NCBI GenBank assembly: GCA_015055545.1
Contig: SVHY01000002.1
Span: forward strand, 38,612 to 102,611
From: Clostridiales bacterium
GTDB taxonomy: Bacteria > Bacillota > Clostridia > Christensenellales > Borkfalkiaceae
Direction of reading: 5' to 3'
Length of the DNA stretch: 64,000 nt
Below the pieces are notes generated by a model. The model was not told the origin of the DNA. It saw only the letters and a program-made list of their open reading frames with translations, and did no database searches. The translations under genes were made by a program, and so were the position numbers. Shown piece after piece: positions 1-64,000 of the stretch (its first letter is position 1; the number at the start of each line of letters is the position of its first letter).

Positions 1-2
1 AA

Positions 3-215
3 ATCAACAGGCTTTGGACGGTGAAAGAGGCGGCGTTTAAACTGCAAAACGGCAAAGCGTTTTTACCTAACGCAATAGAAACGGACGGCGTTTTGAAATA
101 CAGTACAGCGTTCAAAACCGACGGCGGGGAATATTTTCTCACCGTCGTAGGTAGCGCCGTAGAAACAACGAAAATAATCGCCGACGGCGATATTAGAATA
201 AAAAAAGGAGAATAG
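3..215 (+). CDS. C-terminal fragment of a CDS that begins upstream of the window; unknown function
   Basis: Frame is open to the window edge upstream of the GTG at 21; followed by an RBS-like aaaggag and the next gene. Confidence 0.5.
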   Translation: MNRLWTVKEAAFKLQNGKAFLPNAIETDGVLKYSTAFKTDGGEYFLTVVGSAVETTKIIADGDIRIKKGE

Positions 216-218
216 ATT

Positions 219-758
219 ATGTATTGTAAAAAATGTGGTAAATTTATCGGTACGGACGAAGATTTGTGTTACGAGTGTAAGTCCGTGGACTTAATGGACG
301 AAAAGCCTACGCAACCTACGCCGCAGTTTCAACCTGCGTACGCACCCCAACCCAAGTTGCAACCGCAAGTAGAGCGCGAGGGAAGCGTGATGACGGGTTT
401 TGGCAAGGCGTTGGCTGGCACGATCGTCGGATTTTTCGCTTTTATCTTTTCAATTGTCGCGTTAATCGTCGGCGCAGGCACGGGCTTTACGGGCGGATTT
501 TTCGTCGTATGGTCGATAGCGGTTGCCGGTGGCGTGATTTCGCTCGTGTTCGGTATTCAATCTATTAAAGTATTTAAACGCGAAAAAAGAGCGGGTAGAA
601 AACCGCCTATTCCCGCGCTCGTTTTAGGAATATCGGCTACGGTGTTGGCAGGGCTGACCATTTTGTATGCGTTTATCGCATTGATTGGCGCGCTTGCATA
701 CGATCCCTATTACGACCCTTACTATTATGATCCTTATTACGACGGATATTACTATTAA
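219..758 (+). CDS. Zinc-ribbon membrane protein (CxxC..CxxC N-terminus, DUF4190-like TM region) with Tyr-rich C-terminal tail
   Basis: MYCKKCGKFIGTDEDLCYEC, hydrophobic segments, YYDPYYDPYYYDPYYDGYYY tail. Confidence 0.75.
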   Translation: MYCKKCGKFIGTDEDLCYECKSVDLMDEKPTQPTPQFQPAYAPQPKLQPQVEREGSVMTGFGKALAGTIVGFFAFIFSIVALIVGAGTGFTGGFFVVWSIAVAGGVISLVFGIQSIKVFKREKRAGRKPPIPALVLGISATVLAGLTILYAFIALIGALAYDPYYDPYYYDPYYDGYYY

Positions 759-768
759 GAAATACGCA

Positions 769-796
769 AAAACGGACGGTGGCAACCGCCCGTTTT
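769..796. terminator. Hairpin terminator between convergent genes
   Basis: aaaacggacggt-ggca-accgcccgtttt inverted repeat with A/T flanks (one mismatch). Confidence 0.6.
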
Positions 797-813
797 ATCA
801 TGTAAAGAAGTCT

Positions 814-1809
814 TTATTCAATCGGAAAACTGCGCACGTAGTTTCCGCTGGTGAGCTTGCCGAATAAATATTTCATGCTCGCCGATTCGGTTAAGATAAG
901 CACTCTGCCATTTTCGTAAACGAGTTCTTCTGCCATAGGCGGGCAAACGACGTCTTGTACGAGGCAATCGCCGTCCAAATACACGATAGGGGTTTGCACG
1001 TCGTCAAAGTCCAAATTTCCCGTTTTTGCTTGCTCTAAATCGTATACGAGCAGGTGGGATTTGGTTAAACCCCAAGACGTGGATAAAACGATTTTTCCGC
1101 TGTCCGTAAGGCACATGCCCTGTACGTTGGACGTGGTTGAAAAATAGAATTCGGGCATAGGGCGGATAGGTTTACCTGTATTTTCGTCCAACGTCATCAC
1201 TGCCATCAGCGCGGTGTTTTTATCGCCGCAAGGGGTAGTGATACGGTGGTGTTCGGGCGTAGTATATTCGCTGCCGTCGCGATAGAACGCGCCCGCGTAT
1301 AATACGCCGTCGTAGACGGAGCAATAGGACACGGGCAGGGGTACGGAAACGCTATCCACTTTGGTTGCTTTGCCGTCGCCGTCCAGCACGTCGGACAATA
1401 AAAACATATCGCAATAGGTGCTGTCCTCGCCCGTATTATACGCTACGTATACCCACTTTGCGAAATGCGTAACGCCGCCCGCGTGGCTGGTGTAAGCCGA
1501 ACCGTCCGCGTTATACAGCTCGCACTTTGTCGCGCCGTCGTCGTCCACGATATAGAGCATGGACGGGGATTCACCGTCCTTATGATAACCGCTCATAAGA
1601 TACGTGTCGTCGTCCAGCTTGTCAAAGCCCTGTGGTACGAACCCCGACCACAGCCCGGGAATTTTCATTTCCCGCTCCGCGCCCTTGAAAAAGAACTTCG
1701 CGAAGATGAACTTTTCGCCCGCGTGCACGATAAGCACGAGCGAGAGCAACACGCTCAGGATAATACACAGGATTTTTGCCCACAGGGGCATTTTTTTCTT
1801 TTGTTCCAT
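814..1809 (-). CDS. Membrane-anchored hypothetical protein, possibly beta-propeller-like
   Basis: Full ORF with N-terminal TM anchor; stop/start overlap with the upstream GH2 gene. Confidence 0.6.
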   Translation of the reverse strand: MEQKKKMPLWAKILCIILSVLLSLVLIVHAGEKFIFAKFFFKGAEREMKIPGLWSGFVPQGFDKLDDDTYLMSGYHKDGESPSMLYIVDDDGATKCELYNADGSAYTSHAGGVTHFAKWVYVAYNTGEDSTYCDMFLLSDVLDGDGKATKVDSVSVPLPVSYCSVYDGVLYAGAFYRDGSEYTTPEHHRITTPCGDKNTALMAVMTLDENTGKPIRPMPEFYFSTTSNVQGMCLTDSGKIVLSTSWGLTKSHLLVYDLEQAKTGNLDFDDVQTPIVYLDGDCLVQDVVCPPMAEELVYENGRVLILTESASMKYLFGKLTSGNYVRSFPIE

Positions 1810-3536
1810 TATTTCACCTTATTTGCTTCCGCGGTAATTTCCGCGTTGATTTTTTTCATAAATTCCACGGGAATTTTCACGATTTCTCTATCGTACGTTA
1901 CCAGCCCGTTAATCTCTTCTTCCACGTCTGAAACTTGCGTGTAAATGCACCCGCACAAGCCCTTTTTAATTAGCGGCAACACCTTTTTAAGATACAGTTT
2001 TTCCACCGCCGCGCCGAGCGTTTCAAACGAACGGAATTTCTTATATCCGAACTCTTTTTCTTCGTCGAAAACGTGTCCTGCGCATTTCATGGAATACCCG
2101 CCGAATTCGCTAAGAACCACAGGTCGGCTGTCCTTGGGTACGCGCAAGAGGGTATAATAGGTATGCAAGCTTTTGAGCTCCGTTTTGCCTACGCCCTGAT
2201 CGTGCCAACCGCTGACGGAATCGATGATACGCGTGTTGTCCAAGCTGCGTACGTACTCGGTAAAATGCGCGGAATCGAACTGTCCCCAGCCCTCGTTGAA
2301 AATTGTCCAAAGCCCGATACACGGGCAGTTATACAGCTTTGAAACCGTTTCGTCCACGGCGTGAGCAAACTCCGCGCGCCCGTCTGCGTCGTTACGTGCA
2401 AAATACGCGTAATCGTCGTCGCGGTGCTTAAAGCCCAAAAAGGGCAGGAGCGCAATATGCGACCATTTATAATCGCCGCCGCCGTTCACGAAATCCTGCC
2501 AAACGACGAGCCCTAATCTATCGCAATGATAATACCAACGCATAGGCTCGATTTTAATGTGTTTGCGCACGGTGTTAAAGCCCATGTCTTTGAGCAGTTT
2601 CAATTCTTCCCAAGCCGCTTGATCGCAAGGATAGGTGAGCATACCATCCGACCAATACCCCTGATCGAGTACGCCGTTAAAAAAGTAGGGTTTGCCGTTC
2701 AAGGTCAAGCGCGCTACGCCCTGTTCGTCCCGCGTTTTTCCAAAGGCACGGAACGCGAAATAGCTCTCGATTTTATCTCCCGTCGCGCTCGTGATGACGC
2801 AATCGTACAGTTTGGGGTTTTCGGGCGACCAAGGCTCGAAATCGTAGCGCAAGTCCGTTTCGCTTTGATACCGTTCCCGTAAAATTTCCGTGCCGTTGTC
2901 GTATACGGTAATTTTTTGCCATTCGTCGCCGCAATTCGATTGCACGCGAACGTTCTTGTCTGTAAAATTCGGCGTAAAGCGCAAACCCGTTATATGCGTT
3001 TTTGGCATAAATTCCAACCAAACCGTTTGCCAAATCCCGCTCTGGGGCGTATACCAAATCCCGCCGCGTTTATCTTTTTGTTTCCCGAACGCGCCGCCGT
3101 TTCTCGTTCCTTCGTCGCGGCATTTTACAACCAGTTCGTTTTCGCCTGCTCGTGCGTTTTCAAGCAGCGTCGAAAAAGCCGTGAACCCGCCGCGATGCAC
3201 GGCTACCTTTTCGCCGTTGAAAAATACTTCCGCCTCGCTGTCTACCGCGCCAAAATGCAGTTTAATAGCGCCGTTTAAAAAGCGTTCGTCTATGACGACG
3301 CTTCGGCTGTACACGAGCGTTTCGCCGCTTTCTAAACGGAAATTCTCAATGCCGCTAAGCAACGTTTCGGGGGAAAAGGGAACGAGAATTTTTCCGTCGA
3401 AAACAACGCTTTCGCCCCGTAGTTTTTGCAAATTCCATTTTCCGTTCAAACACAGCCAGTTTTCCCGTTTAGCCTGCGGGAAAGGGTGCTGACTATGCGG
3501 CGTTTCGCCTACGTTATATCTCGTTTTCAAGGTCAT
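1809..3536 (-). CDS. Glycoside hydrolase family 2 protein (beta-galactosidase/glucuronidase-like)
   Basis: Sugar-binding/Ig/TIM-barrel layout; LNGKPYFFNGVLDQGYW, RKHIKIEP, FNEGWGQFD motifs. Confidence 0.85.
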   Translation of the reverse strand: MTLKTRYNVGETPHSQHPFPQAKRENWLCLNGKWNLQKLRGESVVFDGKILVPFSPETLLSGIENFRLESGETLVYSRSVVIDERFLNGAIKLHFGAVDSEAEVFFNGEKVAVHRGGFTAFSTLLENARAGENELVVKCRDEGTRNGGAFGKQKDKRGGIWYTPQSGIWQTVWLEFMPKTHITGLRFTPNFTDKNVRVQSNCGDEWQKITVYDNGTEILRERYQSETDLRYDFEPWSPENPKLYDCVITSATGDKIESYFAFRAFGKTRDEQGVARLTLNGKPYFFNGVLDQGYWSDGMLTYPCDQAAWEELKLLKDMGFNTVRKHIKIEPMRWYYHCDRLGLVVWQDFVNGGGDYKWSHIALLPFLGFKHRDDDYAYFARNDADGRAEFAHAVDETVSKLYNCPCIGLWTIFNEGWGQFDSAHFTEYVRSLDNTRIIDSVSGWHDQGVGKTELKSLHTYYTLLRVPKDSRPVVLSEFGGYSMKCAGHVFDEEKEFGYKKFRSFETLGAAVEKLYLKKVLPLIKKGLCGCIYTQVSDVEEEINGLVTYDREIVKIPVEFMKKINAEITAEANKVK

Positions 3537-4881
3537 TTCCCTTCTCCTTTTTCGCCGTTTTCTTTACCAAAATGGGTACGATGGCAAACATCAACAGCGC
3601 AGTAATCGCCGCCAACAAAAAGATTTCGGGCGCGGGGATATATTGCGTGGTCATCACGTCCGCGTTCGTCAAATCGGGCAGGGGGATTGCCGCCGCTTTA
3701 TTGATAGCGTTGCCGATAGCAGGACCTAAAAGCATAGGGATAAGTACGCTGAAAATCATACGCACGCCTTGCAGTTTTCCCGCGTCCTTTTCGGGGGTAT
3801 GATCGCGCACGAGCGCGCCGCAAAGCGCGGAAACGAGTATATAACCCGTAATCATCACGAACCCAGCCACACCAAAGAGTACGAGCGTCGCCGCCTTACC
3901 CGAAAGGAAAGAAAAGGCGTACATACCCGTAAGCCCAAGCGCGAACACGCCCGTTGCGGCGTAGAGCATAACGGCTTTGTTGCGTTTATCCGACAGCCGA
4001 CCTAAAAACACGTTTACCGCCGCACCGAGGATAATCGCCGCGCCGAACACGACGCTGTATTCCATGACGGTAAAGCCAAGATACGTTTTCATATAAATAA
4101 TGAGATACGGCATAAAAATCTGACACGCCACGCCGTACACGCCCATTAGCACGAGTGTGAGATACAACGGCGTATGTGCTTTGACGACGCTCGGTTTAAA
4201 CCCGTACGCAATATCTTTCAGCTTGCCGTTTTTAACGAGCGACGGGCTATCCTTTACGGTAAAAATTCCAACGATACCGCAAACGGTAATCACGCCGCCC
4301 AGCCCGAAGAATAAGCCTTTATAGCCGATAAACGATACGAGTATACCAAACCCGCCCGCTACGATGAGCATGGCGACGAGCGGTAGAACGGATAAAACGC
4401 TTTCCACCTTTCCGCGGTATTCTTCGCGGGTATTGTCCGTCACCCAAGCGTTGAACGCGGCGTCGTTCGCCGTCGAGCCGAACACGGTCATCACGCAATC
4501 GAGCGCTACGACGAGCGCAACGGCGATAGCCACGGCTTTTACCGTGGTCGTATCAAACAGTTTTGCGATATTCTCTGTCGTAATCAACCCGAACGCCGCT
4601 ACGGTAATACCCCAAATAATATACCCGAAAGATATAAACGAACGCCGATTTCCCGTTTTATCGGAAAGCGTACCCGCCACGAGCGTGGTTATCGTTGCGG
4701 CAACGCCCGAAAGCTGTACCATGAGCGTAACCGCGTCCAAATCAGGCGCGATGGTTTCAAACACGAACAGGTTAAAATATATATTTTCCACCGCCCAAGC
4801 GATTTGCCCAATCAACCCGAACAGCAATAAAATCGTCCAATTCCTTTTCCCAAAAACGTTTTGCATAATATCACCTTGCAC
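3514..4881 (-). CDS. MFS transporter, likely sugar/glycoside uptake
   Basis: 12-TM-like protein; LSDKTGNRRSFI and LGRLSDKRNKAVM loops; overlaps the GH2 start. Confidence 0.8.
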   Translation of the reverse strand: MQGDIMQNVFGKRNWTILLLFGLIGQIAWAVENIYFNLFVFETIAPDLDAVTLMVQLSGVAATITTLVAGTLSDKTGNRRSFISFGYIIWGITVAAFGLITTENIAKLFDTTTVKAVAIAVALVVALDCVMTVFGSTANDAAFNAWVTDNTREEYRGKVESVLSVLPLVAMLIVAGGFGILVSFIGYKGLFFGLGGVITVCGIVGIFTVKDSPSLVKNGKLKDIAYGFKPSVVKAHTPLYLTLVLMGVYGVACQIFMPYLIIYMKTYLGFTVMEYSVVFGAAIILGAAVNVFLGRLSDKRNKAVMLYAATGVFALGLTGMYAFSFLSGKAATLVLFGVAGFVMITGYILVSALCGALVRDHTPEKDAGKLQGVRMIFSVLIPMLLGPAIGNAINKAAAIPLPDLTNADVMTTQYIPAPEIFLLAAITALLMFAIVPILVKKTAKKEKGNDLENEI

Positions 4882-4941
4882 TTATTATATCATATTTTCC
4901 CTTTTGTGTATAGTTATTTGCGGAAAATTTTCGCCGTCTGC

Positions 4942-4970
4942 TTTACTTTTTTTAAAAATAAGAGTATAAT
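4942..4970 (+). promoter_or_regulatory. Predicted sigma-A promoter (TTTACT-17-TATAAT) immediately abutting the start codon
   Basis: -35 at 4942-4947, -10 at 4965-4970, ATG at 4978 (or 4972). Confidence 0.6.
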
Positions 4971-4977
4971 AATGCGT

Positions 4978-5871
4978 ATGGAAAGTCAGTTATCAAGTGA
5001 ACAATTAAACGGCGGAGGAAAAGACAAGCGTGCTTTGGGCGTTTTGTGTATCCTTTTATCCGCGTTCTTTTTCTCGCTTATGAGCGTATTCGTGCGTCTT
5101 TCGGGCGATTTGCCCACCTTCCAAAAAGCGTTGTTTAGAAACGCCGTGGCGGCGGTTACGGCTTTTTGTTTGCTCGTAAGAAGTCGTTCGTTTGCGATTA
5201 AAAAAGGCTGTTTTCTTCCCTTGCTCGCCCGTGCGGTTGCGGGTACGGTAGGGATTATCGGCAACTTTTACGCCATCGATCATATGTACGTATCCGACGC
5301 GTCGCTTTTGAATAAACTCGCGCCCTTTTTCTCGGTTATTTTTTCCTTCTTTATCCTGAAAGAAAAGGCAAACTGGAAGGATTGGCTGCTCGTGTTTATT
5401 GCTTTTTTCGGCGCGTTGTTCGTGGTGAAACCGTCCTTTGATTTATCCAAAAGTATTCCCGCGCTCGTAGGCGTTTTGGGCGCGCTTGGCGCAGGTTTGG
5501 CGTATACGTTCGTGCGATATTTGGGCGGCAAGGGGGAACGCGCAAGCATTATCGTGTTCTACTTTTCCGTGTTTTCCACGGCGGCGGTGTTGCCCATGGC
5601 AATTGCCGATTTTCAACCCATGACGGCGGCGCAAGTGGTCTTTTTATTGCTTGCGGGCTTGGCGGCAAGCGTAGCGCAGTTTGCCTTGACGACGGCGTAT
5701 TCCTTCGCGCCCGCCAAAGAAATTTCCGTATACGATTATTCGCAGGTGCTTTTCGCCGCGATTTGGGGCGTTCTCTTCTTTTCCGAACTGCCCGACTGGA
5801 TCAGCTTTATAGGCTACGCAATCATCATCAGCGCGGCACTTGTAAAATATTTTCTTGGAAAGAAAAAGTAA
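4978..5871 (+). CDS. DMT superfamily (EamA) transporter
   Basis: 10-TM EamA-like duplication; start placed at ATG 4978 (alternative 4972), not at the ORF-track start. Confidence 0.8.
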   Translation: MESQLSSEQLNGGGKDKRALGVLCILLSAFFFSLMSVFVRLSGDLPTFQKALFRNAVAAVTAFCLLVRSRSFAIKKGCFLPLLARAVAGTVGIIGNFYAIDHMYVSDASLLNKLAPFFSVIFSFFILKEKANWKDWLLVFIAFFGALFVVKPSFDLSKSIPALVGVLGALGAGLAYTFVRYLGGKGERASIIVFYFSVFSTAAVLPMAIADFQPMTAAQVVFLLLAGLAASVAQFALTTAYSFAPAKEISVYDYSQVLFAAIWGVLFFSELPDWISFIGYAIIISAALVKYFLGKKK

Positions 5872-5882
5872 ATTTGCTTTGT

Positions 5883-5921
5883 AAAAACCCGCGGCAAGCG
5901 TATACTTGCCGCGGGTTTTTT
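5883..5921 (+). terminator. Rho-independent terminator
   Basis: aaaaacccgcggcaag cgtata cttgccgcgggtttttt. Confidence 0.9.
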
Positions 5922-6137
5922 GCATACTGCAAAGTAGCAAGATAAGAAAACACACAATATACTGATATAGAGATTTTTGCGAAAAAATGAAAAATAACCA
6001 CAAAAAACCGAAAGAAAACAACAAACAACCGTAAGAAAAGCACAAAAAAGTGAAAGAATAAGAAATTATATGTAAAGCGTTGCGTTTTCGGGGAATATAG
6101 GGTATAATAGGAAAAGATTGACAAAAAGGAGCGAAAA

Positions 6138-6800
6138 ATGTATAAAATCACGGAACTTTACGATTTAGAGCGAACGCAGGCAAAGGAGTATTTGTCGCAG
6201 TTCACGTATCCGTACGAGGCTTTATCGGGGCTGAAAGCGTTTATCACGCGCTTTGGTGAAACGTTGGGTGAAGATTACGCGCAAATTTCGCCGTGCGTTT
6301 GGGTGCATAAGAGCGCGATTATTTCGCCTACGGCGCAAATCGGTTCGCCGTGCATTATCGGCGCAGGAACGGAGGTGCGGCACGGGGCGTTCATTCGCGG
6401 TAGCGCGCTCGTTGGAGAAAACTGCGTCGTCGGCAATTCGGTGGAGCTGAAAAACGTTATTCTATTCGACGGCGTGCAAGTGCCGCATTATAACTACGTC
6501 GGCGATTCTATTTTGGGGTTCAAGGCACACATGGGTGCGGGGTCGATTACGTCTAACGTCAAATCGGATAAGACGCTCGTCGTGATAAGGGACGGCGAAA
6601 AGAGCAAAGAAACGGGCATGAAAAAGGTGGGCGCAATGCTTGGCGATTTCGTGGAAGTGGGCTGTAACAGTGTGCTCAATCCGGGTACGGTGATAGGCAG
6701 GAACGCGCAAATTTATCCGCTTTCGTGCGTTCGCGGAACGGTTAAAGCGGATTGTATTTATAAAGACAAAAATCATATCGTTGGGAGGCAACATGGGTAA
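6138..6800 (+). CDS. Left-handed beta-helix acyl/nucleotidyltransferase-like protein resembling only the GlmU acetyltransferase half
   Basis: Hexapeptide repeats; PHYNYVGDSILGFKAHMGAGSITSN resembles the GlmU acetyltransferase region; overlaps glmM. Confidence 0.75.
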   Translation: MYKITELYDLERTQAKEYLSQFTYPYEALSGLKAFITRFGETLGEDYAQISPCVWVHKSAIISPTAQIGSPCIIGAGTEVRHGAFIRGSALVGENCVVGNSVELKNVILFDGVQVPHYNYVGDSILGFKAHMGAGSITSNVKSDKTLVVIRDGEKSKETGMKKVGAMLGDFVEVGCNSVLNPGTVIGRNAQIYPLSCVRGTVKADCIYKDKNHIVGRQHG

Positions 6801-8166
6801 ATATTTCGGAACGGACGGGTTTCGCGGCGAAGCGAACGTAGAACTTACGGCAAAACACGCTTTTGAAGTGGGGCGATTTTTGGGTTGGTATTTAACCGAA
6901 CGCGTAAAACGCGCGGGCGGTGAGAAAGCGAAAATCGTTATCGGTAAAGATACGCGAAGATCGGGGTATATGTTTGAATACGCGTTGTCGGGCGGGATCG
7001 TTTCCTCGGGCGCGGACGCGTATTTATTGCACGTGACCACCACGCCGTCGGTCGCGTACGTGACCAAGACGGACGGGTTTGATTGCGGCGTTATGATTTC
7101 CGCAAGTCATAACCCTTTTTACGATAACGGTATTAAACTCTTCAACGCCGCGGGCGAGAAGATGGACGACGAAACGATAGAGCTTATCGAAAATTACTTG
7201 GACGGTAGCGTGACGGCGTTTGGGCAAACGTATACCTCTCTTCCCTACGCTACGGGCGAAAAAATCGGCAGAACGGTAGACTTTGTAGCCGGTAGAAACA
7301 GATACGTTGGATATCTCATTTCGCTTGGCGTGTATTCGTTCAAGGGCGTGAAAGTGGGGCTGGATTGTGCAAACGGCAGTGCGTGGACGATAGCAAAAAG
7401 CGTATTCGACGCGCTCGGCGCGCAAACGTTCGTTATGGGCGCAGAACCAAACGGCGTCAACGTCAACGCAGGCGTAGGCTCTACGCATATCGAGAAATTA
7501 CAGGCGTTCGTGAAAGAGAACGGGTTGGACGTCGGCTTTGCTTACGACGGCGATGCGGACAGATGCCTTTGCGTGGACGAGAACGGCGAACTTGTAGACG
7601 GCGACAAAATTTTGTATATTTACGCGAAGTATATGCAAGAACGCGGCAAGCTTGTCAAGAACGCGATCGTTACGACGGTCATGTCTAACTTCGGGTTGTA
7701 TAAAGCGTTGGAAGAACTTGGTATAGACTACGTAAAAACGCCCGTAGGAGATAAATACGTCTACGAGTGCATGGCGAAGGAAGGATATATTTTAGGCGGC
7801 GAACAGTCGGGACATATCATTTTTTCTAAGTACGCTACGACGGGCGACGGCGTATTGACGAGCTTGAAAATTATGCAAGTTTTGATGGACAGAAAAGTGT
7901 CGTTATCCAAGCTCGCGTCGGGCATGAAAACGTATCCGCAAACGCTTGTCAACGTACGGGTAAAGGACAAAAAAGCCGCCTGCGAAAACGCGGCGGTGCA
8001 AGCGGCGGTAGACGCGGCGGCGAAAAAAATAGGGGATAAGGGCAGGGTTCTTCTTCGACAATCGGGCACGGAACCCGTCGTACGCGTAATGGCAGAAGCG
8101 GAGAGCAAAGACCTTTGCGACGAATGTGTGGAAAGCATCGTGAAAGTATTGAAACAAATTCAATGA
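6793..8166 (+). CDS. glmM: Phosphoglucosamine mutase
   Basis: MGKYFGTDGFRGEANVELT, ISASHNPFYDNGIKLF, YDGDADRCLCVDENG, RQSGTEPVVRVM; start at ATG 6793 after ggagg. Confidence 0.95.
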   Translation: MGKYFGTDGFRGEANVELTAKHAFEVGRFLGWYLTERVKRAGGEKAKIVIGKDTRRSGYMFEYALSGGIVSSGADAYLLHVTTTPSVAYVTKTDGFDCGVMISASHNPFYDNGIKLFNAAGEKMDDETIELIENYLDGSVTAFGQTYTSLPYATGEKIGRTVDFVAGRNRYVGYLISLGVYSFKGVKVGLDCANGSAWTIAKSVFDALGAQTFVMGAEPNGVNVNAGVGSTHIEKLQAFVKENGLDVGFAYDGDADRCLCVDENGELVDGDKILYIYAKYMQERGKLVKNAIVTTVMSNFGLYKALEELGIDYVKTPVGDKYVYECMAKEGYILGGEQSGHIIFSKYATTGDGVLTSLKIMQVLMDRKVSLSKLASGMKTYPQTLVNVRVKDKKAACENAAVQAAVDAAAKKIGDKGRVLLRQSGTEPVVRVMAEAESKDLCDECVESIVKVLKQIQ

Positions 8167-8215
8167 ATTGAAAAGCTATGCTTTTCGTGAAATGCGCCTT
8201 TCGGCGCATGAATTG
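8164..8215. repeat. TGAATTG-box hairpin repeat (element C)
   Basis: TGAATTG at 8164 and 8209 flank hairpins aaaagc-tat-gctttt and atgcgcc-tttc-ggcgcat. Confidence 0.7.
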
Positions 8216-8224
8216 AAATAACGA

Positions 8225-8256
8225 TAAACGCCTTGGACGAACGTCCAAGGCGTTTA
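8225..8256. terminator. Perfect 15-bp-stem hairpin between convergent genes; possible bidirectional terminator or repeat module
   Basis: taaacgccttggacg aa cgtccaaggcgttta; no long T-tract. Confidence 0.55.
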
Positions 8257-8438
8257 CCAAAATATATGATAAGGGGGAAAATGATGAGCATATTCATTCG
8301 TCGTGTCGCCACAACTGATTTACGAATATATTATAACATACGGCGCGTAAAAAGTAAAGAGTACGAAAAAAATTTTTAAAAAATTTTAAAAATGATAGGT
8401 AGCAAACAAAAAATGTTATCTTGTAACATTTTGTCGTA

Positions 8439-8963
8439 TTATAACACGCGGCACAGTCCGCAACAAAGCACGACGGAAAGCAGGTAGGAAAACACGGCGA
8501 TACATAACGCAAGCGTCAGCTTTTTTCGCTTTAAACCCGCGAAATATACCGCGCCGATATAGAAAATCGTTTCCGAACTCCCGTACGCTACGCAAGCGCA
8601 CCGCGCTGCGTAACTGTCCACGCCGTAGCGCGCGAAAATTTCGGATAGGGTGGCGATAGCACCGCTCCCTGAAAAGGGTTTGACAAGCAAAAGCGGCGTG
8701 ATTTCGTTGGGTATGCCCGTAAAGGAAAACAGGGGTGAAAGCCACCGCGAGAGCGCGTTTTCCAAGCCGCTTACTTCAAAAAGCTTGGTCATCATCGTTA
8801 CCGTCGCGATATACGGGAATAGGGATACGATAAGCGGAATTGCACCCTTTGCGCCCTGCGTAAAACTGTCGTATACCTTCACTTTCTTACAAGCAGCAAA
8901 GATGAAACTCGCCAAAAAGATAGCGGGTATGATTAAGGCGAAAATGCGCGTCATCTCGTACAT
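8439..8963 (-). CDS. spmB: Spore maturation protein B-like (nucleoside recognition domain)
   Basis: KPFSGSGAIATLSEIFARYGVDSYAARCACVAYGSSETIFYIGAVYF. Confidence 0.85.
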   Translation of the reverse strand: MYEMTRIFALIIPAIFLASFIFAACKKVKVYDSFTQGAKGAIPLIVSLFPYIATVTMMTKLFEVSGLENALSRWLSPLFSFTGIPNEITPLLLVKPFSGSGAIATLSEIFARYGVDSYAARCACVAYGSSETIFYIGAVYFAGLKRKKLTLALCIAVFSYLLSVVLCCGLCRVL

Positions 8964-9553
8964 ACCCCCTTTGTACGCCCGTTTTTTAAGCCAAAAGCGC
9001 TACGTTTTGGCGGGATAAGAAATCTTGTTAATACAACGCCGAGAATGGTAGAGAACGCGGTGGTAATCAGCGTGGGAAGTAAAATGTCCAGCGGCGCGTT
9101 ACTGCCCAACGCCACTCGAATACCGATGATAGACGTGGGAATAAGCTGAATGGACGTTGCGTTCAAAACGAACAACATACTCGACGCGTATTCCGCTTCG
9201 TCCGTTTTATCCAAGAGCTGCGCCGCCTTAATGCCGTAAGGGGTTGCCGCGCCCGACACGCCGAGCAGGTTGACGGACAAGTTCATGCTCACGGCGTTTA
9301 GCGTTTCTTCGTCATCCGTTTTAAACAGGCGTTTGGAAAGCGGTTTTAAAAGCCGCGACGCCACGTTCGTTACGCCGCTGTCCTGCCAAACGTTCATCAG
9401 CCCCAGCCAAACGGCGTAGGAGGCAACGAGCGATAGACAAAGCGTGGCGCTTTTACTTGCACCGTCTAACAGCGCGGATAGGAAATTGTCGGGCGACAAA
9501 ATAAGCAAAACGCCGTTGCAGACGATAAAAATAACGGTAAAAATTGCGTTCAT
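8951..9553 (-). CDS. spmA: Spore maturation protein A-like
   Basis: MNAIFTVIF..., GLMNVWQDSGV, NLLGVSGAATPYGIKA, LFVLNATSIQLIPTSIIGIR; start placed at 9553. Confidence 0.85.
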   Translation of the reverse strand: MNAIFTVIFIVCNGVLLILSPDNFLSALLDGASKSATLCLSLVASYAVWLGLMNVWQDSGVTNVASRLLKPLSKRLFKTDDEETLNAVSMNLSVNLLGVSGAATPYGIKAAQLLDKTDEAEYASSMLFVLNATSIQLIPTSIIGIRVALGSNAPLDILLPTLITTAFSTILGVVLTRFLIPPKRSAFGLKNGRTKGVCTR

Positions 9554-9683
9554 AGCACTATTATATGCGGGCTTTTGTATGGAAATGCCGTGCAAAGGCT
9601 TTACTTTTTCAAAAAAACAGTGTATAATAAGGAAGATATAGACAAACGGGGCTATGCCCCGCAACGGAAAAAGGAGCAAGGTT

Positions 9684-11651
9684 ATGGCAAAGAAACCTTA
9701 TTATATTACGACGGCGATTGCGTATACTTCTGGTAAACCGCATATCGGCAACACCTATGAAGCGGTGCTTGCGGACGCTATCGCACGCTTTAAGAGAAAG
9801 CAGGGCTTTGACGTGTTCTTCCAAACGGGCACGGACGAGCACGGTCAAAAAATTCAAGAAAAGGCGCAAGCGGCGGGCGTTACGCCACAAGCGTACGTGG
9901 ATAAAATCGCGGGCGAAATTAAAGGTATTTGGGACGAAGTGGGTACTTCGTACGATAAATTTATGCGCACGACGGATGCAGACCACGTAAAACAAGTTTC
10001 TAAAATCTTTAAAAAATTCTACGACCAAGGCGATATTTACAAGGGTTATTACGAGGGTATGTACTGTACCCCTTGCGAATCGTTCTGGACGGAAAGTCAG
10101 CTCGTGGACGGCAAATGCCCCGATTGCGGTCGGGAAGTAAAGCCTGCCAAGGAAGAGGCGTATTTCTTCAAAATGGGCAAGTACGCGGATAGACTCATCG
10201 AGCATATCAACGCGCACCCTGAATTTATTCAACCCGTTTCGAGAAAGAACGAAATGATGAACAATTTCTTGCTCAAAGGCTTGCAGGATTTGTGCGTATC
10301 CCGCACCTCCTTTACGTGGGGCGTACCTGTCGAATTTGACGATCGACACGTCGTTTACGTATGGTTGGACGCGCTTACCAACTATATCACGGGTATCGGG
10401 TACGACGTAGACGGCAACCACGGCGAAAATTATAAAAAATACTGGCCTGCCGATTTGCACTTGATCGGCAAGGATATTTTGCGTTTTCACACCATTTACT
10501 GGCCCATCTTCTTGATGGCGCTCGGCGAGCCGTTGCCCAAGCAGGTATTCGGGCATCCTTGGCTGCTTATGGGCGACGGGAAGATGAGCAAATCCAAAGG
10601 CAACGTTATTTACGCGGACGATTTGGCACGCTTGTTCGGTGTGGACGCCGTGCGTTATTTCGTGCTCCATGAAATGCCGTTCGATAACGACGGTCAAATC
10701 ACTTGGGAGCTCGTAGCCGAACGGTTCAACACCGACCTTGCGAACGTACTTGGAAATCTCGTTTCCAGAACGGTTGCGATGATTGATAAATACTTTGGCG
10801 GTACGGTTCAAAAATCGCTTACGGAAAACGAAACGGACGTAGATAAGGACTTGAAAGCGCTCGCTTGTGGAACGGTTGCAAAAGTAGTGAAAAAAGCGGA
10901 CGAATTGCGGATTGCGGACGCCATTTCCGAAATCTTTACTCTTCTTCGCCGCGCGAATAAGTATATTGACGAAACGATGCCTTGGGCGCTTGCCAAAGAC
11001 GAATCGCAAAAGAGCAGACTTTCCGACGTTTTATATAACCTTGCGGAAACCATTCAAATTTGCGCAAGCTTGTTAGATAGCTTTATGCCCGAAACGTCGG
11101 CGAAAATGCTTTCGGCGTTCGGCGGTAAAACGCGTAGCTTGGAAGATTGTGCTTCCTTTGCGCTTCGCGACAGCGTAACCGTCACGGCGATTCCGCCCCT
11201 GTTTGCGCGTATTGATTTTAAAAATATAGCACCCGAAATCGAGAAGATTCGTCAGGCGCAAATCGCGGAGGCAACAGCCGCACAAGCTCCTAAAACGGAA
11301 GAAAAGGCGGAAGAGAAAGTGCCTGAAATCAGCATTGACGACTTTGCAAAAGTGCAGCTGAAAGTGGGCGAAATTATCGCATGTGAACGAGTGCCTAAGT
11401 CGTCCAAACTGTTGCACGAAACGGTAAAATTCGGCGACGAAGTACGCTCTGTCGTTTCGGGGATTGCGAAAGTATACGCACCTGAAGAGCTGATCGGGAA
11501 AAAGGTGGTGTTCGTCACCAACCTTGCGCCGAGAAAGGTTTGCGGCGTGCTTTCCGAGGGTATGATTTTAGCCGCGGAAGACGAAGACGGCGTAATGTCG
11601 CTCATCGTTCCCGATAAATCGGAAATCAAGAGCGGGGCGAATTTAGGCTGA
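9684..11651 (+). CDS. metG: Methionyl-tRNA synthetase
   Basis: YYITTAIAYTSGKPHIGN, KMSKSKGN (KMSKS), C-terminal tRNA-binding domain; start ATG 9684 after aaaaaggag. Confidence 0.97.
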   Translation: MAKKPYYITTAIAYTSGKPHIGNTYEAVLADAIARFKRKQGFDVFFQTGTDEHGQKIQEKAQAAGVTPQAYVDKIAGEIKGIWDEVGTSYDKFMRTTDADHVKQVSKIFKKFYDQGDIYKGYYEGMYCTPCESFWTESQLVDGKCPDCGREVKPAKEEAYFFKMGKYADRLIEHINAHPEFIQPVSRKNEMMNNFLLKGLQDLCVSRTSFTWGVPVEFDDRHVVYVWLDALTNYITGIGYDVDGNHGENYKKYWPADLHLIGKDILRFHTIYWPIFLMALGEPLPKQVFGHPWLLMGDGKMSKSKGNVIYADDLARLFGVDAVRYFVLHEMPFDNDGQITWELVAERFNTDLANVLGNLVSRTVAMIDKYFGGTVQKSLTENETDVDKDLKALACGTVAKVVKKADELRIADAISEIFTLLRRANKYIDETMPWALAKDESQKSRLSDVLYNLAETIQICASLLDSFMPETSAKMLSAFGGKTRSLEDCASFALRDSVTVTAIPPLFARIDFKNIAPEIEKIRQAQIAEATAAQAPKTEEKAEEKVPEISIDDFAKVQLKVGEIIACERVPKSSKLLHETVKFGDEVRSVVSGIAKVYAPEELIGKKVVFVTNLAPRKVCGVLSEGMILAAEDEDGVMSLIVPDKSEIKSGANLG

Positions 11652-11652
11652 T

Positions 11653-12435
11653 ATGTATATCGACGTACATTGTCATTTGACGGACGATTATTCGGCTGTG
11701 GGCGGCGTAGACGAAGTGATTGCCCGCGCTAACGCGGCGGGCGTAAAACGCATTATCTGTTCAGGCTACGATTTGCTTTCGTCGCAAACGGCGGCAAGGC
11801 TTGCAGAAAAACACGAGAGCGTGTATTTTTCCGCAGGCTTTCACCCCAGCGAATGGTCGAAATATAAGGACGGCGATTTTGAACGCTTGAAAGAGCTTTG
11901 TAAACACGAAAAATGCGTAGCCGTCGGGGAAATCGGTTTGGATTATCATTTCGACGACAACCCGAGCGCGGAAACACAGCGAAAGGGCTTTATCGAGCAA
12001 CTGCATATTGCACGCGAACTCAAAAAACCCGTGGTTCTGCACAGCCGCGACGCGGCGCAGGAAACGCTGGAAATTTTACAGGCAAATAAGGACTGTTTGC
12101 AAAGCGGCGCGCTCATGCACTGTTATTCTTATTCGGCGGAAATGTCGGAACGGTTCGCGGCTTTGGACGTGTATTTTTCTTTTGGCGGACCTTGTACGTT
12201 CAAGAACGCAAAAAAGGTTTTTGAAAGCGTTGAGCGCATACCTGCCCCGCGCATTTTATCAGAAACGGATTGCCCGTACCTCACACCCGTACCGCACAGG
12301 GGCGAGTTTCCTAACCAACCCGTGTACGTGCAACACGTCGTTTCGCGGCTTGCTCAGCTTCGCGGCGTGACGGAAGAAGAAATGAAAAAGCAAATTTGGC
12401 AAAACGCGGAAACGCTGTTTTTCAATAAAGGATAG
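11653..12435 (+). CDS. TatD family hydrolase
   Basis: MYIDVHCHLTDDYS, GEIGLDYHF, VVLHSRDA, SETDCPYLTP. Confidence 0.93.
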   Translation: MYIDVHCHLTDDYSAVGGVDEVIARANAAGVKRIICSGYDLLSSQTAARLAEKHESVYFSAGFHPSEWSKYKDGDFERLKELCKHEKCVAVGEIGLDYHFDDNPSAETQRKGFIEQLHIARELKKPVVLHSRDAAQETLEILQANKDCLQSGALMHCYSYSAEMSERFAALDVYFSFGGPCTFKNAKKVFESVERIPAPRILSETDCPYLTPVPHRGEFPNQPVYVQHVVSRLAQLRGVTEEEMKKQIWQNAETLFFNKG

Positions 12436-12439
12436 TATT

Positions 12440-13297
12440 ATGGACGAAATCAAAGAACAAAACGTGAATTTGCAAAACCCGCAAGGTCAAAATCAAGGCG
12501 GCGGCGGAAAACGCAGACGTCGCAAAAAACGCAAGGGCGGCGGTGGTCAAAACGGTCAAAACGCGCAAAATCAGCAAGCGCAACAAGTCGTTGAACAGGC
12601 GGCGCAGCAAGAGCGCGCAAAACCGCAACCGCAACAACAAAAACAGAAACAAAAGCAAAAACAAAACAAGCAAGCGGACGACGGAAGGAAGGATACTTAC
12701 GCGTACGTTTTAGACGGGAATTTGTATATCAACCTTACCAACAAATGCTCCAACGGCTGTGATTTTTGCGTACGGAACGAGCGGGCGAGCTATTACGGGC
12801 ATTATTTATGGCTTCGCCACGGCGAACCGACGGTGGATAAAGTGATTGCGGCGGTGAAACAGCTTGGGGATTTGTCGCAGTTTAAGGAAGTGGTGTTCTG
12901 TGGATTTGGCGAACCGACGTATAAGGTCGCGGAAATGGTAGAACTTTGCGATTATTTCCACGAAAAGGGGTTAAAAACCCGTTTAAATACCAACGGACAG
13001 GGCAATCTTATCAATAAGCGGGATATCGTACCCGAAATCAAGGGTAAAATCGATTTCGTAAACGTTTCGCTCAACGCGTCTTGCGCGGAAAAATACCAAA
13101 AAATTTGCCGTTCACAGTTCAAGGAAATGGGCTTTGACGCGCTTGTGGAATTTGCAAAAATTTGCCGTCGCAACGGTGTAAAATGCCGTTTCTCGATTGT
13201 CGATTGTATCGGCGAAGAAGAAGTGGAAGCGTGCAAAAAACTCGCTGAAAGCGTGAAAGTACCTTTGTATATCCGCAAATATATAACGGATTCCTAA
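12440..13297 (+). CDS. TatD-linked radical SAM protein with basic/Gln-rich N-terminal extension
   Basis: LTNKCSNGCDFCVRN (CxxxCxxC), GFGEPTYK, LNTNGQG; immediately downstream of tatD. Confidence 0.9.
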   Translation: MDEIKEQNVNLQNPQGQNQGGGGKRRRRKKRKGGGGQNGQNAQNQQAQQVVEQAAQQERAKPQPQQQKQKQKQKQNKQADDGRKDTYAYVLDGNLYINLTNKCSNGCDFCVRNERASYYGHYLWLRHGEPTVDKVIAAVKQLGDLSQFKEVVFCGFGEPTYKVAEMVELCDYFHEKGLKTRLNTNGQGNLINKRDIVPEIKGKIDFVNVSLNASCAEKYQKICRSQFKEMGFDALVEFAKICRRNGVKCRFSIVDCIGEEEVEACKKLAESVKVPLYIRKYITDS

Positions 13298-13300
13298 CGA

Positions 13301-13668
13301 TGAATTGCAAGGATTTGCCTTGTGTGAATTGAAAAATAAATTTTTCATGAATTGCCCTACGGGCATGAATTGCAAAACAAAGTTTTGCATTGTGGAAATA
13401 TTACAATAATCAAAACGCAAGCTTTGTATCTATACGCCATAGCGTATGTACCGCTTTGCGGTGAGCGCAACCTCTGGTTGCTTTACTTGGGACTATTTCG
13501 CGGGGCGTTTCTCTCGCAAAGCTGTTCTTTGCGTTCGGGCACGCTCACGCCTACCTATCGGCGTTCGCTTATCTCGTCCCTACAAGGCATTATTAATGCC
13601 TTGCTTAACGGGCAACTCGTCCCAACACCCCACAAGGGACTGTGTCCCTTGACCCTTTTCCTTAGATT
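13301..13668. repeat. Composite multi-hairpin repeat array (element A)
   Basis: TGAATTG boxes at 13301, 13325, 13348 and 13366 separate small hairpins; further hairpins include atacgc-cata-gcgtat, accgc-ttt-gcggt, gcaacc-tct-ggttgc, gcaaag-ctgtt-ctttgc, agggac-tgt-gtccct. Confidence 0.8.
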
Positions 13669-13675
13669 AGAGCTT

Positions 13676-14515
13676 ATGAGCGAATTAAAAACAGTACTTG
13701 ACAGACACGGATTCCGTTTTAAAAAACAATTCGGGCAAAATTTCATATCGGATACCAACTTGCTTTCGTCCATCGTGGAGGCATCGGGCGTAACAAAAGA
13801 TACCACGGTGGTGGAAATCGGTTGCGGTGCGGGTACGCTTACGCGCGCGATTGCGGAAAAGGCGAAAAAGGTCTACGCATTCGATATCGACCGCGATTTG
13901 CAGCCCGTTCTTGCCGAAACTTTGAAAGGACTTGATAACGTGGAAGTTATTTTCCGCGATTTTAATAAGTTGAATTTAAAGGAATTTGAACGGGAAATCG
14001 GCGAATATTTGGTCGTTGCCAACCTGCCTTATTATATTACGACGCCGCTGGTTACCAAACTCTTGGAAGAAGGGGAAAAGGTGCAAGGACTGTCGGTAAT
14101 GGTGCAAGAAGAAGTGGCGCTCAGATTTTGCGCGCAAGAAAACACGCCCGAATACGGTTCGATTACGGCGGCGATTGCCTTGAAAGGCAAAGCGCAAATC
14201 GTAAAACGCGTTTCGCGCAATCTCTTTTATCCTCGCCCCAACGTCGATTCCGCCGTTGTCAAAATCACTTTTGAACGTGGTCGGATTCCCGTTAAAAGTG
14301 CCGCGGCGTATCGTCAAACGGTCAAATGTGCGTTCTTAAACCGCCGCAAAACGCTTGAGAACAACCTTGTAAACAGTTTTAAAGTTTCCCGTGAAACAGC
14401 GAAAGAAATTTTGAGCCTTGCAGGGGTAGACGAAAAGGCTCGCGGGGAAACGCTCTCGCCTATGCGCCTTGGCGCGCTGTCGGATATACTCGTCGAAAAA
14501 GGTATATTGCAATAA
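13676..14515 (+). CDS. rsmA: 16S rRNA (adenine1518-N6/adenine1519-N6)-dimethyltransferase
   Basis: LDRHGFRFKKQFGQNFISD, VVEIGCGAGTLTRAIAEKA, VANLPYYITTPL; start moved to ATG 13676 because the ORF-track extension runs through the repeat array. Confidence 0.95.
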   Translation: MSELKTVLDRHGFRFKKQFGQNFISDTNLLSSIVEASGVTKDTTVVEIGCGAGTLTRAIAEKAKKVYAFDIDRDLQPVLAETLKGLDNVEVIFRDFNKLNLKEFEREIGEYLVVANLPYYITTPLVTKLLEEGEKVQGLSVMVQEEVALRFCAQENTPEYGSITAAIALKGKAQIVKRVSRNLFYPRPNVDSAVVKITFERGRIPVKSAAAYRQTVKCAFLNRRKTLENNLVNSFKVSRETAKEILSLAGVDEKARGETLSPMRLGALSDILVEKGILQ

Positions 14516-14535
14516 GCCGTAACGTATGGTATGAT
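14507..14535 (+). promoter_or_regulatory. Candidate promoter TTGCAA-17-TATGAT abutting the ATG at 14542
   Basis: Spacing consistent with sigma-A; start codon falls at the predicted +1. Confidence 0.4.
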
Positions 14536-14541
14536 TAGACT

Positions 14542-15810
14542 ATGAAGACGTTGATTATCAGTCACAATCCCATTTCCACCTATCAAAGCATGGGAAAAAC
14601 GATGCTCGCCTTTTTTTCTCAATTTGAAAGAGAGGAGCTTTGTCAGTTATATATTTATCCCACTTTGCCCGATACGGATAAATGCGGTTCGTATTTTCGT
14701 ATTACGGATAAGGCGGTGCTTAAATCGTATTTGCGTTTTAGGGTGCAAAGCGGCGAAGTTTCGCCTCTTTTGCAGTCGGAAAAGACGGATTTGAGTGAAG
14801 AAGACAGAAAACTCTATCGCAATAAAAAGAACAAAAGCCCCTTTCGGATTCTTGCGCGCGATTGGCTTTGGAAGGGCGCGCGTTGGTATAATAAAGCTTT
14901 GAAAGCTTGGTTGGATAAAGAAAAACCCACCTGTATTTTTATTGCTCCGGGCGCGCAGAAATTCTTATACGATATTGCACTCAAAATCGCGAAAAAGCGG
15001 GGTATACCCATCGTAACGTATATTTGCGACGAATTCTATTTTTTGGAAAAGAAAAAAGGATTTTGGGGACGGTTGCAACAACGCGCGTTGCGTAAAAAGA
15101 TTCGCAAGCTTATGCAACGCACCGCGCACGTTATCACTATTTGCGACGAACTGAAAGAGATTTATTCGCAAACGTTTGGCGTAGCGGCAACTACGCTGAT
15201 GACGGGCGCGAACTATCCGCCGCGCGAAGCGCCGCGTGAAGTGGACAAGCCAACGGTGCTCACCTACACGGGTAATATTCGTTGGAATCGATATACGTCG
15301 CTAGCGGAAATCGGCAAAACGCTCGATGACATCAACGCCCAAACAAACGCCGGGTACGCTTTGCATATTTATACGCGCGAAAAGGACGAGAGTATCTTAT
15401 CCGCGTTCGACGGCATACAATCCGTTCAATTCTGTGGATTTTTACAGGGCAAAGCGTTTGACGATACGCTCAAAAATGCTGAAATCTTGGTGCATACCGA
15501 AGCGTTTGATGACGAGAGTATCGACGGGGTGAAACATTCCGTTTCCACGAAGATTGCCGATTGTCTATCAGTAGGGAATTGCCTGTTTGCTTACGGACCT
15601 AAACAGGTCGCGTCTATGCGGTATTTGCTCGATACGCAAAGCGCGGTTTGCGCAACGGAGCCGTCTGCGCTCAAAGACGCGCTCTTGTGTGTTTTGACGG
15701 ATAGGGACAGTCGTTTAAAAGCGGTGGAAAACGCTTTGCAAGCGGCAAAGGCAAACCACGACGGACAAAAGACGAGCGAAACGCTCAAAAACATACTGAA
15801 AAATCTTTAA
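14542..15810 (+). CDS. Glycosyltransferase, GT-B/GT4-like
   Basis: Overall GT-B layout; family call approximate. Confidence 0.65.
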   Translation: MKTLIISHNPISTYQSMGKTMLAFFSQFEREELCQLYIYPTLPDTDKCGSYFRITDKAVLKSYLRFRVQSGEVSPLLQSEKTDLSEEDRKLYRNKKNKSPFRILARDWLWKGARWYNKALKAWLDKEKPTCIFIAPGAQKFLYDIALKIAKKRGIPIVTYICDEFYFLEKKKGFWGRLQQRALRKKIRKLMQRTAHVITICDELKEIYSQTFGVAATTLMTGANYPPREAPREVDKPTVLTYTGNIRWNRYTSLAEIGKTLDDINAQTNAGYALHIYTREKDESILSAFDGIQSVQFCGFLQGKAFDDTLKNAEILVHTEAFDDESIDGVKHSVSTKIADCLSVGNCLFAYGPKQVASMRYLLDTQSAVCATEPSALKDALLCVLTDRDSRLKAVENALQAAKANHDGQKTSETLKNILKNL

Positions 15811-15842
15811 AAAATACACACACTGAAAAAGGAGGGAGAAAC

Positions 15843-17159
15843 GTGCTGATTTATGTTTGTTTATTTGCGCTTGGGTGCGGCGGTATATTGTTTGAAAAGT
15901 ACGCCAAGCTTGACAAACAGTTTAAACGCGTAATCGTTTGCAGCGTTATGTTTCTCGCGCTCTTTTTTACGTTTGCGCTCCGCCATCAATGCATGGGGAT
16001 TGATTTGCGTTATCAAGACCCGAAAACGGGGTATTTGCGTTCTTTCGAACTGATTACGGGTATGCCTTTGAAAAAGGTTCTCTTTATGGAGAGTTATCAA
16101 AACTACGAACGCGGTTATATCATTTTCAACAAGCTCGTAGGCATGATTAACCCTAGCCGTCAATTCTTTATGGCGTGTTGCGCGTTCTGCTGTGTCGCGC
16201 CCGTAGCTTGGACGATTTATAAGCGTAGCGAATCGCCTGCGTTCTCGTTCGTCGTATACATGGGTATACCCTATTTCCTTTGCCTCTTTTCCACCTTGCG
16301 CCAAGCGATAGCGGTAGGCATTTGTTTTTTGGCGTTTTCTTGCGTGCAGGGTAAAAGACCACTGCTCTTTACCGCGCTCGTTTTCCTTGCGAGCACCTTC
16401 CATGGTACGGCACTTTTGTTCTTGGTGGTATATCCCGCGTATCACGTGCGCTTGTCTATTAATTTGCGCTGGGTGTCGCTGTTCGCTTTGCCGTTCGTGT
16501 ATTTGCACGCAAATATTTTAATAGAATATGCATCTATGTTTATTACACAAGTATCCGTAGGCGAAGGCACAGGCGCAATTAATCTGTTTTTGATTTTCTG
16601 TGCGATTTATGCGTTTTGTATTACGCTTCAAAAAAACGGCGGTGTAAAAAAACGCGGTTATCGAAATATGCTTTTGAACAAAGACGACGAAATACCCAAA
16701 CAGCAAGGCTATTTGAATATTTTTTGGATCGCGTGTGCCATGCAAGCGTTCAGCGGTGTGGACAGCTTGGCAATGCGTATGGCGCATTATTATATGATTA
16801 TTCTCGTGCTTTTGTTGCCGTCGCTTATTATGCATTTGCCCAAAGGTAAACTGATACTCATTAAAGACGAGTCGGAAAAGCCGAAAGAAACGGCATTGCA
16901 AATGGTCGCAAGGCTTATGGACGGAAGAGAATACGTGCAAAGTAAATGCCGCCCTCTTACACGCGCAGTTGCAAGGCTCGGACGTTTTTTCGTGGATAAC
17001 AAACCCGTCCGTAAAACCTTGGCTTTCTGGCGCGACCATAAGAAGACGATTTTGCTTTGGTTTATCGTCCTTTGTTTCGTTCTTTCGGGACTTGACGGAC
17101 TCGCGCATACTTATTGGTCGATGTCTTATCCCTATTATTTCTTCTGGCAGGCGGTATGA
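15843..17159 (+). CDS. EpsG-family/polysaccharide polymerase-like membrane protein
   Basis: Multiple TM segments; TLRQAIAVGICFLAFSCVQGKR and FHGTALLFLVVYP typical of EpsG-like polymerases. Confidence 0.75.
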   Translation: MLIYVCLFALGCGGILFEKYAKLDKQFKRVIVCSVMFLALFFTFALRHQCMGIDLRYQDPKTGYLRSFELITGMPLKKVLFMESYQNYERGYIIFNKLVGMINPSRQFFMACCAFCCVAPVAWTIYKRSESPAFSFVVYMGIPYFLCLFSTLRQAIAVGICFLAFSCVQGKRPLLFTALVFLASTFHGTALLFLVVYPAYHVRLSINLRWVSLFALPFVYLHANILIEYASMFITQVSVGEGTGAINLFLIFCAIYAFCITLQKNGGVKKRGYRNMLLNKDDEIPKQQGYLNIFWIACAMQAFSGVDSLAMRMAHYYMIILVLLLPSLIMHLPKGKLILIKDESEKPKETALQMVARLMDGREYVQSKCRPLTRAVARLGRFFVDNKPVRKTLAFWRDHKKTILLWFIVLCFVLSGLDGLAHTYWSMSYPYYFFWQAV

Positions 17160-17164
17160 GGAAT

Positions 17165-18358
17165 ATGAGAATAGCGCAAATTAACGTATCCCATTACGGA
17201 AGTACGGGCAAAATCATGCTCCAAATTGCCGACCAAGCAAGAGCGCGCGGACACGAATGTAAAACGTTTTCCCGCGCTTGGAAAAATCAGGCTTTGCCCA
17301 GTAGCGAACACGCGTTTGTCGGTTCGCATTTTGCCAACGGCGTACACCATATTTTCGCGGCGATTACGGGCAAGAACGAAGAATATTCCAAAAAGGGTAC
17401 GAAAAAACTCGTTAAGATTTTAGAAAACTACCAGCCCGACGTGTTGCATTTACACAACCTGCACGGCTGGTTTATCCATTTACCGACGTTGTTTGCGTAT
17501 ATCAAAAAAAGCGGTGTGCGCGTTGTGTGGACGTTGCACGATTGCTGGGCGTTCACAGGGCACTGTCCGTATTTTGATATGGTAGATTGCAAAAAATGGA
17601 CGACGGGCTGTTTCGATTGTCCGCAGTATAAAGCGTATCCGAATAATTTCGTGGACAGCTCCAAGCGTTCGTACGCCAAGAAAAAAGAATGGTTTTTGGG
17701 CGTAATGGATATGACAATTGTTACGCCGTCTAAATGGCTTGCCGATTTAGTCAAACGCTCCTTTTTAAAGGATTATAACGTCCAAGTTATCAACAACGGG
17801 ATCGACTTGTCCGTTTTTCGTCCCCGCGAAAGCGATTTTCGCGTGCGATACGGTTTGCAAGATAAATACATCCTGCTTTGCGTAGCGTTTGCTTGGGGGA
17901 AACGCAAGGGTTTGGACGTTCTTATCGAGCTTTCCAAACACCTTGATAAACGTTATCAAATCGTGCTTGTGGGCACGAGCGAGAACACGGAAAAACAGCT
18001 TTCGGGCAATATTATTAGTATCCGTAAAACGCAAAACCAAACGGAGCTTGCAGAGATTTACAGCGCGGCAGATTTGTTCGTGAATCCCACGCGCGAAGAA
18101 AATTTCCCGACGGTGAACATTGAATCGCTTGCTTGCGGTACGCCCGTGTTGACGTTCAAAACAGGCGGCAGTCCCGAAGTGATCGACGAAACGTGCGGGG
18201 CGGTCGTGGATAAAGACGATATTGACGCAATGCAGAAAGAAATAGAGCGTATCTGCGCTGAAAAACCGTATACGAGCGGGGCATGTACGAGTCGAGCGCA
18301 AATTTTTGATAAAAACGACAAGTTCAACGAATACGTGGATTTGTACGAAAGGGAATAA
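17165..18358 (+). CDS. Glycosyltransferase family 4 protein, paralogous to 29324-30520
   Basis: INVSHYGSTGKIM, VINNGIDLSVF, AFAWGKRKGLD, ADLFVNPTREENFPTVNIESLACGTPVLTF; start ATG 17165. Confidence 0.9.
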   Translation: MRIAQINVSHYGSTGKIMLQIADQARARGHECKTFSRAWKNQALPSSEHAFVGSHFANGVHHIFAAITGKNEEYSKKGTKKLVKILENYQPDVLHLHNLHGWFIHLPTLFAYIKKSGVRVVWTLHDCWAFTGHCPYFDMVDCKKWTTGCFDCPQYKAYPNNFVDSSKRSYAKKKEWFLGVMDMTIVTPSKWLADLVKRSFLKDYNVQVINNGIDLSVFRPRESDFRVRYGLQDKYILLCVAFAWGKRKGLDVLIELSKHLDKRYQIVLVGTSENTEKQLSGNIISIRKTQNQTELAEIYSAADLFVNPTREENFPTVNIESLACGTPVLTFKTGGSPEVIDETCGAVVDKDDIDAMQKEIERICAEKPYTSGACTSRAQIFDKNDKFNEYVDLYERE

Positions 18359-19681
18359 ATGACGGAAAATAAAGTAGTCAAAAACGCTACTTGGATTATT
18401 GCGTGTAAAATCGTCCAAGTGCTTTTAAATCTCGTCGTCACAATGATGACGGCACGTTATCTCGGACCGTCCGGTTACGGGCTAGTTAACTACGCCGCGT
18501 CGGTGGTGGCGTTCGTTTCACCGATTATGCAGCTTGGTTTTAATTCGGTGCTCGTGCAAGAACTTATCAATTATCCCGAAGAAGAGGGAAAAACGCTCGG
18601 CACAGCGCTTTCCACCAGCTTGCTCTCGTCCGCGTTTTGTATCGTGGGCGTAGTGGCGTTCGTGTCCGTTGCCAACGCAGGCGAGAAAGCCACGCTTATC
18701 GTGTGCGCGCTGTATGCGATACAACTCGTCTTTTCCGCACTTGAACTCGTGCAATATTGGTTCCAAGCCAAGCTCAAATCCAAATACACGTCGCTCGTTA
18801 TGCTCGCCGCATACGTCGTCGTTTCAGCGTACCGCATTTTCTTGCTGATAAGTGGTCTGAGCATTTACTGGTTTGCAATATCCCAAGCGCTCGATTATGC
18901 CATTATCGCGTTTTCATTGCTTGTGATTTATAAACGGTTAGGCAATCAAAAGCTTGCGTTTTCAGGCGCAACGCTTAGGCGCATGTTCAAAAAGAGCCGT
19001 TATTACATCGTTTCCAACTTGATGATAGTGATTTTTGCGCAAACGGACAGAATCATGTTAAAGCTGATGATAGACGACGCGGCAACGGGTTACTATTCGG
19101 CGGCGGTCACGTGCGCGGGTTTGACGGGGTTTGTGTTTACGGCGATTATCGACTCCGCGCGCCCGTCCGTTTTTGAGAGCAAGAAAACGGGCGTGGGCTT
19201 TGAAAAGAACGTTTGTGCGCTATATTCGGTGATTATTTACTTATCCTTGCTTCAAAGCTTGTTCATATCCCTGCTTTCTCCGATAATCGTAAAAATATTA
19301 TACGGCAGTGCGTACACGCCGACGGTTAGCGTACTTCGCGTCGTCGTTTGGTATACGACTTTTGCGTATTTAGGATCGGTTAGGAACGTCTGGATTTTAG
19401 CGGAAGGCAAGGAAAAATACCTTTGGATACTCAACCTTTCGGGCGCAACGCTTAACGTCGCTTTGAACGCGATTTTCATTCCCGTATGGGGAATTATGGG
19501 CGCGGCGGTTGCCTCGCTCGTTACGCAAATTTTCACGAACGTAGCGCTCAATTTCATCGTTTGGCCCATGCGCCGAACGAATGTACTTATGCTCAAAGCG
19601 CTCAACCCCAAGCTTCTACTTAGCATGGCGAAATCGCTCAAAGGCAATAAACAATCGGAGGAAGAAAGTGAGAAAAATTGA
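18359..19681 (+). CDS. Polysaccharide flippase (Wzx/MOP superfamily)
   Basis: Multi-TM; TARYLGPSGYGLVNYAASVV, N-terminal MOP-like. Confidence 0.88.
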   Translation: MTENKVVKNATWIIACKIVQVLLNLVVTMMTARYLGPSGYGLVNYAASVVAFVSPIMQLGFNSVLVQELINYPEEEGKTLGTALSTSLLSSAFCIVGVVAFVSVANAGEKATLIVCALYAIQLVFSALELVQYWFQAKLKSKYTSLVMLAAYVVVSAYRIFLLISGLSIYWFAISQALDYAIIAFSLLVIYKRLGNQKLAFSGATLRRMFKKSRYYIVSNLMIVIFAQTDRIMLKLMIDDAATGYYSAAVTCAGLTGFVFTAIIDSARPSVFESKKTGVGFEKNVCALYSVIIYLSLLQSLFISLLSPIIVKILYGSAYTPTVSVLRVVVWYTTFAYLGSVRNVWILAEGKEKYLWILNLSGATLNVALNAIFIPVWGIMGAAVASLVTQIFTNVALNFIVWPMRRTNVLMLKALNPKLLLSMAKSLKGNKQSEEESEKN

Positions 19682-20477
19682 AACCGTTGACGAGTTGAAA
19701 AAAATCGAACTGGATATCTTGTTGTATTTTTCCCAGTTTTGCGAAAAACACGGTTTGCGTTATTTTTTAGCGTACGGCACGCTCATCGGTGCAGTCCGTC
19801 ATCAAGGCTTTATCCCTTGGGACGACGATATCGACATACAAATGCCGCGCGAAGATTATAATAAGCTCATAGAGCTTTACGAAAAAGAAAACACCAACGT
19901 GCGTTACGAACTCGTTTCGCCCGAGCAAAAGCGTTCCCGTCATTCGATAGTCAAAATTATCGACAATAAAACGGTGAAATACGAGAACTACATGAAAAAG
20001 GGCGACGAGCCCTTGGGCGTAGATATCGATATTTTCCCTGTGGACGGCTTGCCCGCAAACGACGCGGATTATAAGGCTTGGTTTCAAGAAATCCACAAAC
20101 TGTATTTGCAGTTTTTATACGCTTGCCGTGCACCCATGAAAGGGGGCAAGTTTAAGGTGAACGCATATATTGCGCTCAAAAAGCTGATTACGCCGAGCAA
20201 GAAAAAAATATTGCGCAAGGCAAAAGCCTTGCACGATAAATACCCGTATGAAACTTGCGAATTCGTCGGTTCGGTAGAAACGTGGGTGGAAGGGGAAGAA
20301 AACAAATTACGCAAGGAGTGGTTTGAAGAAAGCGTGGACTTGTCCTTTGAAGGGCATACGTTCAAAGCCCCCAAAGCCTATCACGAAATTTTAACCGCGC
20401 TCTACGGCGATTATATGCAGCTCCCGCCCGAAGACAAACGTGCGCCGCACCACGTCAACCAAACGTACTGGAAATAA
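19668..20477 (+). CDS. LicD family phosphotransferase
   Basis: AYGTLIGAVRHQGFIPWDDDIDIQMPREDY; GTG start at 19668 preceded by ggaggaag. Confidence 0.93.
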   Translation: MRKIETVDELKKIELDILLYFSQFCEKHGLRYFLAYGTLIGAVRHQGFIPWDDDIDIQMPREDYNKLIELYEKENTNVRYELVSPEQKRSRHSIVKIIDNKTVKYENYMKKGDEPLGVDIDIFPVDGLPANDADYKAWFQEIHKLYLQFLYACRAPMKGGKFKVNAYIALKKLITPSKKKILRKAKALHDKYPYETCEFVGSVETWVEGEENKLRKEWFEESVDLSFEGHTFKAPKAYHEILTALYGDYMQLPPEDKRAPHHVNQTYWK

Positions 20478-20478
20478 G

Positions 20479-20506
20479 AAAATCCCGAACCGCAGTTCGG
20501 GATTTT
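20479..20506. terminator. Bidirectional terminator between convergent genes
   Basis: aaaatcccgaac cgca gttcgggatttt. Confidence 0.85.
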
Positions 20507-20509
20507 ATC

Positions 20510-21025
20510 TTAAATAAAAAACGAGGGTATGCCAAATATAAGTCCAAGCCCCGCGCCGAAAAGCAGGTCGGACGGATAATGTAGCCCAAGCGCAAACCGC
20601 GTGTAGGCAAGCAGTATGCTGCAAAGATATAAGGGTATGCCCGTCCAAGGGAAATACGCACAAAAAAGCGTAGCGATGACGAACGCGCTTGCTAAATGCC
20701 GACTGGGAAACGATTCGTTTTCCCCGTCCGTTTTTTTAAGGAGCGGCGTGATATTTGCACCGCTCGTTTGATAGGGGCGGGGCTTGTGGATAAGCCGCCG
20801 CAAAAGCGTAACCGTCGCCAAGCACGCAATAGGTAATGCAAACGTTTTGATATACCTACGCGCGCCGCGGAAGTATATAAAAGTAAGCGCAATCAACGCG
20901 GCGTAAGCGAGCATAAAAGAAACCGTCGCAACGCCGTTAAAAAGCACGAGTGCGCGTTTCAGCTTGGGGCGTTTTTGATAAAACGCCGACTGTTTTTCGT
21001 AAACGGTTTTATAATCGTAAGCCAT
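20510..21025 (-). CDS. PAP2 family phosphatase
   Basis: RRLIHKPRPYQ, SFPSRHLASAF, GLHYPSDLLFG; start at 21025. Confidence 0.9.
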   Translation of the reverse strand: MAYDYKTVYEKQSAFYQKRPKLKRALVLFNGVATVSFMLAYAALIALTFIYFRGARRYIKTFALPIACLATVTLLRRLIHKPRPYQTSGANITPLLKKTDGENESFPSRHLASAFVIATLFCAYFPWTGIPLYLCSILLAYTRFALGLHYPSDLLFGAGLGLIFGIPSFFI

Positions 21026-21069
21026 AAAACAAGTATACCACAAATTTAGGCGAAATACAAATATTTTAG

Positions 21070-21098
21070 CGCCCTTTGGGAAACTTTCCCAAAGGGCG
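21070..21098. terminator. Hairpin (cgccctttgggaaa c tttcccaaagggcg) downstream of the EF-G-like gene
   Basis: 14-bp perfect stem with no clear T-tract. Confidence 0.55.
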
Positions 21099-21125
21099 CG
21101 TAAGCATAATGCATAATCGTTTGCG

Positions 21126-23183
21126 TTATTCCTTCTTCGCAGCCTCTACGATTTTATCCACGAGCATAAAGGGTACGTCCTCATAGCCAAGGAATTCGGA
21201 AACGAACTTCCCGCTGCCGCGTGTAAGCGAACGTAATTCCATGGTATATTCCATAATCTCCGCCAAAGGCACTTCCGCGGTGATAATGGAATTTTCGCCT
21301 TCGGTATCCGTGCCCATGATCCGACCGCGCCGCTTGTTGATATCGCCCATAACGTCGCCCAGATAATCGCTGGGCACGGCGATCTTCAAACGGTGGATAG
21401 GTTCAAGCAAGACGGGCGTAGCTTTTTTCAAACCTTCTTTAAAGGCGATTGCCGCCGCCATTTTAAAGGACAGTTCGTTAGAGTCAACGTCGTGATAACT
21501 TCCATCGTACAACACGGCTTTTACGCCCACTACGGGATAACCCGCCAAAGGACCGTTTTCCATACATTCGCGCAAACCTTTTTCAACGGCAGGGAAGTAG
21601 TTCTTGGGGACAGCGCCGCCTACCACTTCTTCTTCAAATACGAAATCTTCATCGGCAGGCGAGAAACGGATTTTTACGTGCCCGTATTGACCGTGGCCGC
21701 CCGATTGTTTCTTGTGCTTACCTTCCGCGTCCGAATTGCCGCGAATGGTTTCGCGATACGCAATCTTGGGTGAGCTCAATTTCATATCCACACCGTAACG
21801 GGATTTCACTTTCTTCACAAGCGTTTCGAGTTGCACGTCGCCTTGCCCGCCCAAAAGCATTTCCGCCGTTTCGGCGTTCTTTTCGATGGAGAACGTGTAA
21901 TCTTCTTCTCTAAGTTTCGCAAGCCCCGCAAAAACCTTGTCTTCTTCGCCTTTCTTTTCCGCGGCAACCGCCATAAACAGAGTAGGTTTGGGGAAGTGGA
22001 TAGGGGTAAAGCGCACTTTTGCGTTGATATCGCAAAGCGTATCGCCCGTGTTGGTGTTGCTCAGCTTATTCACCGCGCCGATATCGCCCGCCGCCAGTTC
22101 GTCTACGGGTTCCATTTTCTTTCCGCGCATCTGATAAATTTGTCCGATGCGTTCTTCCGTTTCCGTGTTCGCGTTCCATACGGTAGAACCGCTCTTTAAA
22201 ACGCCGCGGAAACTCTTCAAATAGGACAGCTTACCCGAATAGGGGTCGATGACCGTCTTAAACACTTGCGCTGCAAACGGAGCGTCTGATACGGTGGGAA
22301 TATTCACGATTTTATCGTTTTGTAAATCGTCAGCAAGCGTATTCATACGTTCGCTCGCTTGGGGCATGTACGTGACGATTTCGTTCAAAAGGTTGATAAC
22401 GCCGCGGTTTTGTAGAGCCGAACCCGCCATGACGGGAATGGTGTTCACGGACGCAATACCAAGACGTATACCGCGAATGGTTTCTTCACGTGTCAAATCA
22501 CCCGTTTCAAAGAACTTATCAAGCAGTACTTCGTCGTTTTCCGCCGCCGTTTCCATAAGGCTGGCTTTCATTTCTTCCACTTGGTCTTTCATGTTCTCGG
22601 GGATAGGAATTTCCTGCGGTCCGCCTTCCTTAAATAAATACGCGCGTTCCTGCAGCGCATTGATACAGCCTTGCATTTTTCCGTTTTCCATAATAGGAAT
22701 TTGGATAGGCGCAAGTTTCCCTGCGTATTTCGCTCTCAGCGCTTGCACGGTACCGAGATAATCAGCGTTTTCCTTATCCATACCGTTAATGAAGATGATA
22801 AGCGGTTTACCCAGTTTCAAGCAATAATCCACGATGGATTGCGCCCCGATCGGCAAAACGCCGTTCGCGCCGATAACCAAGCACGCACCGCCCGCCGCGC
22901 GCAAACCTTCCGCGCGTTCGCCTTCAAAATCGTAATAACCGGGCAGGTCGAGCAAATTGACTTTTACGTCTTTCCATATTAAATAAGAACAAGAAGTGTA
23001 AATAGACATCTTCTTGGCTTTTTCCAATTCATCAAAATCGGAAACGGTCGTCCCGTCGGGCACTTTGCCCTGTCTGTCGATAGCGCCACCGTTAAAGAGC
23101 ATAGCTTCGCAAAGAGTGGTTTTCCCTTCGCCGCTGTGTCCCACGATGGCAATGTTACGGATGTTTTCGCTTTGTACGTTCAT
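21126..23183 (-). CDS. Elongation factor G-like GTPase paralog (EF-G2/FusA-like)
   Basis: GHSGEGKTTLCEAMLF P-loop, DLPGYYDF switch II, GGHGQYGHVKIRFSP domain IV, RGRIMGTDTEG domain V. Confidence 0.88.
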   Translation of the reverse strand: MNVQSENIRNIAIVGHSGEGKTTLCEAMLFNGGAIDRQGKVPDGTTVSDFDELEKAKKMSIYTSCSYLIWKDVKVNLLDLPGYYDFEGERAEGLRAAGGACLVIGANGVLPIGAQSIVDYCLKLGKPLIIFINGMDKENADYLGTVQALRAKYAGKLAPIQIPIMENGKMQGCINALQERAYLFKEGGPQEIPIPENMKDQVEEMKASLMETAAENDEVLLDKFFETGDLTREETIRGIRLGIASVNTIPVMAGSALQNRGVINLLNEIVTYMPQASERMNTLADDLQNDKIVNIPTVSDAPFAAQVFKTVIDPYSGKLSYLKSFRGVLKSGSTVWNANTETEERIGQIYQMRGKKMEPVDELAAGDIGAVNKLSNTNTGDTLCDINAKVRFTPIHFPKPTLFMAVAAEKKGEEDKVFAGLAKLREEDYTFSIEKNAETAEMLLGGQGDVQLETLVKKVKSRYGVDMKLSSPKIAYRETIRGNSDAEGKHKKQSGGHGQYGHVKIRFSPADEDFVFEEEVVGGAVPKNYFPAVEKGLRECMENGPLAGYPVVGVKAVLYDGSYHDVDSNELSFKMAAAIAFKEGLKKATPVLLEPIHRLKIAVPSDYLGDVMGDINKRRGRIMGTDTEGENSIITAEVPLAEIMEYTMELRSLTRGSGKFVSEFLGYEDVPFMLVDKIVEAAKKE

Positions 23184-23210
23184 AATAATGAACCCCCTAA
23201 ATTAGTTTCT

Positions 23211-23381
23211 CAATGAATTGTCCTGCGTGAATGAAGTGGGGCAACGCCCCGCAAAATAAGCCCCAAGTAAAGCAACCGCAGGTTGCGCATCACCGCGTTA
23301 GCGGTTATTACGCTATGGCGCATAAACGTGAACCTTGCTTTGGCTATTTCCATTCAGGCAAGTCCTACTTGCAATTCATTG
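23211..23381. repeat. MITE-like multi-hairpin element (element B) with exact 10-bp terminal inverted repeats
   Basis: CAATGAATTG at 23211-23220 and CAATTCATTG at 23372-23381; internal hairpins ggggc-aac-gcccc, gcaacc-gca-ggttgc, accgc-gtta-gcggt; reverse complement aligns with element A. Confidence 0.8.
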
Positions 23382-23506
23382 ATACTATTATACAATACTT
23401 TCGTTCATTTTTCAAGAATTTTAAAGCAACTTTTTCACAAAAAAAGAAATTTTTTTTCAATTTTTCATAAAAAATCAAAATCCGCGCAGAAAAAACCGCT
23501 TTGTTC

Positions 23507-23535
23507 TTGACAATATTTATAAAAAGGGGTATAAT
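23507..23535 (+). promoter_or_regulatory. Consensus promoter TTGACA-17-TATAAT abutting the ATG at 23543
   Basis: -35 23507-23512, -10 23530-23535. Confidence 0.8.
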
Positions 23536-23542
23536 CATACCT

Positions 23543-24688
23543 ATGAGCGACGTAATTTATTTAGACCACGCGGCAACCACGCCGTTGGATAAAAGAGTGT
23601 TTGAAAAAATGCGCCCGTATTTTTGCGAGTGCTACGGTAACGCCGATTCTCCACACGCTTTGGGCAGAAAAGCGCAAGCGGCGGTGGATGCTGCACGCGA
23701 TTGTGTGGCAGAACTTATCGGAGCAAAGAGTAATGAAATTTATTTCACTTCGGGCGGTACGGAAAGCGATAATTGGGCGATTATAGGTGGCGCACGCGCC
23801 AAACGCGTAGAGGGTAGAACGCAAATTGTTGTATCCACAATCGAACATCACGCCGTATTATCCGCGGTAGAACGGCTGGAAAAAGAGGGCTTTGAAATTG
23901 TGTGGCTTCCCGTGGACGAGGGGGGCATGGTTGCGTTGCAATCTATTCAAGACGCCGTTTCTGATAAAACTGCTATCGTTTGTTTGATGGCAGTCAACAA
24001 CGAAACGGGCGTAAAACAGCCCGTTGAGCAAGCCGCGTCAATCGCCAAGGAGCGCGGCGCGCTGTTTTTCACCGACGCCGTGCAAGCCGCACCGTATATG
24101 CCCATCGACGTCAAGGCTTGGGGCGTGGATTTGTTGAGCTTTTCTTCGCATAAATTTTACGGACCGAAAGGTTGCGGCGTTTTGTATATCCGTAGTGGCG
24201 TTAAAATGGAAAAACTCGTCGGAGGTGGCGAACAGGAACGCGGTATGCGCGGCGGTACGACCAACGTCCCGTTCGTGGTCGGCTTGGCGGAAGCTTATCG
24301 CTTGATTAGAGCGGAAATGCAAGAAAATAACGCCAAATTACAATCGCTTGCGGAAACGTTCATGCAAGAGCTTGCTCCGCTTGACGGCATTATGCGCAAC
24401 GGTGATAAGGCTAACGCGCTCCCGTCTGTGTTGAATTTACGTTTTTCGGGTGTGGAGAACACGTCGCTTTTGTATAATATGGACTTGCAGGGCGTGGCGT
24501 TTGCCGCGGGCAGTGCTTGCGCTAGCGCGTCGGTAAAGCCTAGCCACGTATTGACGGCAATGGGCTTAAACGAAACACAAGCAAAAGAAAGCGTTCGGTT
24601 GAGTTTTGGTAAGGATAATACGTTGGAAGAGGTTACGCGCGTAGCGGCACTTTTAACCGATACGCTGCGCCGTTTACGAAAAAAATAA
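23543..24688 (+). CDS. Cysteine desulfurase (NifS/IscS-like)
   Basis: YLDHAATTPLDKRV, TSGGTESDNWAI, SFSSHKFYGPKGCGVLYIR, SACASASVKPSHVL. Confidence 0.94.
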   Translation: MSDVIYLDHAATTPLDKRVFEKMRPYFCECYGNADSPHALGRKAQAAVDAARDCVAELIGAKSNEIYFTSGGTESDNWAIIGGARAKRVEGRTQIVVSTIEHHAVLSAVERLEKEGFEIVWLPVDEGGMVALQSIQDAVSDKTAIVCLMAVNNETGVKQPVEQAASIAKERGALFFTDAVQAAPYMPIDVKAWGVDLLSFSSHKFYGPKGCGVLYIRSGVKMEKLVGGGEQERGMRGGTTNVPFVVGLAEAYRLIRAEMQENNAKLQSLAETFMQELAPLDGIMRNGDKANALPSVLNLRFSGVENTSLLYNMDLQGVAFAAGSACASASVKPSHVLTAMGLNETQAKESVRLSFGKDNTLEEVTRVAALLTDTLRRLRKK

Positions 24689-24767
24689 AAAAGTAGCGCA
24701 AAATCCTTTACTAATGCAAAAAAAAGTGATATAATAAAACCAAGAAAGAAAACGCGGAGGTAATAAA

Positions 24768-24938
24768 ATGGCACACGTTATTACGGACGAATGCGTAGCA
24801 TGCGGCGCTTGCGCGGACACCTGTCCCGTAGGAGCAATCGTTTTGGGCGACAACGGTATATACGTTGTTTCAGACGAATGTGTAGATTGCGGCGCTTGCG
24901 AAGACGGATGCCCCGTTGGCGCAATCAAAGAAAACTAA
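24768..24938 (+). CDS. 2[4Fe-4S] ferredoxin, 56 aa (absent from the ORF track)
   Basis: [56 protein letters not shown]; two CxxCxxCxxxCP motifs; RBS gcggagg. Confidence 0.95.
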
Positions 24939-24950
24939 AAACAAAGGTCG

Positions 24951-24988
24951 GAACGCCACTATTTGCATATAGTGGCGTTCACCTTTTT
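24951..24988 (+). terminator. Rho-independent terminator after ferredoxin
   Basis: gaacgccactat ttgcat atagtggcgttc followed by acctttttt. Confidence 0.85.
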
Positions 24989-24998
24989 TATGCGAACA

Positions 24999-25166
24999 CT
25001 AATGTTTTTGTTCGCGTAGTTTACGCGCTTGCTCCAAAGCGTTTTTTGCTACCGTTTCCAGAGCAGACAACTTTTTCACGAGCCCGCGCGCAAGCTTCTC
25101 GATAAGCCCCAAAAGGAGCACTTCGAGTTTGAGGAACCGCAATACTTTCATTAACATAGCTTTCAT
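24999..25166 (-). CDS. Small 55-aa amphipathic/hydrophobic protein of unknown function
   Basis: MKAMLMKVLRFLKLEVLLLGLIEKLARGLVKKLSALETVAKNALEQARKLREQKH; strong upstream aaaaggagaatttgaaaATG. Confidence 0.55.
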   Translation of the reverse strand: MKAMLMKVLRFLKLEVLLLGLIEKLARGLVKKLSALETVAKNALEQARKLREQKH

Positions 25167-25478
25167 TTTCAAATTCTCCTTTTTTGAAGTCTTAACAAAT
25201 GAAAACCGAGGAAAGTAGCGGTTTGTTGGTACGGAAAGTCCAAGCGAAACGGGTCGTTTTTCGCCTGTTTGCCCCGTCGTGGACAGTATTATACCACACG
25301 TTTTCCCTTTGTCAAGGGGGTACTGCCACTTTTTTTTGCGTTTTTTGAAAAAAATTTTGAAACGACGGTTTTGCACGGCGTGTTTTTTGCGAATATTGAT
25401 AGAAAAACGTCGAAAAATGTGTCAAAACGCGTAAAATTCTCTCAAAAAAGCGTAATGAGAATATATTACAAAAAAATA

Positions 25479-25507
25479 TTGACAAAAGGTTCTTGTTGTG
25501 ATATAAT
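25479..25507 (+). promoter_or_regulatory. Consensus sigma-A promoter of the main glycan operon (TTGACA-17-TATAAT)
   Basis: -35 25479-25484, -10 25502-25507; about 70-nt leader containing a tgagtgcgtgcgctca inverted repeat. Confidence 0.88.
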
Positions 25508-25582
25508 AAGGTAGTATGAGTGCGTGCGCTCACATACGTAAGAGGAAAGAAAAAGGGCGAAAATCGCCGCGAAAAGTGAACC

Positions 25583-26272
25583 ATGTATAGATTATTCGTA
25601 AAAAGATTGTTGGATATTTTGTTGAGTTTTTTAGGCTTGCTCGTGTTGGCGTTGCCTATGCTCATTATCGCTATCGCGGTAAAATGCAGCAGCAAAGGCC
25701 CTGCGCTTTTCAAAACGGAACGCGTAGGCAAAAACGGCAAACCTTTCAAGTTCTACAAATTCAGAAGTATGCGCACGGACGCGCCGAAAGACTGCGCGCC
25801 GAGATTGTTGCATAGTGAAGACTATATCACGAAAGTGGGTAGATTTCTTCGCAAGACGAGTTTGGACGAACTGCCGCAGTTGTTTTGTATTTTAAAAGGC
25901 AGTATGTCGATTATCGGTCCACGCCCTTGCGGTTTTTCGGAAGAAGACTTGATAGAAGCAAGGAAAGAAAGCGGAGCTTTGAAAGTTCGTCCTGGGCTTA
26001 CTGGTTTAGCGCAAATCAGCGGTCGCGACGTACTTGCAGAAGACGTAGTGGCGAAAGCCAAGTTAGACGGCGAGTATGCAAAGAAAATCACGTTTTGGCG
26101 TGATTTGAAGATATTTTTCAAGACGATCGTAGTAGTCTTGCGAGAAGACGACGTAGTGGAAGGCACGGCAGAAACAACGCCCGCTCAAGCGGAAGAAGAG
26201 GGGAAAGCGGACGTAGCAGAAATTCTTCTTGAAGCCGCCCCCGCCGATGCAACGAATGAGAACAAAGAATAG
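25583..26272 (+). CDS. Bacterial sugar transferase (initiating undecaprenyl-phosphate sugar-1-P transferase)
   Basis: KRLLDILLSFLGLLVL, FKFYKFRSMRTDAP, RKTSLDELPQLFCILKGSMSIIGPRP, VRPGLTGLAQISGRD. Confidence 0.95.
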   Translation: MYRLFVKRLLDILLSFLGLLVLALPMLIIAIAVKCSSKGPALFKTERVGKNGKPFKFYKFRSMRTDAPKDCAPRLLHSEDYITKVGRFLRKTSLDELPQLFCILKGSMSIIGPRPCGFSEEDLIEARKESGALKVRPGLTGLAQISGRDVLAEDVVAKAKLDGEYAKKITFWRDLKIFFKTIVVVLREDDVVEGTAETTPAQAEEEGKADVAEILLEAAPADATNENKE

Positions 26273-26282
26273 GATAACGAAC

Positions 26283-27029
26283 ATGAATGATTTAGTTTCC
26301 ATTATCATGCCCAATTATAATAGCGCAAAATATGTCAAAGCGACAATTGAAAGCGTTTTGGCGCAAACGTATACCAATTGGGAACTTTTATTTGTGGACG
26401 ATTGTTCTACGGATAACTCTTTGGAAATTGTTCGCGCTTTCAACGACGATAGAATACGTATTTTGCAAAACGAGAAAAACAGCGGTGCTGCGGTAAGTCG
26501 CAATTATGCATTACGCGAAGCAAAAGGCAGATGGATTGCTTTTTTGGATAGCGATGATTTATGGGAAGAAAGCAAATTGACACAACATATTGCTTTTATG
26601 AAAAATAGCGATATAGCTTTTTCTTTTACGGATTATTCAGTTATTAATGATGAGAATGAATTGATTGCGCAGTTCAAACCCAAGAAAGGAATCTATGATT
26701 ATAAAGCAATCTTAAAACATTGTGCGATTGGTTGTTCGACGGTTATTTATGATAAAAACCAATTGGATACGGTATATATGCCTGAAAACGCGATTAAAAG
26801 AGAAGATTTTGCGTGTTGGCTTACAATTTTGAGAAATGGGACAAAAGGTGTATGTTTGCATGATAGCTTGACTAAATATAGGGTACATTCAAATTCGGTT
26901 TCGTCAAATAAGTGTAAAATGATAAAATACCAATGGAACGTTTATAGAAAGTTGGAAAAATTAAACTTTTTCAAATCGGTCTATTATATGTTGCATTGGG
27001 GTATCCGTGGATTGTTTAAATATAGATAA
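26283..27029 (+). CDS. Glycosyltransferase family 2
   Basis: VSIIMPNYNSAKYVKATIESVLAQTYTNWELLFVDDCSTDNS. Confidence 0.95.
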   Translation: MNDLVSIIMPNYNSAKYVKATIESVLAQTYTNWELLFVDDCSTDNSLEIVRAFNDDRIRILQNEKNSGAAVSRNYALREAKGRWIAFLDSDDLWEESKLTQHIAFMKNSDIAFSFTDYSVINDENELIAQFKPKKGIYDYKAILKHCAIGCSTVIYDKNQLDTVYMPENAIKREDFACWLTILRNGTKGVCLHDSLTKYRVHSNSVSSNKCKMIKYQWNVYRKLEKLNFFKSVYYMLHWGIRGLFKYR

Positions 27030-27053
27030 TACTAAATATAAGAGGAATGAAGC

Positions 27054-28244
27054 ATGAAAGTTTTATTTCTTGGAAGTGTATTTGCGACGGAAAACGAGAA
27101 AGAAATTCTTGAAAACTCTAAAGTCGCGGTAGAATATTCTGCCAATAACTTTCAAAAGAAAATGATAGACGGGTTTAAAGAAGTAGCAGAAGATTTTTTT
27201 ATTTTATCTGCGCCTGGTATTGCCAGTTTTCCCAAGGGCTATCGAAAAATGCAATTTAAAGGATTTTCCGTTGCGCAAAGCGAATATGAGTACGTAAAAT
27301 TTAATAATATTTGGGGTATTAGAAATCGTTCGAGAGCGAAAAACGTAAAAAAGGCTTTACGTCCGTTTATAGCGGCGACGGATGAAGAAAAACTGATTGT
27401 AGTATATTCTGCACATACCCCCTTTTTGCAAGCCGCTACTTATGCGAAACGGAAAGATTCAAGAATAAAGATTTGTTTGGTTATTCCTGATTTGCCACAA
27501 TATATGAATTTATCTGCAAATCAAAGCTTACTTTATCGTTTGGGGAAGAGATATGATATAAATAAATTTAATAAATTGTTGCCAAACGTTGATTCATTTA
27601 TGTTTTTAACAGAAGAAATGAATAAGAAGTTGAATAAAGAAAACAAGCCCTATATCGTCGTAGAAGGCATAGTGGGTGAAAATGATTTTCAACTTGAAAC
27701 AAATAAAGAAGAAAGAGTTGGGAAATATATTGTCTACACGGGTAAGTTATACGAAAGATTTGGGGTTAATAATTTAGTGCGTGCCTTTGAGCGCCTCCAA
27801 GAAGAAAATTATCGCTTGATTTTATGCGGTGCAGGGGATAGCGAAGAGTTTATAAAAAAAGAAGCGAGCAAAGACGAAAGAATTTGGTTTAAAGGGCAAG
27901 TAACGGCGGACGAAGCAAAACAATGGATAAAACAAGCGGATGTTTTAGTGAATCCACGCCCCAACAATGAAGAGTACACGAAATATTCCTTCCCGTCTAA
28001 AAATATCGAATATTTAGCCAGTGGAAAGCCCGTTGTTGCATATATGTTAGACGGCATGAAACAAATATATAGGGATTTTTTATATATTCCCAAAGATGGT
28101 TCTATATATGCTTTAGCCCAAAGTTTATTATCTGCTATAGAACAAAGTAACGAATATACAAATAAGGACTTCATGAAATATTGTAAAGAAAAATTAACGG
28201 CAAAATATATTGCCAAAGAAATAATAAGAATAGGCAAGAGTTAG
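27054..28244 (+). CDS. Glycosyltransferase (GT-B, family 1/4-like)
   Basis: YIVYTGKLYERFGVNNLVRAF, VLVNPRPNNEEYTKYSFPSKNIEYLASGKPVVAY. Confidence 0.85.
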   Translation: MKVLFLGSVFATENEKEILENSKVAVEYSANNFQKKMIDGFKEVAEDFFILSAPGIASFPKGYRKMQFKGFSVAQSEYEYVKFNNIWGIRNRSRAKNVKKALRPFIAATDEEKLIVVYSAHTPFLQAATYAKRKDSRIKICLVIPDLPQYMNLSANQSLLYRLGKRYDINKFNKLLPNVDSFMFLTEEMNKKLNKENKPYIVVEGIVGENDFQLETNKEERVGKYIVYTGKLYERFGVNNLVRAFERLQEENYRLILCGAGDSEEFIKKEASKDERIWFKGQVTADEAKQWIKQADVLVNPRPNNEEYTKYSFPSKNIEYLASGKPVVAYMLDGMKQIYRDFLYIPKDGSIYALAQSLLSAIEQSNEYTNKDFMKYCKEKLTAKYIAKEIIRIGKS

Positions 28245-28245
28245 T

Positions 28246-29310
28246 ATGGTTCATATTATATTGTTTTCAGTAATTATTATAGCTATTAATGCACGAAAAG
28301 ATAAGAAAGAGTCTTTGTTTTTTTGCTTTTGTATTCTTTATTTGTTTTCGGCTTTGCGTTATGATTATGGAAATGATTATAACGCTTATTATGCTATTCA
28401 CGAAAATATTAAAAATGGAGTGACTGCTATTCAAGCGGATGAGCCGATATTCTTTTTATTAAACTTTATAATACCAGATTATTATTTTTTTATTGCCATT
28501 ACTAGTATACCATTATTGCTTGTAGTCTATAAATTAATTAAAAATCATGTTGATTATAGATATATAGGTGTTGCCGTCTTTATTTTTGTAATTAATCCAT
28601 ATTTGTTTTTAATGTCCCTTTCTGCTATTAAACAAACATTGGCAATGGTTTTATTTATAATAGCAACGTATTTTTCCAAACGAAAAAAGATAATTCCATA
28701 TATTTTATTAATATTAATAGCAACGTTAATTCACGCAAGTGCAATTATTTTATTGCCGTTTTATTTTGTTGCTAACGAAAAAAAAGTTGGGATAATTCAA
28801 TTAGTTGTGTTTTTGATGGGGGTGCTTATCCTTTTATTAGGATGGGATTTATTTGATGAATTCTTTTCTAATTTAATTATTGCGTTATTTGATGATCCCA
28901 ATTATATACGTTATTTTGAACAAGATAGGCAAAATACAATTCGCGCTACTTTATTGACTTCTGTAACGGGAATATATTTATTATTAAATATTCGAAAACT
29001 TGAAGGGGCTTCTTTAATGTGTGCGAAATTATATTTAATAGGAATTGCATTAGGGGTATTGGCCTATAGGGTTTCTATGTTGACAAGATTTCAAATGTAT
29101 TTTGATATTTTTTCCGTTGTTGCCATTCCTTCTATTCTTCAAACCAATAAAGAGCCTAAAATTGAAGAGCCTGAGTGGTTGGTTATTTTAAATAAATTCG
29201 TTTTTCCCTTATTAATTTTTGTAATTTATTTAGCGCGCTACTATTCGTTTTTTACAAATTCTTTATGGGAAGCTTTTTTCACCTACAAGACTATTTTGAG
29301 AATACTATAG
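28246..29310 (+). CDS. EpsG-family polysaccharide polymerase-like membrane protein
   Basis: FSALRYDYGNDYNAYY, SLSAIKQTLAMVLFIIATYFSKRK, LIHASAIILLPFYFV. Confidence 0.85.
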   Translation: MVHIILFSVIIIAINARKDKKESLFFCFCILYLFSALRYDYGNDYNAYYAIHENIKNGVTAIQADEPIFFLLNFIIPDYYFFIAITSIPLLLVVYKLIKNHVDYRYIGVAVFIFVINPYLFLMSLSAIKQTLAMVLFIIATYFSKRKKIIPYILLILIATLIHASAIILLPFYFVANEKKVGIIQLVVFLMGVLILLLGWDLFDEFFSNLIIALFDDPNYIRYFEQDRQNTIRATLLTSVTGIYLLLNIRKLEGASLMCAKLYLIGIALGVLAYRVSMLTRFQMYFDIFSVVAIPSILQTNKEPKIEEPEWLVILNKFVFPLLIFVIYLARYYSFFTNSLWEAFFTYKTILRIL

Positions 29311-29323
29311 GCGGGATGTAAAA

Positions 29324-30520
29324 ATGAAAGTTTTTCAAATTAATGCAGTTCCATATGGAAGTACGGGAAGGATAATGTTTGAAATAGGTGAATTAGCGGG
29401 AACAAATGAAATGTACGTGGCTTACGCTTGCGGATATTCATATCATCCAATTGAAGAGCTTAAACATAAATATATCAAAATAAATGGATTGATAGGCAAA
29501 ACTTTGCATATTTGGTTGACTAAATTTACTGGATTGCATGGAGTATTTTCTTATTTTTCCACAAAAAAATTATTACGAAAGATTAAAAAGATAAATCCTG
29601 ATATTATTCATTTGCATAATATACATGGCTGGTTTTTGCATTTTCAGTCTTTCTTTAAATATATTAAACAAAGCAGGGTTCGAGTGGTTTGGACGTTGCA
29701 CGATTGTTGGGCGTTCACGGGGCAGTGTCCGCATTTTGATATGATTCAATGTGATAAATGGAAAACTGGATGTTACGCGTGTACACAATATAAAGATTAT
29801 CCAAAAACATATATTGATAAATCGAAAAAGATGTATCATCTAAAAAAACAATGGTTTACTGGTATTGATAATTTGACTATTGTAACCCCATCACAATGGC
29901 TTGCTAATTTGGTCAAACAATCATTTTTGAAAGAATATCCTGTAAAAGTGATCAATAACGGAATAGATTTGTCTGTTTTTAAGCCTACTGAAAGTGATTT
30001 TAGAAAGAAATACGGATTAGAAAATAAGTATATTTTGCTTGGAGTTGCATTTGGTTGGGGAAAAAGAAAAGGGTTAGACGCATTTATTGAATTATCTAAG
30101 AGACTGGACGAAAACTATCAAATTGTTCTTGTTGGCACGGATGATAATATAGACAAACACTTACCGCAAAATATTATTTCTATTCATCGAACGCAAAATC
30201 AAACTGAGCTGGCTGAAATTTATAGCGCAGCAGATTTGTTTGTTAATCCTACGCGTGAGGAGGTTTTAGGATTAGTGAACATAGAGGCCCTTGCTTGCGG
30301 TACACCTGTGCTGACATTTCGAACAGGTGGGAGTCCTGAAATCATCAATGAAACGTGCGGGGCGGTCGTAGACAAAGACGATATTCTTGCTATGAAAGAA
30401 GAGATAGAACGTATCTGCGCGGAAAATCCGTACACGAGCGAAGCTTGTATGAGTAGAGCTAAAAGCTTTGAAAAAAAAGATAAATTTAATGAATATATAA
30501 AGCTTTATAAAGGAGAATAG
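29324..30520 (+). CDS. Glycosyltransferase family 4 protein, paralog of 17165-18358
   Basis: PYGSTGRIMFEIGELAG, VINNGIDLSVFKPTESDF, AFGWGKRKGLDAFIELSK. Confidence 0.9.
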   Translation: MKVFQINAVPYGSTGRIMFEIGELAGTNEMYVAYACGYSYHPIEELKHKYIKINGLIGKTLHIWLTKFTGLHGVFSYFSTKKLLRKIKKINPDIIHLHNIHGWFLHFQSFFKYIKQSRVRVVWTLHDCWAFTGQCPHFDMIQCDKWKTGCYACTQYKDYPKTYIDKSKKMYHLKKQWFTGIDNLTIVTPSQWLANLVKQSFLKEYPVKVINNGIDLSVFKPTESDFRKKYGLENKYILLGVAFGWGKRKGLDAFIELSKRLDENYQIVLVGTDDNIDKHLPQNIISIHRTQNQTELAEIYSAADLFVNPTREEVLGLVNIEALACGTPVLTFRTGGSPEIINETCGAVVDKDDILAMKEEIERICAENPYTSEACMSRAKSFEKKDKFNEYIKLYKGE

Positions 30521-30522
30521 AA

Positions 30523-31533
30523 TTGGAAAAATGCGAAGTAAAACCTTATTTGGTTGATGTGCCTGTTAGGGTTAATATTTGGATTCGTCCGCAATGCCAA
30601 AGAGAACAATTTGAAGTTTTGAAAAAAGCGCGTCCGAGTGTTATATTCTTGCAATCGGATGGTGGTAGAAATGAAAAAGAATGGGCGGCCATTTATCAAA
30701 ATCGAAAAATTTTCGATGAGGAAATTGATTGGGATTGTAAGGTATATAAATTTTATGAAAATGAAAATTTAGGACTTTATACGATGGGGAGTAAAGTCGC
30801 TAAGGCCATTTGGGAAAAGGTTGACCGCTGTATTTTTTTGGAAGACGACCATATCCCTTCCGTTTCGTTTTTTCAATATTGTGCGGAATTATTGGAAAAA
30901 TATAAGGACGATTTGCGCATTGATTGTATTTGTGGAATGAATCATTTAGGTAAGTCGGAAAACGTTACTGCGGATTATTTCTTTTCTCGACAGGGTTCCA
31001 TTTGGGGAAATGCCACTTGGAAACGAGCAGTAGAAATGCGCGATACGGATTTCTCTTATGCTAAAGATCCTTATATTATGAAGTTGCTTTATCAACGGAC
31101 GAGGAGAAATAAGATTTTTCGAAAGCGGATAGATGCTTATGCTAAGCAAAAGTATTACGAAGGGCATGTGGCAGGGGGCGAATTTTTTAAAGAATTTGCT
31201 ATGTATGGTCAAAATCAATTGCAGATTATTCCTAAGGTTAATATGATAAAGAATACAGGGGCAACAGAAGATGCGGCCCATGTGGATTCATTAAAAAAAT
31301 TGCCTAGAGGCTTGAGGCGTATTTTCAACATGCAAACATACGAACTAGAGTTTCCGATAAAACATACGCGATATGTCATTCCCGATATTGAATATGAAAA
31401 GAAAAGGAATCGGATTATGGCATACAATGCTCCGCTTATTGCATTTTGGCGAAAAATAGAATCGGTGTTTTTATTAGGTTTTTTTACTAAATTAAAACGC
31501 AGAAGGGAAAGAAAGAACAAATTGGAAAAATAA
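30523..31533 (+). CDS. Putative glycosyltransferase (GT-A-like nucleotide-diphospho-sugar transferase)
   Basis: EKVDRCIFLEDDHIPSVSFFQYCAELLEKY; TTG start after aaaggag. Confidence 0.65.
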   Translation: MEKCEVKPYLVDVPVRVNIWIRPQCQREQFEVLKKARPSVIFLQSDGGRNEKEWAAIYQNRKIFDEEIDWDCKVYKFYENENLGLYTMGSKVAKAIWEKVDRCIFLEDDHIPSVSFFQYCAELLEKYKDDLRIDCICGMNHLGKSENVTADYFFSRQGSIWGNATWKRAVEMRDTDFSYAKDPYIMKLLYQRTRRNKIFRKRIDAYAKQKYYEGHVAGGEFFKEFAMYGQNQLQIIPKVNMIKNTGATEDAAHVDSLKKLPRGLRRIFNMQTYELEFPIKHTRYVIPDIEYEKKRNRIMAYNAPLIAFWRKIESVFLLGFFTKLKRRRERKNKLEK

Positions 31534-31536
31534 TAT

Positions 31537-33477
31537 ATGACCAATACGGAAAATCAAAATCAAATAGCCAAAAAAACCGTAAATGGCATGTTTTGGAAAT
31601 TTCTTGAAAAAATTTTTTCGCAAGGAATACAATTAATTATTCAAATTGTTTTAGCTCGATTGCTATTGCCAGAAGAATATGGACTAGTAGGATTACTTGC
31701 GATTTTTATTTCTATTTCAGACGTATTCATATTACAAGGGCTAACAACGGCACTTATTCAAAAAAAGAATGCAGATGAAACTGACTTTTCCTCGGTATTT
31801 ATAGCAAATATTATAATTTCATTATTATTATATGGGATATTGTTTGCAATAGCTCCGTTTGTTGCAAGATTTTATCATGAACCGAAACTGAAAGAGCTTA
31901 TGCGAGTGCTCTCGCTGAACGTTATAATTGGTGCAATACCTGCGGTTCATAATGCTATTTTATCCAAAGAATTAGACTTTCGAAAAAGCTTTTATAGAAA
32001 TATTTCTAACGTTTTGACACAAGGCATTGTGGGAATAGCGCTGGCGATTTTAGGTTGGGGGGCTTGGGCTATGGTCTATTCTAAACTTGCAGGCGTCGCT
32101 GTTGGAGCGGTTGTTTTATGTGTTACCGTAAAATGGCGTCCGCAAAAAATGTTTAGTATTAAGCGAGTCAAGTCTTTATTTCATTATAGTTCAAAAGTTT
32201 TAGGAACAAACTTGTTAAATACAACTTTTAATAATATGCATTCATTGGTCATCGGAAAATATTATTCAACGACCGATGTGGGATATTATCAAAGGGGACA
32301 ACAAATTCCGCAAACCGTCATGACGGCATTGGATGGTAGTATGTCAGAGGTGTTGTATCCAGCATATTCCAAAGTCCAAGACGATAAAGTCTTATTGAAA
32401 AAGGCGGTGCGAAAATCAGTTTCTGTGAGTATGTATATCGTTTTTCCTGTTCTAGTGGGATTATTGGTGGTAGCAGAGCCTTTGACCTTGTTGCTGTTGA
32501 CGGAAAAATGGTTGCCAAGTGTACCGTTTATGCAATTTTCATGTGTAATTTGTATGTTTTGGCCACTTTCACATAGAACGCACGCGTTAAATGCATTAGG
32601 AAAAAGTGGAACGACATTAGCAATATCGTTGGTCGGAAAATCGATAACCCTTATAGCAATATTCAGTTGTTTAAAATTTGGGATATATGCCTTAATGATA
32701 GGCACAATTATTGCTTCGTTTATTAATATGTGGATATCGTCTTATTATGTAAAGAAACATATTGATTATAGTATAAAAGAATTGGCAATTGATGTGTTGC
32801 CACCGTTATTGTTATCAGTTATCATGGGCGGGGCGGTGTATTGTGTGAGCTTTATTGGATTGCATGATATTATCACCTTGGCTATTCAAGTCGTCTTAGG
32901 CGTGGGAATATATATTTTCGGTTCGTGGTTGTTCAAATTGGAAAGCTTTGGATATTTGCTTTCAATTGTAAAAGGATTTTTGAGAAAACGCGGAAAGAGT
33001 TCGTTAAAAAGCAACGAAAAAACCGCAAAACAACCGTCTATTGACGAGATAGAAAAATTTTTAAATGCTGTGGATAAGGAGTTCCCCGTTCCTTTATCGC
33101 AAAAAACGGATTTGCATGAATATGCAATTAAATTATACGAACATGCTACTATTTTTTTCGTAGAGCAAGATGGGAAAATTGCAGCAATGGTTGCAGGGTA
33201 TACGGATAACGTAGAAAACGACATGGCGTATATTTCGTTATTGGCTACACGAGAAGAATATCGCGGACAAGGTTATGCCAAACGCTTGGTAAATGAATTC
33301 TTGGAATGCGCTAAAAACAAGAATTTGTCTGCGACTCATTTATACGCAGTAGAAACGAATGAACGAGCGGTGCAATTATATTATAAATTAGGATTTGAAA
33401 AGTATATGCCGGAAATGGAGCCACGTAAAGACGATTTGCATTTAATTTTTAGAGTAAAAAAGGACAAAAAAATATGA
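31537..33477 (+). CDS. MOP-family flippase fused to C-terminal GNAT acetyltransferase domain
   Basis: N-term LLPEEYGLVGLLAIFISISDVFILQGL flippase; C-term AYISLLATREEYRGQGYAKRLVNEFLECAKNKNLSATHLYAVETNERAVQLYYKLGFEKY is a GNAT signature. Confidence 0.88.
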   Translation: MTNTENQNQIAKKTVNGMFWKFLEKIFSQGIQLIIQIVLARLLLPEEYGLVGLLAIFISISDVFILQGLTTALIQKKNADETDFSSVFIANIIISLLLYGILFAIAPFVARFYHEPKLKELMRVLSLNVIIGAIPAVHNAILSKELDFRKSFYRNISNVLTQGIVGIALAILGWGAWAMVYSKLAGVAVGAVVLCVTVKWRPQKMFSIKRVKSLFHYSSKVLGTNLLNTTFNNMHSLVIGKYYSTTDVGYYQRGQQIPQTVMTALDGSMSEVLYPAYSKVQDDKVLLKKAVRKSVSVSMYIVFPVLVGLLVVAEPLTLLLLTEKWLPSVPFMQFSCVICMFWPLSHRTHALNALGKSGTTLAISLVGKSITLIAIFSCLKFGIYALMIGTIIASFINMWISSYYVKKHIDYSIKELAIDVLPPLLLSVIMGGAVYCVSFIGLHDIITLAIQVVLGVGIYIFGSWLFKLESFGYLLSIVKGFLRKRGKSSLKSNEKTAKQPSIDEIEKFLNAVDKEFPVPLSQKTDLHEYAIKLYEHATIFFVEQDGKIAAMVAGYTDNVENDMAYISLLATREEYRGQGYAKRLVNEFLECAKNKNLSATHLYAVETNERAVQLYYKLGFEKYMPEMEPRKDDLHLIFRVKKDKKI

Positions 33478-34493
33478 ACGTGTTGTTGACGTCGGTAGGT
33501 CGCCGTGCGTATATGGTGAAATATTTTAAAGACGCGCTTGGCGAAAACGGTGAAGTGCACGTTTGTAATTCTGACGATTTGACGGTTGCCTTTCATTATG
33601 CGGACAAAGCCGTTGTGTCGCCGTTGATTTATGACGAGGCGTATATTCCGTTCCTTTTACAGTATTGTAAAGAAAACAAAATAGACGTTTTATTATCCTT
33701 GTTTGATATTGATTTGCCGATTTTAGCGAAAAATAGAAATGCATTTGAAGAAATAGGCGTAAAGGTTATCGTGTCAGATTTAGAGCTCGTGGAAATTTGC
33801 AACGATAAATGGAAAACGTACGAATTTTTGAAGAATAAAGGTTTTAACGTACCCAAAACATATCTGAATTTGCAGCGCGTTATGTTGGCGTTAGAAAGTG
33901 GAGAACTCCATTATCCGATTATTATAAAGCCGCGGTTTGGTTGTGGGTCAATAGGTATGTCGATTGCGGAAGATGAAATGGCACTTTTATATTACTTCCG
34001 CCGTAATACGCGCGTTATTAATCGTTCTTATTTAAAGTACGAATCGGCGAAAGTGGATCAGGCAGAACAGATAATTTATCAAGAATGTTTAAAAGGGCAA
34101 GAGTACGGTATTGACGTTATCAACGATTTACACGGAACGTTTCAAAATGCAATCGTTAAAAAGAAAATTGCGATGCGAGCGGGCGAAACGGATATTGGCG
34201 AAACGGTGGACGAGCCTGTTTTATGGGAAACGGCCGCAAGATTGGGCAAATTGACGAAGCATGTTGCGAATATGGACTGTGATTTCTTTTTGGTGGATGG
34301 ACGGCCGTACGTATTGGAGATGAACGCGCGTTTTGGTGGTGGATATCCGTTCAGCCATACAGCAGGTTGTGATTTGCCGAGAGCAATCGTGCAATGGTGT
34401 AAAGGTAATAAGAAACCGCTTATAGAATTAACGAATGTAAAAGCGGGAGTAAAAGCATTCAAAGAATTGGTTTTAACGGAGGTGTTGCTTTGA
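33474..34493 (+). CDS. ATP-grasp domain protein
   Basis: MNVLLTSVGRRAYMVKYF, PIIIKPRFGCGSIGM, YVLEMNARFGGGYP; ATGA overlap with the previous gene. Confidence 0.88.
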   Translation: MNVLLTSVGRRAYMVKYFKDALGENGEVHVCNSDDLTVAFHYADKAVVSPLIYDEAYIPFLLQYCKENKIDVLLSLFDIDLPILAKNRNAFEEIGVKVIVSDLELVEICNDKWKTYEFLKNKGFNVPKTYLNLQRVMLALESGELHYPIIIKPRFGCGSIGMSIAEDEMALLYYFRRNTRVINRSYLKYESAKVDQAEQIIYQECLKGQEYGIDVINDLHGTFQNAIVKKKIAMRAGETDIGETVDEPVLWETAARLGKLTKHVANMDCDFFLVDGRPYVLEMNARFGGGYPFSHTAGCDLPRAIVQWCKGNKKPLIELTNVKAGVKAFKELVLTEVLL

Positions 34494-35734
34494 AAAAAGC
34501 ACTGGTTTTGGCTGGCGGATTTGATCAGATTGCGCTGATTGAAGAACTTAAAATAAGAGGCTATTACGTTATTTTGGCGGATTATTATCCACATCCTGTG
34601 GCAAAACCCGTGGCAGATAAACATTATCAGGTGTCTACTTTAGATATTGATAAGGTTATTGAAGTTGCGCGAATTGAGAAGGTCGAATTGGTGACTACGG
34701 CTTGCACGGACCAGGCTCTTTTAACAGTTGCAAGAGTTTCAGAAATATTAGAATTACCTTTTTATCTTGATTTTGAAACAGCGCGGAATGTTACGAATAA
34801 GGAGTATATGAAACAGCGTTTTTTGGAATTTTCTATTCCTACGGCAAAGCATATAATTGTTGATACGTTGAACAGTATACAAGAACGAATTATTGATTTT
34901 CAATATCCCCTTATTGTGAAACCTGTAGATTGTAATAGTTCTAAAGGTGTATTAAAAGTTAATAAGTTTGGAGAATTATTGCGAGCGGTTGAAAATGCTA
35001 AAAATTTAAGCCGAACCCAAACGGCTATTGTTGAAGAGTTTATCGAAGGGAAAGAGTATACGGTAGATTTTTGGATAGAACATGGCGAACCCGTATTATT
35101 AATGGCCTCGGAAATTAGAAAATTACAAAACAGAGAAACCTTTACAATAAACGGATGTCGAACTTTACCGGAATTGATTGAAGAAAAAGTAGAAAAACTA
35201 AAAGAAATTGCCAAGAAGATTAGCGTTGCGTTTGCTTTGGATAATATGCCTATGTTTATGCAGGTGATAGATAATGGTGAAGATATCTACGTTTTGGAAT
35301 TTAGCGCTCGTATGGGTGGTGGTACAAAATATAAGATGATAGAGTTGTATTCAGGCGTTCCGATTATGAAAATTTATGTAGATAGAATCTTGGGTATATT
35401 GCCTGTATTGCCACATAAATTGACACGCAAAAATATGTTGCTTAGTTTTGTATATTGCAAAGCGGGTGTAGCAAAAAAAATAGTGGGGCTTCAGGAGTTG
35501 CAAGATAAAGGGGTCGTTTTTGAATCTTATCAATACAAGCCATTGGGAACCCGTTTTATAAAAGCTGAAAATAGTGGGGATCGATTATTAGGTGTTTTAT
35601 TGATGGCAGAATCAAATGAAGAGATTCGGTATAAAGAAAAAGAAACATACGAGCAATTATCTGTTTTAGATGAAAATGGATACGATATTATTTTAAGAGA
35701 ATTGAACGAAGAAGGAGGTTGTTATGCCGGTTGA
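34490..35734 (+). CDS. ATP-grasp domain protein (carboxylate-amine ligase-like)
   Basis: YPLIVKPVDCNSSKGVLKV, IVEEFIEGKEYTVDFW, YVLEFSARMGGGTKYKMI; overlapping TTG start. Confidence 0.88.
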   Translation: MKKALVLAGGFDQIALIEELKIRGYYVILADYYPHPVAKPVADKHYQVSTLDIDKVIEVARIEKVELVTTACTDQALLTVARVSEILELPFYLDFETARNVTNKEYMKQRFLEFSIPTAKHIIVDTLNSIQERIIDFQYPLIVKPVDCNSSKGVLKVNKFGELLRAVENAKNLSRTQTAIVEEFIEGKEYTVDFWIEHGEPVLLMASEIRKLQNRETFTINGCRTLPELIEEKVEKLKEIAKKISVAFALDNMPMFMQVIDNGEDIYVLEFSARMGGGTKYKMIELYSGVPIMKIYVDRILGILPVLPHKLTRKNMLLSFVYCKAGVAKKIVGLQELQDKGVVFESYQYKPLGTRFIKAENSGDRLLGVLLMAESNEEIRYKEKETYEQLSVLDENGYDIILRELNEEGGCYAG

Positions 35735-37070
35735 AGTATGGTATATAGTGGCGCTACTTGGCTTAATAGGCGTTACATTCATTTTATTTAAGAGACCAAT
35801 ATATGAATGTATGTTCTATGCTTTCTTGCTAATGATTATACTCACAGGTGAGTATAGCAATATTTTTAAATACATAGTTAAAACATCGACGGATACATTA
35901 TTCTATTCAATAATTGCTTTTTTAGTTTTGGCAAAGATATTAGATGCAACGCATGCTGTGGATTCATTGGTAAATCTTATTGTATCGATTTTCGGGCGTT
36001 TACCAGGCGGGGCTGCGTATACTGCTGTTATTGGCAGTACAATGATGGGTGCGTTGTCTGGTAGTGGGGCTGGAAATGTTGCAACAACAGGGACGTTTAC
36101 GATTCCTGCGATGAAAAAATCTGGGTTGCCGGCTCATTTGGCTGCTAATATTGAAAGTTCATCTAGCACTATGGGGAATATGATTCCGCCCGCAGGGGTT
36201 ATTTTAGCTGCGCTCGCTTGTTATAATGAGTTTAGCGGTGCGGAAATGTCGCAGTCAACCTTTTGGTTGGCGTGTTGGGGCGTTGCTTTATGGTTCATCA
36301 TTCAAAGACTTATCACGACATTTGTTTTTTGTAAGATTTATCATGTAAAGCCTATGGCTAAAGAAGATATTCCTAGTTTAAAGGAAACATTTAAAAAGGG
36401 TTGGAAAAATTTACTTCTTCCTATTATTATCTTATTGCCTTTTGTTTTAGATTACTGTTTTAAAACCACGTTCTTTAAAAGTCGTTTAGGCGCTGGAGCT
36501 TCAAATTTATCTAGCAGTTTATTGATTTTTACTCCAGGGATTGCGGCGGTTTATGCTTTATTGGTAAATAAGAAGGAATGGACTTTGAAAAGTTTGTCTC
36601 ATAAAATGACGAATTCCGTTTCAGGAATTGTACCAGTTGGAGCAACAATCTTTTTTGCTTATTGCATCAGTAATCTATTTACAGCAACAAATATAGGCGC
36701 AAACATAGGTGCTTACATTCAAAGTTGGAATTTGTCGTTGATTGCACTTGCGTTTTTAATTCCATTACTTTGTGCAATTTTAGGTATGGTGTTTCCTGGG
36801 TCTGCGCAGACTAAGATTTTTGGTAGCACAATAATCGCTATTTTTGCTGCGGCGGGAGGGGATCCGCTGTTAGCTGCTATTATGTTACCTGTTATAACAG
36901 GTGCGATGGAGGGAATGACACCACCTTTAGCTATTTGTATGTATGCGGCTATGGGGATAGCTGAATCAAAAATGAAAGAAACAACACTTAATTGCTTAAT
37001 TTGGGTGGGGTTGCATTATATATTATCGGTAATTTGCTTCCTTGGATTATTGCCGATAATGGGATTATAA
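35724..37070 (+). CDS. TRAP-like large permease (DctM-type) membrane protein
   Basis: GSTMMGALSGSGAGNVATTGTFTIPAMKKSGLPAHLAANIESSSSTMGNMIPP resembles the TRAP-T fused/large permease signature; many TM segments. Confidence 0.75.
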   Translation: MPVEVWYIVALLGLIGVTFILFKRPIYECMFYAFLLMIILTGEYSNIFKYIVKTSTDTLFYSIIAFLVLAKILDATHAVDSLVNLIVSIFGRLPGGAAYTAVIGSTMMGALSGSGAGNVATTGTFTIPAMKKSGLPAHLAANIESSSSTMGNMIPPAGVILAALACYNEFSGAEMSQSTFWLACWGVALWFIIQRLITTFVFCKIYHVKPMAKEDIPSLKETFKKGWKNLLLPIIILLPFVLDYCFKTTFFKSRLGAGASNLSSSLLIFTPGIAAVYALLVNKKEWTLKSLSHKMTNSVSGIVPVGATIFFAYCISNLFTATNIGANIGAYIQSWNLSLIALAFLIPLLCAILGMVFPGSAQTKIFGSTIIAIFAAAGGDPLLAAIMLPVITGAMEGMTPPLAICMYAAMGIAESKMKETTLNCLIWVGLHYILSVICFLGLLPIMGL

Positions 37071-37083
37071 TGAGAGGAAGGAT

Positions 37084-37416
37084 ATGAAGAAAGTTTCAGA
37101 TGTTTTATTAAAAATTTTTGCTATTGGCATCATGTTGGTTTTGTTGGCTGGTGCGCTATCATTTGTTGGATATTTAGTTGCCCTTTTTATTGGTGGAGAT
37201 CAGGCGACAAAGATATGCACGTTTATATTTAAAGAATATATTCCTTGGGTTGTTAAGCTTACCAGTATTTTTACTGCTGTGGGATTAGTTGCCATGTATT
37301 TATGTAAAATAAAAGCGCTTACAGTTAATCAACAAGAAGAAACTGCAAAATCTACTATACTTGAAAGGAAAAATGATTCTTTAGACGGGAAACAAGAATT
37401 ACATGAAGATGATTAA
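37084..37416 (+). CDS. Small membrane protein, candidate TRAP small-subunit-like partner
   Basis: 110 aa with 2-3 TM segments, adjacent to the permease. Confidence 0.5.
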   Translation: MKKVSDVLLKIFAIGIMLVLLAGALSFVGYLVALFIGGDQATKICTFIFKEYIPWVVKLTSIFTAVGLVAMYLCKIKALTVNQQEETAKSTILERKNDSLDGKQELHEDD

Positions 37417-38488
37417 CGTTACAAAGTCGTCTATGCCTTCGTATGAAGAGTATTGCGCGGAAATTAAAAGTATTTGGGATACCGTTCATTTAACGAATAT
37501 GGGTCCGATTCATAATACGTTGAAAGACCGCGTTCGCGAATATCTCGGCGTGCAAAATATCGAACTGTTCGTCAATGGGCATTTGGCTTTATATTGCGCG
37601 ATTAAGGCACTTGGTCTGACAGGCGAAATTATTACCACTCCGTTTACGTTTGCCTCCACGACCAACGCTATTGTGCAAGCGGGTTGTACGCCCGTATATT
37701 GCGACGTGAAAGAAGATTACACGATCGATGAAAATAAGATAGAAAGCCTTATTACAGACAAAACGACGGCGATTTTGGGCGTGCACGTATACGGGAATAT
37801 TTGCAACGTGGAGGCTATTCAAAAAATAGCGGACAAGCATAACTTGAAAGTGATTTACGATGCGGCACATGCCTTTGGTGTGGAGTATCAAGGACGTGGC
37901 ATTGGTGCGTACGGCGACGTTTCTATGTTCTCATTCCATGCGACCAAGGTTTTCCACACAATCGAAGGCGGTTGCTTGACGTTTAAAGACGGAACGCTGG
38001 TACAAAAGATTGCGCTGGAACGCAACTTTGGTGTGAACGGCGAAAGCTTGGATTGTTTTGGTACGAATGCGAAAATGAACGAATTTCAAGCGGCAATGGG
38101 GATTTGCAATTTACGGCATATTGACGAAGAACTTGCCAAGCGCAAAGCTGTTTTTGAACGCTATACAAAGCATTTGCAAGGCGTAAACGGGTTGAAGCTG
38201 TTGCCTAAGCAAGATATTAAACAAAATTACGCGTATTATCCTGTTTTGGTAGATGAAAAAGCGTTTGGAATTAACCGCGACGGACTTTGTGAGAAGTTAA
38301 AAGAAAAGGGTGTGTTTGCGCGCAAGTATTTCTATCCGCTCGTTTCGGGAAACAAAGCATTTGGCACGGATTTGACAAAAGCTACGCCGAAAGCGAAATA
38401 TTATTCGGAAAACGTCGTTTGCCTACCGTTGTATGCGAACTTGGATTTAGCAGACGTAGATATGATTTGCGAGATTATAAAAGGATAA
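37403..38488 (+). CDS. DegT/DnrJ/EryC1/StrS sugar aminotransferase
   Basis: [67 protein letters not shown]. Confidence 0.93.
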
Positions 38489-38498
38489 GGAGAAAGGA

Positions 38499-39374
38499 AT
38501 GAAAGGGATTATATTGGCTGGGGGAAAAGGCACGAGATTGTATCCGATGACGAAAGCCGTTTCCAAACAGTTGTTGCCAATTTACGACAAACCGCTTATT
38601 TATTATCCGCTTTCCGTTTTATTGTTGGCGGGTATTAAAGAAATTCTAGTGATTTCTTCACCCGAAGCGATTGGTTCGTACGAAGAGCTTTTGGGCAATG
38701 GGAATCAAATCGGGGTGTCGATTGAATACTGCGTGCAAGAAACGCCGCGCGGGCTTGCCGATGCGTTTATTCTCGGTGAGAAATTTATCGGCGACGATAA
38801 CGTATGCTTGATTTTGGGCGATAACGTATTTTACGGAAAGGATTTGACCCGTATTTTAAATAGAGCAAAATCGCGTACAACGGGTGCTACGGTGTTTGGC
38901 TATCCCGTGAAAGACCCGACTTCCTTTGGCGTAGTGGAATTTGACAAAGACAATAAAGTGGTTTCCATTGAAGAAAAACCGCAAAATCCTAAATCCAATT
39001 ACGCTGTGCCCGGGTTATATTTTTACGACAACAAGGTTGTGGAGATTGCGAAAAACGTAAAGCCGTCGGCGCGTGGGGAAATTGAAATTACGTCCGTGAA
39101 TAACGTGTATTTAGAACAAGGCGAATTGCATGTAGAGCTTTTAGGTAGGGGCATGGCTTGGTTGGATACGGGTACGCCTATGGGCATGTATAAAGCGAGC
39201 GGGTTCGTACAGACCGTGCAGGAAATGCAAGGATTTTACATATCGTGTATAGAAGAAATTGCTTGGCGTAGAGATTTTATCACGACCGAGCAACTGAAAA
39301 ATATCGGCGAAGGTTTGAAACAAACGGAATACGGACAGTATTTATTAGCCTTAGCTAACGGAGAATTGAAATGA
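38499..39374 (+). CDS. rfbA: Glucose-1-phosphate thymidylyltransferase
   Basis: [39 protein letters not shown]. Confidence 0.96.
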
Positions 39375-40390
39375 CGATTATCGTAACAGGCGGTGCTGGT
39401 TTTATCGGCAGCAACTTCATATTCCATATGCTCAAAAAATATCCTACGTACCGTATTGTGTGTTTGGATAAATTGACGTACGCGGGGAATTTATCTACGC
39501 TTGCGAGCGTAATGGATAACCCGAATTTCCGTTTCGTAAAAGCGGATATTTGCGACCGAGCGGCGGTATATCAATTATTTGAAGAAGAAAAACCGTCTAT
39601 CGTTGTGAATTTTGCGGCGGAAAGCCACGTGGATAGAAGTATTGAAGCACCCGACGTATTTTTACAAACGAATATTATGGGTACGGCAACACTTATGGAC
39701 GCGTGCAGAAAATACGGCATTGAACGTTATCACCAAGTTTCGACGGACGAAGTGTACGGGGATTTGCCGTTGGATAGACCTGACTTGTTCTTCACGGAAG
39801 AAACACCGCTGCATACCAGTTCGCCCTATTCTTCAAGCAAGGCGGCGGCAGATTTGTTGGTACTTGCGTATCATAGAACGTATGGATTGCCCGTGAGTAT
39901 TTCACGTTGCTCTAATAATTACGGACCTTATCATTTCCCTGAAAAGCTTATCCCGCTCATGATTGCAAACGCGCTAGCGGATAAACCGTTGCCCGTATAC
40001 GGCGAGGGGATTAATGTGCGCGATTGGCTGTACGTGGAAGACCACTGCAAAGCCATTGATTTGATTATTCACAAAGGCAGAGTAGGACAGGTGTACAACG
40101 TCGGCGGGCACAACGAAATGCGCAATATCGATATCGTGAAATTGATTTGTCAAAAACTTGGCAAGCCCGAAAGTTTGATAACCTACGTGACGGATAGAAA
40201 AGGACACGATATGCGTTATGCTATCGACCCGAATAAGATACATACGGAACTTGGTTGGTTGCCTGAAACGAAGTTCGCCGACGGTATTGAAAAGACGATT
40301 GCTTGGTATTTAGAAAACCGCGAATGGTGGGAAACGATTATTTCGGGTGAATACCAAAATTATTACGAAAAAATGTACGCGAATAGATAA
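39371..40390 (+). CDS. rfbB: dTDP-glucose 4,6-dehydratase
   Basis: [50 protein letters not shown]. Confidence 0.96.
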
Positions 40391-40451
40391 AAAGATTTGA
40401 ATAATATAGTATTCCTATGGTAAAATTGTATTGTAGGTAAGGAGAAAAAAT

Positions 40452-41492
40452 ATGTCGGTTTTTAAGGATAAAACGTTATTGATTACTGGGGGGACGGGGA
40501 GCTTTGGTAATGCCGTTCTCAATCGTTTTTTGAAAACGGATATCGGCGAAATCCGTATTTTCTCGCGCGATGAGAAAAAACAGGACGATATGCGCCACGA
40601 TTTTCAGGCTAAAATGCCCGAAGTTGCCGAAAAAATTAAATTCTATCTCGGCGACGTTCGTGATATCGCTAGCGTTAAAAACGCTATGCACGGAGTAGAT
40701 TATATCTTCCATGCGGCGGCGCTTAAACAAGTTCCGTCCTGTGAGTTTTTCCCTATCGAAGCGGTGAAAACGAACGTGCTTGGTACGGAAAACGTACTGA
40801 CGGCGGCGATTGAAGCGGGCGTAAAGAGCGTCATCTGTCTTTCGACGGACAAGGCGGCGTATCCCGTCAACGCCATGGGTACGAGCAAGGCGATGATGGA
40901 AAAGGTCGTCGTTGCAAAATCCCGTACGGTTAGCCCCGAAAAGACGAAAATTTGCTGTACGCGCTACGGCAACGTTATGTGTAGCCGCGGTAGCGTTATT
41001 CCGCTTTGGATCGATCAAATCAAAAACGGCAAGCCCATTACGCTTACGGATCCGAATATGACCCGTTTTATTATGTCCTTGGACGAAGCGGTGGATTTGG
41101 TGCTGTTCGCCTTTGAAAACGGGCAAAGCGGGGATATTCTCGTGCAAAAAGCTCCTGCTTGTACCATTCAAACACAAGCGGAAGCGGTATGCGAACTCTT
41201 CGGTGGCGATAAGAACAATATCAAAGTGATTGGTATTCGCCACGGCGAAAAGATGTATGAAACGTTGCTCACGAATGAAGAATGCGGGAACGCAATCGAC
41301 ATGGGCGATTTCTATCGCGTGCCTTGCGACAAGCGTGGGTTAAACTATGATAAGTATTTCAAGGACGGCGACACTGAGCGCAATCCGCTTACCGAGTTCA
41401 ATTCCAATAATACTAGACTTTTGAATGTAGAAGAAACGAAAGTGAAGATCGCTTCGCTTGCCTATATCCAAGATGAACTTAAAAAGTTGTAA
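40452..41492 (+). CDS. capE: UDP-GlcNAc 4,6-dehydratase/5-epimerase, CapE/FnlA-like
   Basis: LLITGGTGSFGNAVLNRFL, IRIFSRDEKKQDDMR, AAALKQVPSCEFFPIEAVKTNVLG. Confidence 0.9.
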   Translation: MSVFKDKTLLITGGTGSFGNAVLNRFLKTDIGEIRIFSRDEKKQDDMRHDFQAKMPEVAEKIKFYLGDVRDIASVKNAMHGVDYIFHAAALKQVPSCEFFPIEAVKTNVLGTENVLTAAIEAGVKSVICLSTDKAAYPVNAMGTSKAMMEKVVVAKSRTVSPEKTKICCTRYGNVMCSRGSVIPLWIDQIKNGKPITLTDPNMTRFIMSLDEAVDLVLFAFENGQSGDILVQKAPACTIQTQAEAVCELFGGDKNNIKVIGIRHGEKMYETLLTNEECGNAIDMGDFYRVPCDKRGLNYDKYFKDGDTERNPLTEFNSNNTRLLNVEETKVKIASLAYIQDELKKL

Positions 41493-41501
41493 GGTAAAAT
41501 C

Positions 41502-42152
41502 ATGAAATTCATTAAAAAAATGGCGCTAAAATTTTGTGGAATTATTAACAAGTTGCCGTTTAATAATAAAATTTATCGCCGTGGAAATAAAATTATTTTT
41601 GGGAAATCTGTATTGGTAAAATGCAGAATTGATTGTAAAGGAAAAGGCAATGTAATAGAGTTTTCTCAAAACAGCAGTTTTCGAAATTGTAATTTTTTGA
41701 TTTATGGTAATGACAATATCATAAGAATTGACGATAATGTTTCGGGGAAAAATGCAGAGTTTTATATAGAAGATAATGGAGGCGCAATTGTTGTCAAAGA
41801 AGCTACGCATTTTTGTGGAAAAATACATTTAGCATGTATTGAAGGGTGCCAGATCCAGATTGGAAAAGATTGTTTGTTTTCTTCAGATATTATATTTAGA
41901 ACGGGGGATTCTCATTCTTTGCTGGATATGGACGGAAACAGGATAAATCCGTCCAAGAATATTAAGATTGGGAATCACGTTTGGATAGGAAATCACGTTA
42001 TTATCAACAAAGGCGTTACAATTGGAGATAATAATATGATCGGTACTGGTGCAGTAGTAACGAAAAGTATTCTCGAATCGAATAATGTGATAGCAGGAGT
42101 ACCAGCTAAAATAGTAAAAAGGAACACGAATTGGTGTTCAAAAAGGCTGTAA
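41502..42152 (+). CDS. Left-handed beta-helix acyltransferase (WbbJ/LbetaH family)
   Basis: IGNHVWIGNHVIINKGVTIGDNNMIGTGAVVTKSILESNNVIAGVPAKIVK. Confidence 0.92.
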   Translation: MKFIKKMALKFCGIINKLPFNNKIYRRGNKIIFGKSVLVKCRIDCKGKGNVIEFSQNSSFRNCNFLIYGNDNIIRIDDNVSGKNAEFYIEDNGGAIVVKEATHFCGKIHLACIEGCQIQIGKDCLFSSDIIFRTGDSHSLLDMDGNRINPSKNIKIGNHVWIGNHVIINKGVTIGDNNMIGTGAVVTKSILESNNVIAGVPAKIVKRNTNWCSKRL

Positions 42153-42161
42153 AGGTGCGTT

Positions 42162-43361
42162 ATGAACATACTCATTACGGGGGCAAAAGGGTTTGTTGGT
42201 AAGAACTTGGTCGCGAATTTAAAAAATATCGCAAGCGGAAAGGACAGAACCCGTCCCAGTCTTTCGATAGGCGAAATTTACGAATACGATTTGGATAGCA
42301 ATCCTGCCGATTTGGATGGGTATTGCGCGCGTGCGGATTTTGTGTTCAACCTTGCAGGAGTGAACCGTCCGCAAAACCAAGAAGAATTTATGCAGGGCAA
42401 TTTCGGCTTTGCAAGCGTGCTTTTGGAAACGCTGAAAAAACACCAAAATAAATGCCCCGTTATGCTTTCCTCGTCCTTACAAGCGACTCTGATCGGTCGG
42501 TACGCAGACGGCGAATACGGCAAAAGCAAGAAAGCAGGGGAAGAACTTTTCTTTGATTATCAAGCGAAAGGTGGGGGGCATGTATGCGTTTACCGTTTCC
42601 CTAACCTGTTCGGGAAATGGTGCAGACCTAACTATAACAGTGCCGTTGCGACCTTTTGCAATAACACGGCGAAGGATTTACCCATTACGGTGACTGACCC
42701 CAAGATTGAGCTGGAACTCGTGTATATCGACGATTTGGTTTGTGAAATGCTCGATTTGTTGGAGGGGAAAGGACACCGTTGCGAATACGACGGGCTTAGC
42801 CCCGTGGAAAAAACGGACGGGAAGTATTATTACGTGCCCGTATCGCATAAAGTTACGCTTGGGGAAATCGTGGAACTGTTGCAATCGTTCAAGGCGCAAT
42901 CGGAAACGCTCTTGATGCCTGAAATTGCAAACGGTAGTTTTGCAAAGAAGTTGTATTCCACCTATCTTTCCTATTTGCCAAAGGAAAAGGTTGCTTTTAC
43001 GCTAAAGATGAACGAGGACGCGCGCGGCAGTTTTACCGAGCTTTTGAAAACGAAAAATTGCGGGCAAGTGTCCGTCAATATTTCAAAACCTGGGATAACC
43101 AAAGGACAGCATTGGCATAACACGAAATGGGAATTTTTTATCGTCGTGGCGGGACACGGGCTCATTCAACAACGTAAAATCGGTACGGACGAAGTGTTGA
43201 ATTTTGAAGTGAGCGGCGAAAAAATACAGGCGGTACATATGCTGCCAGGGTATACTCATAATATTATCAATTTATCCGAAACGGAGAATTTGGTTACGGT
43301 GATGTGGGCAAACGAGGCGTTCGACCCCGCGCGACCTGACACCTTTTTTGAAACTGTGTGA
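42162..43361 (+). CDS. capF: CapF-like bifunctional reductase with C-terminal cupin
   Basis: MNILITGAKGFVGKNL, NLAGVNRPQ; C-term KGQHWHNTKWEFFIVVAG cupin. Confidence 0.9.
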   Translation: MNILITGAKGFVGKNLVANLKNIASGKDRTRPSLSIGEIYEYDLDSNPADLDGYCARADFVFNLAGVNRPQNQEEFMQGNFGFASVLLETLKKHQNKCPVMLSSSLQATLIGRYADGEYGKSKKAGEELFFDYQAKGGGHVCVYRFPNLFGKWCRPNYNSAVATFCNNTAKDLPITVTDPKIELELVYIDDLVCEMLDLLEGKGHRCEYDGLSPVEKTDGKYYYVPVSHKVTLGEIVELLQSFKAQSETLLMPEIANGSFAKKLYSTYLSYLPKEKVAFTLKMNEDARGSFTELLKTKNCGQVSVNISKPGITKGQHWHNTKWEFFIVVAGHGLIQQRKIGTDEVLNFEVSGEKIQAVHMLPGYTHNIINLSETENLVTVMWANEAFDPARPDTFFETV

Positions 43362-43379
43362 AAGGAGAGTAAGTAAAAA

Positions 43380-44609
43380 ATGCAGTTACATTCCGAATTG
43401 ACTTTGGAACAGAACTTGTTATTGCATTTGTTAAGACGCGGGCTCTTAGGCGAAAGTGAACCGCTTGATGCGGAAGCTTGGAAAGACGCTGATTGGGGCG
43501 AAGTTTGCAAGGAAGCTGTGCAGCAAGCCGTGCCCGTTATTGCGTTCGACGTTGCGGCAGAGTATAAAAAACAAATACCGCAAAACCTGTATCGGTATTG
43601 GCTCAAACTTTCGGGCGGAACGTTGCAAGCAAACGAACGGATAACGCACGCGCAAGAGGAGCTGATTGCGTGGCTGAAAGAAGCGGGGTATACCTATCTG
43701 ATTTTGAAAGGTACTTCGGCGGCGGCGTATTATCCGAAACCCGAAAACCGTGGCTATGGCGACGTGGATTTTCTCGTGCAAGAAGATTGCGTAAAAGCGG
43801 TTGGGAAAATGCTCAAAGAAAAGGGCTGTAAAAAAGAGAGCGTGGGCGGGCATCATATCGCGTACGCGCGTGCGGACGGTGTGCATTTGGAATTGCATTT
43901 TGCCGTAGGCGGTATTCCTTACGGGGAACGCGGTGAAAAGATAAAAGCTTTTTTAGCGAATATTTTGCAGACTTCTCAAACGGTAAAAAGCGGACTGACG
44001 GAGTTCGTTGCGCCGAGCGATGAAAAGCATGCGATGGTGCTTATATTGCATATGCTTTCGCATATGTTAGGCGAGGGTATGGGCTTGCGCCATTTATGCG
44101 ATTTTGCATGTTTTTTGAATAAAACGCACGAAAAGGCGTTTTGGGTAGAGAGCCTGTTGCCCCTTTTAAAGGACGTTGGCTTGTATACGTACGTCCAAAT
44201 CATGACGAAAACGTGTGCGCTGTATTTGGGTTCGGTTTTGCCGTCGTGGGCGGCGGATGCGGACGAGAGCGTTTGCTTGGAGGTGCTGAAAGAACTGTTT
44301 GTAAGCGGGAATTTCGGCGGTAAAGATTTCAAACGCGCAAAGAGCGCGATGCTAATTTCCGAACGGGGTAAGGCGGGTATGAAACACGGAAAAGTGTATA
44401 ATTTATGCCACGGATTGCATAATTATACAAAAGCGAAACACCCCGTTTGTCAGAAGTGTTTTTTGTTGTATCCGATATTCTATATCGGGGAAATGGTACG
44501 CTACGGGTGGTTGATGATACGGGGAAAACGGCCGTCGCCGCTGAGTATGACGACACAAGCGGACGAACGCAAAGCCGTTTATGAAAAATTGCATATTTAC
44601 GAGGAGTGA
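43380..44609 (+). CDS. Nucleotidyltransferase family protein (NTP_transf_5/PF14907-like)
   Basis: YLILKGTSAAAYYPKPENRGYGDVDFLVQ. Confidence 0.85.
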   Translation: MQLHSELTLEQNLLLHLLRRGLLGESEPLDAEAWKDADWGEVCKEAVQQAVPVIAFDVAAEYKKQIPQNLYRYWLKLSGGTLQANERITHAQEELIAWLKEAGYTYLILKGTSAAAYYPKPENRGYGDVDFLVQEDCVKAVGKMLKEKGCKKESVGGHHIAYARADGVHLELHFAVGGIPYGERGEKIKAFLANILQTSQTVKSGLTEFVAPSDEKHAMVLILHMLSHMLGEGMGLRHLCDFACFLNKTHEKAFWVESLLPLLKDVGLYTYVQIMTKTCALYLGSVLPSWAADADESVCLEVLKELFVSGNFGGKDFKRAKSAMLISERGKAGMKHGKVYNLCHGLHNYTKAKHPVCQKCFLLYPIFYIGEMVRYGWLMIRGKRPSPLSMTTQADERKAVYEKLHIYEE

Positions 44610-44614
44610 ATTTT

Positions 44615-45796
44615 ATGGAAATCAAACTCGATTATTCGGACGTACAATTTAAGAACGACGGTAGATTAAAACTGCTGATAATCGTGGGTACGCGCCCTGA
44701 AATTATTCGGCTTGCAGCGGTAATTAACAAGTGCCGTAAGTATTTCGATTGCGTGTTAGCGCATACGGGACAAAATTACGATTATAACTTGAACGGCGTA
44801 TTCTTCCACGATTTGAAACTGGACGCGCCCGAAGTGTACATGGATGCGGTTGGCGACGATTTGGGGGCTACGGTTGGGAATATCATCAACTGTTCGTACA
44901 AGCTCATGAATCAAATCAAGCCCGATGCGTTGCTCATTTTGGGGGATACGAACAGCTGCCTTTCCGCGATTGCGGCAAAGCGGTTGCATATTCCTATTTT
45001 CCATATGGAAGCTGGTAATCGTTGCAAGGACGAATGTTTGCCCGAGGAAACGAACCGTCGAATCGTCGATATTATTTCCGACGTTAATCTTGCTTATTCC
45101 GAGCACGCGCGGCGGTATCTTGCCGATTGCGGGTTGCCTAAGGAACGCACCTACGTGACTGGTTCGCCTATGGCGGAAGTGTTGCGCGCGAATTTGGCGG
45201 ATATTGAAAAGAGCGATATTTTAAGTCGTTTGGGCTTACAATCCAAAAAATATATCCTGCTGTCTGCGCACAGAGAAGAAAATATCGATACGGAAAAGAA
45301 TTTCTTATCCCTTTTCAACGCGATCAACAAGATTGCGGAAAAGTACGATATGCCAATTCTGTATTCCTGCCATCCACGCAGTAGAAACCGCTTGGAAAAG
45401 AGCGGATTTGCGCTGGATAAGCGGGTGATTCGCCACGAGCCGCTCGGCTTCCACGATTATAACCATTTGCAAATGAACGCTTACGCGGTGGTGTCGGATA
45501 GTGGTACGTTGCCCGAAGAAAGTAGCTTTTTCACGAGCATTGGAAAGCCCTTCCCTGCGGTGTGTATCCGTACGAGTACGGAGCGCCCCGAAGCGCTCGA
45601 TAAGGCGTGTTTCGTGCTCGCAGGGATTGACGAAAAATCGCTTTTGCAAGCGGTGGAAACGGCGGTTTCGCTTACCGAAGACGGATGTCACGGTATACCT
45701 GTGCCCGATTACGTAGAAGACGTTTCGACGAAGGTCGTGAAAATCATTCAATCGTACACGGGCGTTGTGGATAAGATGGTTTGGAGAAAGTTTTAA
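44615..45796 (+). CDS. capG: UDP-N-acetylglucosamine 2-epimerase family, CapG/FnlC-like
   Basis: LLIIVGTRPEIIRLAAVI, HTGQNYDYNLNGVFFHDL, HMEAGNRCKDECLPEETNRRIVD; start ATG 44615. Confidence 0.92.
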   Translation: MEIKLDYSDVQFKNDGRLKLLIIVGTRPEIIRLAAVINKCRKYFDCVLAHTGQNYDYNLNGVFFHDLKLDAPEVYMDAVGDDLGATVGNIINCSYKLMNQIKPDALLILGDTNSCLSAIAAKRLHIPIFHMEAGNRCKDECLPEETNRRIVDIISDVNLAYSEHARRYLADCGLPKERTYVTGSPMAEVLRANLADIEKSDILSRLGLQSKKYILLSAHREENIDTEKNFLSLFNAINKIAEKYDMPILYSCHPRSRNRLEKSGFALDKRVIRHEPLGFHDYNHLQMNAYAVVSDSGTLPEESSFFTSIGKPFPAVCIRTSTERPEALDKACFVLAGIDEKSLLQAVETAVSLTEDGCHGIPVPDYVEDVSTKVVKIIQSYTGVVDKMVWRKF

Positions 45797-45870
45797 GGGT
45801 TCGAAAAATACGATTAACCAAGGCAATATAAGTGAGTGCGGATTATACGGACTTGGTTAGGGGGAATGAG

Positions 45871-47040
45871 ATGAAAGACGTACGCAAAATTTTGTTCGGA
45901 TTGTTGCGATTCGAAATTTGTGGCACGCCGATTACGGAGGATGTGAAAGCCGCGGTCAACAAGGAAACGTTGACGGCGCTTTACAAGCTGTCTAAAATGC
46001 ACGATATCGCGCATTTGATTGCCGATGCGTTGCATAAAAACGGACTGCACGGGGTGGATAAGGAAACGTACGAATTATTCAACCGTCAGCACCAGTTGGC
46101 GGTGTATCGCCACGAGCAAATCGATTACGAATACAAGCGTATTTGCGAAACGCTGGAAAATGCGAAAATTCCGTTTATGCCCTTGAAAGGTTCGATAATT
46201 AAAGAGTATTATCCCGAGCCTTGGATGCGGACGAGTTGCGACATTGATATTCTCGTGCATCCCGAACATTTGGGAACGGCAATAGGCGCATTAAAAAGGG
46301 ATTTGGATTATAAAGAAGACGGCGGTGGTGTTAATGAAATTACGCTGTGTACGGATAGTAATACGGTGCATTTAGAATTACATTATAGCCTAATGGAAAA
46401 TATTATAATGGATTATTTCCATAAAACTTGGGGTCAAATTTTGAGCAATGTTTGGGGGACAATGTTGCTTAAAAAAGATTGGAAATATTGGCATTTGATG
46501 GATGATGAAATGTTTTATTTTTACCATTTTGCACATATGGCAAAGCATTTCGGTCATTGCGGTGGTAGCGGTATCCGTTCGGTTATAGACGTATATTTGT
46601 TGCGCAAGAAATGGACGTTTGATGAAGAAAAACTTTCGTTGCTCATGGAAAAAGGAAAGTTGACGACGTTCGTTGCTACGTCGGAAAAGTTGGCGAAAAT
46701 TTGGTTTGAAGAAGAAGCGTACGACGAGCTATCGCTGGATACGGAAACGTATCTTTTGCGGGGTGGCGTGTACGGAACGTTTGAAAATCACGTGACGGCG
46801 CAAGCGGAAAAACGAGGAAAAAAAGGATATATCTTTTCGCGTATTTTCGAGCCGTATGGTGTGCTGGTTGCGAAATATCCAAAACTTCAAAAGCATAAAT
46901 GGTTGTATCCGTTTTATCAGGTGAAACGGTGGTGTAAATATGTGTTCAAGCGTTCGACAAGGGAACATGCGAAAAAGGAAATGACGGCGATTAACCAAGT
47001 GAAAACCGTGCCCGACCTTTTGAAACGCTTAGAGCTTTGA
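45871..47040 (+). CDS. Nucleotidyltransferase family protein (NTP_transf_5-like), paralog of 43380-44609
   Basis: IPFMPLKGSIIKEYYPEPWMRTSCDIDILVHPEHL; start ATG 45871. Confidence 0.85.
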   Translation: MKDVRKILFGLLRFEICGTPITEDVKAAVNKETLTALYKLSKMHDIAHLIADALHKNGLHGVDKETYELFNRQHQLAVYRHEQIDYEYKRICETLENAKIPFMPLKGSIIKEYYPEPWMRTSCDIDILVHPEHLGTAIGALKRDLDYKEDGGGVNEITLCTDSNTVHLELHYSLMENIIMDYFHKTWGQILSNVWGTMLLKKDWKYWHLMDDEMFYFYHFAHMAKHFGHCGGSGIRSVIDVYLLRKKWTFDEEKLSLLMEKGKLTTFVATSEKLAKIWFEEEAYDELSLDTETYLLRGGVYGTFENHVTAQAEKRGKKGYIFSRIFEPYGVLVAKYPKLQKHKWLYPFYQVKRWCKYVFKRSTREHAKKEMTAINQVKTVPDLLKRLEL

Positions 47041-47057
47041 TAAATTGCATAAAAATA

Positions 47058-47100
47058 GGGCGGTCAGGACGTAAATGATACTCCTCGACCGTCTTTTTTC
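47058..47100 (+). terminator. Imperfect-stem intrinsic terminator ending the second glycan operon
   Basis: ggcggtc-agga ... tcct-c-gaccgtc followed by tttttt. Confidence 0.6.
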
Positions 47101-47110
47101 ATGCAAATCC

Positions 47111-47140
47111 TTGACAAAGATATGTTATCGGTGGTATAAT
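47111..47140 (+). promoter_or_regulatory. Consensus promoter TTGACA-18-TATAAT of the third glycan operon
   Basis: -35 47111-47116, -10 47135-47140; leader contains the cgcgcgcgtaatgcgtatgcgcg inverted repeat. Confidence 0.85.
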
Positions 47141-47217
47141 ACTGATAATGGGTCATAATAGTTAGTGTCGCGCGCGCGTAATGCGTATGCGCGTGGGTAG
47201 CATAAAGAAAGGACGAT

Positions 47218-49128
47218 ATGAAAGAACAAACGAAAAAACAAAAGAAATTTTCAAAGCATTTAAGCCGCGGTGCGTTGGTGCTTGCCGATTTATTGTCCAT
47301 TTCGGCAGCGATCGTGTTTGCGTATTTGAGTACGCAATGGTATAAAATTATCAGCGTTTCCGCGCTCATTTGGGCGATAGGGAATATTATTTGTGCGATA
47401 GCCGTATACGCCTCGTTAGGGCTGTATTCCATCGTGCTCAAAGCGGTGGGCGTAATGGAAATTATGAAAATCCTGTTCGCCGCGTTCATCATCGGACTTT
47501 CCAACGTCGTGTTCACGCTGTTCGTGCGTGATTTCGTTGGGATTGGTACGGGGCTTGTGTATACGCTTGCTTTAGCGTCGCTCACTGCGCTCACAAGATA
47601 TATACAGCGTTTGCGCGTGGGGATACGGCATTATATCAGCGAACAACCTGCTAATAAAATCCGCGTTATGATCATCGGCGGCGGGAGCGCGGGTAGTTCG
47701 CTTATCCAAGAAATGCAAACGAGCGAAAAGATTGCCTACAACCCCGTTTGTATTCTCGACGACGACCCTGCTAAACTTAGAAGCTATATCAGCGACGTAA
47801 AAATCGTTGGTACGACCAAGGACGTAAAGAAATACGCCGAAGAATACGGCGTGCAAGAAATTTTTATCACCATTCCGTCGGCGGATAAAAAACGGCTTAG
47901 CGTAATCGTGAAACGCTGCCAAGAAAGCAACTGCCCGATTAAAATTTTGCCCGGTATGTATCAGCTTGCCTCGGGGCAGGTGACGGTGGAAAAACTCCGA
48001 CCTGTGGAAGTGCAGGACTTGTTGGGCAGAGAACAGGTTTCCGTCAATTTGGACGAAATTATGGGCTATATTGAAAACAAGACGGTGCTCGTTACAGGCG
48101 GCGGCGGTTCGATAGGGAGCGAACTTTGTCGGCAAATCGCTACGCATAATCCTAAAACGCTTATCATTTTGGACGTGTACGAAAACGGCGCGTACGACAT
48201 TGAGCAGGAACTCAAACGCAAATACCGCGATTTACAGTTATTAACGCTGATTGCAAGCGTGCGGGAAGAAGACAAAATGCGCGACGTGTTTAAAAAATAC
48301 CGACCGCAAATCGTATTCCACGCGGCGGCGCACAAGCACGTGCCGTTGATGGAAACGAGCCCCAACGAAGCGGTAAAGAACAACGTATTCGGTACGCTCA
48401 ACGTAGCCAAGTGCGCGGACGAGTTCGCGGCGGAAACGTTCGTGCAGATTTCTACGGACAAGGCAGTAAACCCCACGAATATCATGGGTGCGACCAAGCG
48501 TATATGCGAAATGATCGTGCAAACGATAGGTAGACACAGTAAAAAGACCAAGTTCGTGGCGGTGCGTTTTGGGAACGTGCTCGGTTCGAACGGTTCGGTT
48601 ATTCCGCTGTTTAGAAAGCAAATTGCAGAGGGTGGGCCTGTAACCGTTACGCATAAGGATATTATCCGATACTTTATGACCATTCCCGAAGCGGTGTCGC
48701 TCGTGTTGCAGGCGGGCGCGTATGCAAAGGGCGGACAGATTTTCGTGCTGGATATGGGTGAGCCCGTACGTATTTACGATTTGGCGTGCAACCTTATCAA
48801 GCTTTCGGGGTTAGAACCGAACGTGGATATTGATATCGTTTGTACGGGCTTGCGCCCTGGGGAAAAGCTGTACGAAGAACGGCTGATGGAAGAAGAAGGG
48901 TTGCAAAAAACACCCAACGGGCTTATCAATATCGCAAAGCCGATTGCTATCGACGAAGTGATGCTCAAAACGACGTTGGATAAGTTGTATAAAGAGGCGT
49001 ACGATGAATCGGAGGATATGAAACGGTTAGTGCAACAGCTCGTACCGACGTATACCATCGATAAACGCGATTCGATTGCGGAAGCGTTGGCGGATAAGAA
49101 GAATAAGCAAAAACAAAAAAGAGCGTAA
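47218..49128 (+). CDS. Membrane nucleoside-diphosphate-sugar 4,6-dehydratase (CapD/PglF/WbpM family)
   Basis: N-terminal TM helices, VLVTGGGGSIGSELCRQIA, HAAAHKHVPLMETSPNEAVKNN, STDKAVNPTNIMGATKR. Confidence 0.94.
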   Translation: MKEQTKKQKKFSKHLSRGALVLADLLSISAAIVFAYLSTQWYKIISVSALIWAIGNIICAIAVYASLGLYSIVLKAVGVMEIMKILFAAFIIGLSNVVFTLFVRDFVGIGTGLVYTLALASLTALTRYIQRLRVGIRHYISEQPANKIRVMIIGGGSAGSSLIQEMQTSEKIAYNPVCILDDDPAKLRSYISDVKIVGTTKDVKKYAEEYGVQEIFITIPSADKKRLSVIVKRCQESNCPIKILPGMYQLASGQVTVEKLRPVEVQDLLGREQVSVNLDEIMGYIENKTVLVTGGGGSIGSELCRQIATHNPKTLIILDVYENGAYDIEQELKRKYRDLQLLTLIASVREEDKMRDVFKKYRPQIVFHAAAHKHVPLMETSPNEAVKNNVFGTLNVAKCADEFAAETFVQISTDKAVNPTNIMGATKRICEMIVQTIGRHSKKTKFVAVRFGNVLGSNGSVIPLFRKQIAEGGPVTVTHKDIIRYFMTIPEAVSLVLQAGAYAKGGQIFVLDMGEPVRIYDLACNLIKLSGLEPNVDIDIVCTGLRPGEKLYEERLMEEEGLQKTPNGLINIAKPIAIDEVMLKTTLDKLYKEAYDESEDMKRLVQQLVPTYTIDKRDSIAEALADKKNKQKQKRA

Positions 49129-49149
49129 TTGCGCTAAGAGAGATTGAGT

Positions 49150-50280
49150 ATGGAAAAACGGATACCTTTGGCAACGCCTACCATGCACGGCGAAGAAATG
49201 CGGTTTGTGCAAGAGGCGTTTGATAAGAATTGGATAGCGCCCCTTGGGTTTAACTGCGACGGGTTTGAGAAGGAAATCGCCGAATATTTGAGCGGCGAAA
49301 GCGGGGAAGAATACCACGCGTTGGCGCTTTCGGCGGGTACGGCGGCGTTGCACCTTGCCTATAAGTTGGCGGGTGTTAAACGCGGGGATATCGTGCTCTG
49401 TTCGGATATGACTTTTGCGGCTACGGTCAATCCCATATCCTACGAAGGCGGCGTGCAAGTGTACGTGGATTCCGAGCGGGAAACGTGGAATATGTGCCCC
49501 AAAGCTTTGGAACGCGCGTTTGGAAAATACCCGCAAGCCAAGGTAGTGTCGCTTGCACATTTGTACGGTACGCCGTCCAAGATGGACGAAATTTTGGATA
49601 TTTGCAACCACTACGGCGCAATTATAGTAGAAGATGCGGCGGAAGCGCTTGCGGCAACCTATAAAGGCAAACAAATGGGTACGTTCGGGAAATATAACGT
49701 GCTTAGCTTTAACGGAAATAAACTCATCACGACGTCGGGTGGGGGTATGCTCGTAACAAAAGACAAGGCGGCGCGGGATAAGGCGTTTTTCTGGGCGACG
49801 CAATCGCGGGAAAAGGCGGCTTGGTATCAACACGAAGAGATAGGGTATAATTACCGTATGTCCAACGTGGTGGCGGGTATTGGTCGCGGACAGCTTTTGT
49901 ACGTAAATAAGCACCGCGATAAAAAGGAAGAAATTTATAAACGTTATCAAGACGGATTGAAAGATTTACCCGTAACGATGAATCCGTATTTGGCGGACTC
50001 GTCGCCCAACTTTTGGTTGTCGTGTATGCTGATTGACGAAAAATCGAGCGTGTCGCCGATGACGGTAATGCAAAAACTGGAAGAAAATAACGTAGAAAGC
50101 AGACCGATTTGGAAACCTATGCATATGCAACCCGTTTTCAAGGCGAACGATTATATCACGGCGGGCGGTAAGTCCGTAAACGAAGATATTTTTGCGCGCG
50201 GGCTGTGCTTGCCGTCCGATATCAAGATGACGGAAGAAGAACAGGCGTTCGTTATCGATACGATCAAAAAGTGTTTTTAA
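49150..50280 (+). CDS. DegT/DnrJ/EryC1/StrS aminotransferase (PglE-like)
   Basis: IPLATPTMHGEEMRFVQEAFDKNWIAPLG, VEDAAEALAATYKGKQMGTFGKYNVLSFNGNKLITTSGGGM. Confidence 0.92.
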   Translation: MEKRIPLATPTMHGEEMRFVQEAFDKNWIAPLGFNCDGFEKEIAEYLSGESGEEYHALALSAGTAALHLAYKLAGVKRGDIVLCSDMTFAATVNPISYEGGVQVYVDSERETWNMCPKALERAFGKYPQAKVVSLAHLYGTPSKMDEILDICNHYGAIIVEDAAEALAATYKGKQMGTFGKYNVLSFNGNKLITTSGGGMLVTKDKAARDKAFFWATQSREKAAWYQHEEIGYNYRMSNVVAGIGRGQLLYVNKHRDKKEEIYKRYQDGLKDLPVTMNPYLADSSPNFWLSCMLIDEKSSVSPMTVMQKLEENNVESRPIWKPMHMQPVFKANDYITAGGKSVNEDIFARGLCLPSDIKMTEEEQAFVIDTIKKCF

Positions 50281-50287
50281 GTAGTTT

Positions 50288-51034
50288 ATGAAAGAATTTT
50301 TACAAAATTTAACCACGACTTGGTGGGGGATTACCTTAATATGCGTAGCTATTTTGGCGGTTTGGGTATTGCTTTCCGCAGTCTTTTACCGTATATTTTT
50401 CAAGCGGTTTTACGATATTCTTTTGTCGGGAATAGCGATTTTGGTTTTGTCGCCCGTGCTGATTATTATGACGGTGGTGGGCGCAATCAAAATGAAAGGC
50501 AATCCCTTTTTTACGCAACCTCGCCCTGGTAAAAAAGAAAAGATTTTCAAGCTTATCAAATTCCGTACGATGACTTGCGAAAAGGACGAGAACGGGAATT
50601 TATTGCCCGATGAAAAGCGGCTGACGAGATACGGAAAGGCGCTCCGTGCGACGAGCTTAGACGAGCTTCCTGAACTTTTCAATATCTTTTTAGGGCATAT
50701 GTCTATCGTTGGACCTCGCCCGCTGCTCGTGCAATATTTGCCCTTATACAACGAGAAACAACGCCACCGCCACGATGTGCGTCCCGGGCTTACGGGTTTG
50801 GCACAGGCGTCGGGAAGAAACGCGATTAGCTGGGAGCAAAAGTTTGATTTGGACGTAAAATACGTGGAAAACGTCAGTTTGAAAATGGATATCAAGGTGC
50901 TCCTTATGACCATACGCGCCGTACTTAAAAAGGACGGTATCAGTTCGGAAAATTCCGCGACGATGGAATTTTTCACGGGCACGAAAGAAAAGGAAACGGA
51001 CGAGCAAAGCGGCGAAAAGGAGAAAACGGAATGA
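50288..51034 (+). CDS. Bacterial sugar transferase (PglC/WbaP-like initiating enzyme)
   Basis: FKRFYDILLSGIAILVLSPVLIIMT, RATSLDELPELFNIFLGHMSIVGPRPLL, RPGLTGLAQASGRN. Confidence 0.94.
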   Translation: MKEFLQNLTTTWWGITLICVAILAVWVLLSAVFYRIFFKRFYDILLSGIAILVLSPVLIIMTVVGAIKMKGNPFFTQPRPGKKEKIFKLIKFRTMTCEKDENGNLLPDEKRLTRYGKALRATSLDELPELFNIFLGHMSIVGPRPLLVQYLPLYNEKQRHRHDVRPGLTGLAQASGRNAISWEQKFDLDVKYVENVSLKMDIKVLLMTIRAVLKKDGISSENSATMEFFTGTKEKETDEQSGEKEKTE

Positions 51035-51981
51035 GAATACTCTTTACTTGCGTCGGTAGACGGGTGGAGCTTGTGCAAGCCTTTTACGCGGCGGCAAAAA
51101 AATGCGGTGAGAAGTTGGAAATCTACGCGACGGATATGACCATGACCGCGCCTGCAATCGCTTTTTGCGATAAGGGATTTACCGCGCCGCGCATTTCGGA
51201 TACGGCGTATATTCCCTTTTTGTTGAAGCTTTGTAAAGAGGAAAAAATCGACGCGGTAATTCCTACGATTGACACCGATTTGTTGATTCTTGCCGAGAAC
51301 AAAAACGCGTTTGAAGCAATAGGCGTGAAGGTGTTCGTAGCCGCGCCCGAAAAGGTAAGGATTTGCCGCGATAAGCGGTACACTTCCGAGTATTTTGAAA
51401 GCCTTGGCTTGTCCGCGCCCAAAGCGACGGGGGATATAGCAAGTTATACGGGCGGATTTCCTGCGTTTATTAAACCCAAGGACGGAAGTTCGAGTATTAA
51501 CGCGTATAAGGTGGAAAACGAACGGGATTTGAAAACGTACGCCGAAAAGATAGGCGAGTACGTGGTGCAGCCGTTTGTTAGCGGAACGGAGTACACGGTG
51601 GATATTTTTTGCGACGAAAAGGGCAATCCTATATATATCACGCCGCGTATCCGTCTTGCCGTGCGCGCGGGTGAAGTGTTGAAAACGGAAATTAGGCAGG
51701 ACGAAAGTATTATCGAGCAAATGCAGGTTTTGGCGGCGGATTTCAAGCCGAGCGGCGGGATTACCGTACAACTTATCCAAGACGAAAAGACCAAGACCAA
51801 TTATTATATCGAAATTAATCCCCGTTTTGGCGGTGGAGCGCCCCTTTCCATGAAAGCGGGAGCGGACGCGGCGGAGGCGCTTATCCGTATTTTACGCGGC
51901 GAAACGCTTGCCTTTCAAAAGGGCGCGGCGGAGGACGGCGCGATTTACAGTCGGTTCGACCAAAGCGTGCGGGTGAACTGA
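51031..51981 (+). CDS. ATP-grasp domain protein, paralog of 33474-34493
   Basis: MRILFTCVGRRVELVQAF, PAFIKPKDGSSSINAYKV, YYIEINPRFGGGAPLSM. Confidence 0.9.
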   Translation: MRILFTCVGRRVELVQAFYAAAKKCGEKLEIYATDMTMTAPAIAFCDKGFTAPRISDTAYIPFLLKLCKEEKIDAVIPTIDTDLLILAENKNAFEAIGVKVFVAAPEKVRICRDKRYTSEYFESLGLSAPKATGDIASYTGGFPAFIKPKDGSSSINAYKVENERDLKTYAEKIGEYVVQPFVSGTEYTVDIFCDEKGNPIYITPRIRLAVRAGEVLKTEIRQDESIIEQMQVLAADFKPSGGITVQLIQDEKTKTNYYIEINPRFGGGAPLSMKAGADAAEALIRILRGETLAFQKGAAEDGAIYSRFDQSVRVN

Positions 51982-51982
51982 A

Positions 51983-52612
51983 ATGACGGTGATAAACGCT
52001 ATTTTGGAAGCGGAAGAGATTGCGCAAACGTGTAAAGCGGCGATTTTTGATTTGGACGATACGCTGTACGCGGAAAAGGCGTACGTCAAAAGCGGATATA
52101 AGGCAGTAGCGGCGGCGTTTCCGCGAATCGAGAATATGCAAGAAAAGCTTTGGAACGCGTTTTTGCGCGGCGGCAAGGCGATTGACGAAGTGCTGACGGC
52201 AGAAAACGCGTGTACGGAAGAAAACAAGGATAAATGTTTGCAAATCTACCGTTTTCATACGCCTACCATTGCGTTATACGAGGGCGTGGAGGATATGCTC
52301 AAACGCTTGAAAAATGCGGGCGTGAAGTTGGGGCTTATCACCGACGGAAGAAGTGAGGGACAACGCGCGAAAATCAAGGCTTTGGGAATAGAAAACCTGT
52401 TCGATAGCGTGATTATCACGGACGAGTTGGGCGGGGTGGAGTATCGTAAACCGTGCGAAAGGGCGTTCGTGCTTACCTGTGAAAGGCTGGGCGTAGCGTT
52501 TGCGGACGCGGTGTATATCGGCGATAATTTGAGAAAAGATTTTATTGCGCCTGAAAAGTTGGGTATGAAAGCTTGTTATTTTAAAAACCCCGACGGGCTG
52601 TATACGGAGTGA
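51983..52612 (+). CDS. HAD family hydrolase
   Basis: AAIFDLDDTLYAEKAYVKSG, GLITDGRSEGQRAKI, VYIGDNLRKDFIAPEKLGM. Confidence 0.92.
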   Translation: MTVINAILEAEEIAQTCKAAIFDLDDTLYAEKAYVKSGYKAVAAAFPRIENMQEKLWNAFLRGGKAIDEVLTAENACTEENKDKCLQIYRFHTPTIALYEGVEDMLKRLKNAGVKLGLITDGRSEGQRAKIKALGIENLFDSVIITDELGGVEYRKPCERAFVLTCERLGVAFADAVYIGDNLRKDFIAPEKLGMKACYFKNPDGLYTE

Positions 52613-52617
52613 AAAAC

Positions 52618-53367
52618 ATGTTTGCAAAAGAGGATTTGTACAATACGAGAGCTACGCAAGAAGAATTGCTTGCGATGATGAAAGATATCCACGCGTTTTT
52701 CGAGCGGGAGAAGATAACCTATTCGCTAACGAGCGGTTCGCTGCTTGGCGCGGTGCGTGAAAATGGATTCATTCCTTGGGACGACGACATGGATATCATG
52801 GTCGATAGAAAGAATTTCGAGCGGATTTTAAGCGCGTTCGACGGGTGCAAGGGATATACCTTGAAACGGGATTTATGGATATACCGTATTCGTCGCGAGG
52901 GAAACGAGAATACGGAAGAATATCAGCCGACGGTGGATATTTTCGTTATTGATAACGTGCCGGAAAATAAACTGCAATGGAAATGGAAGGTGCTGCGTTT
53001 AAAGACGTTGCAGGGCATGATGAAGAAAAAGCCCGATTATAAAAAGTATTCGTTTATACATAAAATTTTAGTGGCGGCTACGCGGTTTTTGGGGTTGTTT
53101 TTTACGGATAATTTCAAGTGGAAACGGTATGATAAAATTTCCAAAATCGGGAATAAAAAGCCTACTAAGTACGTGGCTATGTACGACGATTTGTATAAAT
53201 ATTTGTCCGTGCGCTACGACGCGGATTTGATGGCGAGTTTAATGAAACACCCGTTTGAAGATACGGAGTTTTACATAACCGAGAAATACGACCATTCGCT
53301 GACGGTGTTATACGGCGATTACATGACGCCGCCGCCTGAAAACGAACGTATTTCGGCGCATTTGTAA
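52618..53367 (+). CDS. LicD family phosphotransferase
   Basis: SLTSGSLLGAVRENGFIPWDDDMDIMVDRKNFE; ATG 52618 (alternative GTG 52609). Confidence 0.92.
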   Translation: MFAKEDLYNTRATQEELLAMMKDIHAFFEREKITYSLTSGSLLGAVRENGFIPWDDDMDIMVDRKNFERILSAFDGCKGYTLKRDLWIYRIRREGNENTEEYQPTVDIFVIDNVPENKLQWKWKVLRLKTLQGMMKKKPDYKKYSFIHKILVAATRFLGLFFTDNFKWKRYDKISKIGNKKPTKYVAMYDDLYKYLSVRYDADLMASLMKHPFEDTEFYITEKYDHSLTVLYGDYMTPPPENERISAHL

Positions 53368-53375
53368 GGAGTCTT

Positions 53376-54563
53376 ATGAAAATAACCGTTATAGCAAATT
53401 TCGTGGGCGATAAAAAGACCAACCGTTTCGTTTACCTTGCGCAAACGCTCGCTCGGCGCGGACACGAAGTAAAGCTGCTCACGTCCGATTTCGTGCATTA
53501 TACGAAAAGCTTTCGCGACGAGTTTGATTTAGGAAAGGACGTACAGGTTGTCTTATTGCACGAAACGGGTTATAAAAAGAACGTGAGCTTGAAACGCTTG
53601 CGCTCACACGCAAGGTTTGGGAAAGAAGTGAAAAAATACCTTGCGTCAAACGAAAAGCCCGATTTGATTTATTGCGCGTTGCCGTCGCTCGATTGCGGGG
53701 TGTACGCGGCGAAGTATGCCAAGGAACAGGGCGTGCCGTTTGTGATAGACGTGCAGGATTTATGGCCCGAAGCGTTTGAAATGGTGATGCCCGTGCCTTT
53801 TATCGGCAAGGCGTTGTTTGCGCCTATGCGGAAAAAAGCGAATTTTGCTTACGCCGCGGCGGACGAGATTATCGCCGTTTCTAAAACGTACTGTAAGCGC
53901 GTGCAACAAGTGAATAATGCGGTAAAAGAAACGCATAGCGTGTTCTTGGGGTCGCGCCTTTCGGGGTTTGACGAGAACGTGGCAAACAACCGTGTGGAAC
54001 GCACGGATAACGAAGTTTGGTTTGCGTATTGCGGTACGCTGGGCAGTAGCTACGATTTAAAGTGCGCTTTGGACGCGTTGGCGATTTTGGGCGTACGCGG
54101 ATATGAGAATTTGCGCTTTAAAGTTATGGGCGACGGGCCTATGCGGAAAGAGTTTGAAGCGTATGCGGATAAAATGGGTGTCAAAGCGGAGTTCTTCGGG
54201 TATATGCCTTACGAGAAAATGTGTGGACTGCTCGCCTCTTGCGATATTGCGCTAAACCCGATTGTGAAAGGGAGTGCGGGTTCGATTATCAACAAGCACG
54301 GTGATTACGCGGCGGCGGGGATTCCCGTGGTGAATACGCAGGAAAATGAGGAATATCGCGCGCTTGTGGAAGAATACGGCATGGGCTTTAACGCGGAAAA
54401 CGGGAACGCGGGCGATATGGCGGACAAGATAGAAACGCTTTTAAATAATAAGGCGCTTTGTCAAAAAATGGGCGCAGGCGCGAGAAGGTGCGCGGAAGAG
54501 AAATTTAATCGCGATTGTAGTTATCAAGAAATCGTGGAAACGATAGAAAAATACGGGAAGTAG
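53376..54563 (+). CDS. Glycosyltransferase family 4 (WbuB-like)
   Basis: DVQDLWPEAFEMVMPVPFIGKALF, YCGTLGSSYDLKCALDAL, PIVKGSAGSIINKHGDYAAAGIPVV. Confidence 0.9.
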   Translation: MKITVIANFVGDKKTNRFVYLAQTLARRGHEVKLLTSDFVHYTKSFRDEFDLGKDVQVVLLHETGYKKNVSLKRLRSHARFGKEVKKYLASNEKPDLIYCALPSLDCGVYAAKYAKEQGVPFVIDVQDLWPEAFEMVMPVPFIGKALFAPMRKKANFAYAAADEIIAVSKTYCKRVQQVNNAVKETHSVFLGSRLSGFDENVANNRVERTDNEVWFAYCGTLGSSYDLKCALDALAILGVRGYENLRFKVMGDGPMRKEFEAYADKMGVKAEFFGYMPYEKMCGLLASCDIALNPIVKGSAGSIINKHGDYAAAGIPVVNTQENEEYRALVEEYGMGFNAENGNAGDMADKIETLLNNKALCQKMGAGARRCAEEKFNRDCSYQEIVETIEKYGK

Positions 54564-54566
54564 GGT

Positions 54567-55769
54567 ATGCGGAAAAGGCTAATAGCGTTTTTAAAAAGAC
54601 ATCCGAAAATTTTGCGTGCGTTTTGGGCGATTGCGGGCTGGTGCTTGCGCGTCATCGGTAGGTTTGTGCGCGTACGTGAAAAGACGGCGATTTTTGCCTC
54701 TTTCGGCGGGAGAAATTTCGACGACAGCCCTAAAGCCGTGTACGAGCAAATGCGCGCGGACGAACGATTTAAGGATTGGAAACTGTATTGGGCGTTCGTC
54801 GAACCGTCCAAGTTTGATATTCCGTGCGGCGAAAAAGTGAAAATCGATACGTGGAAGTTTTTCAAGACGTTGATGTTTTGCCAAGTTTGGGTGGGGAATT
54901 CGTCCATTACGCGCGGCGTGGATTTGTATCCTAAGAAAAAGCAGGTGCGCGTGGAAACGTGGCACGGTACGCCCTTGAAGAAAATCGGCGGCGACGAAAA
55001 CACCAACAGTATGGCGGTCAAGAAAAAGAAACCCAAGAAGAAAAAGGATTTCCGTACGCTTCGTTGTGCGCAAAGCGCGTACGATAGAGAAATTTTCATG
55101 CGTATTTATAACGCGGACGAGAGTGCGTTTTTAACCTGCGATTTGCCGAGAAACGACGCTTTGAAAAAATATACGGACGAAGATATCCGTCAAGTGAAAG
55201 AAAAGCTGGGCGTGCCGCAGGATAAGAAGATTATTTTGTATATGCCCACCTACCGCGAATACGCGTACGATAACGATAAAAAGATTTGTTTAAAACCGCC
55301 TATGGACGTGGAAAAATGGCAAGCGGCTTTAAGCAAAGACTACTGTCTTTTGGTGCGCGCGCATTATATGGTCGAATCGGCGATGGATTTAAAGGAAAAC
55401 GAGTTTTTGAAAGTCGTTTCTTCCTATCCGTACTTGAACGATTTATACGCGGTGGCGGATATTCTTATTTCTGATTATTCGAGCGCGTTTATCGATTATT
55501 CTATTTTGAACCGTCCTATGCTTTGTTTTGCGTACGATAAGGAAGAATACGAGAAAAAGCGGGGCTTGTATATCGATTTGGAAAAAGAACTGCCTTGCTT
55601 GGTTAGAAAGACGGAAGAAGAAGTTATAGGTGATATTGTGCATTTGGATTATGCGGCGGCAAGCGAGAAAACGGACGCGTTTCGGCGTAAATACGCGCCA
55701 AACGCGGGCAGGGCAAGTCAAGTCGTGGTAGAGAGAATTTTAAAAAGAATAGAGGAGATGAAAGCATGA
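54567..55769 (+). CDS. CDP-glycerol:poly(glycerophosphate) glycerophosphotransferase-like (TagB/TagF family)
   Basis: [66 protein letters not shown]. Confidence 0.92.
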
Positions 55770-56161
55770 AAAGAGTAATCACTTACGGGACGTTCGATTT
55801 GTTGCACTACGGGCATATCAATTTACTTCGTAGGGCGAAAGAGTTGGGCGATTATTTGATCGTTGCGCTTTCAACGGACGAGTTTAACTGGAACGAAAAA
55901 CAGAAAAAATGTTATTTTTCCTACGAACAGAGAAAACAGCTTTTGGAATCCATTCGGTACGTGGATTTAGTAATTCCCGAAGAAAACTGGGATCAAAAAA
56001 GGACGGACGTGAAAGAATATCATATCGATACGTTCGTTATGGGTAACGACTGGGAAGGAAAGTTCGATTTCTTGAAAGAACAATGCGAAGTGGTGTATCT
56101 GCCCAGAACCAAAGAAATTTCTACGACGAAAATCAAAAACGATTTGTTGGATAAAAAGTAA
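55766..56161 (+). CDS. tagD: Glycerol-3-phosphate cytidylyltransferase
   Basis: [67 protein letters not shown]. Confidence 0.96.
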
Positions 56162-56172
56162 GGAGCTTGCAT

Positions 56173-57618
56173 ATGGCGTTGGCAAATAGCAGTGAAAAAT
56201 TGTACCTTGGAAAGACGGCGAAAGAGTGGCTGCAAGCCGCGCGCGCGTTTTTCAATAGCGGTTGGGGGTTCGTTTTGCAAACGGCGCTTGCGTTTATCTT
56301 CGTGTTCTTGCAACAGGAAGTTATCGGCGTTATCGTCTTTATCGGCTTACTGTCCGTTATCTTAATCGTGTGCGACGACGTGATTGCAACGACGCTCCCG
56401 TTTTTGCTCGTGTGTACCTTTTCTACCAACTGCTACGATTCCTTCGATACGTTTATCGGGTTTGCCGTGTACGCGCCCATTCCCGCGGCGGCGCTCGTGG
56501 GGCATTTCCTCGTTTATCATAAGCCGTATCGCGAGTTTGGGATAAGCGCGTACGGGTTGTTCGCCATAAGCTGTGCTCTTATTTTGGGCGGTATCGGCGC
56601 ATTTGCCTTGAAAGAATACATACTCGGTGCGTATTACGTGTTCGGGCTGGGTATTGGTATGTTGGTGGCGTACATATTGATGAAATCACAATTTGCAGGG
56701 CGTAGAGATTACGATTTAAAAGAGAAGTTCGCGCAGATTATGACTTGCATGGGTTGCTTGATTTTGGCGATGTTCGCGCTTTCCTTTATTCGCCGTTTGG
56801 CAGGGGATCAGATTTGGGGCTTTCCCGATATCCGTTGGCTGATTGGCGCGAACGGCAGAACGGGCTATACGCTGGGATTTTCCGCTAACAATATCGCAAC
56901 GCTGTTGATGTTCGCGATGCCTTTCCCCTTATACCTTGCGAAAAAACACAAGGCTTGGGCGATTATGACCGTCGTATTTTTCCTGTCGCTGTTTTATACG
57001 GAATCGCGCGGGGGTATGTTGTTTGGTGCGGTAGAGTTCTTGGCTTGCTTTTTGTACTGGGCTTGGGAAAATAGGACGACCAAGCTTTGCAAGGTGGCGT
57101 GCGTAGGCGCAATCTTGGTATTTATCGCCGTGATAGCGCTTGTCATCGTTAAATGGAACGTCGTGATCGCTCTTATACAAACCAAGCTTTTAGACGGTGC
57201 GCGCGCGAAAATGCTCTTTCAAGCGTTCGACAATTTCCGCGAAAATTTCGTGGTTGGAACGGGGCTTTTGGACGATAGTATCGCCTACGGCGAAACGAAG
57301 AAACAGGGTACGATGGCGTGGTATCATATGATGATACCGCAAATTATCGGCAGTATGGGGCTCGTAGGCGTTTTTGCGTACGGTTATCAAATCTTTGGAC
57401 GCGTAAAGCTGATATTTAAAAAGGCGTGCGCTTGGTCGCTCGTTTTGGGGATTTCCTATCTTGGGATTTTGGGTATGAGCCAAGTTAACCCCGGCGAATT
57501 TTGCCCCGTACCGTACGGTGTACTCACCGTGTTATTGTTCGTATTCCAAGAACTGCGTTTAGAAGAGAATGAAGAATTGCCCTTGCAATGGGAGGGCGCG
57601 TTTAAGAAACGGAAATAA
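56173..57618 (+). CDS. O-antigen ligase/polymerase family membrane protein
   Basis: Many TM segments; FLSLFYTESRGGMLFGAVEFL; start ATG 56173. Confidence 0.85.
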   Translation: MALANSSEKLYLGKTAKEWLQAARAFFNSGWGFVLQTALAFIFVFLQQEVIGVIVFIGLLSVILIVCDDVIATTLPFLLVCTFSTNCYDSFDTFIGFAVYAPIPAAALVGHFLVYHKPYREFGISAYGLFAISCALILGGIGAFALKEYILGAYYVFGLGIGMLVAYILMKSQFAGRRDYDLKEKFAQIMTCMGCLILAMFALSFIRRLAGDQIWGFPDIRWLIGANGRTGYTLGFSANNIATLLMFAMPFPLYLAKKHKAWAIMTVVFFLSLFYTESRGGMLFGAVEFLACFLYWAWENRTTKLCKVACVGAILVFIAVIALVIVKWNVVIALIQTKLLDGARAKMLFQAFDNFRENFVVGTGLLDDSIAYGETKKQGTMAWYHMMIPQIIGSMGLVGVFAYGYQIFGRVKLIFKKACAWSLVLGISYLGILGMSQVNPGEFCPVPYGVLTVLLFVFQELRLEENEELPLQWEGAFKKRK

Positions 57619-57703
57619 AATCGGTAAAACGCAACTGATTTTTTATAGCTTTTCACGGAAAAATATGTTATAATAATAAAAACGAAAACGAAGGAGAATT
57701 TTT

Positions 57704-58411
57704 ATGCAACCTATTTATAAAAGAGTGCTTTTGAAACTTTCGGGTGAAGCGCTTGCGGGCGATCAAAGATTCGGACTGAACCACGAAGTTATCGCGCCCG
57801 TAGTCGATCAAATCGTAGCCATTCACAACATGGGCGTGGAAGTGGGCTTGGTCATCGGCGGCGGCAATTTCTGGCGGGGTAGACAGGGTACGAAGATGGA
57901 CAGAACGACGGCGGACCATATGGGTATGCTTGCAACGGTGATGAACTCGCTTGCGATGATGGACGCTATCGAACAACGCGGCGTGCCCGTGCGCGTGCAA
58001 ACGGCGCTCGATATGGTTTCGCTTGCCGAACCGTTTATTTTGCGTAAGGCGCTTCGGCATTTTGAAATGGGTAGAATCGTCATTTTTGCTTGCGGTACGG
58101 GCAATCCCTATTGTTCGACGGACACGGCGGCGGCGCTTCGGGCTTGCGAAATAGACGCGGATATCCTGCTTATGGCAAAGAACGTGGACGGCATTTACGA
58201 TTCCGATCCCAAAACCAACCCCTTGGCAAGAAAATACGAATCGCTCAAATACGCGGATATTATCAATCAGGGCTTGAAGGTGATTGATTTTACGGCGGCG
58301 ACGATGTGTATGGAAAATAACGTACCTACGCTTGCGTTCGGCTTAAACGAAGACAATTCGATTGTGCGCGCGGTGTGCGGAGAAAAATTAGGAACGATTA
58401 TCAAGGTGTAA
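57704..58411 (+). CDS. pyrH: UMP kinase
   Basis: YKRVLLKLSGEALAGDQRFG, VIGGGNFWRG, MDRTTADHMGMLATVMNSLAM, AKNVDGIYDSDP. Confidence 0.97.
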   Translation: MQPIYKRVLLKLSGEALAGDQRFGLNHEVIAPVVDQIVAIHNMGVEVGLVIGGGNFWRGRQGTKMDRTTADHMGMLATVMNSLAMMDAIEQRGVPVRVQTALDMVSLAEPFILRKALRHFEMGRIVIFACGTGNPYCSTDTAAALRACEIDADILLMAKNVDGIYDSDPKTNPLARKYESLKYADIINQGLKVIDFTAATMCMENNVPTLAFGLNEDNSIVRAVCGEKLGTIIKV

Positions 58412-58425
58412 AAAGGGCGTAAAAA

Positions 58426-59061
58426 ATGAAGATATTGTTTTTTGGAGATAGTATTACCGACTCTACTCGCGAACGCGGTTCAAACGATGCGGGACGGGTG
58501 CGTGAAGAATATAGCATTTGTCCTAGAAGCTACGGCAGCGGCTACGTATTTTTAACGGCGGCGCAGCTCTTTTATGAAAAACCGAACGCGTACGAGATTT
58601 TAAACCGTGGTATCGGTGGGGACAGATTGCCTCAGCTGTATGCGCGGATTCAGTTGGACGTTTGGAACGAAAACCCTGACGTGTTGAGTATACTCGTTGG
58701 ATTCAACGATAATAATACGGGAGAAAATCCCAACTTCACGGACGTGAAACGGTGGGGTAGAATATACCGTATGATGATTTCCGATACGATGGAAAGATGT
58801 CCGCAAACGAAGATTATGATTTGCGAACCGTTTGCAATAGCAAGGAAAGACAGTATCCGCGAATACGCTGTCGAGGCGAAGAAGATTGCAGAAGAATTCG
58901 GATTGCCGTTCGTAGAATTACAGGAAAAAATGGAACGTGCGGTGGAAACCTATGGTTTGCAAGCCTGTCTGTTTGACGGAATACATCCTAATATCGTAGG
59001 CAGTAAAGTAATTTCCGACGCTTGGTTGGAAACGTTTAAAACGCAAGTGCTTGAAAAATAA
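58426..59061 (+). CDS. SGNH/GDSL-type hydrolase
   Basis: MKILFFGDSITDSTRERG, NRGIGGDRLPQL, LVGFNDNN, DGIHPN. Confidence 0.92.
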   Translation: MKILFFGDSITDSTRERGSNDAGRVREEYSICPRSYGSGYVFLTAAQLFYEKPNAYEILNRGIGGDRLPQLYARIQLDVWNENPDVLSILVGFNDNNTGENPNFTDVKRWGRIYRMMISDTMERCPQTKIMICEPFAIARKDSIREYAVEAKKIAEEFGLPFVELQEKMERAVETYGLQACLFDGIHPNIVGSKVISDAWLETFKTQVLEK

Positions 59062-59089
59062 AAAATACTTATAAAGGAAGGATATAATT

Positions 59090-59662
59090 ATGATCGAAAA
59101 CGAAAAAGTAGAAGAAATGATGTTGGAGCTTGACGAAAAATCGGAAAACACCGTTAAGGCGCTTGAAAGCGATTACGGCGCAATTCGTACGGGTAGAGCG
59201 AATCCGCATATCTTGGATAAAATCGAAGTGGAAGCGTACGGCGGTATGAGCAAGCTTATCGAGCTTGGCAACGTGGCTACGTTAGACGCGCGTTGTTTGC
59301 AAATCAACCTTTGGGATAAATCGCTGTTGAAAGCGGTGGAAAAGGCGATTTTGCAATCGAATATCGGGATTACGCCTACCAACGATGGTCAGGTTATTCG
59401 CTTGGTGTTCCCCGTTATGACGGAAGAAAGAAGAAAGGAACTCGTAAAGCAAGCGAAAAAGACGGGCGAAGAAGCAAAGGTTGCTATTCGTAACCACCGC
59501 CGTGAAGCGATGGACGTGTTGAAGAAGATGAAGACGAGCAAGGAACTGTCCGAAGACGCGGTTGCGCTTTGCGAAGCGGACGTGGAAAAAGCGGTTTCGG
59601 GGTATATGAGCACGGTGGAAAGCATTATTTCCGCAAAAGAAAAAGAATTAATGTCTATTTAA
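59090..59662 (+). CDS. frr: Ribosome recycling factor
   Basis: GRANPHILDKIEVEAYGGMSKLIELGNV, RLVFPVMTEERRKELVKQAKKTGEEAKVAIRNHRR. Confidence 0.97.
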   Translation: MIENEKVEEMMLELDEKSENTVKALESDYGAIRTGRANPHILDKIEVEAYGGMSKLIELGNVATLDARCLQINLWDKSLLKAVEKAILQSNIGITPTNDGQVIRLVFPVMTEERRKELVKQAKKTGEEAKVAIRNHRREAMDVLKKMKTSKELSEDAVALCEADVEKAVSGYMSTVESIISAKEKELMSI

Positions 59663-59665
59663 TAT

Positions 59666-60400
59666 ATGGCGCGGAATAAAATAAAAGCGGGGACGAATAT
59701 CCCCAAACATATTTCAATTATTATGGACGGGAACGGGCGTTGGGCGAAAAAGCGGCTAATGCCCCGTTCCTTTGGTCATCAAATGGGTATGGAACGCATG
59801 GTCGGGCTTATCGAACACGCCTTTTCTCTCGGCGTGCAGTACGTTACCGTCTATGCGTTATCCACCGAAAATCTGAAACGCCCGCAGGACGAACTCGAAG
59901 GCTTGTACAACCTTATCCGTAAGCATTTTGCAACGTATATGGAGAGGCTCTGTAAAAACGGTATACGCCTTCGCGTAATCGGCGAAACGTCGCTCTTGCC
60001 CGACGACGTGCAGGAAATTTTACGCGCGTCCGAAGAAAAAACGGCGGAGAACACGGGGCGCGGGATTAACGTTGCGCTTTGCTACGGTTCGCGCGCGGAA
60101 ATGGTGCGTGCGGTGAATATAGCGGTGGAAAAGGGCGAAAGGGTAACGGAAGAGAGTTTGTCTAATTTGCTCTATACGGGTGGGCAACCCGACCCCGATT
60201 TGATGATTCGTACGGGCAAAGAAGTGCGCCTTTCCAACTTCTTACTCTATCAATCGGCGTACGCGGAATTGTATTTTTCCGATAAAATGTTCCCCGAATT
60301 TTCGGATAAGGACTTGGAAAAAGCGATTTTGTGGTTTTCACAGCGCACCCGCAGGTTTGGAAAAACAGACGAGCAATTAACAAAGGAGCAAAAGATATGA
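59666..60400 (+). CDS. uppS: Isoprenyl transferase / undecaprenyl diphosphate synthase
   Basis: HISIIMDGNGRWAKKR, YVTVYALSTENLKRP, PDPDLMIRTGKEVRLSNFLLYQSAYAELYF. Confidence 0.97.
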   Translation: MARNKIKAGTNIPKHISIIMDGNGRWAKKRLMPRSFGHQMGMERMVGLIEHAFSLGVQYVTVYALSTENLKRPQDELEGLYNLIRKHFATYMERLCKNGIRLRVIGETSLLPDDVQEILRASEEKTAENTGRGINVALCYGSRAEMVRAVNIAVEKGERVTEESLSNLLYTGGQPDPDLMIRTGKEVRLSNFLLYQSAYAELYFSDKMFPEFSDKDLEKAILWFSQRTRRFGKTDEQLTKEQKI

Positions 60401-61299
60401 AAATCCGTTTATTGAGCGGCTCGGTGTATATCGCGCTGCTTGCGGCGTTTTATTTAATGAAAATATTCGTGCCCGCCTACGGCGCGTTTTGTTTCGATGT
60501 GCTCGTGTACGCGTTTTCGCTGCTCGGCACGCGCGAAATGTTGCGCGCAATGGGCGATAAAGCGACGAAAGCAGAGCGCGGAATCGTAACGGCGTTTTCT
60601 ATCGTCTGTATTCCCGTGGTGGCGGCGGCGGAATATTTCTACGGCGCAGGCATAACGGCGGGCGCGGTTTGTCTGTTTGCGTTAGGTATAGTGCTTTTGT
60701 CGTTGTTCGTTTGCAAACACGAAGAAAGTACGCCTGAAAATATCGGCGTTGCACTCCTTTGCGCGGTATATCCCACGGTGCTTTTGTGCGTGCTTACGCT
60801 TGTAAACCACGCGTGTGTGGAAAGCGGTTCGCCGCTTTTTGGCGTGGCGTTCAACAGCGACCTTTTGATATTGTTCGTGTTCGTAATCTCGCCCGTAGCC
60901 GATTCCTTGGCGTACGTATTCGGTCGGTTCTTGCGTAAGTATTTCCCTAAGCAAATGGCGCCGAATATCAGCCCGAACAAAACGGTTGTCGGCGGCATTG
61001 GCGGACTTATCGGCGGTATGCTGGGTGCGCTCGTTTTGTATTTTGCGTATAACGCGGTTGCAGGGAGCTTTGTGGACGTGGGGCTGTGGTTGCCCGTATA
61101 TCTTGTCATCGGATTGTTTAGTGCGGTGGCGACGGCGTTCGGCGATTTGGTAGAAAGCTGTATAAAACGCAAAGTCGGTTTGAAAGACATGGGCAAAATT
61201 ATGCCCGGACACGGCGGCGTGTTAGATAGAATCGACGGCACGCTGTTTGCGAGTATCGTCGTGTATTTTGCATTTATCTTACTTCGGGCGGTGCTGTAA
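60397..61299 (+). CDS. cdsA: Phosphatidate cytidylyltransferase
   Basis: DSLAYVFGRFLRKYFPKQMAPNISPNKTVVGGIGGLIGGM, DLVESCIKRKVGLKDMGKIMPGHGGVLDRIDGTLF; ATGA overlap start at 60397. Confidence 0.95.
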   Translation: MKIRLLSGSVYIALLAAFYLMKIFVPAYGAFCFDVLVYAFSLLGTREMLRAMGDKATKAERGIVTAFSIVCIPVVAAAEYFYGAGITAGAVCLFALGIVLLSLFVCKHEESTPENIGVALLCAVYPTVLLCVLTLVNHACVESGSPLFGVAFNSDLLILFVFVISPVADSLAYVFGRFLRKYFPKQMAPNISPNKTVVGGIGGLIGGMLGALVLYFAYNAVAGSFVDVGLWLPVYLVIGLFSAVATAFGDLVESCIKRKVGLKDMGKIMPGHGGVLDRIDGTLFASIVVYFAFILLRAVL

Positions 61300-61300
61300 A

Positions 61301-62455
61301 ATGAAAACGATTGCGTTGATCGGTTCGACAGGTTCAATAGGACGACAGGTTTGTTCGGTGGTGCGTAGACACGCGGATAAATTCCAAGTAGAAAGTATCG
61401 TGGCTAACGCTTCCGCGGAAACGTTTTTAGAGCAGGTGCAGGAATTTAAACCCAAATACGCCGCGCTTGCCGACGAAACCGTGGGCAAACAAATTGCGAA
61501 TAAAATCCCAAGCGGTGTGAAATTTGCGTACGGGAAACAGGCGGCGGTAGATGCAATCGAATACGGCGATATCGCCTTTATCGCGGCGACGGGGTTTGCG
61601 GGCTTACAGTATTCTTTAAAAGCGGCGGCGCTCAAAAAAGACATCGCGCTTGCGAATAAAGAAACGCTCGTTTGCGGCGGGGAGCTGGTTATGCGCGAAG
61701 TAAAAAAAGCGCAAATCAACTTAATGCCCGTGGATAGCGAACATTCCGCGCTTTGGCAGGCGTTGCATTTTAACGCAAACGCACCGTTTAAGCGGCTGAT
61801 TATTACCGCGAGCGGCGGTCCGTTTTACGGAAAGAGCAGGCAAGAACTTGCTCTCGTTACACCCGAATCCGCGCTCAAACACCCCACTTGGAAGATGGGC
61901 GCGAAGATAACGATTGATTCGGCTACCCTTTTGAATAAAGGTTTTGAAGTGATAGAGGCAAAGTGGCTGTATAATTGCGGCTTGGAAAAAATAGCGACGG
62001 TGGTGCAACCCGAAAGCATTATCCATTCCATGGTGGAATTTGCCGACAACGGCATTTTGGCGCAAATGAGCTATCCTACGATGGAACTTCCTATCCAGCT
62101 TGCGCTTACCTATCCCGAGCGTTTGGATTGTAATTTACAACCGCTCGATTTTGAAAAGCTGGGCGCAATTCACTTCTTGCCTTTGAAAAAAGAAGATTTT
62201 CCGTGCTATGCGGCGGCGTTAAAATCTGCGGAAATGGGCGATAATTATTCGTGTGCGCTCAACGGCGCGGGGGAGGTTGCCGTTCACGCGTTTTTAAACG
62301 GCGAAATACCGTTCTTGGCGATTGCCGACGTTTTGGAAGAATCGCTCGAAAAAACTGAGCGTATAAAAATCGCCGATTACGGCGTATTAGAAGAAACGGA
62401 CGCGCGCGCTCGTGCGCTCGCGCGTGAATATATCGATAGGAGAAAAAACAAATGA
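61301..62455 (+). CDS. dxr: 1-deoxy-D-xylulose 5-phosphate reductoisomerase
   Basis: KTIALIGSTGSIGRQVCSVVRRH, ALANKETLVCGGELV, PVDSEHSALWQAL, HPTWKMGAKITIDSATLLNKGFEVIEA. Confidence 0.97.
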   Translation: MKTIALIGSTGSIGRQVCSVVRRHADKFQVESIVANASAETFLEQVQEFKPKYAALADETVGKQIANKIPSGVKFAYGKQAAVDAIEYGDIAFIAATGFAGLQYSLKAAALKKDIALANKETLVCGGELVMREVKKAQINLMPVDSEHSALWQALHFNANAPFKRLIITASGGPFYGKSRQELALVTPESALKHPTWKMGAKITIDSATLLNKGFEVIEAKWLYNCGLEKIATVVQPESIIHSMVEFADNGILAQMSYPTMELPIQLALTYPERLDCNLQPLDFEKLGAIHFLPLKKEDFPCYAAALKSAEMGDNYSCALNGAGEVAVHAFLNGEIPFLAIADVLEESLEKTERIKIADYGVLEETDARARALAREYIDRRKNK

Positions 62456-64000
62456 AAATGAAAAGAGTGTTGGCAGGGCTTTTCGCAGGCGTTTGGGCGT
62501 TTACCTTTGTGGCTTGTGAAAACGGAAAAACGACGACGGGCGGGGGTACGCCGCAAAGCAAAACGATTATCGATTTATACAGCTTTTTGCAACCGTACGA
62601 ATCGTATCAAGACGAGTTTACCATAGAGGATTTGCAAGAAGCCTTAGCGGAAGGCTGGGTGGATAGTGCGATTCTTACGAAAAACGGTTGTGAAATCTAC
62701 GGCGACGTGGAAGGCGGCGTAATAAATTTCGGTGAAGAAAGCACTTGTGCGCATAGATTTACCGTACCCACTACGCGTACGAATGCCAACTGTACGGAAT
62801 TTGGCTACGCGACGGCGGTTTGTTCCGTTTGCCGTGCTACGCAGTTTACTTTTACGGGCGCGCTTGGGCACGATTGGAAAATAGACGAACACTATATCAG
62901 CGACGTGCCGCATTATATATGTGACGATTGCGGCGCAACGCATACGGGGGCTTTGGACGGCAGTAATTCGGGTGGCGTTAGTAATGATGATCCCATGAAA
63001 GACGTTCTCCGTGTTTATAATCAGCAGGATGCGGTCGGTGATGCTTGGTTGGAAAATGCGGCAAAGCGTTTTGAAGAAAAATATGCGGACGTGTCTTTTT
63101 CGGAAGGTAAAGTCGGCGTACAGGTGATAGTATTGGGAACGACAAATGCTCAGGATATTACCAACTCTATGCAAACGTCAGGATATCAACTGTATTTCGC
63201 AAGACCGAACGAAAGCGTTTGGGAACTTACGCAAATGGGATTGCTGGCGGATATTTCCGACGTAGTTTGCGAACGGTTAGACGGCGAATATAAGAGTATT
63301 CAAGAAAAAATATACGCGGCAACCCGTAGTTCGTGTATGGGTGGCGACAACAAATATTACGCGTTGCCCCATTACGAGGCGTACGCAGGCTTAACCTACG
63401 ACGTGGATTTGTTTGAAGAAAAAAATCTGTTCTTTGCGGACGGGGAAACGAGCGATTATTACGATTCTCAATTTGGCACTGCGTATTTCGTGCAATCGGA
63501 ATACGATAGAAAATCGTGCGGGCCTGACGGGATTTACGATACGCAAGACGACGGTTTGCCCTCGTCCTTGGTAGAATTTTTAATCCTTTGCGATTATATG
63601 AAACAGGAAAAGAATATTACCCCGTTTACGTTTACGGGTGCATATCCGTATTATTCCAATATGTTGGTTTCCGCGCTTTGGGCATCGCTTGCAGGAGCGG
63701 ACGAAATGAAAGCGATGTATACCCTTGATAGCAACGGGACGGAAATAGACGTGATTACGGGGTGGTATGACGATGAAACGCCCACGGTGGAACGGGTAGT
63801 TATCACGCCCGACAACGCGTATAAGCTTTACGATTCTATGGCGCGCTATTACGCGACGGCAATTTTGGAAATTGCCGAAAACGAGGGTTGGTTTTCTGAT
63901 AGAAGTTATCAAGGGTCATGTACACATAAAGACGCGCAAAGTGAATTCATTCTTAACGGCATAAGCGGTAGAGAAGAAATCGGTATGCTGATCGAAGGCA
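62452..64000 (+). CDS. Extracellular solute-binding-protein-like lipoprotein with N-terminal Cys-rich insert; runs off the window end (not in ORF track)
   Basis: Manual translation MKMKRVLAGLFAGVWAFTFVACENGK lipobox; open frame to 64000; KDVLRVYNQQDAVGDAWLENAAKRFEEKYADV resembles SBP start. Confidence 0.75.
   Translation, partial: MKMKRVLAGLFAGVWAFTFVACENGKTTTGGGTPQSKTIIDLYSFLQPYESYQDEFTIEDLQEALAEGWVDSAILTKNGCEIYGDVEGGVINFGEESTCAHRFTVPTTRTNANCTEFGYATAVCSVCRATQFTFTGALGHDWKIDEHYISDVPHYICDDCGATHTGALDGSNSGGVSNDDPMKDVLRVYNQQDAVGDAWLENAAKRFEEKYADVSFSEGKVGVQVIVLGTTNAQDITNSMQTSGYQLYFARPNESVWELTQMGLLADISDVVCERLDGEYKSIQEKIYAATRSSCMGGDNKYYALPHYEAYAGLTYDVDLFEEKNLFFADGETSDYYDSQFGTAYFVQSEYDRKSCGPDGIYDTQDDGLPSSLVEFLILCDYMKQEKNITPFTFTGAYPYYSNMLVSALWASLAGADEMKAMYTLDSNGTEIDVITGWYDDETPTVERVVITPDNAYKLYDSMARYYATAILEIAENEGWFSDRSYQGSCTHKDAQSEFILNGISGREEIGMLIEG

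Follow-up and report, generated by a model that had tools for sequence, protein, structure and literature searches.

The described systems closest to the element studied here are REPINs and Allomyces-type hairpin elements. REPINs have symmetric, compensating hairpins without target duplication (PMC3116915), and the Allomyces-type elements likewise carry symmetric, compensating hairpins with no target duplication reported (PMC2800124). Here we analyze an element in a Clostridiales genome (GenBank assembly GCA_015055545.1), found in a window of 64,000 nucleotides of contig SVHY01000002.1, which is the whole stretch of DNA that was analyzed. An original prediction had described this element as a MITE-like, non-autonomous mobile repeat.

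Results

Structure of the window element

The element lies, as predicted, between two divergent genes that encode an EF-G-like protein (21126-23183, minus strand) and a cysteine desulfurase (about 23543-24688, plus strand). The exact inverted termini enclosing small hairpins were also confirmed; however, the ends, TCAATGAATTG and CAATTCATTGA, are perfect complements over 11 bp rather than the 10 bp first given, with 151 nt between them and four to five hairpins inside (Table 1). Four stems of at least 5 bp are present where 0.76 would be expected in 180 bp at the window average, a fifth hairpin is imperfect, and the stability of the folded strand greatly exceeds that of its shuffles (z = -5.0). 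The element is non-coding and contains no transposase ORF, and an Rfam search of the window gave no match above the gathering score anywhere. Taken alone, the inverted ends are not beyond chance, as exact 10-mer inverted pairs 100-250 nt apart number 12 in the window versus 22.8 in simulated sequence. What makes the ends credible is their recurrence, along with that of the hairpins, at many other places. BLASTN, which had been proposed as a search for other copies, identified 35 further places in the genome, in line with the predicted repeat. Placement is intergenic, and the 34 other loci have no bias for gene ends or orientation, by which a role tied to gene orientation was rejected.

Table 1. 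Coordinates of features in the window.
Feature	Position	Strand	Basis
Left outer spacer / terminal inverted repeat TCAATGAATTG, family B end	23210..23220	+	Exact complement of 23372-23382; other B elements with the same ends
Degenerate first side hairpin (TCCTGC) and second left spacer (GTGAATG), family B	23221..23233	+	Comparison with intact B elements; pairs with 23351-23359
Family A core, string of hairpins	23236..23326	+	BLAST; covariance-model match of 91.2 bits
A hairpin 2, GGGGC aac GCCCC (GGGGCaacGCCCC)	23238..23250	+	Stem search, copy comparison
A hairpin 3, GCAACC gca GGTTGC (GCAACCgcaGGTTGC)	23272..23286	+	Stem and covariation
A hairpin 4, ACCGC gtta GCGGT (ACCGCgttaGCGGT)	23292..23305	+	Stem and covariation
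A hairpin 5, TACGCTATGGCGCA, imperfect in the window copy	23309..23322	+	Covariation
Family B terminal side hairpin GCAAGT cct ACTTGC (GCAAGTcctACTTGC, 23358-23372) and spacer CATTCAG before the hairpin	23345..23372	+	Matches of the right end at other genome positions
Right outer spacer / terminal inverted repeat CAATTCATTGA	23372..23382	+	Complementarity; recurs in other elements
Predicted promoter of the EF-G-like gene: TATAAT 23392-23387, TTGAAA 23415-23410, spacing 17 bp	23387..23415	-	Sequence reading; kept in relatives
Second complex: B arm 13301-13372 (+), A core 13429-13538 (-), family F 13509-13621 (-) in an A hairpin loop	13301..13656		

A mosaic of two repeat families

The BLAST matches of the window element fall into two sets, one covering the interior (set A, about 23236-23340) and one covering the right end (set B, about 23345-23382). 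These two separate sets argue that the 171 bp are a mosaic and not one repeated unit, and the stretch of about 170 bp is a composite in which the outer layer of a family B element surrounds a family A core. The end sequence is repeated internally four or more times, and the inverted ends are no more than the outermost pair in a series of spacer pairs. The source genome was catalogued by searches together with about 340 kb of contigs, from an assembly that is 83% complete.

Other joints between the families were observed. Family A adjoins half a B element at L021 and L032, L013 has an A core with B-like sequence on both flanks, and at L015 a B-like hairpin and centre directly precede A. A third family, F, with about eleven copies in the source genome, was found inside the loop of A hairpin 1 (L117, L122, L123 and L128) or of A hairpin 2 (L119, L124, L125 and L127), and the window has a second complex with F in an A hairpin loop. 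We also observed B half-elements that are broken at the central palindrome and joined to unrelated DNA. One such pair of halves, within C19:102001-104502 of the source genome (L065 and neighbours), encloses a two-gene cassette at C19:102075-104428 with an oxidoreductase gene and a gene for an AraC-type regulator; it looks as though this cassette had been inserted into the centre of a B element. For the mosaic in the window, either the nesting of one element in another or recombination of two elements would be the origin. On C19 of the source genome there are additional strings of hairpins at 55961-56226, 75175-75325 and 112855-112939, with three other kinds of spacer, including GTGATAT/ATATCAC and CTCATAAC.

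Family A stems covary, probably at the DNA level

A typical family A copy reads GGGT[CAAGGGAC aca GTCCCTTG]TGGGGTG[GGGGC aac GCCCC]..AAGCCCCAAGTAAA[GCAACC gta GGTTGC]gctct[ACCGC gta GCGGT]tat[TACGC tatg GCGTA]TAGA. A covariance model built from ten copies matched the source genome 43 times, 42 of these besides the window copy, and related cores were found with it in 36 of the 57 genus genomes, with up to 63 matches per genome. In an alignment of 86 matches, 98.2% of cells are paired. Two-sided changes occur in 27 of the 28 stem pairs, and the number of two-sided cells is 379 compared to 81 in shuffles. Selected RNAs should tolerate G-U pairs far more often than mispairs. In the A alignment, G-T cells (about 34 of 2107, with one poorly placed pair left out) are as rare as mispairs; together with this general expectation, their rarity therefore points to stems that reflect the structure of DNA and not of RNA. 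A longer A element in L363 is also symmetric and ends in [AAGGGG atta TCCCCTT]GACCCTT.

Family B and its spread in Clostridia

In family B elements, hairpins alternate with a spacer that reads TGAATTG left of the central palindrome CATTGTGGAAATATTTCCACAATG and CAATTCA, its complement, to the right of it. The pattern CAATTCAY-(8-22)-CAATTCAY occurs 50 times in the source genome and is absent from the reversed control. The same spacer-hairpin-spacer pattern is present in 23 of the 57 genus genomes, reaching 152 occurrences in one congener, and complete, ordered B elements recur at unrelated places. Such units are also found in several other Clostridia families, and a stricter B pattern is rare across the class (7 of 388 sampled genomes), with 89 copies in G216, 44 in G209, 31 in G367, 17 in G103 and 8 in G087. 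Four or more perfect outer pairs are present in 83% of the 124 distinct B inserts, versus 3.8% when shuffled, and 48 different stems are represented. A single stem can carry many loops, as GCGCC appears 9 times with 8 loops and GAAAAGC 8 times with 6. When three-base B loops are read from the CAATTCA strand, GNA is found 29 times and TNC 3 times (p = 2.6e-6; several genomes).

In G216, which belongs to another Clostridia family, there are numerous composite strings at L325-L344 that are nearly identical to one another, have both CAATTCA and TCGATATG as spacers and in some cases are tandemly duplicated. Carriage by phages or plasmids was rejected: a search of the phage collection with the window element gave no match, nor did one of phages and plasmids with a G216 element. 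A pattern scan of viral contigs gave what seem to be mostly chance matches, except for L243 (IMGVR_UViG_3300018878_005006), a 5-kb contig of the viral collection with three hairpin strings at about 230-370, 2880-3020 and 4520-4750. This contig may be host DNA filed as viral.

Probable insertion into the gyrB-gyrA gap

We compared the gap between gyrB and gyrA in 30 genomes, including that of the source. The gap is 10-46 bp long in 17 congeners; in the source genome it measures 227 bp and has a complete B element inside. B elements with other hairpins occupy it in G077 and G022, A elements in G073 and G023, and an A-type stretch in G005, so that B elements are present in three genomes and A elements in three, the source among these six. 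G076 has a remnant with one A hairpin, and the six remaining genomes have longer, different gaps. This presence and absence supports the insertion of A and B elements as a probable event in this gap. A search for empty sites had been suggested for the window element; the window site itself gives no base-exact empty site.

The leader of the EF-G-like gene

The window element sits between the predicted promoter and the Shine-Dalgarno sequence of the EF-G-like gene. The predicted transcription start is near the element's right end, and the element would therefore make up nearly all of the 5′ leader. Relatives retain the TTGAAA..TATAAT promoter and a GGGGG Shine-Dalgarno sequence, and the window element is absent from their orthologous leaders, while L085 and L092 have A strings elsewhere in the gap. 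Many relatives (L074-L091) have a leader stem of their own upstream of the EF-G-like gene, ATTATCGGT..ACCGATAA, which includes a CCCC stretch and is missing in the source genome, where the corresponding region is 23184-23415. It is possible that this CCCC stretch, facing the GGGGG Shine-Dalgarno sequence, serves leader regulation. The window element thus occupies the place of a variable leader, which is not a base-exact empty site.

Searches for an enzyme that moves the repeats

Target duplications, another proposed check, were not borne out, as none is convincing among 22 B elements; one of 35 settings gave p = 0.003, which is not significant after correction. The RAYT/Y1 transposase was rejected as the mover because its domain (PF01797) is absent from the source genome, at 83% completeness, and within the genus shows no association with the number of B copies (Y1 is present in 9 of 20 B-rich and 12 of 37 B-poor genomes). 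No insertion sequence with B ends was seen in about 340 kb of the incomplete source assembly and in stretches of three congeners. The only long interval from arm to arm, the oxidoreductase and AraC-type regulator pair on C19, was tried as an autonomous copy and rejected since it encodes no transposase.

Discussion

We give about even chances to the reading that the window feature is a mosaic copy of genus-wide, non-autonomous mobile repeats made of DNA hairpin strings, which spread in the manner of REPINs through folded single-stranded DNA processed in trans. The mobility of these repeats is well supported. The folded single-stranded form is what we infer for the mechanism, because pairing at the DNA level and the lack of target duplications both fit it and because the repeats resemble REPINs and Allomyces-type elements; a lack of duplication is as expected for a single-strand route. 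In a single-stranded B element, the arms would pair through their spacers and the hairpins would stick out sideways, and this folded intermediate would be processed by an enzyme acting in trans. The stems could be kept perfect if only well-folded copies are moved or if one arm corrects the other. The failure of our searches to find a mobilizing enzyme counts against this explanation. A wider proposal, which we hold tentatively and with less confidence, is that the repeats would form a class of mobile DNA in bacteria that has not been described before. Its members, found in several Clostridia families, would be shaped like trees, with hairpins that are lineage-specific and exchangeable set between copies of a fixed short spacer; they would be moved as folded single-stranded DNA by an enzyme and grow by inserting into one another's loops and central palindromes in nested fashion. 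Such hairpin arrays in Clostridia were not found in the literature searched, which is not proof of absence, and this large set of repeats from gut Clostridia is apparently undescribed.

A serious rival, although we consider it unlikely, is an origin by replication and recombination without any transposase, in which template switching, snap-back synthesis and copy-to-copy exchange, all provoked by hairpins, lead to modules being copied, swapped and nested. Mosaic exchange could come from recombination alone, and the mosaic joints, the half-elements broken at the central palindrome and the placement of family F in hairpin loops are all consistent with this origin, as are the absence of a transposase correlate and of target duplications. 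However, complete and ordered B elements occur at unrelated places, and elements stand alone in the short interval between gyrB and gyrA, which most congeners leave empty; this requires the insertion of whole units.

The classical MITE, related by deletion to a DDE insertion sequence having TCAATGAATTG ends and moved as double-stranded DNA, is improbable. Much of the original prediction stands, as the element is repeated, intergenic, non-coding and non-autonomous with an insertion supported at an orthologous gap, and inverted ends, lack of an ORF and many intergenic copies are what a MITE would have. The part that fails is the mobile unit: the ends and the interior come from two families that are normally apart, so the 171 bp are not what moves, and the inverted end recurs internally. 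Moreover, the 22 B elements lack target duplications, the stretches searched yielded no transposase gene bounded by such ends, and the only long left-to-right arm interval contains metabolic and regulatory genes. It is very improbable that the element is in essence a regulatory RNA structure of the EF-G-like leader (an attenuator or similar) with only a secondary likeness to repeats, since for all its covarying stems and its position between promoter and Shine-Dalgarno sequence, where relatives have a structured leader of their own, G-U pairs are no commoner than mispairs, the 34 other loci are without bias for gene ends or orientation, Rfam gave no match and orthologous leaders lack the element.

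The hairpin-string repeats fill short intergenic gaps, even within the gyrB-gyrA operon and the EF-G-like leader, and would therefore remodel transcripts genome-wide. They provide a natural and very large set of covarying DNA hairpins for distinguishing selection for folding from the correction of one arm by the other, and they may point the way to an enzyme active on hairpin DNA. In gut metagenomes, such repeats can be mistaken for RNA structures or MITEs.

Comparison with known systems

Similar to REPINs, REP sequences and BIMEs, among which the GTAG REPs are mobilized by RAYTs, the Clostridia elements are high-copy, intergenic and built from symmetric, conserved pairs around a hairpin-forming, compensating interior, with halves and clusters also occurring (PMC3116915); the inverted doublet with such an interior, known from REPINs and REP, is found in the Clostridia elements. 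In contrast, these have many hairpins per arm instead of one and an 8-bp spacer between hairpins, and G-T pairs, which were often seen in a REP survey (PMC3733652), are rare. The B hairpins start after CAATTCAY and stop before CAATTCAY without a GTAG or CGTC tag, and the source genome, 83% complete, has no RAYT; because these two defining features of the REP/RAYT system were tested for and are lacking, we do not file the repeats there.

The mitochondrial hairpin elements, namely DHE of Allomyces, RHE of sponge and the palindromes of Volvox, also combine conserved stems with variable loops, tandem strings and palindromes inside palindromes (PMC2800124, PMC2670323), and the absence of target duplications in B elements matches what is reported for DHE (PMC2800124). 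Those elements are organellar, whereas the Clostridia elements are on bacterial MAG contigs with bacterial genes and form ordered hairpin strings with fixed complementary spacers and a palindromic centre. The likeness lies in how the elements work and not in shared descent.

With MITEs, the window element shares its exact 11-bp inverted ends, which recur in B elements, the lack of an ORF, the intergenic position and the multicopy state. It differs in its many internal spacer-hairpin units and its modular mosaics, and no parent insertion sequence was found in the stretches searched; because target duplication was tested for and is lacking, it is not an established MITE. A REPIN-like hairpin string describes the window element better than a MITE, and we file it among short palindromic mobile repeats.
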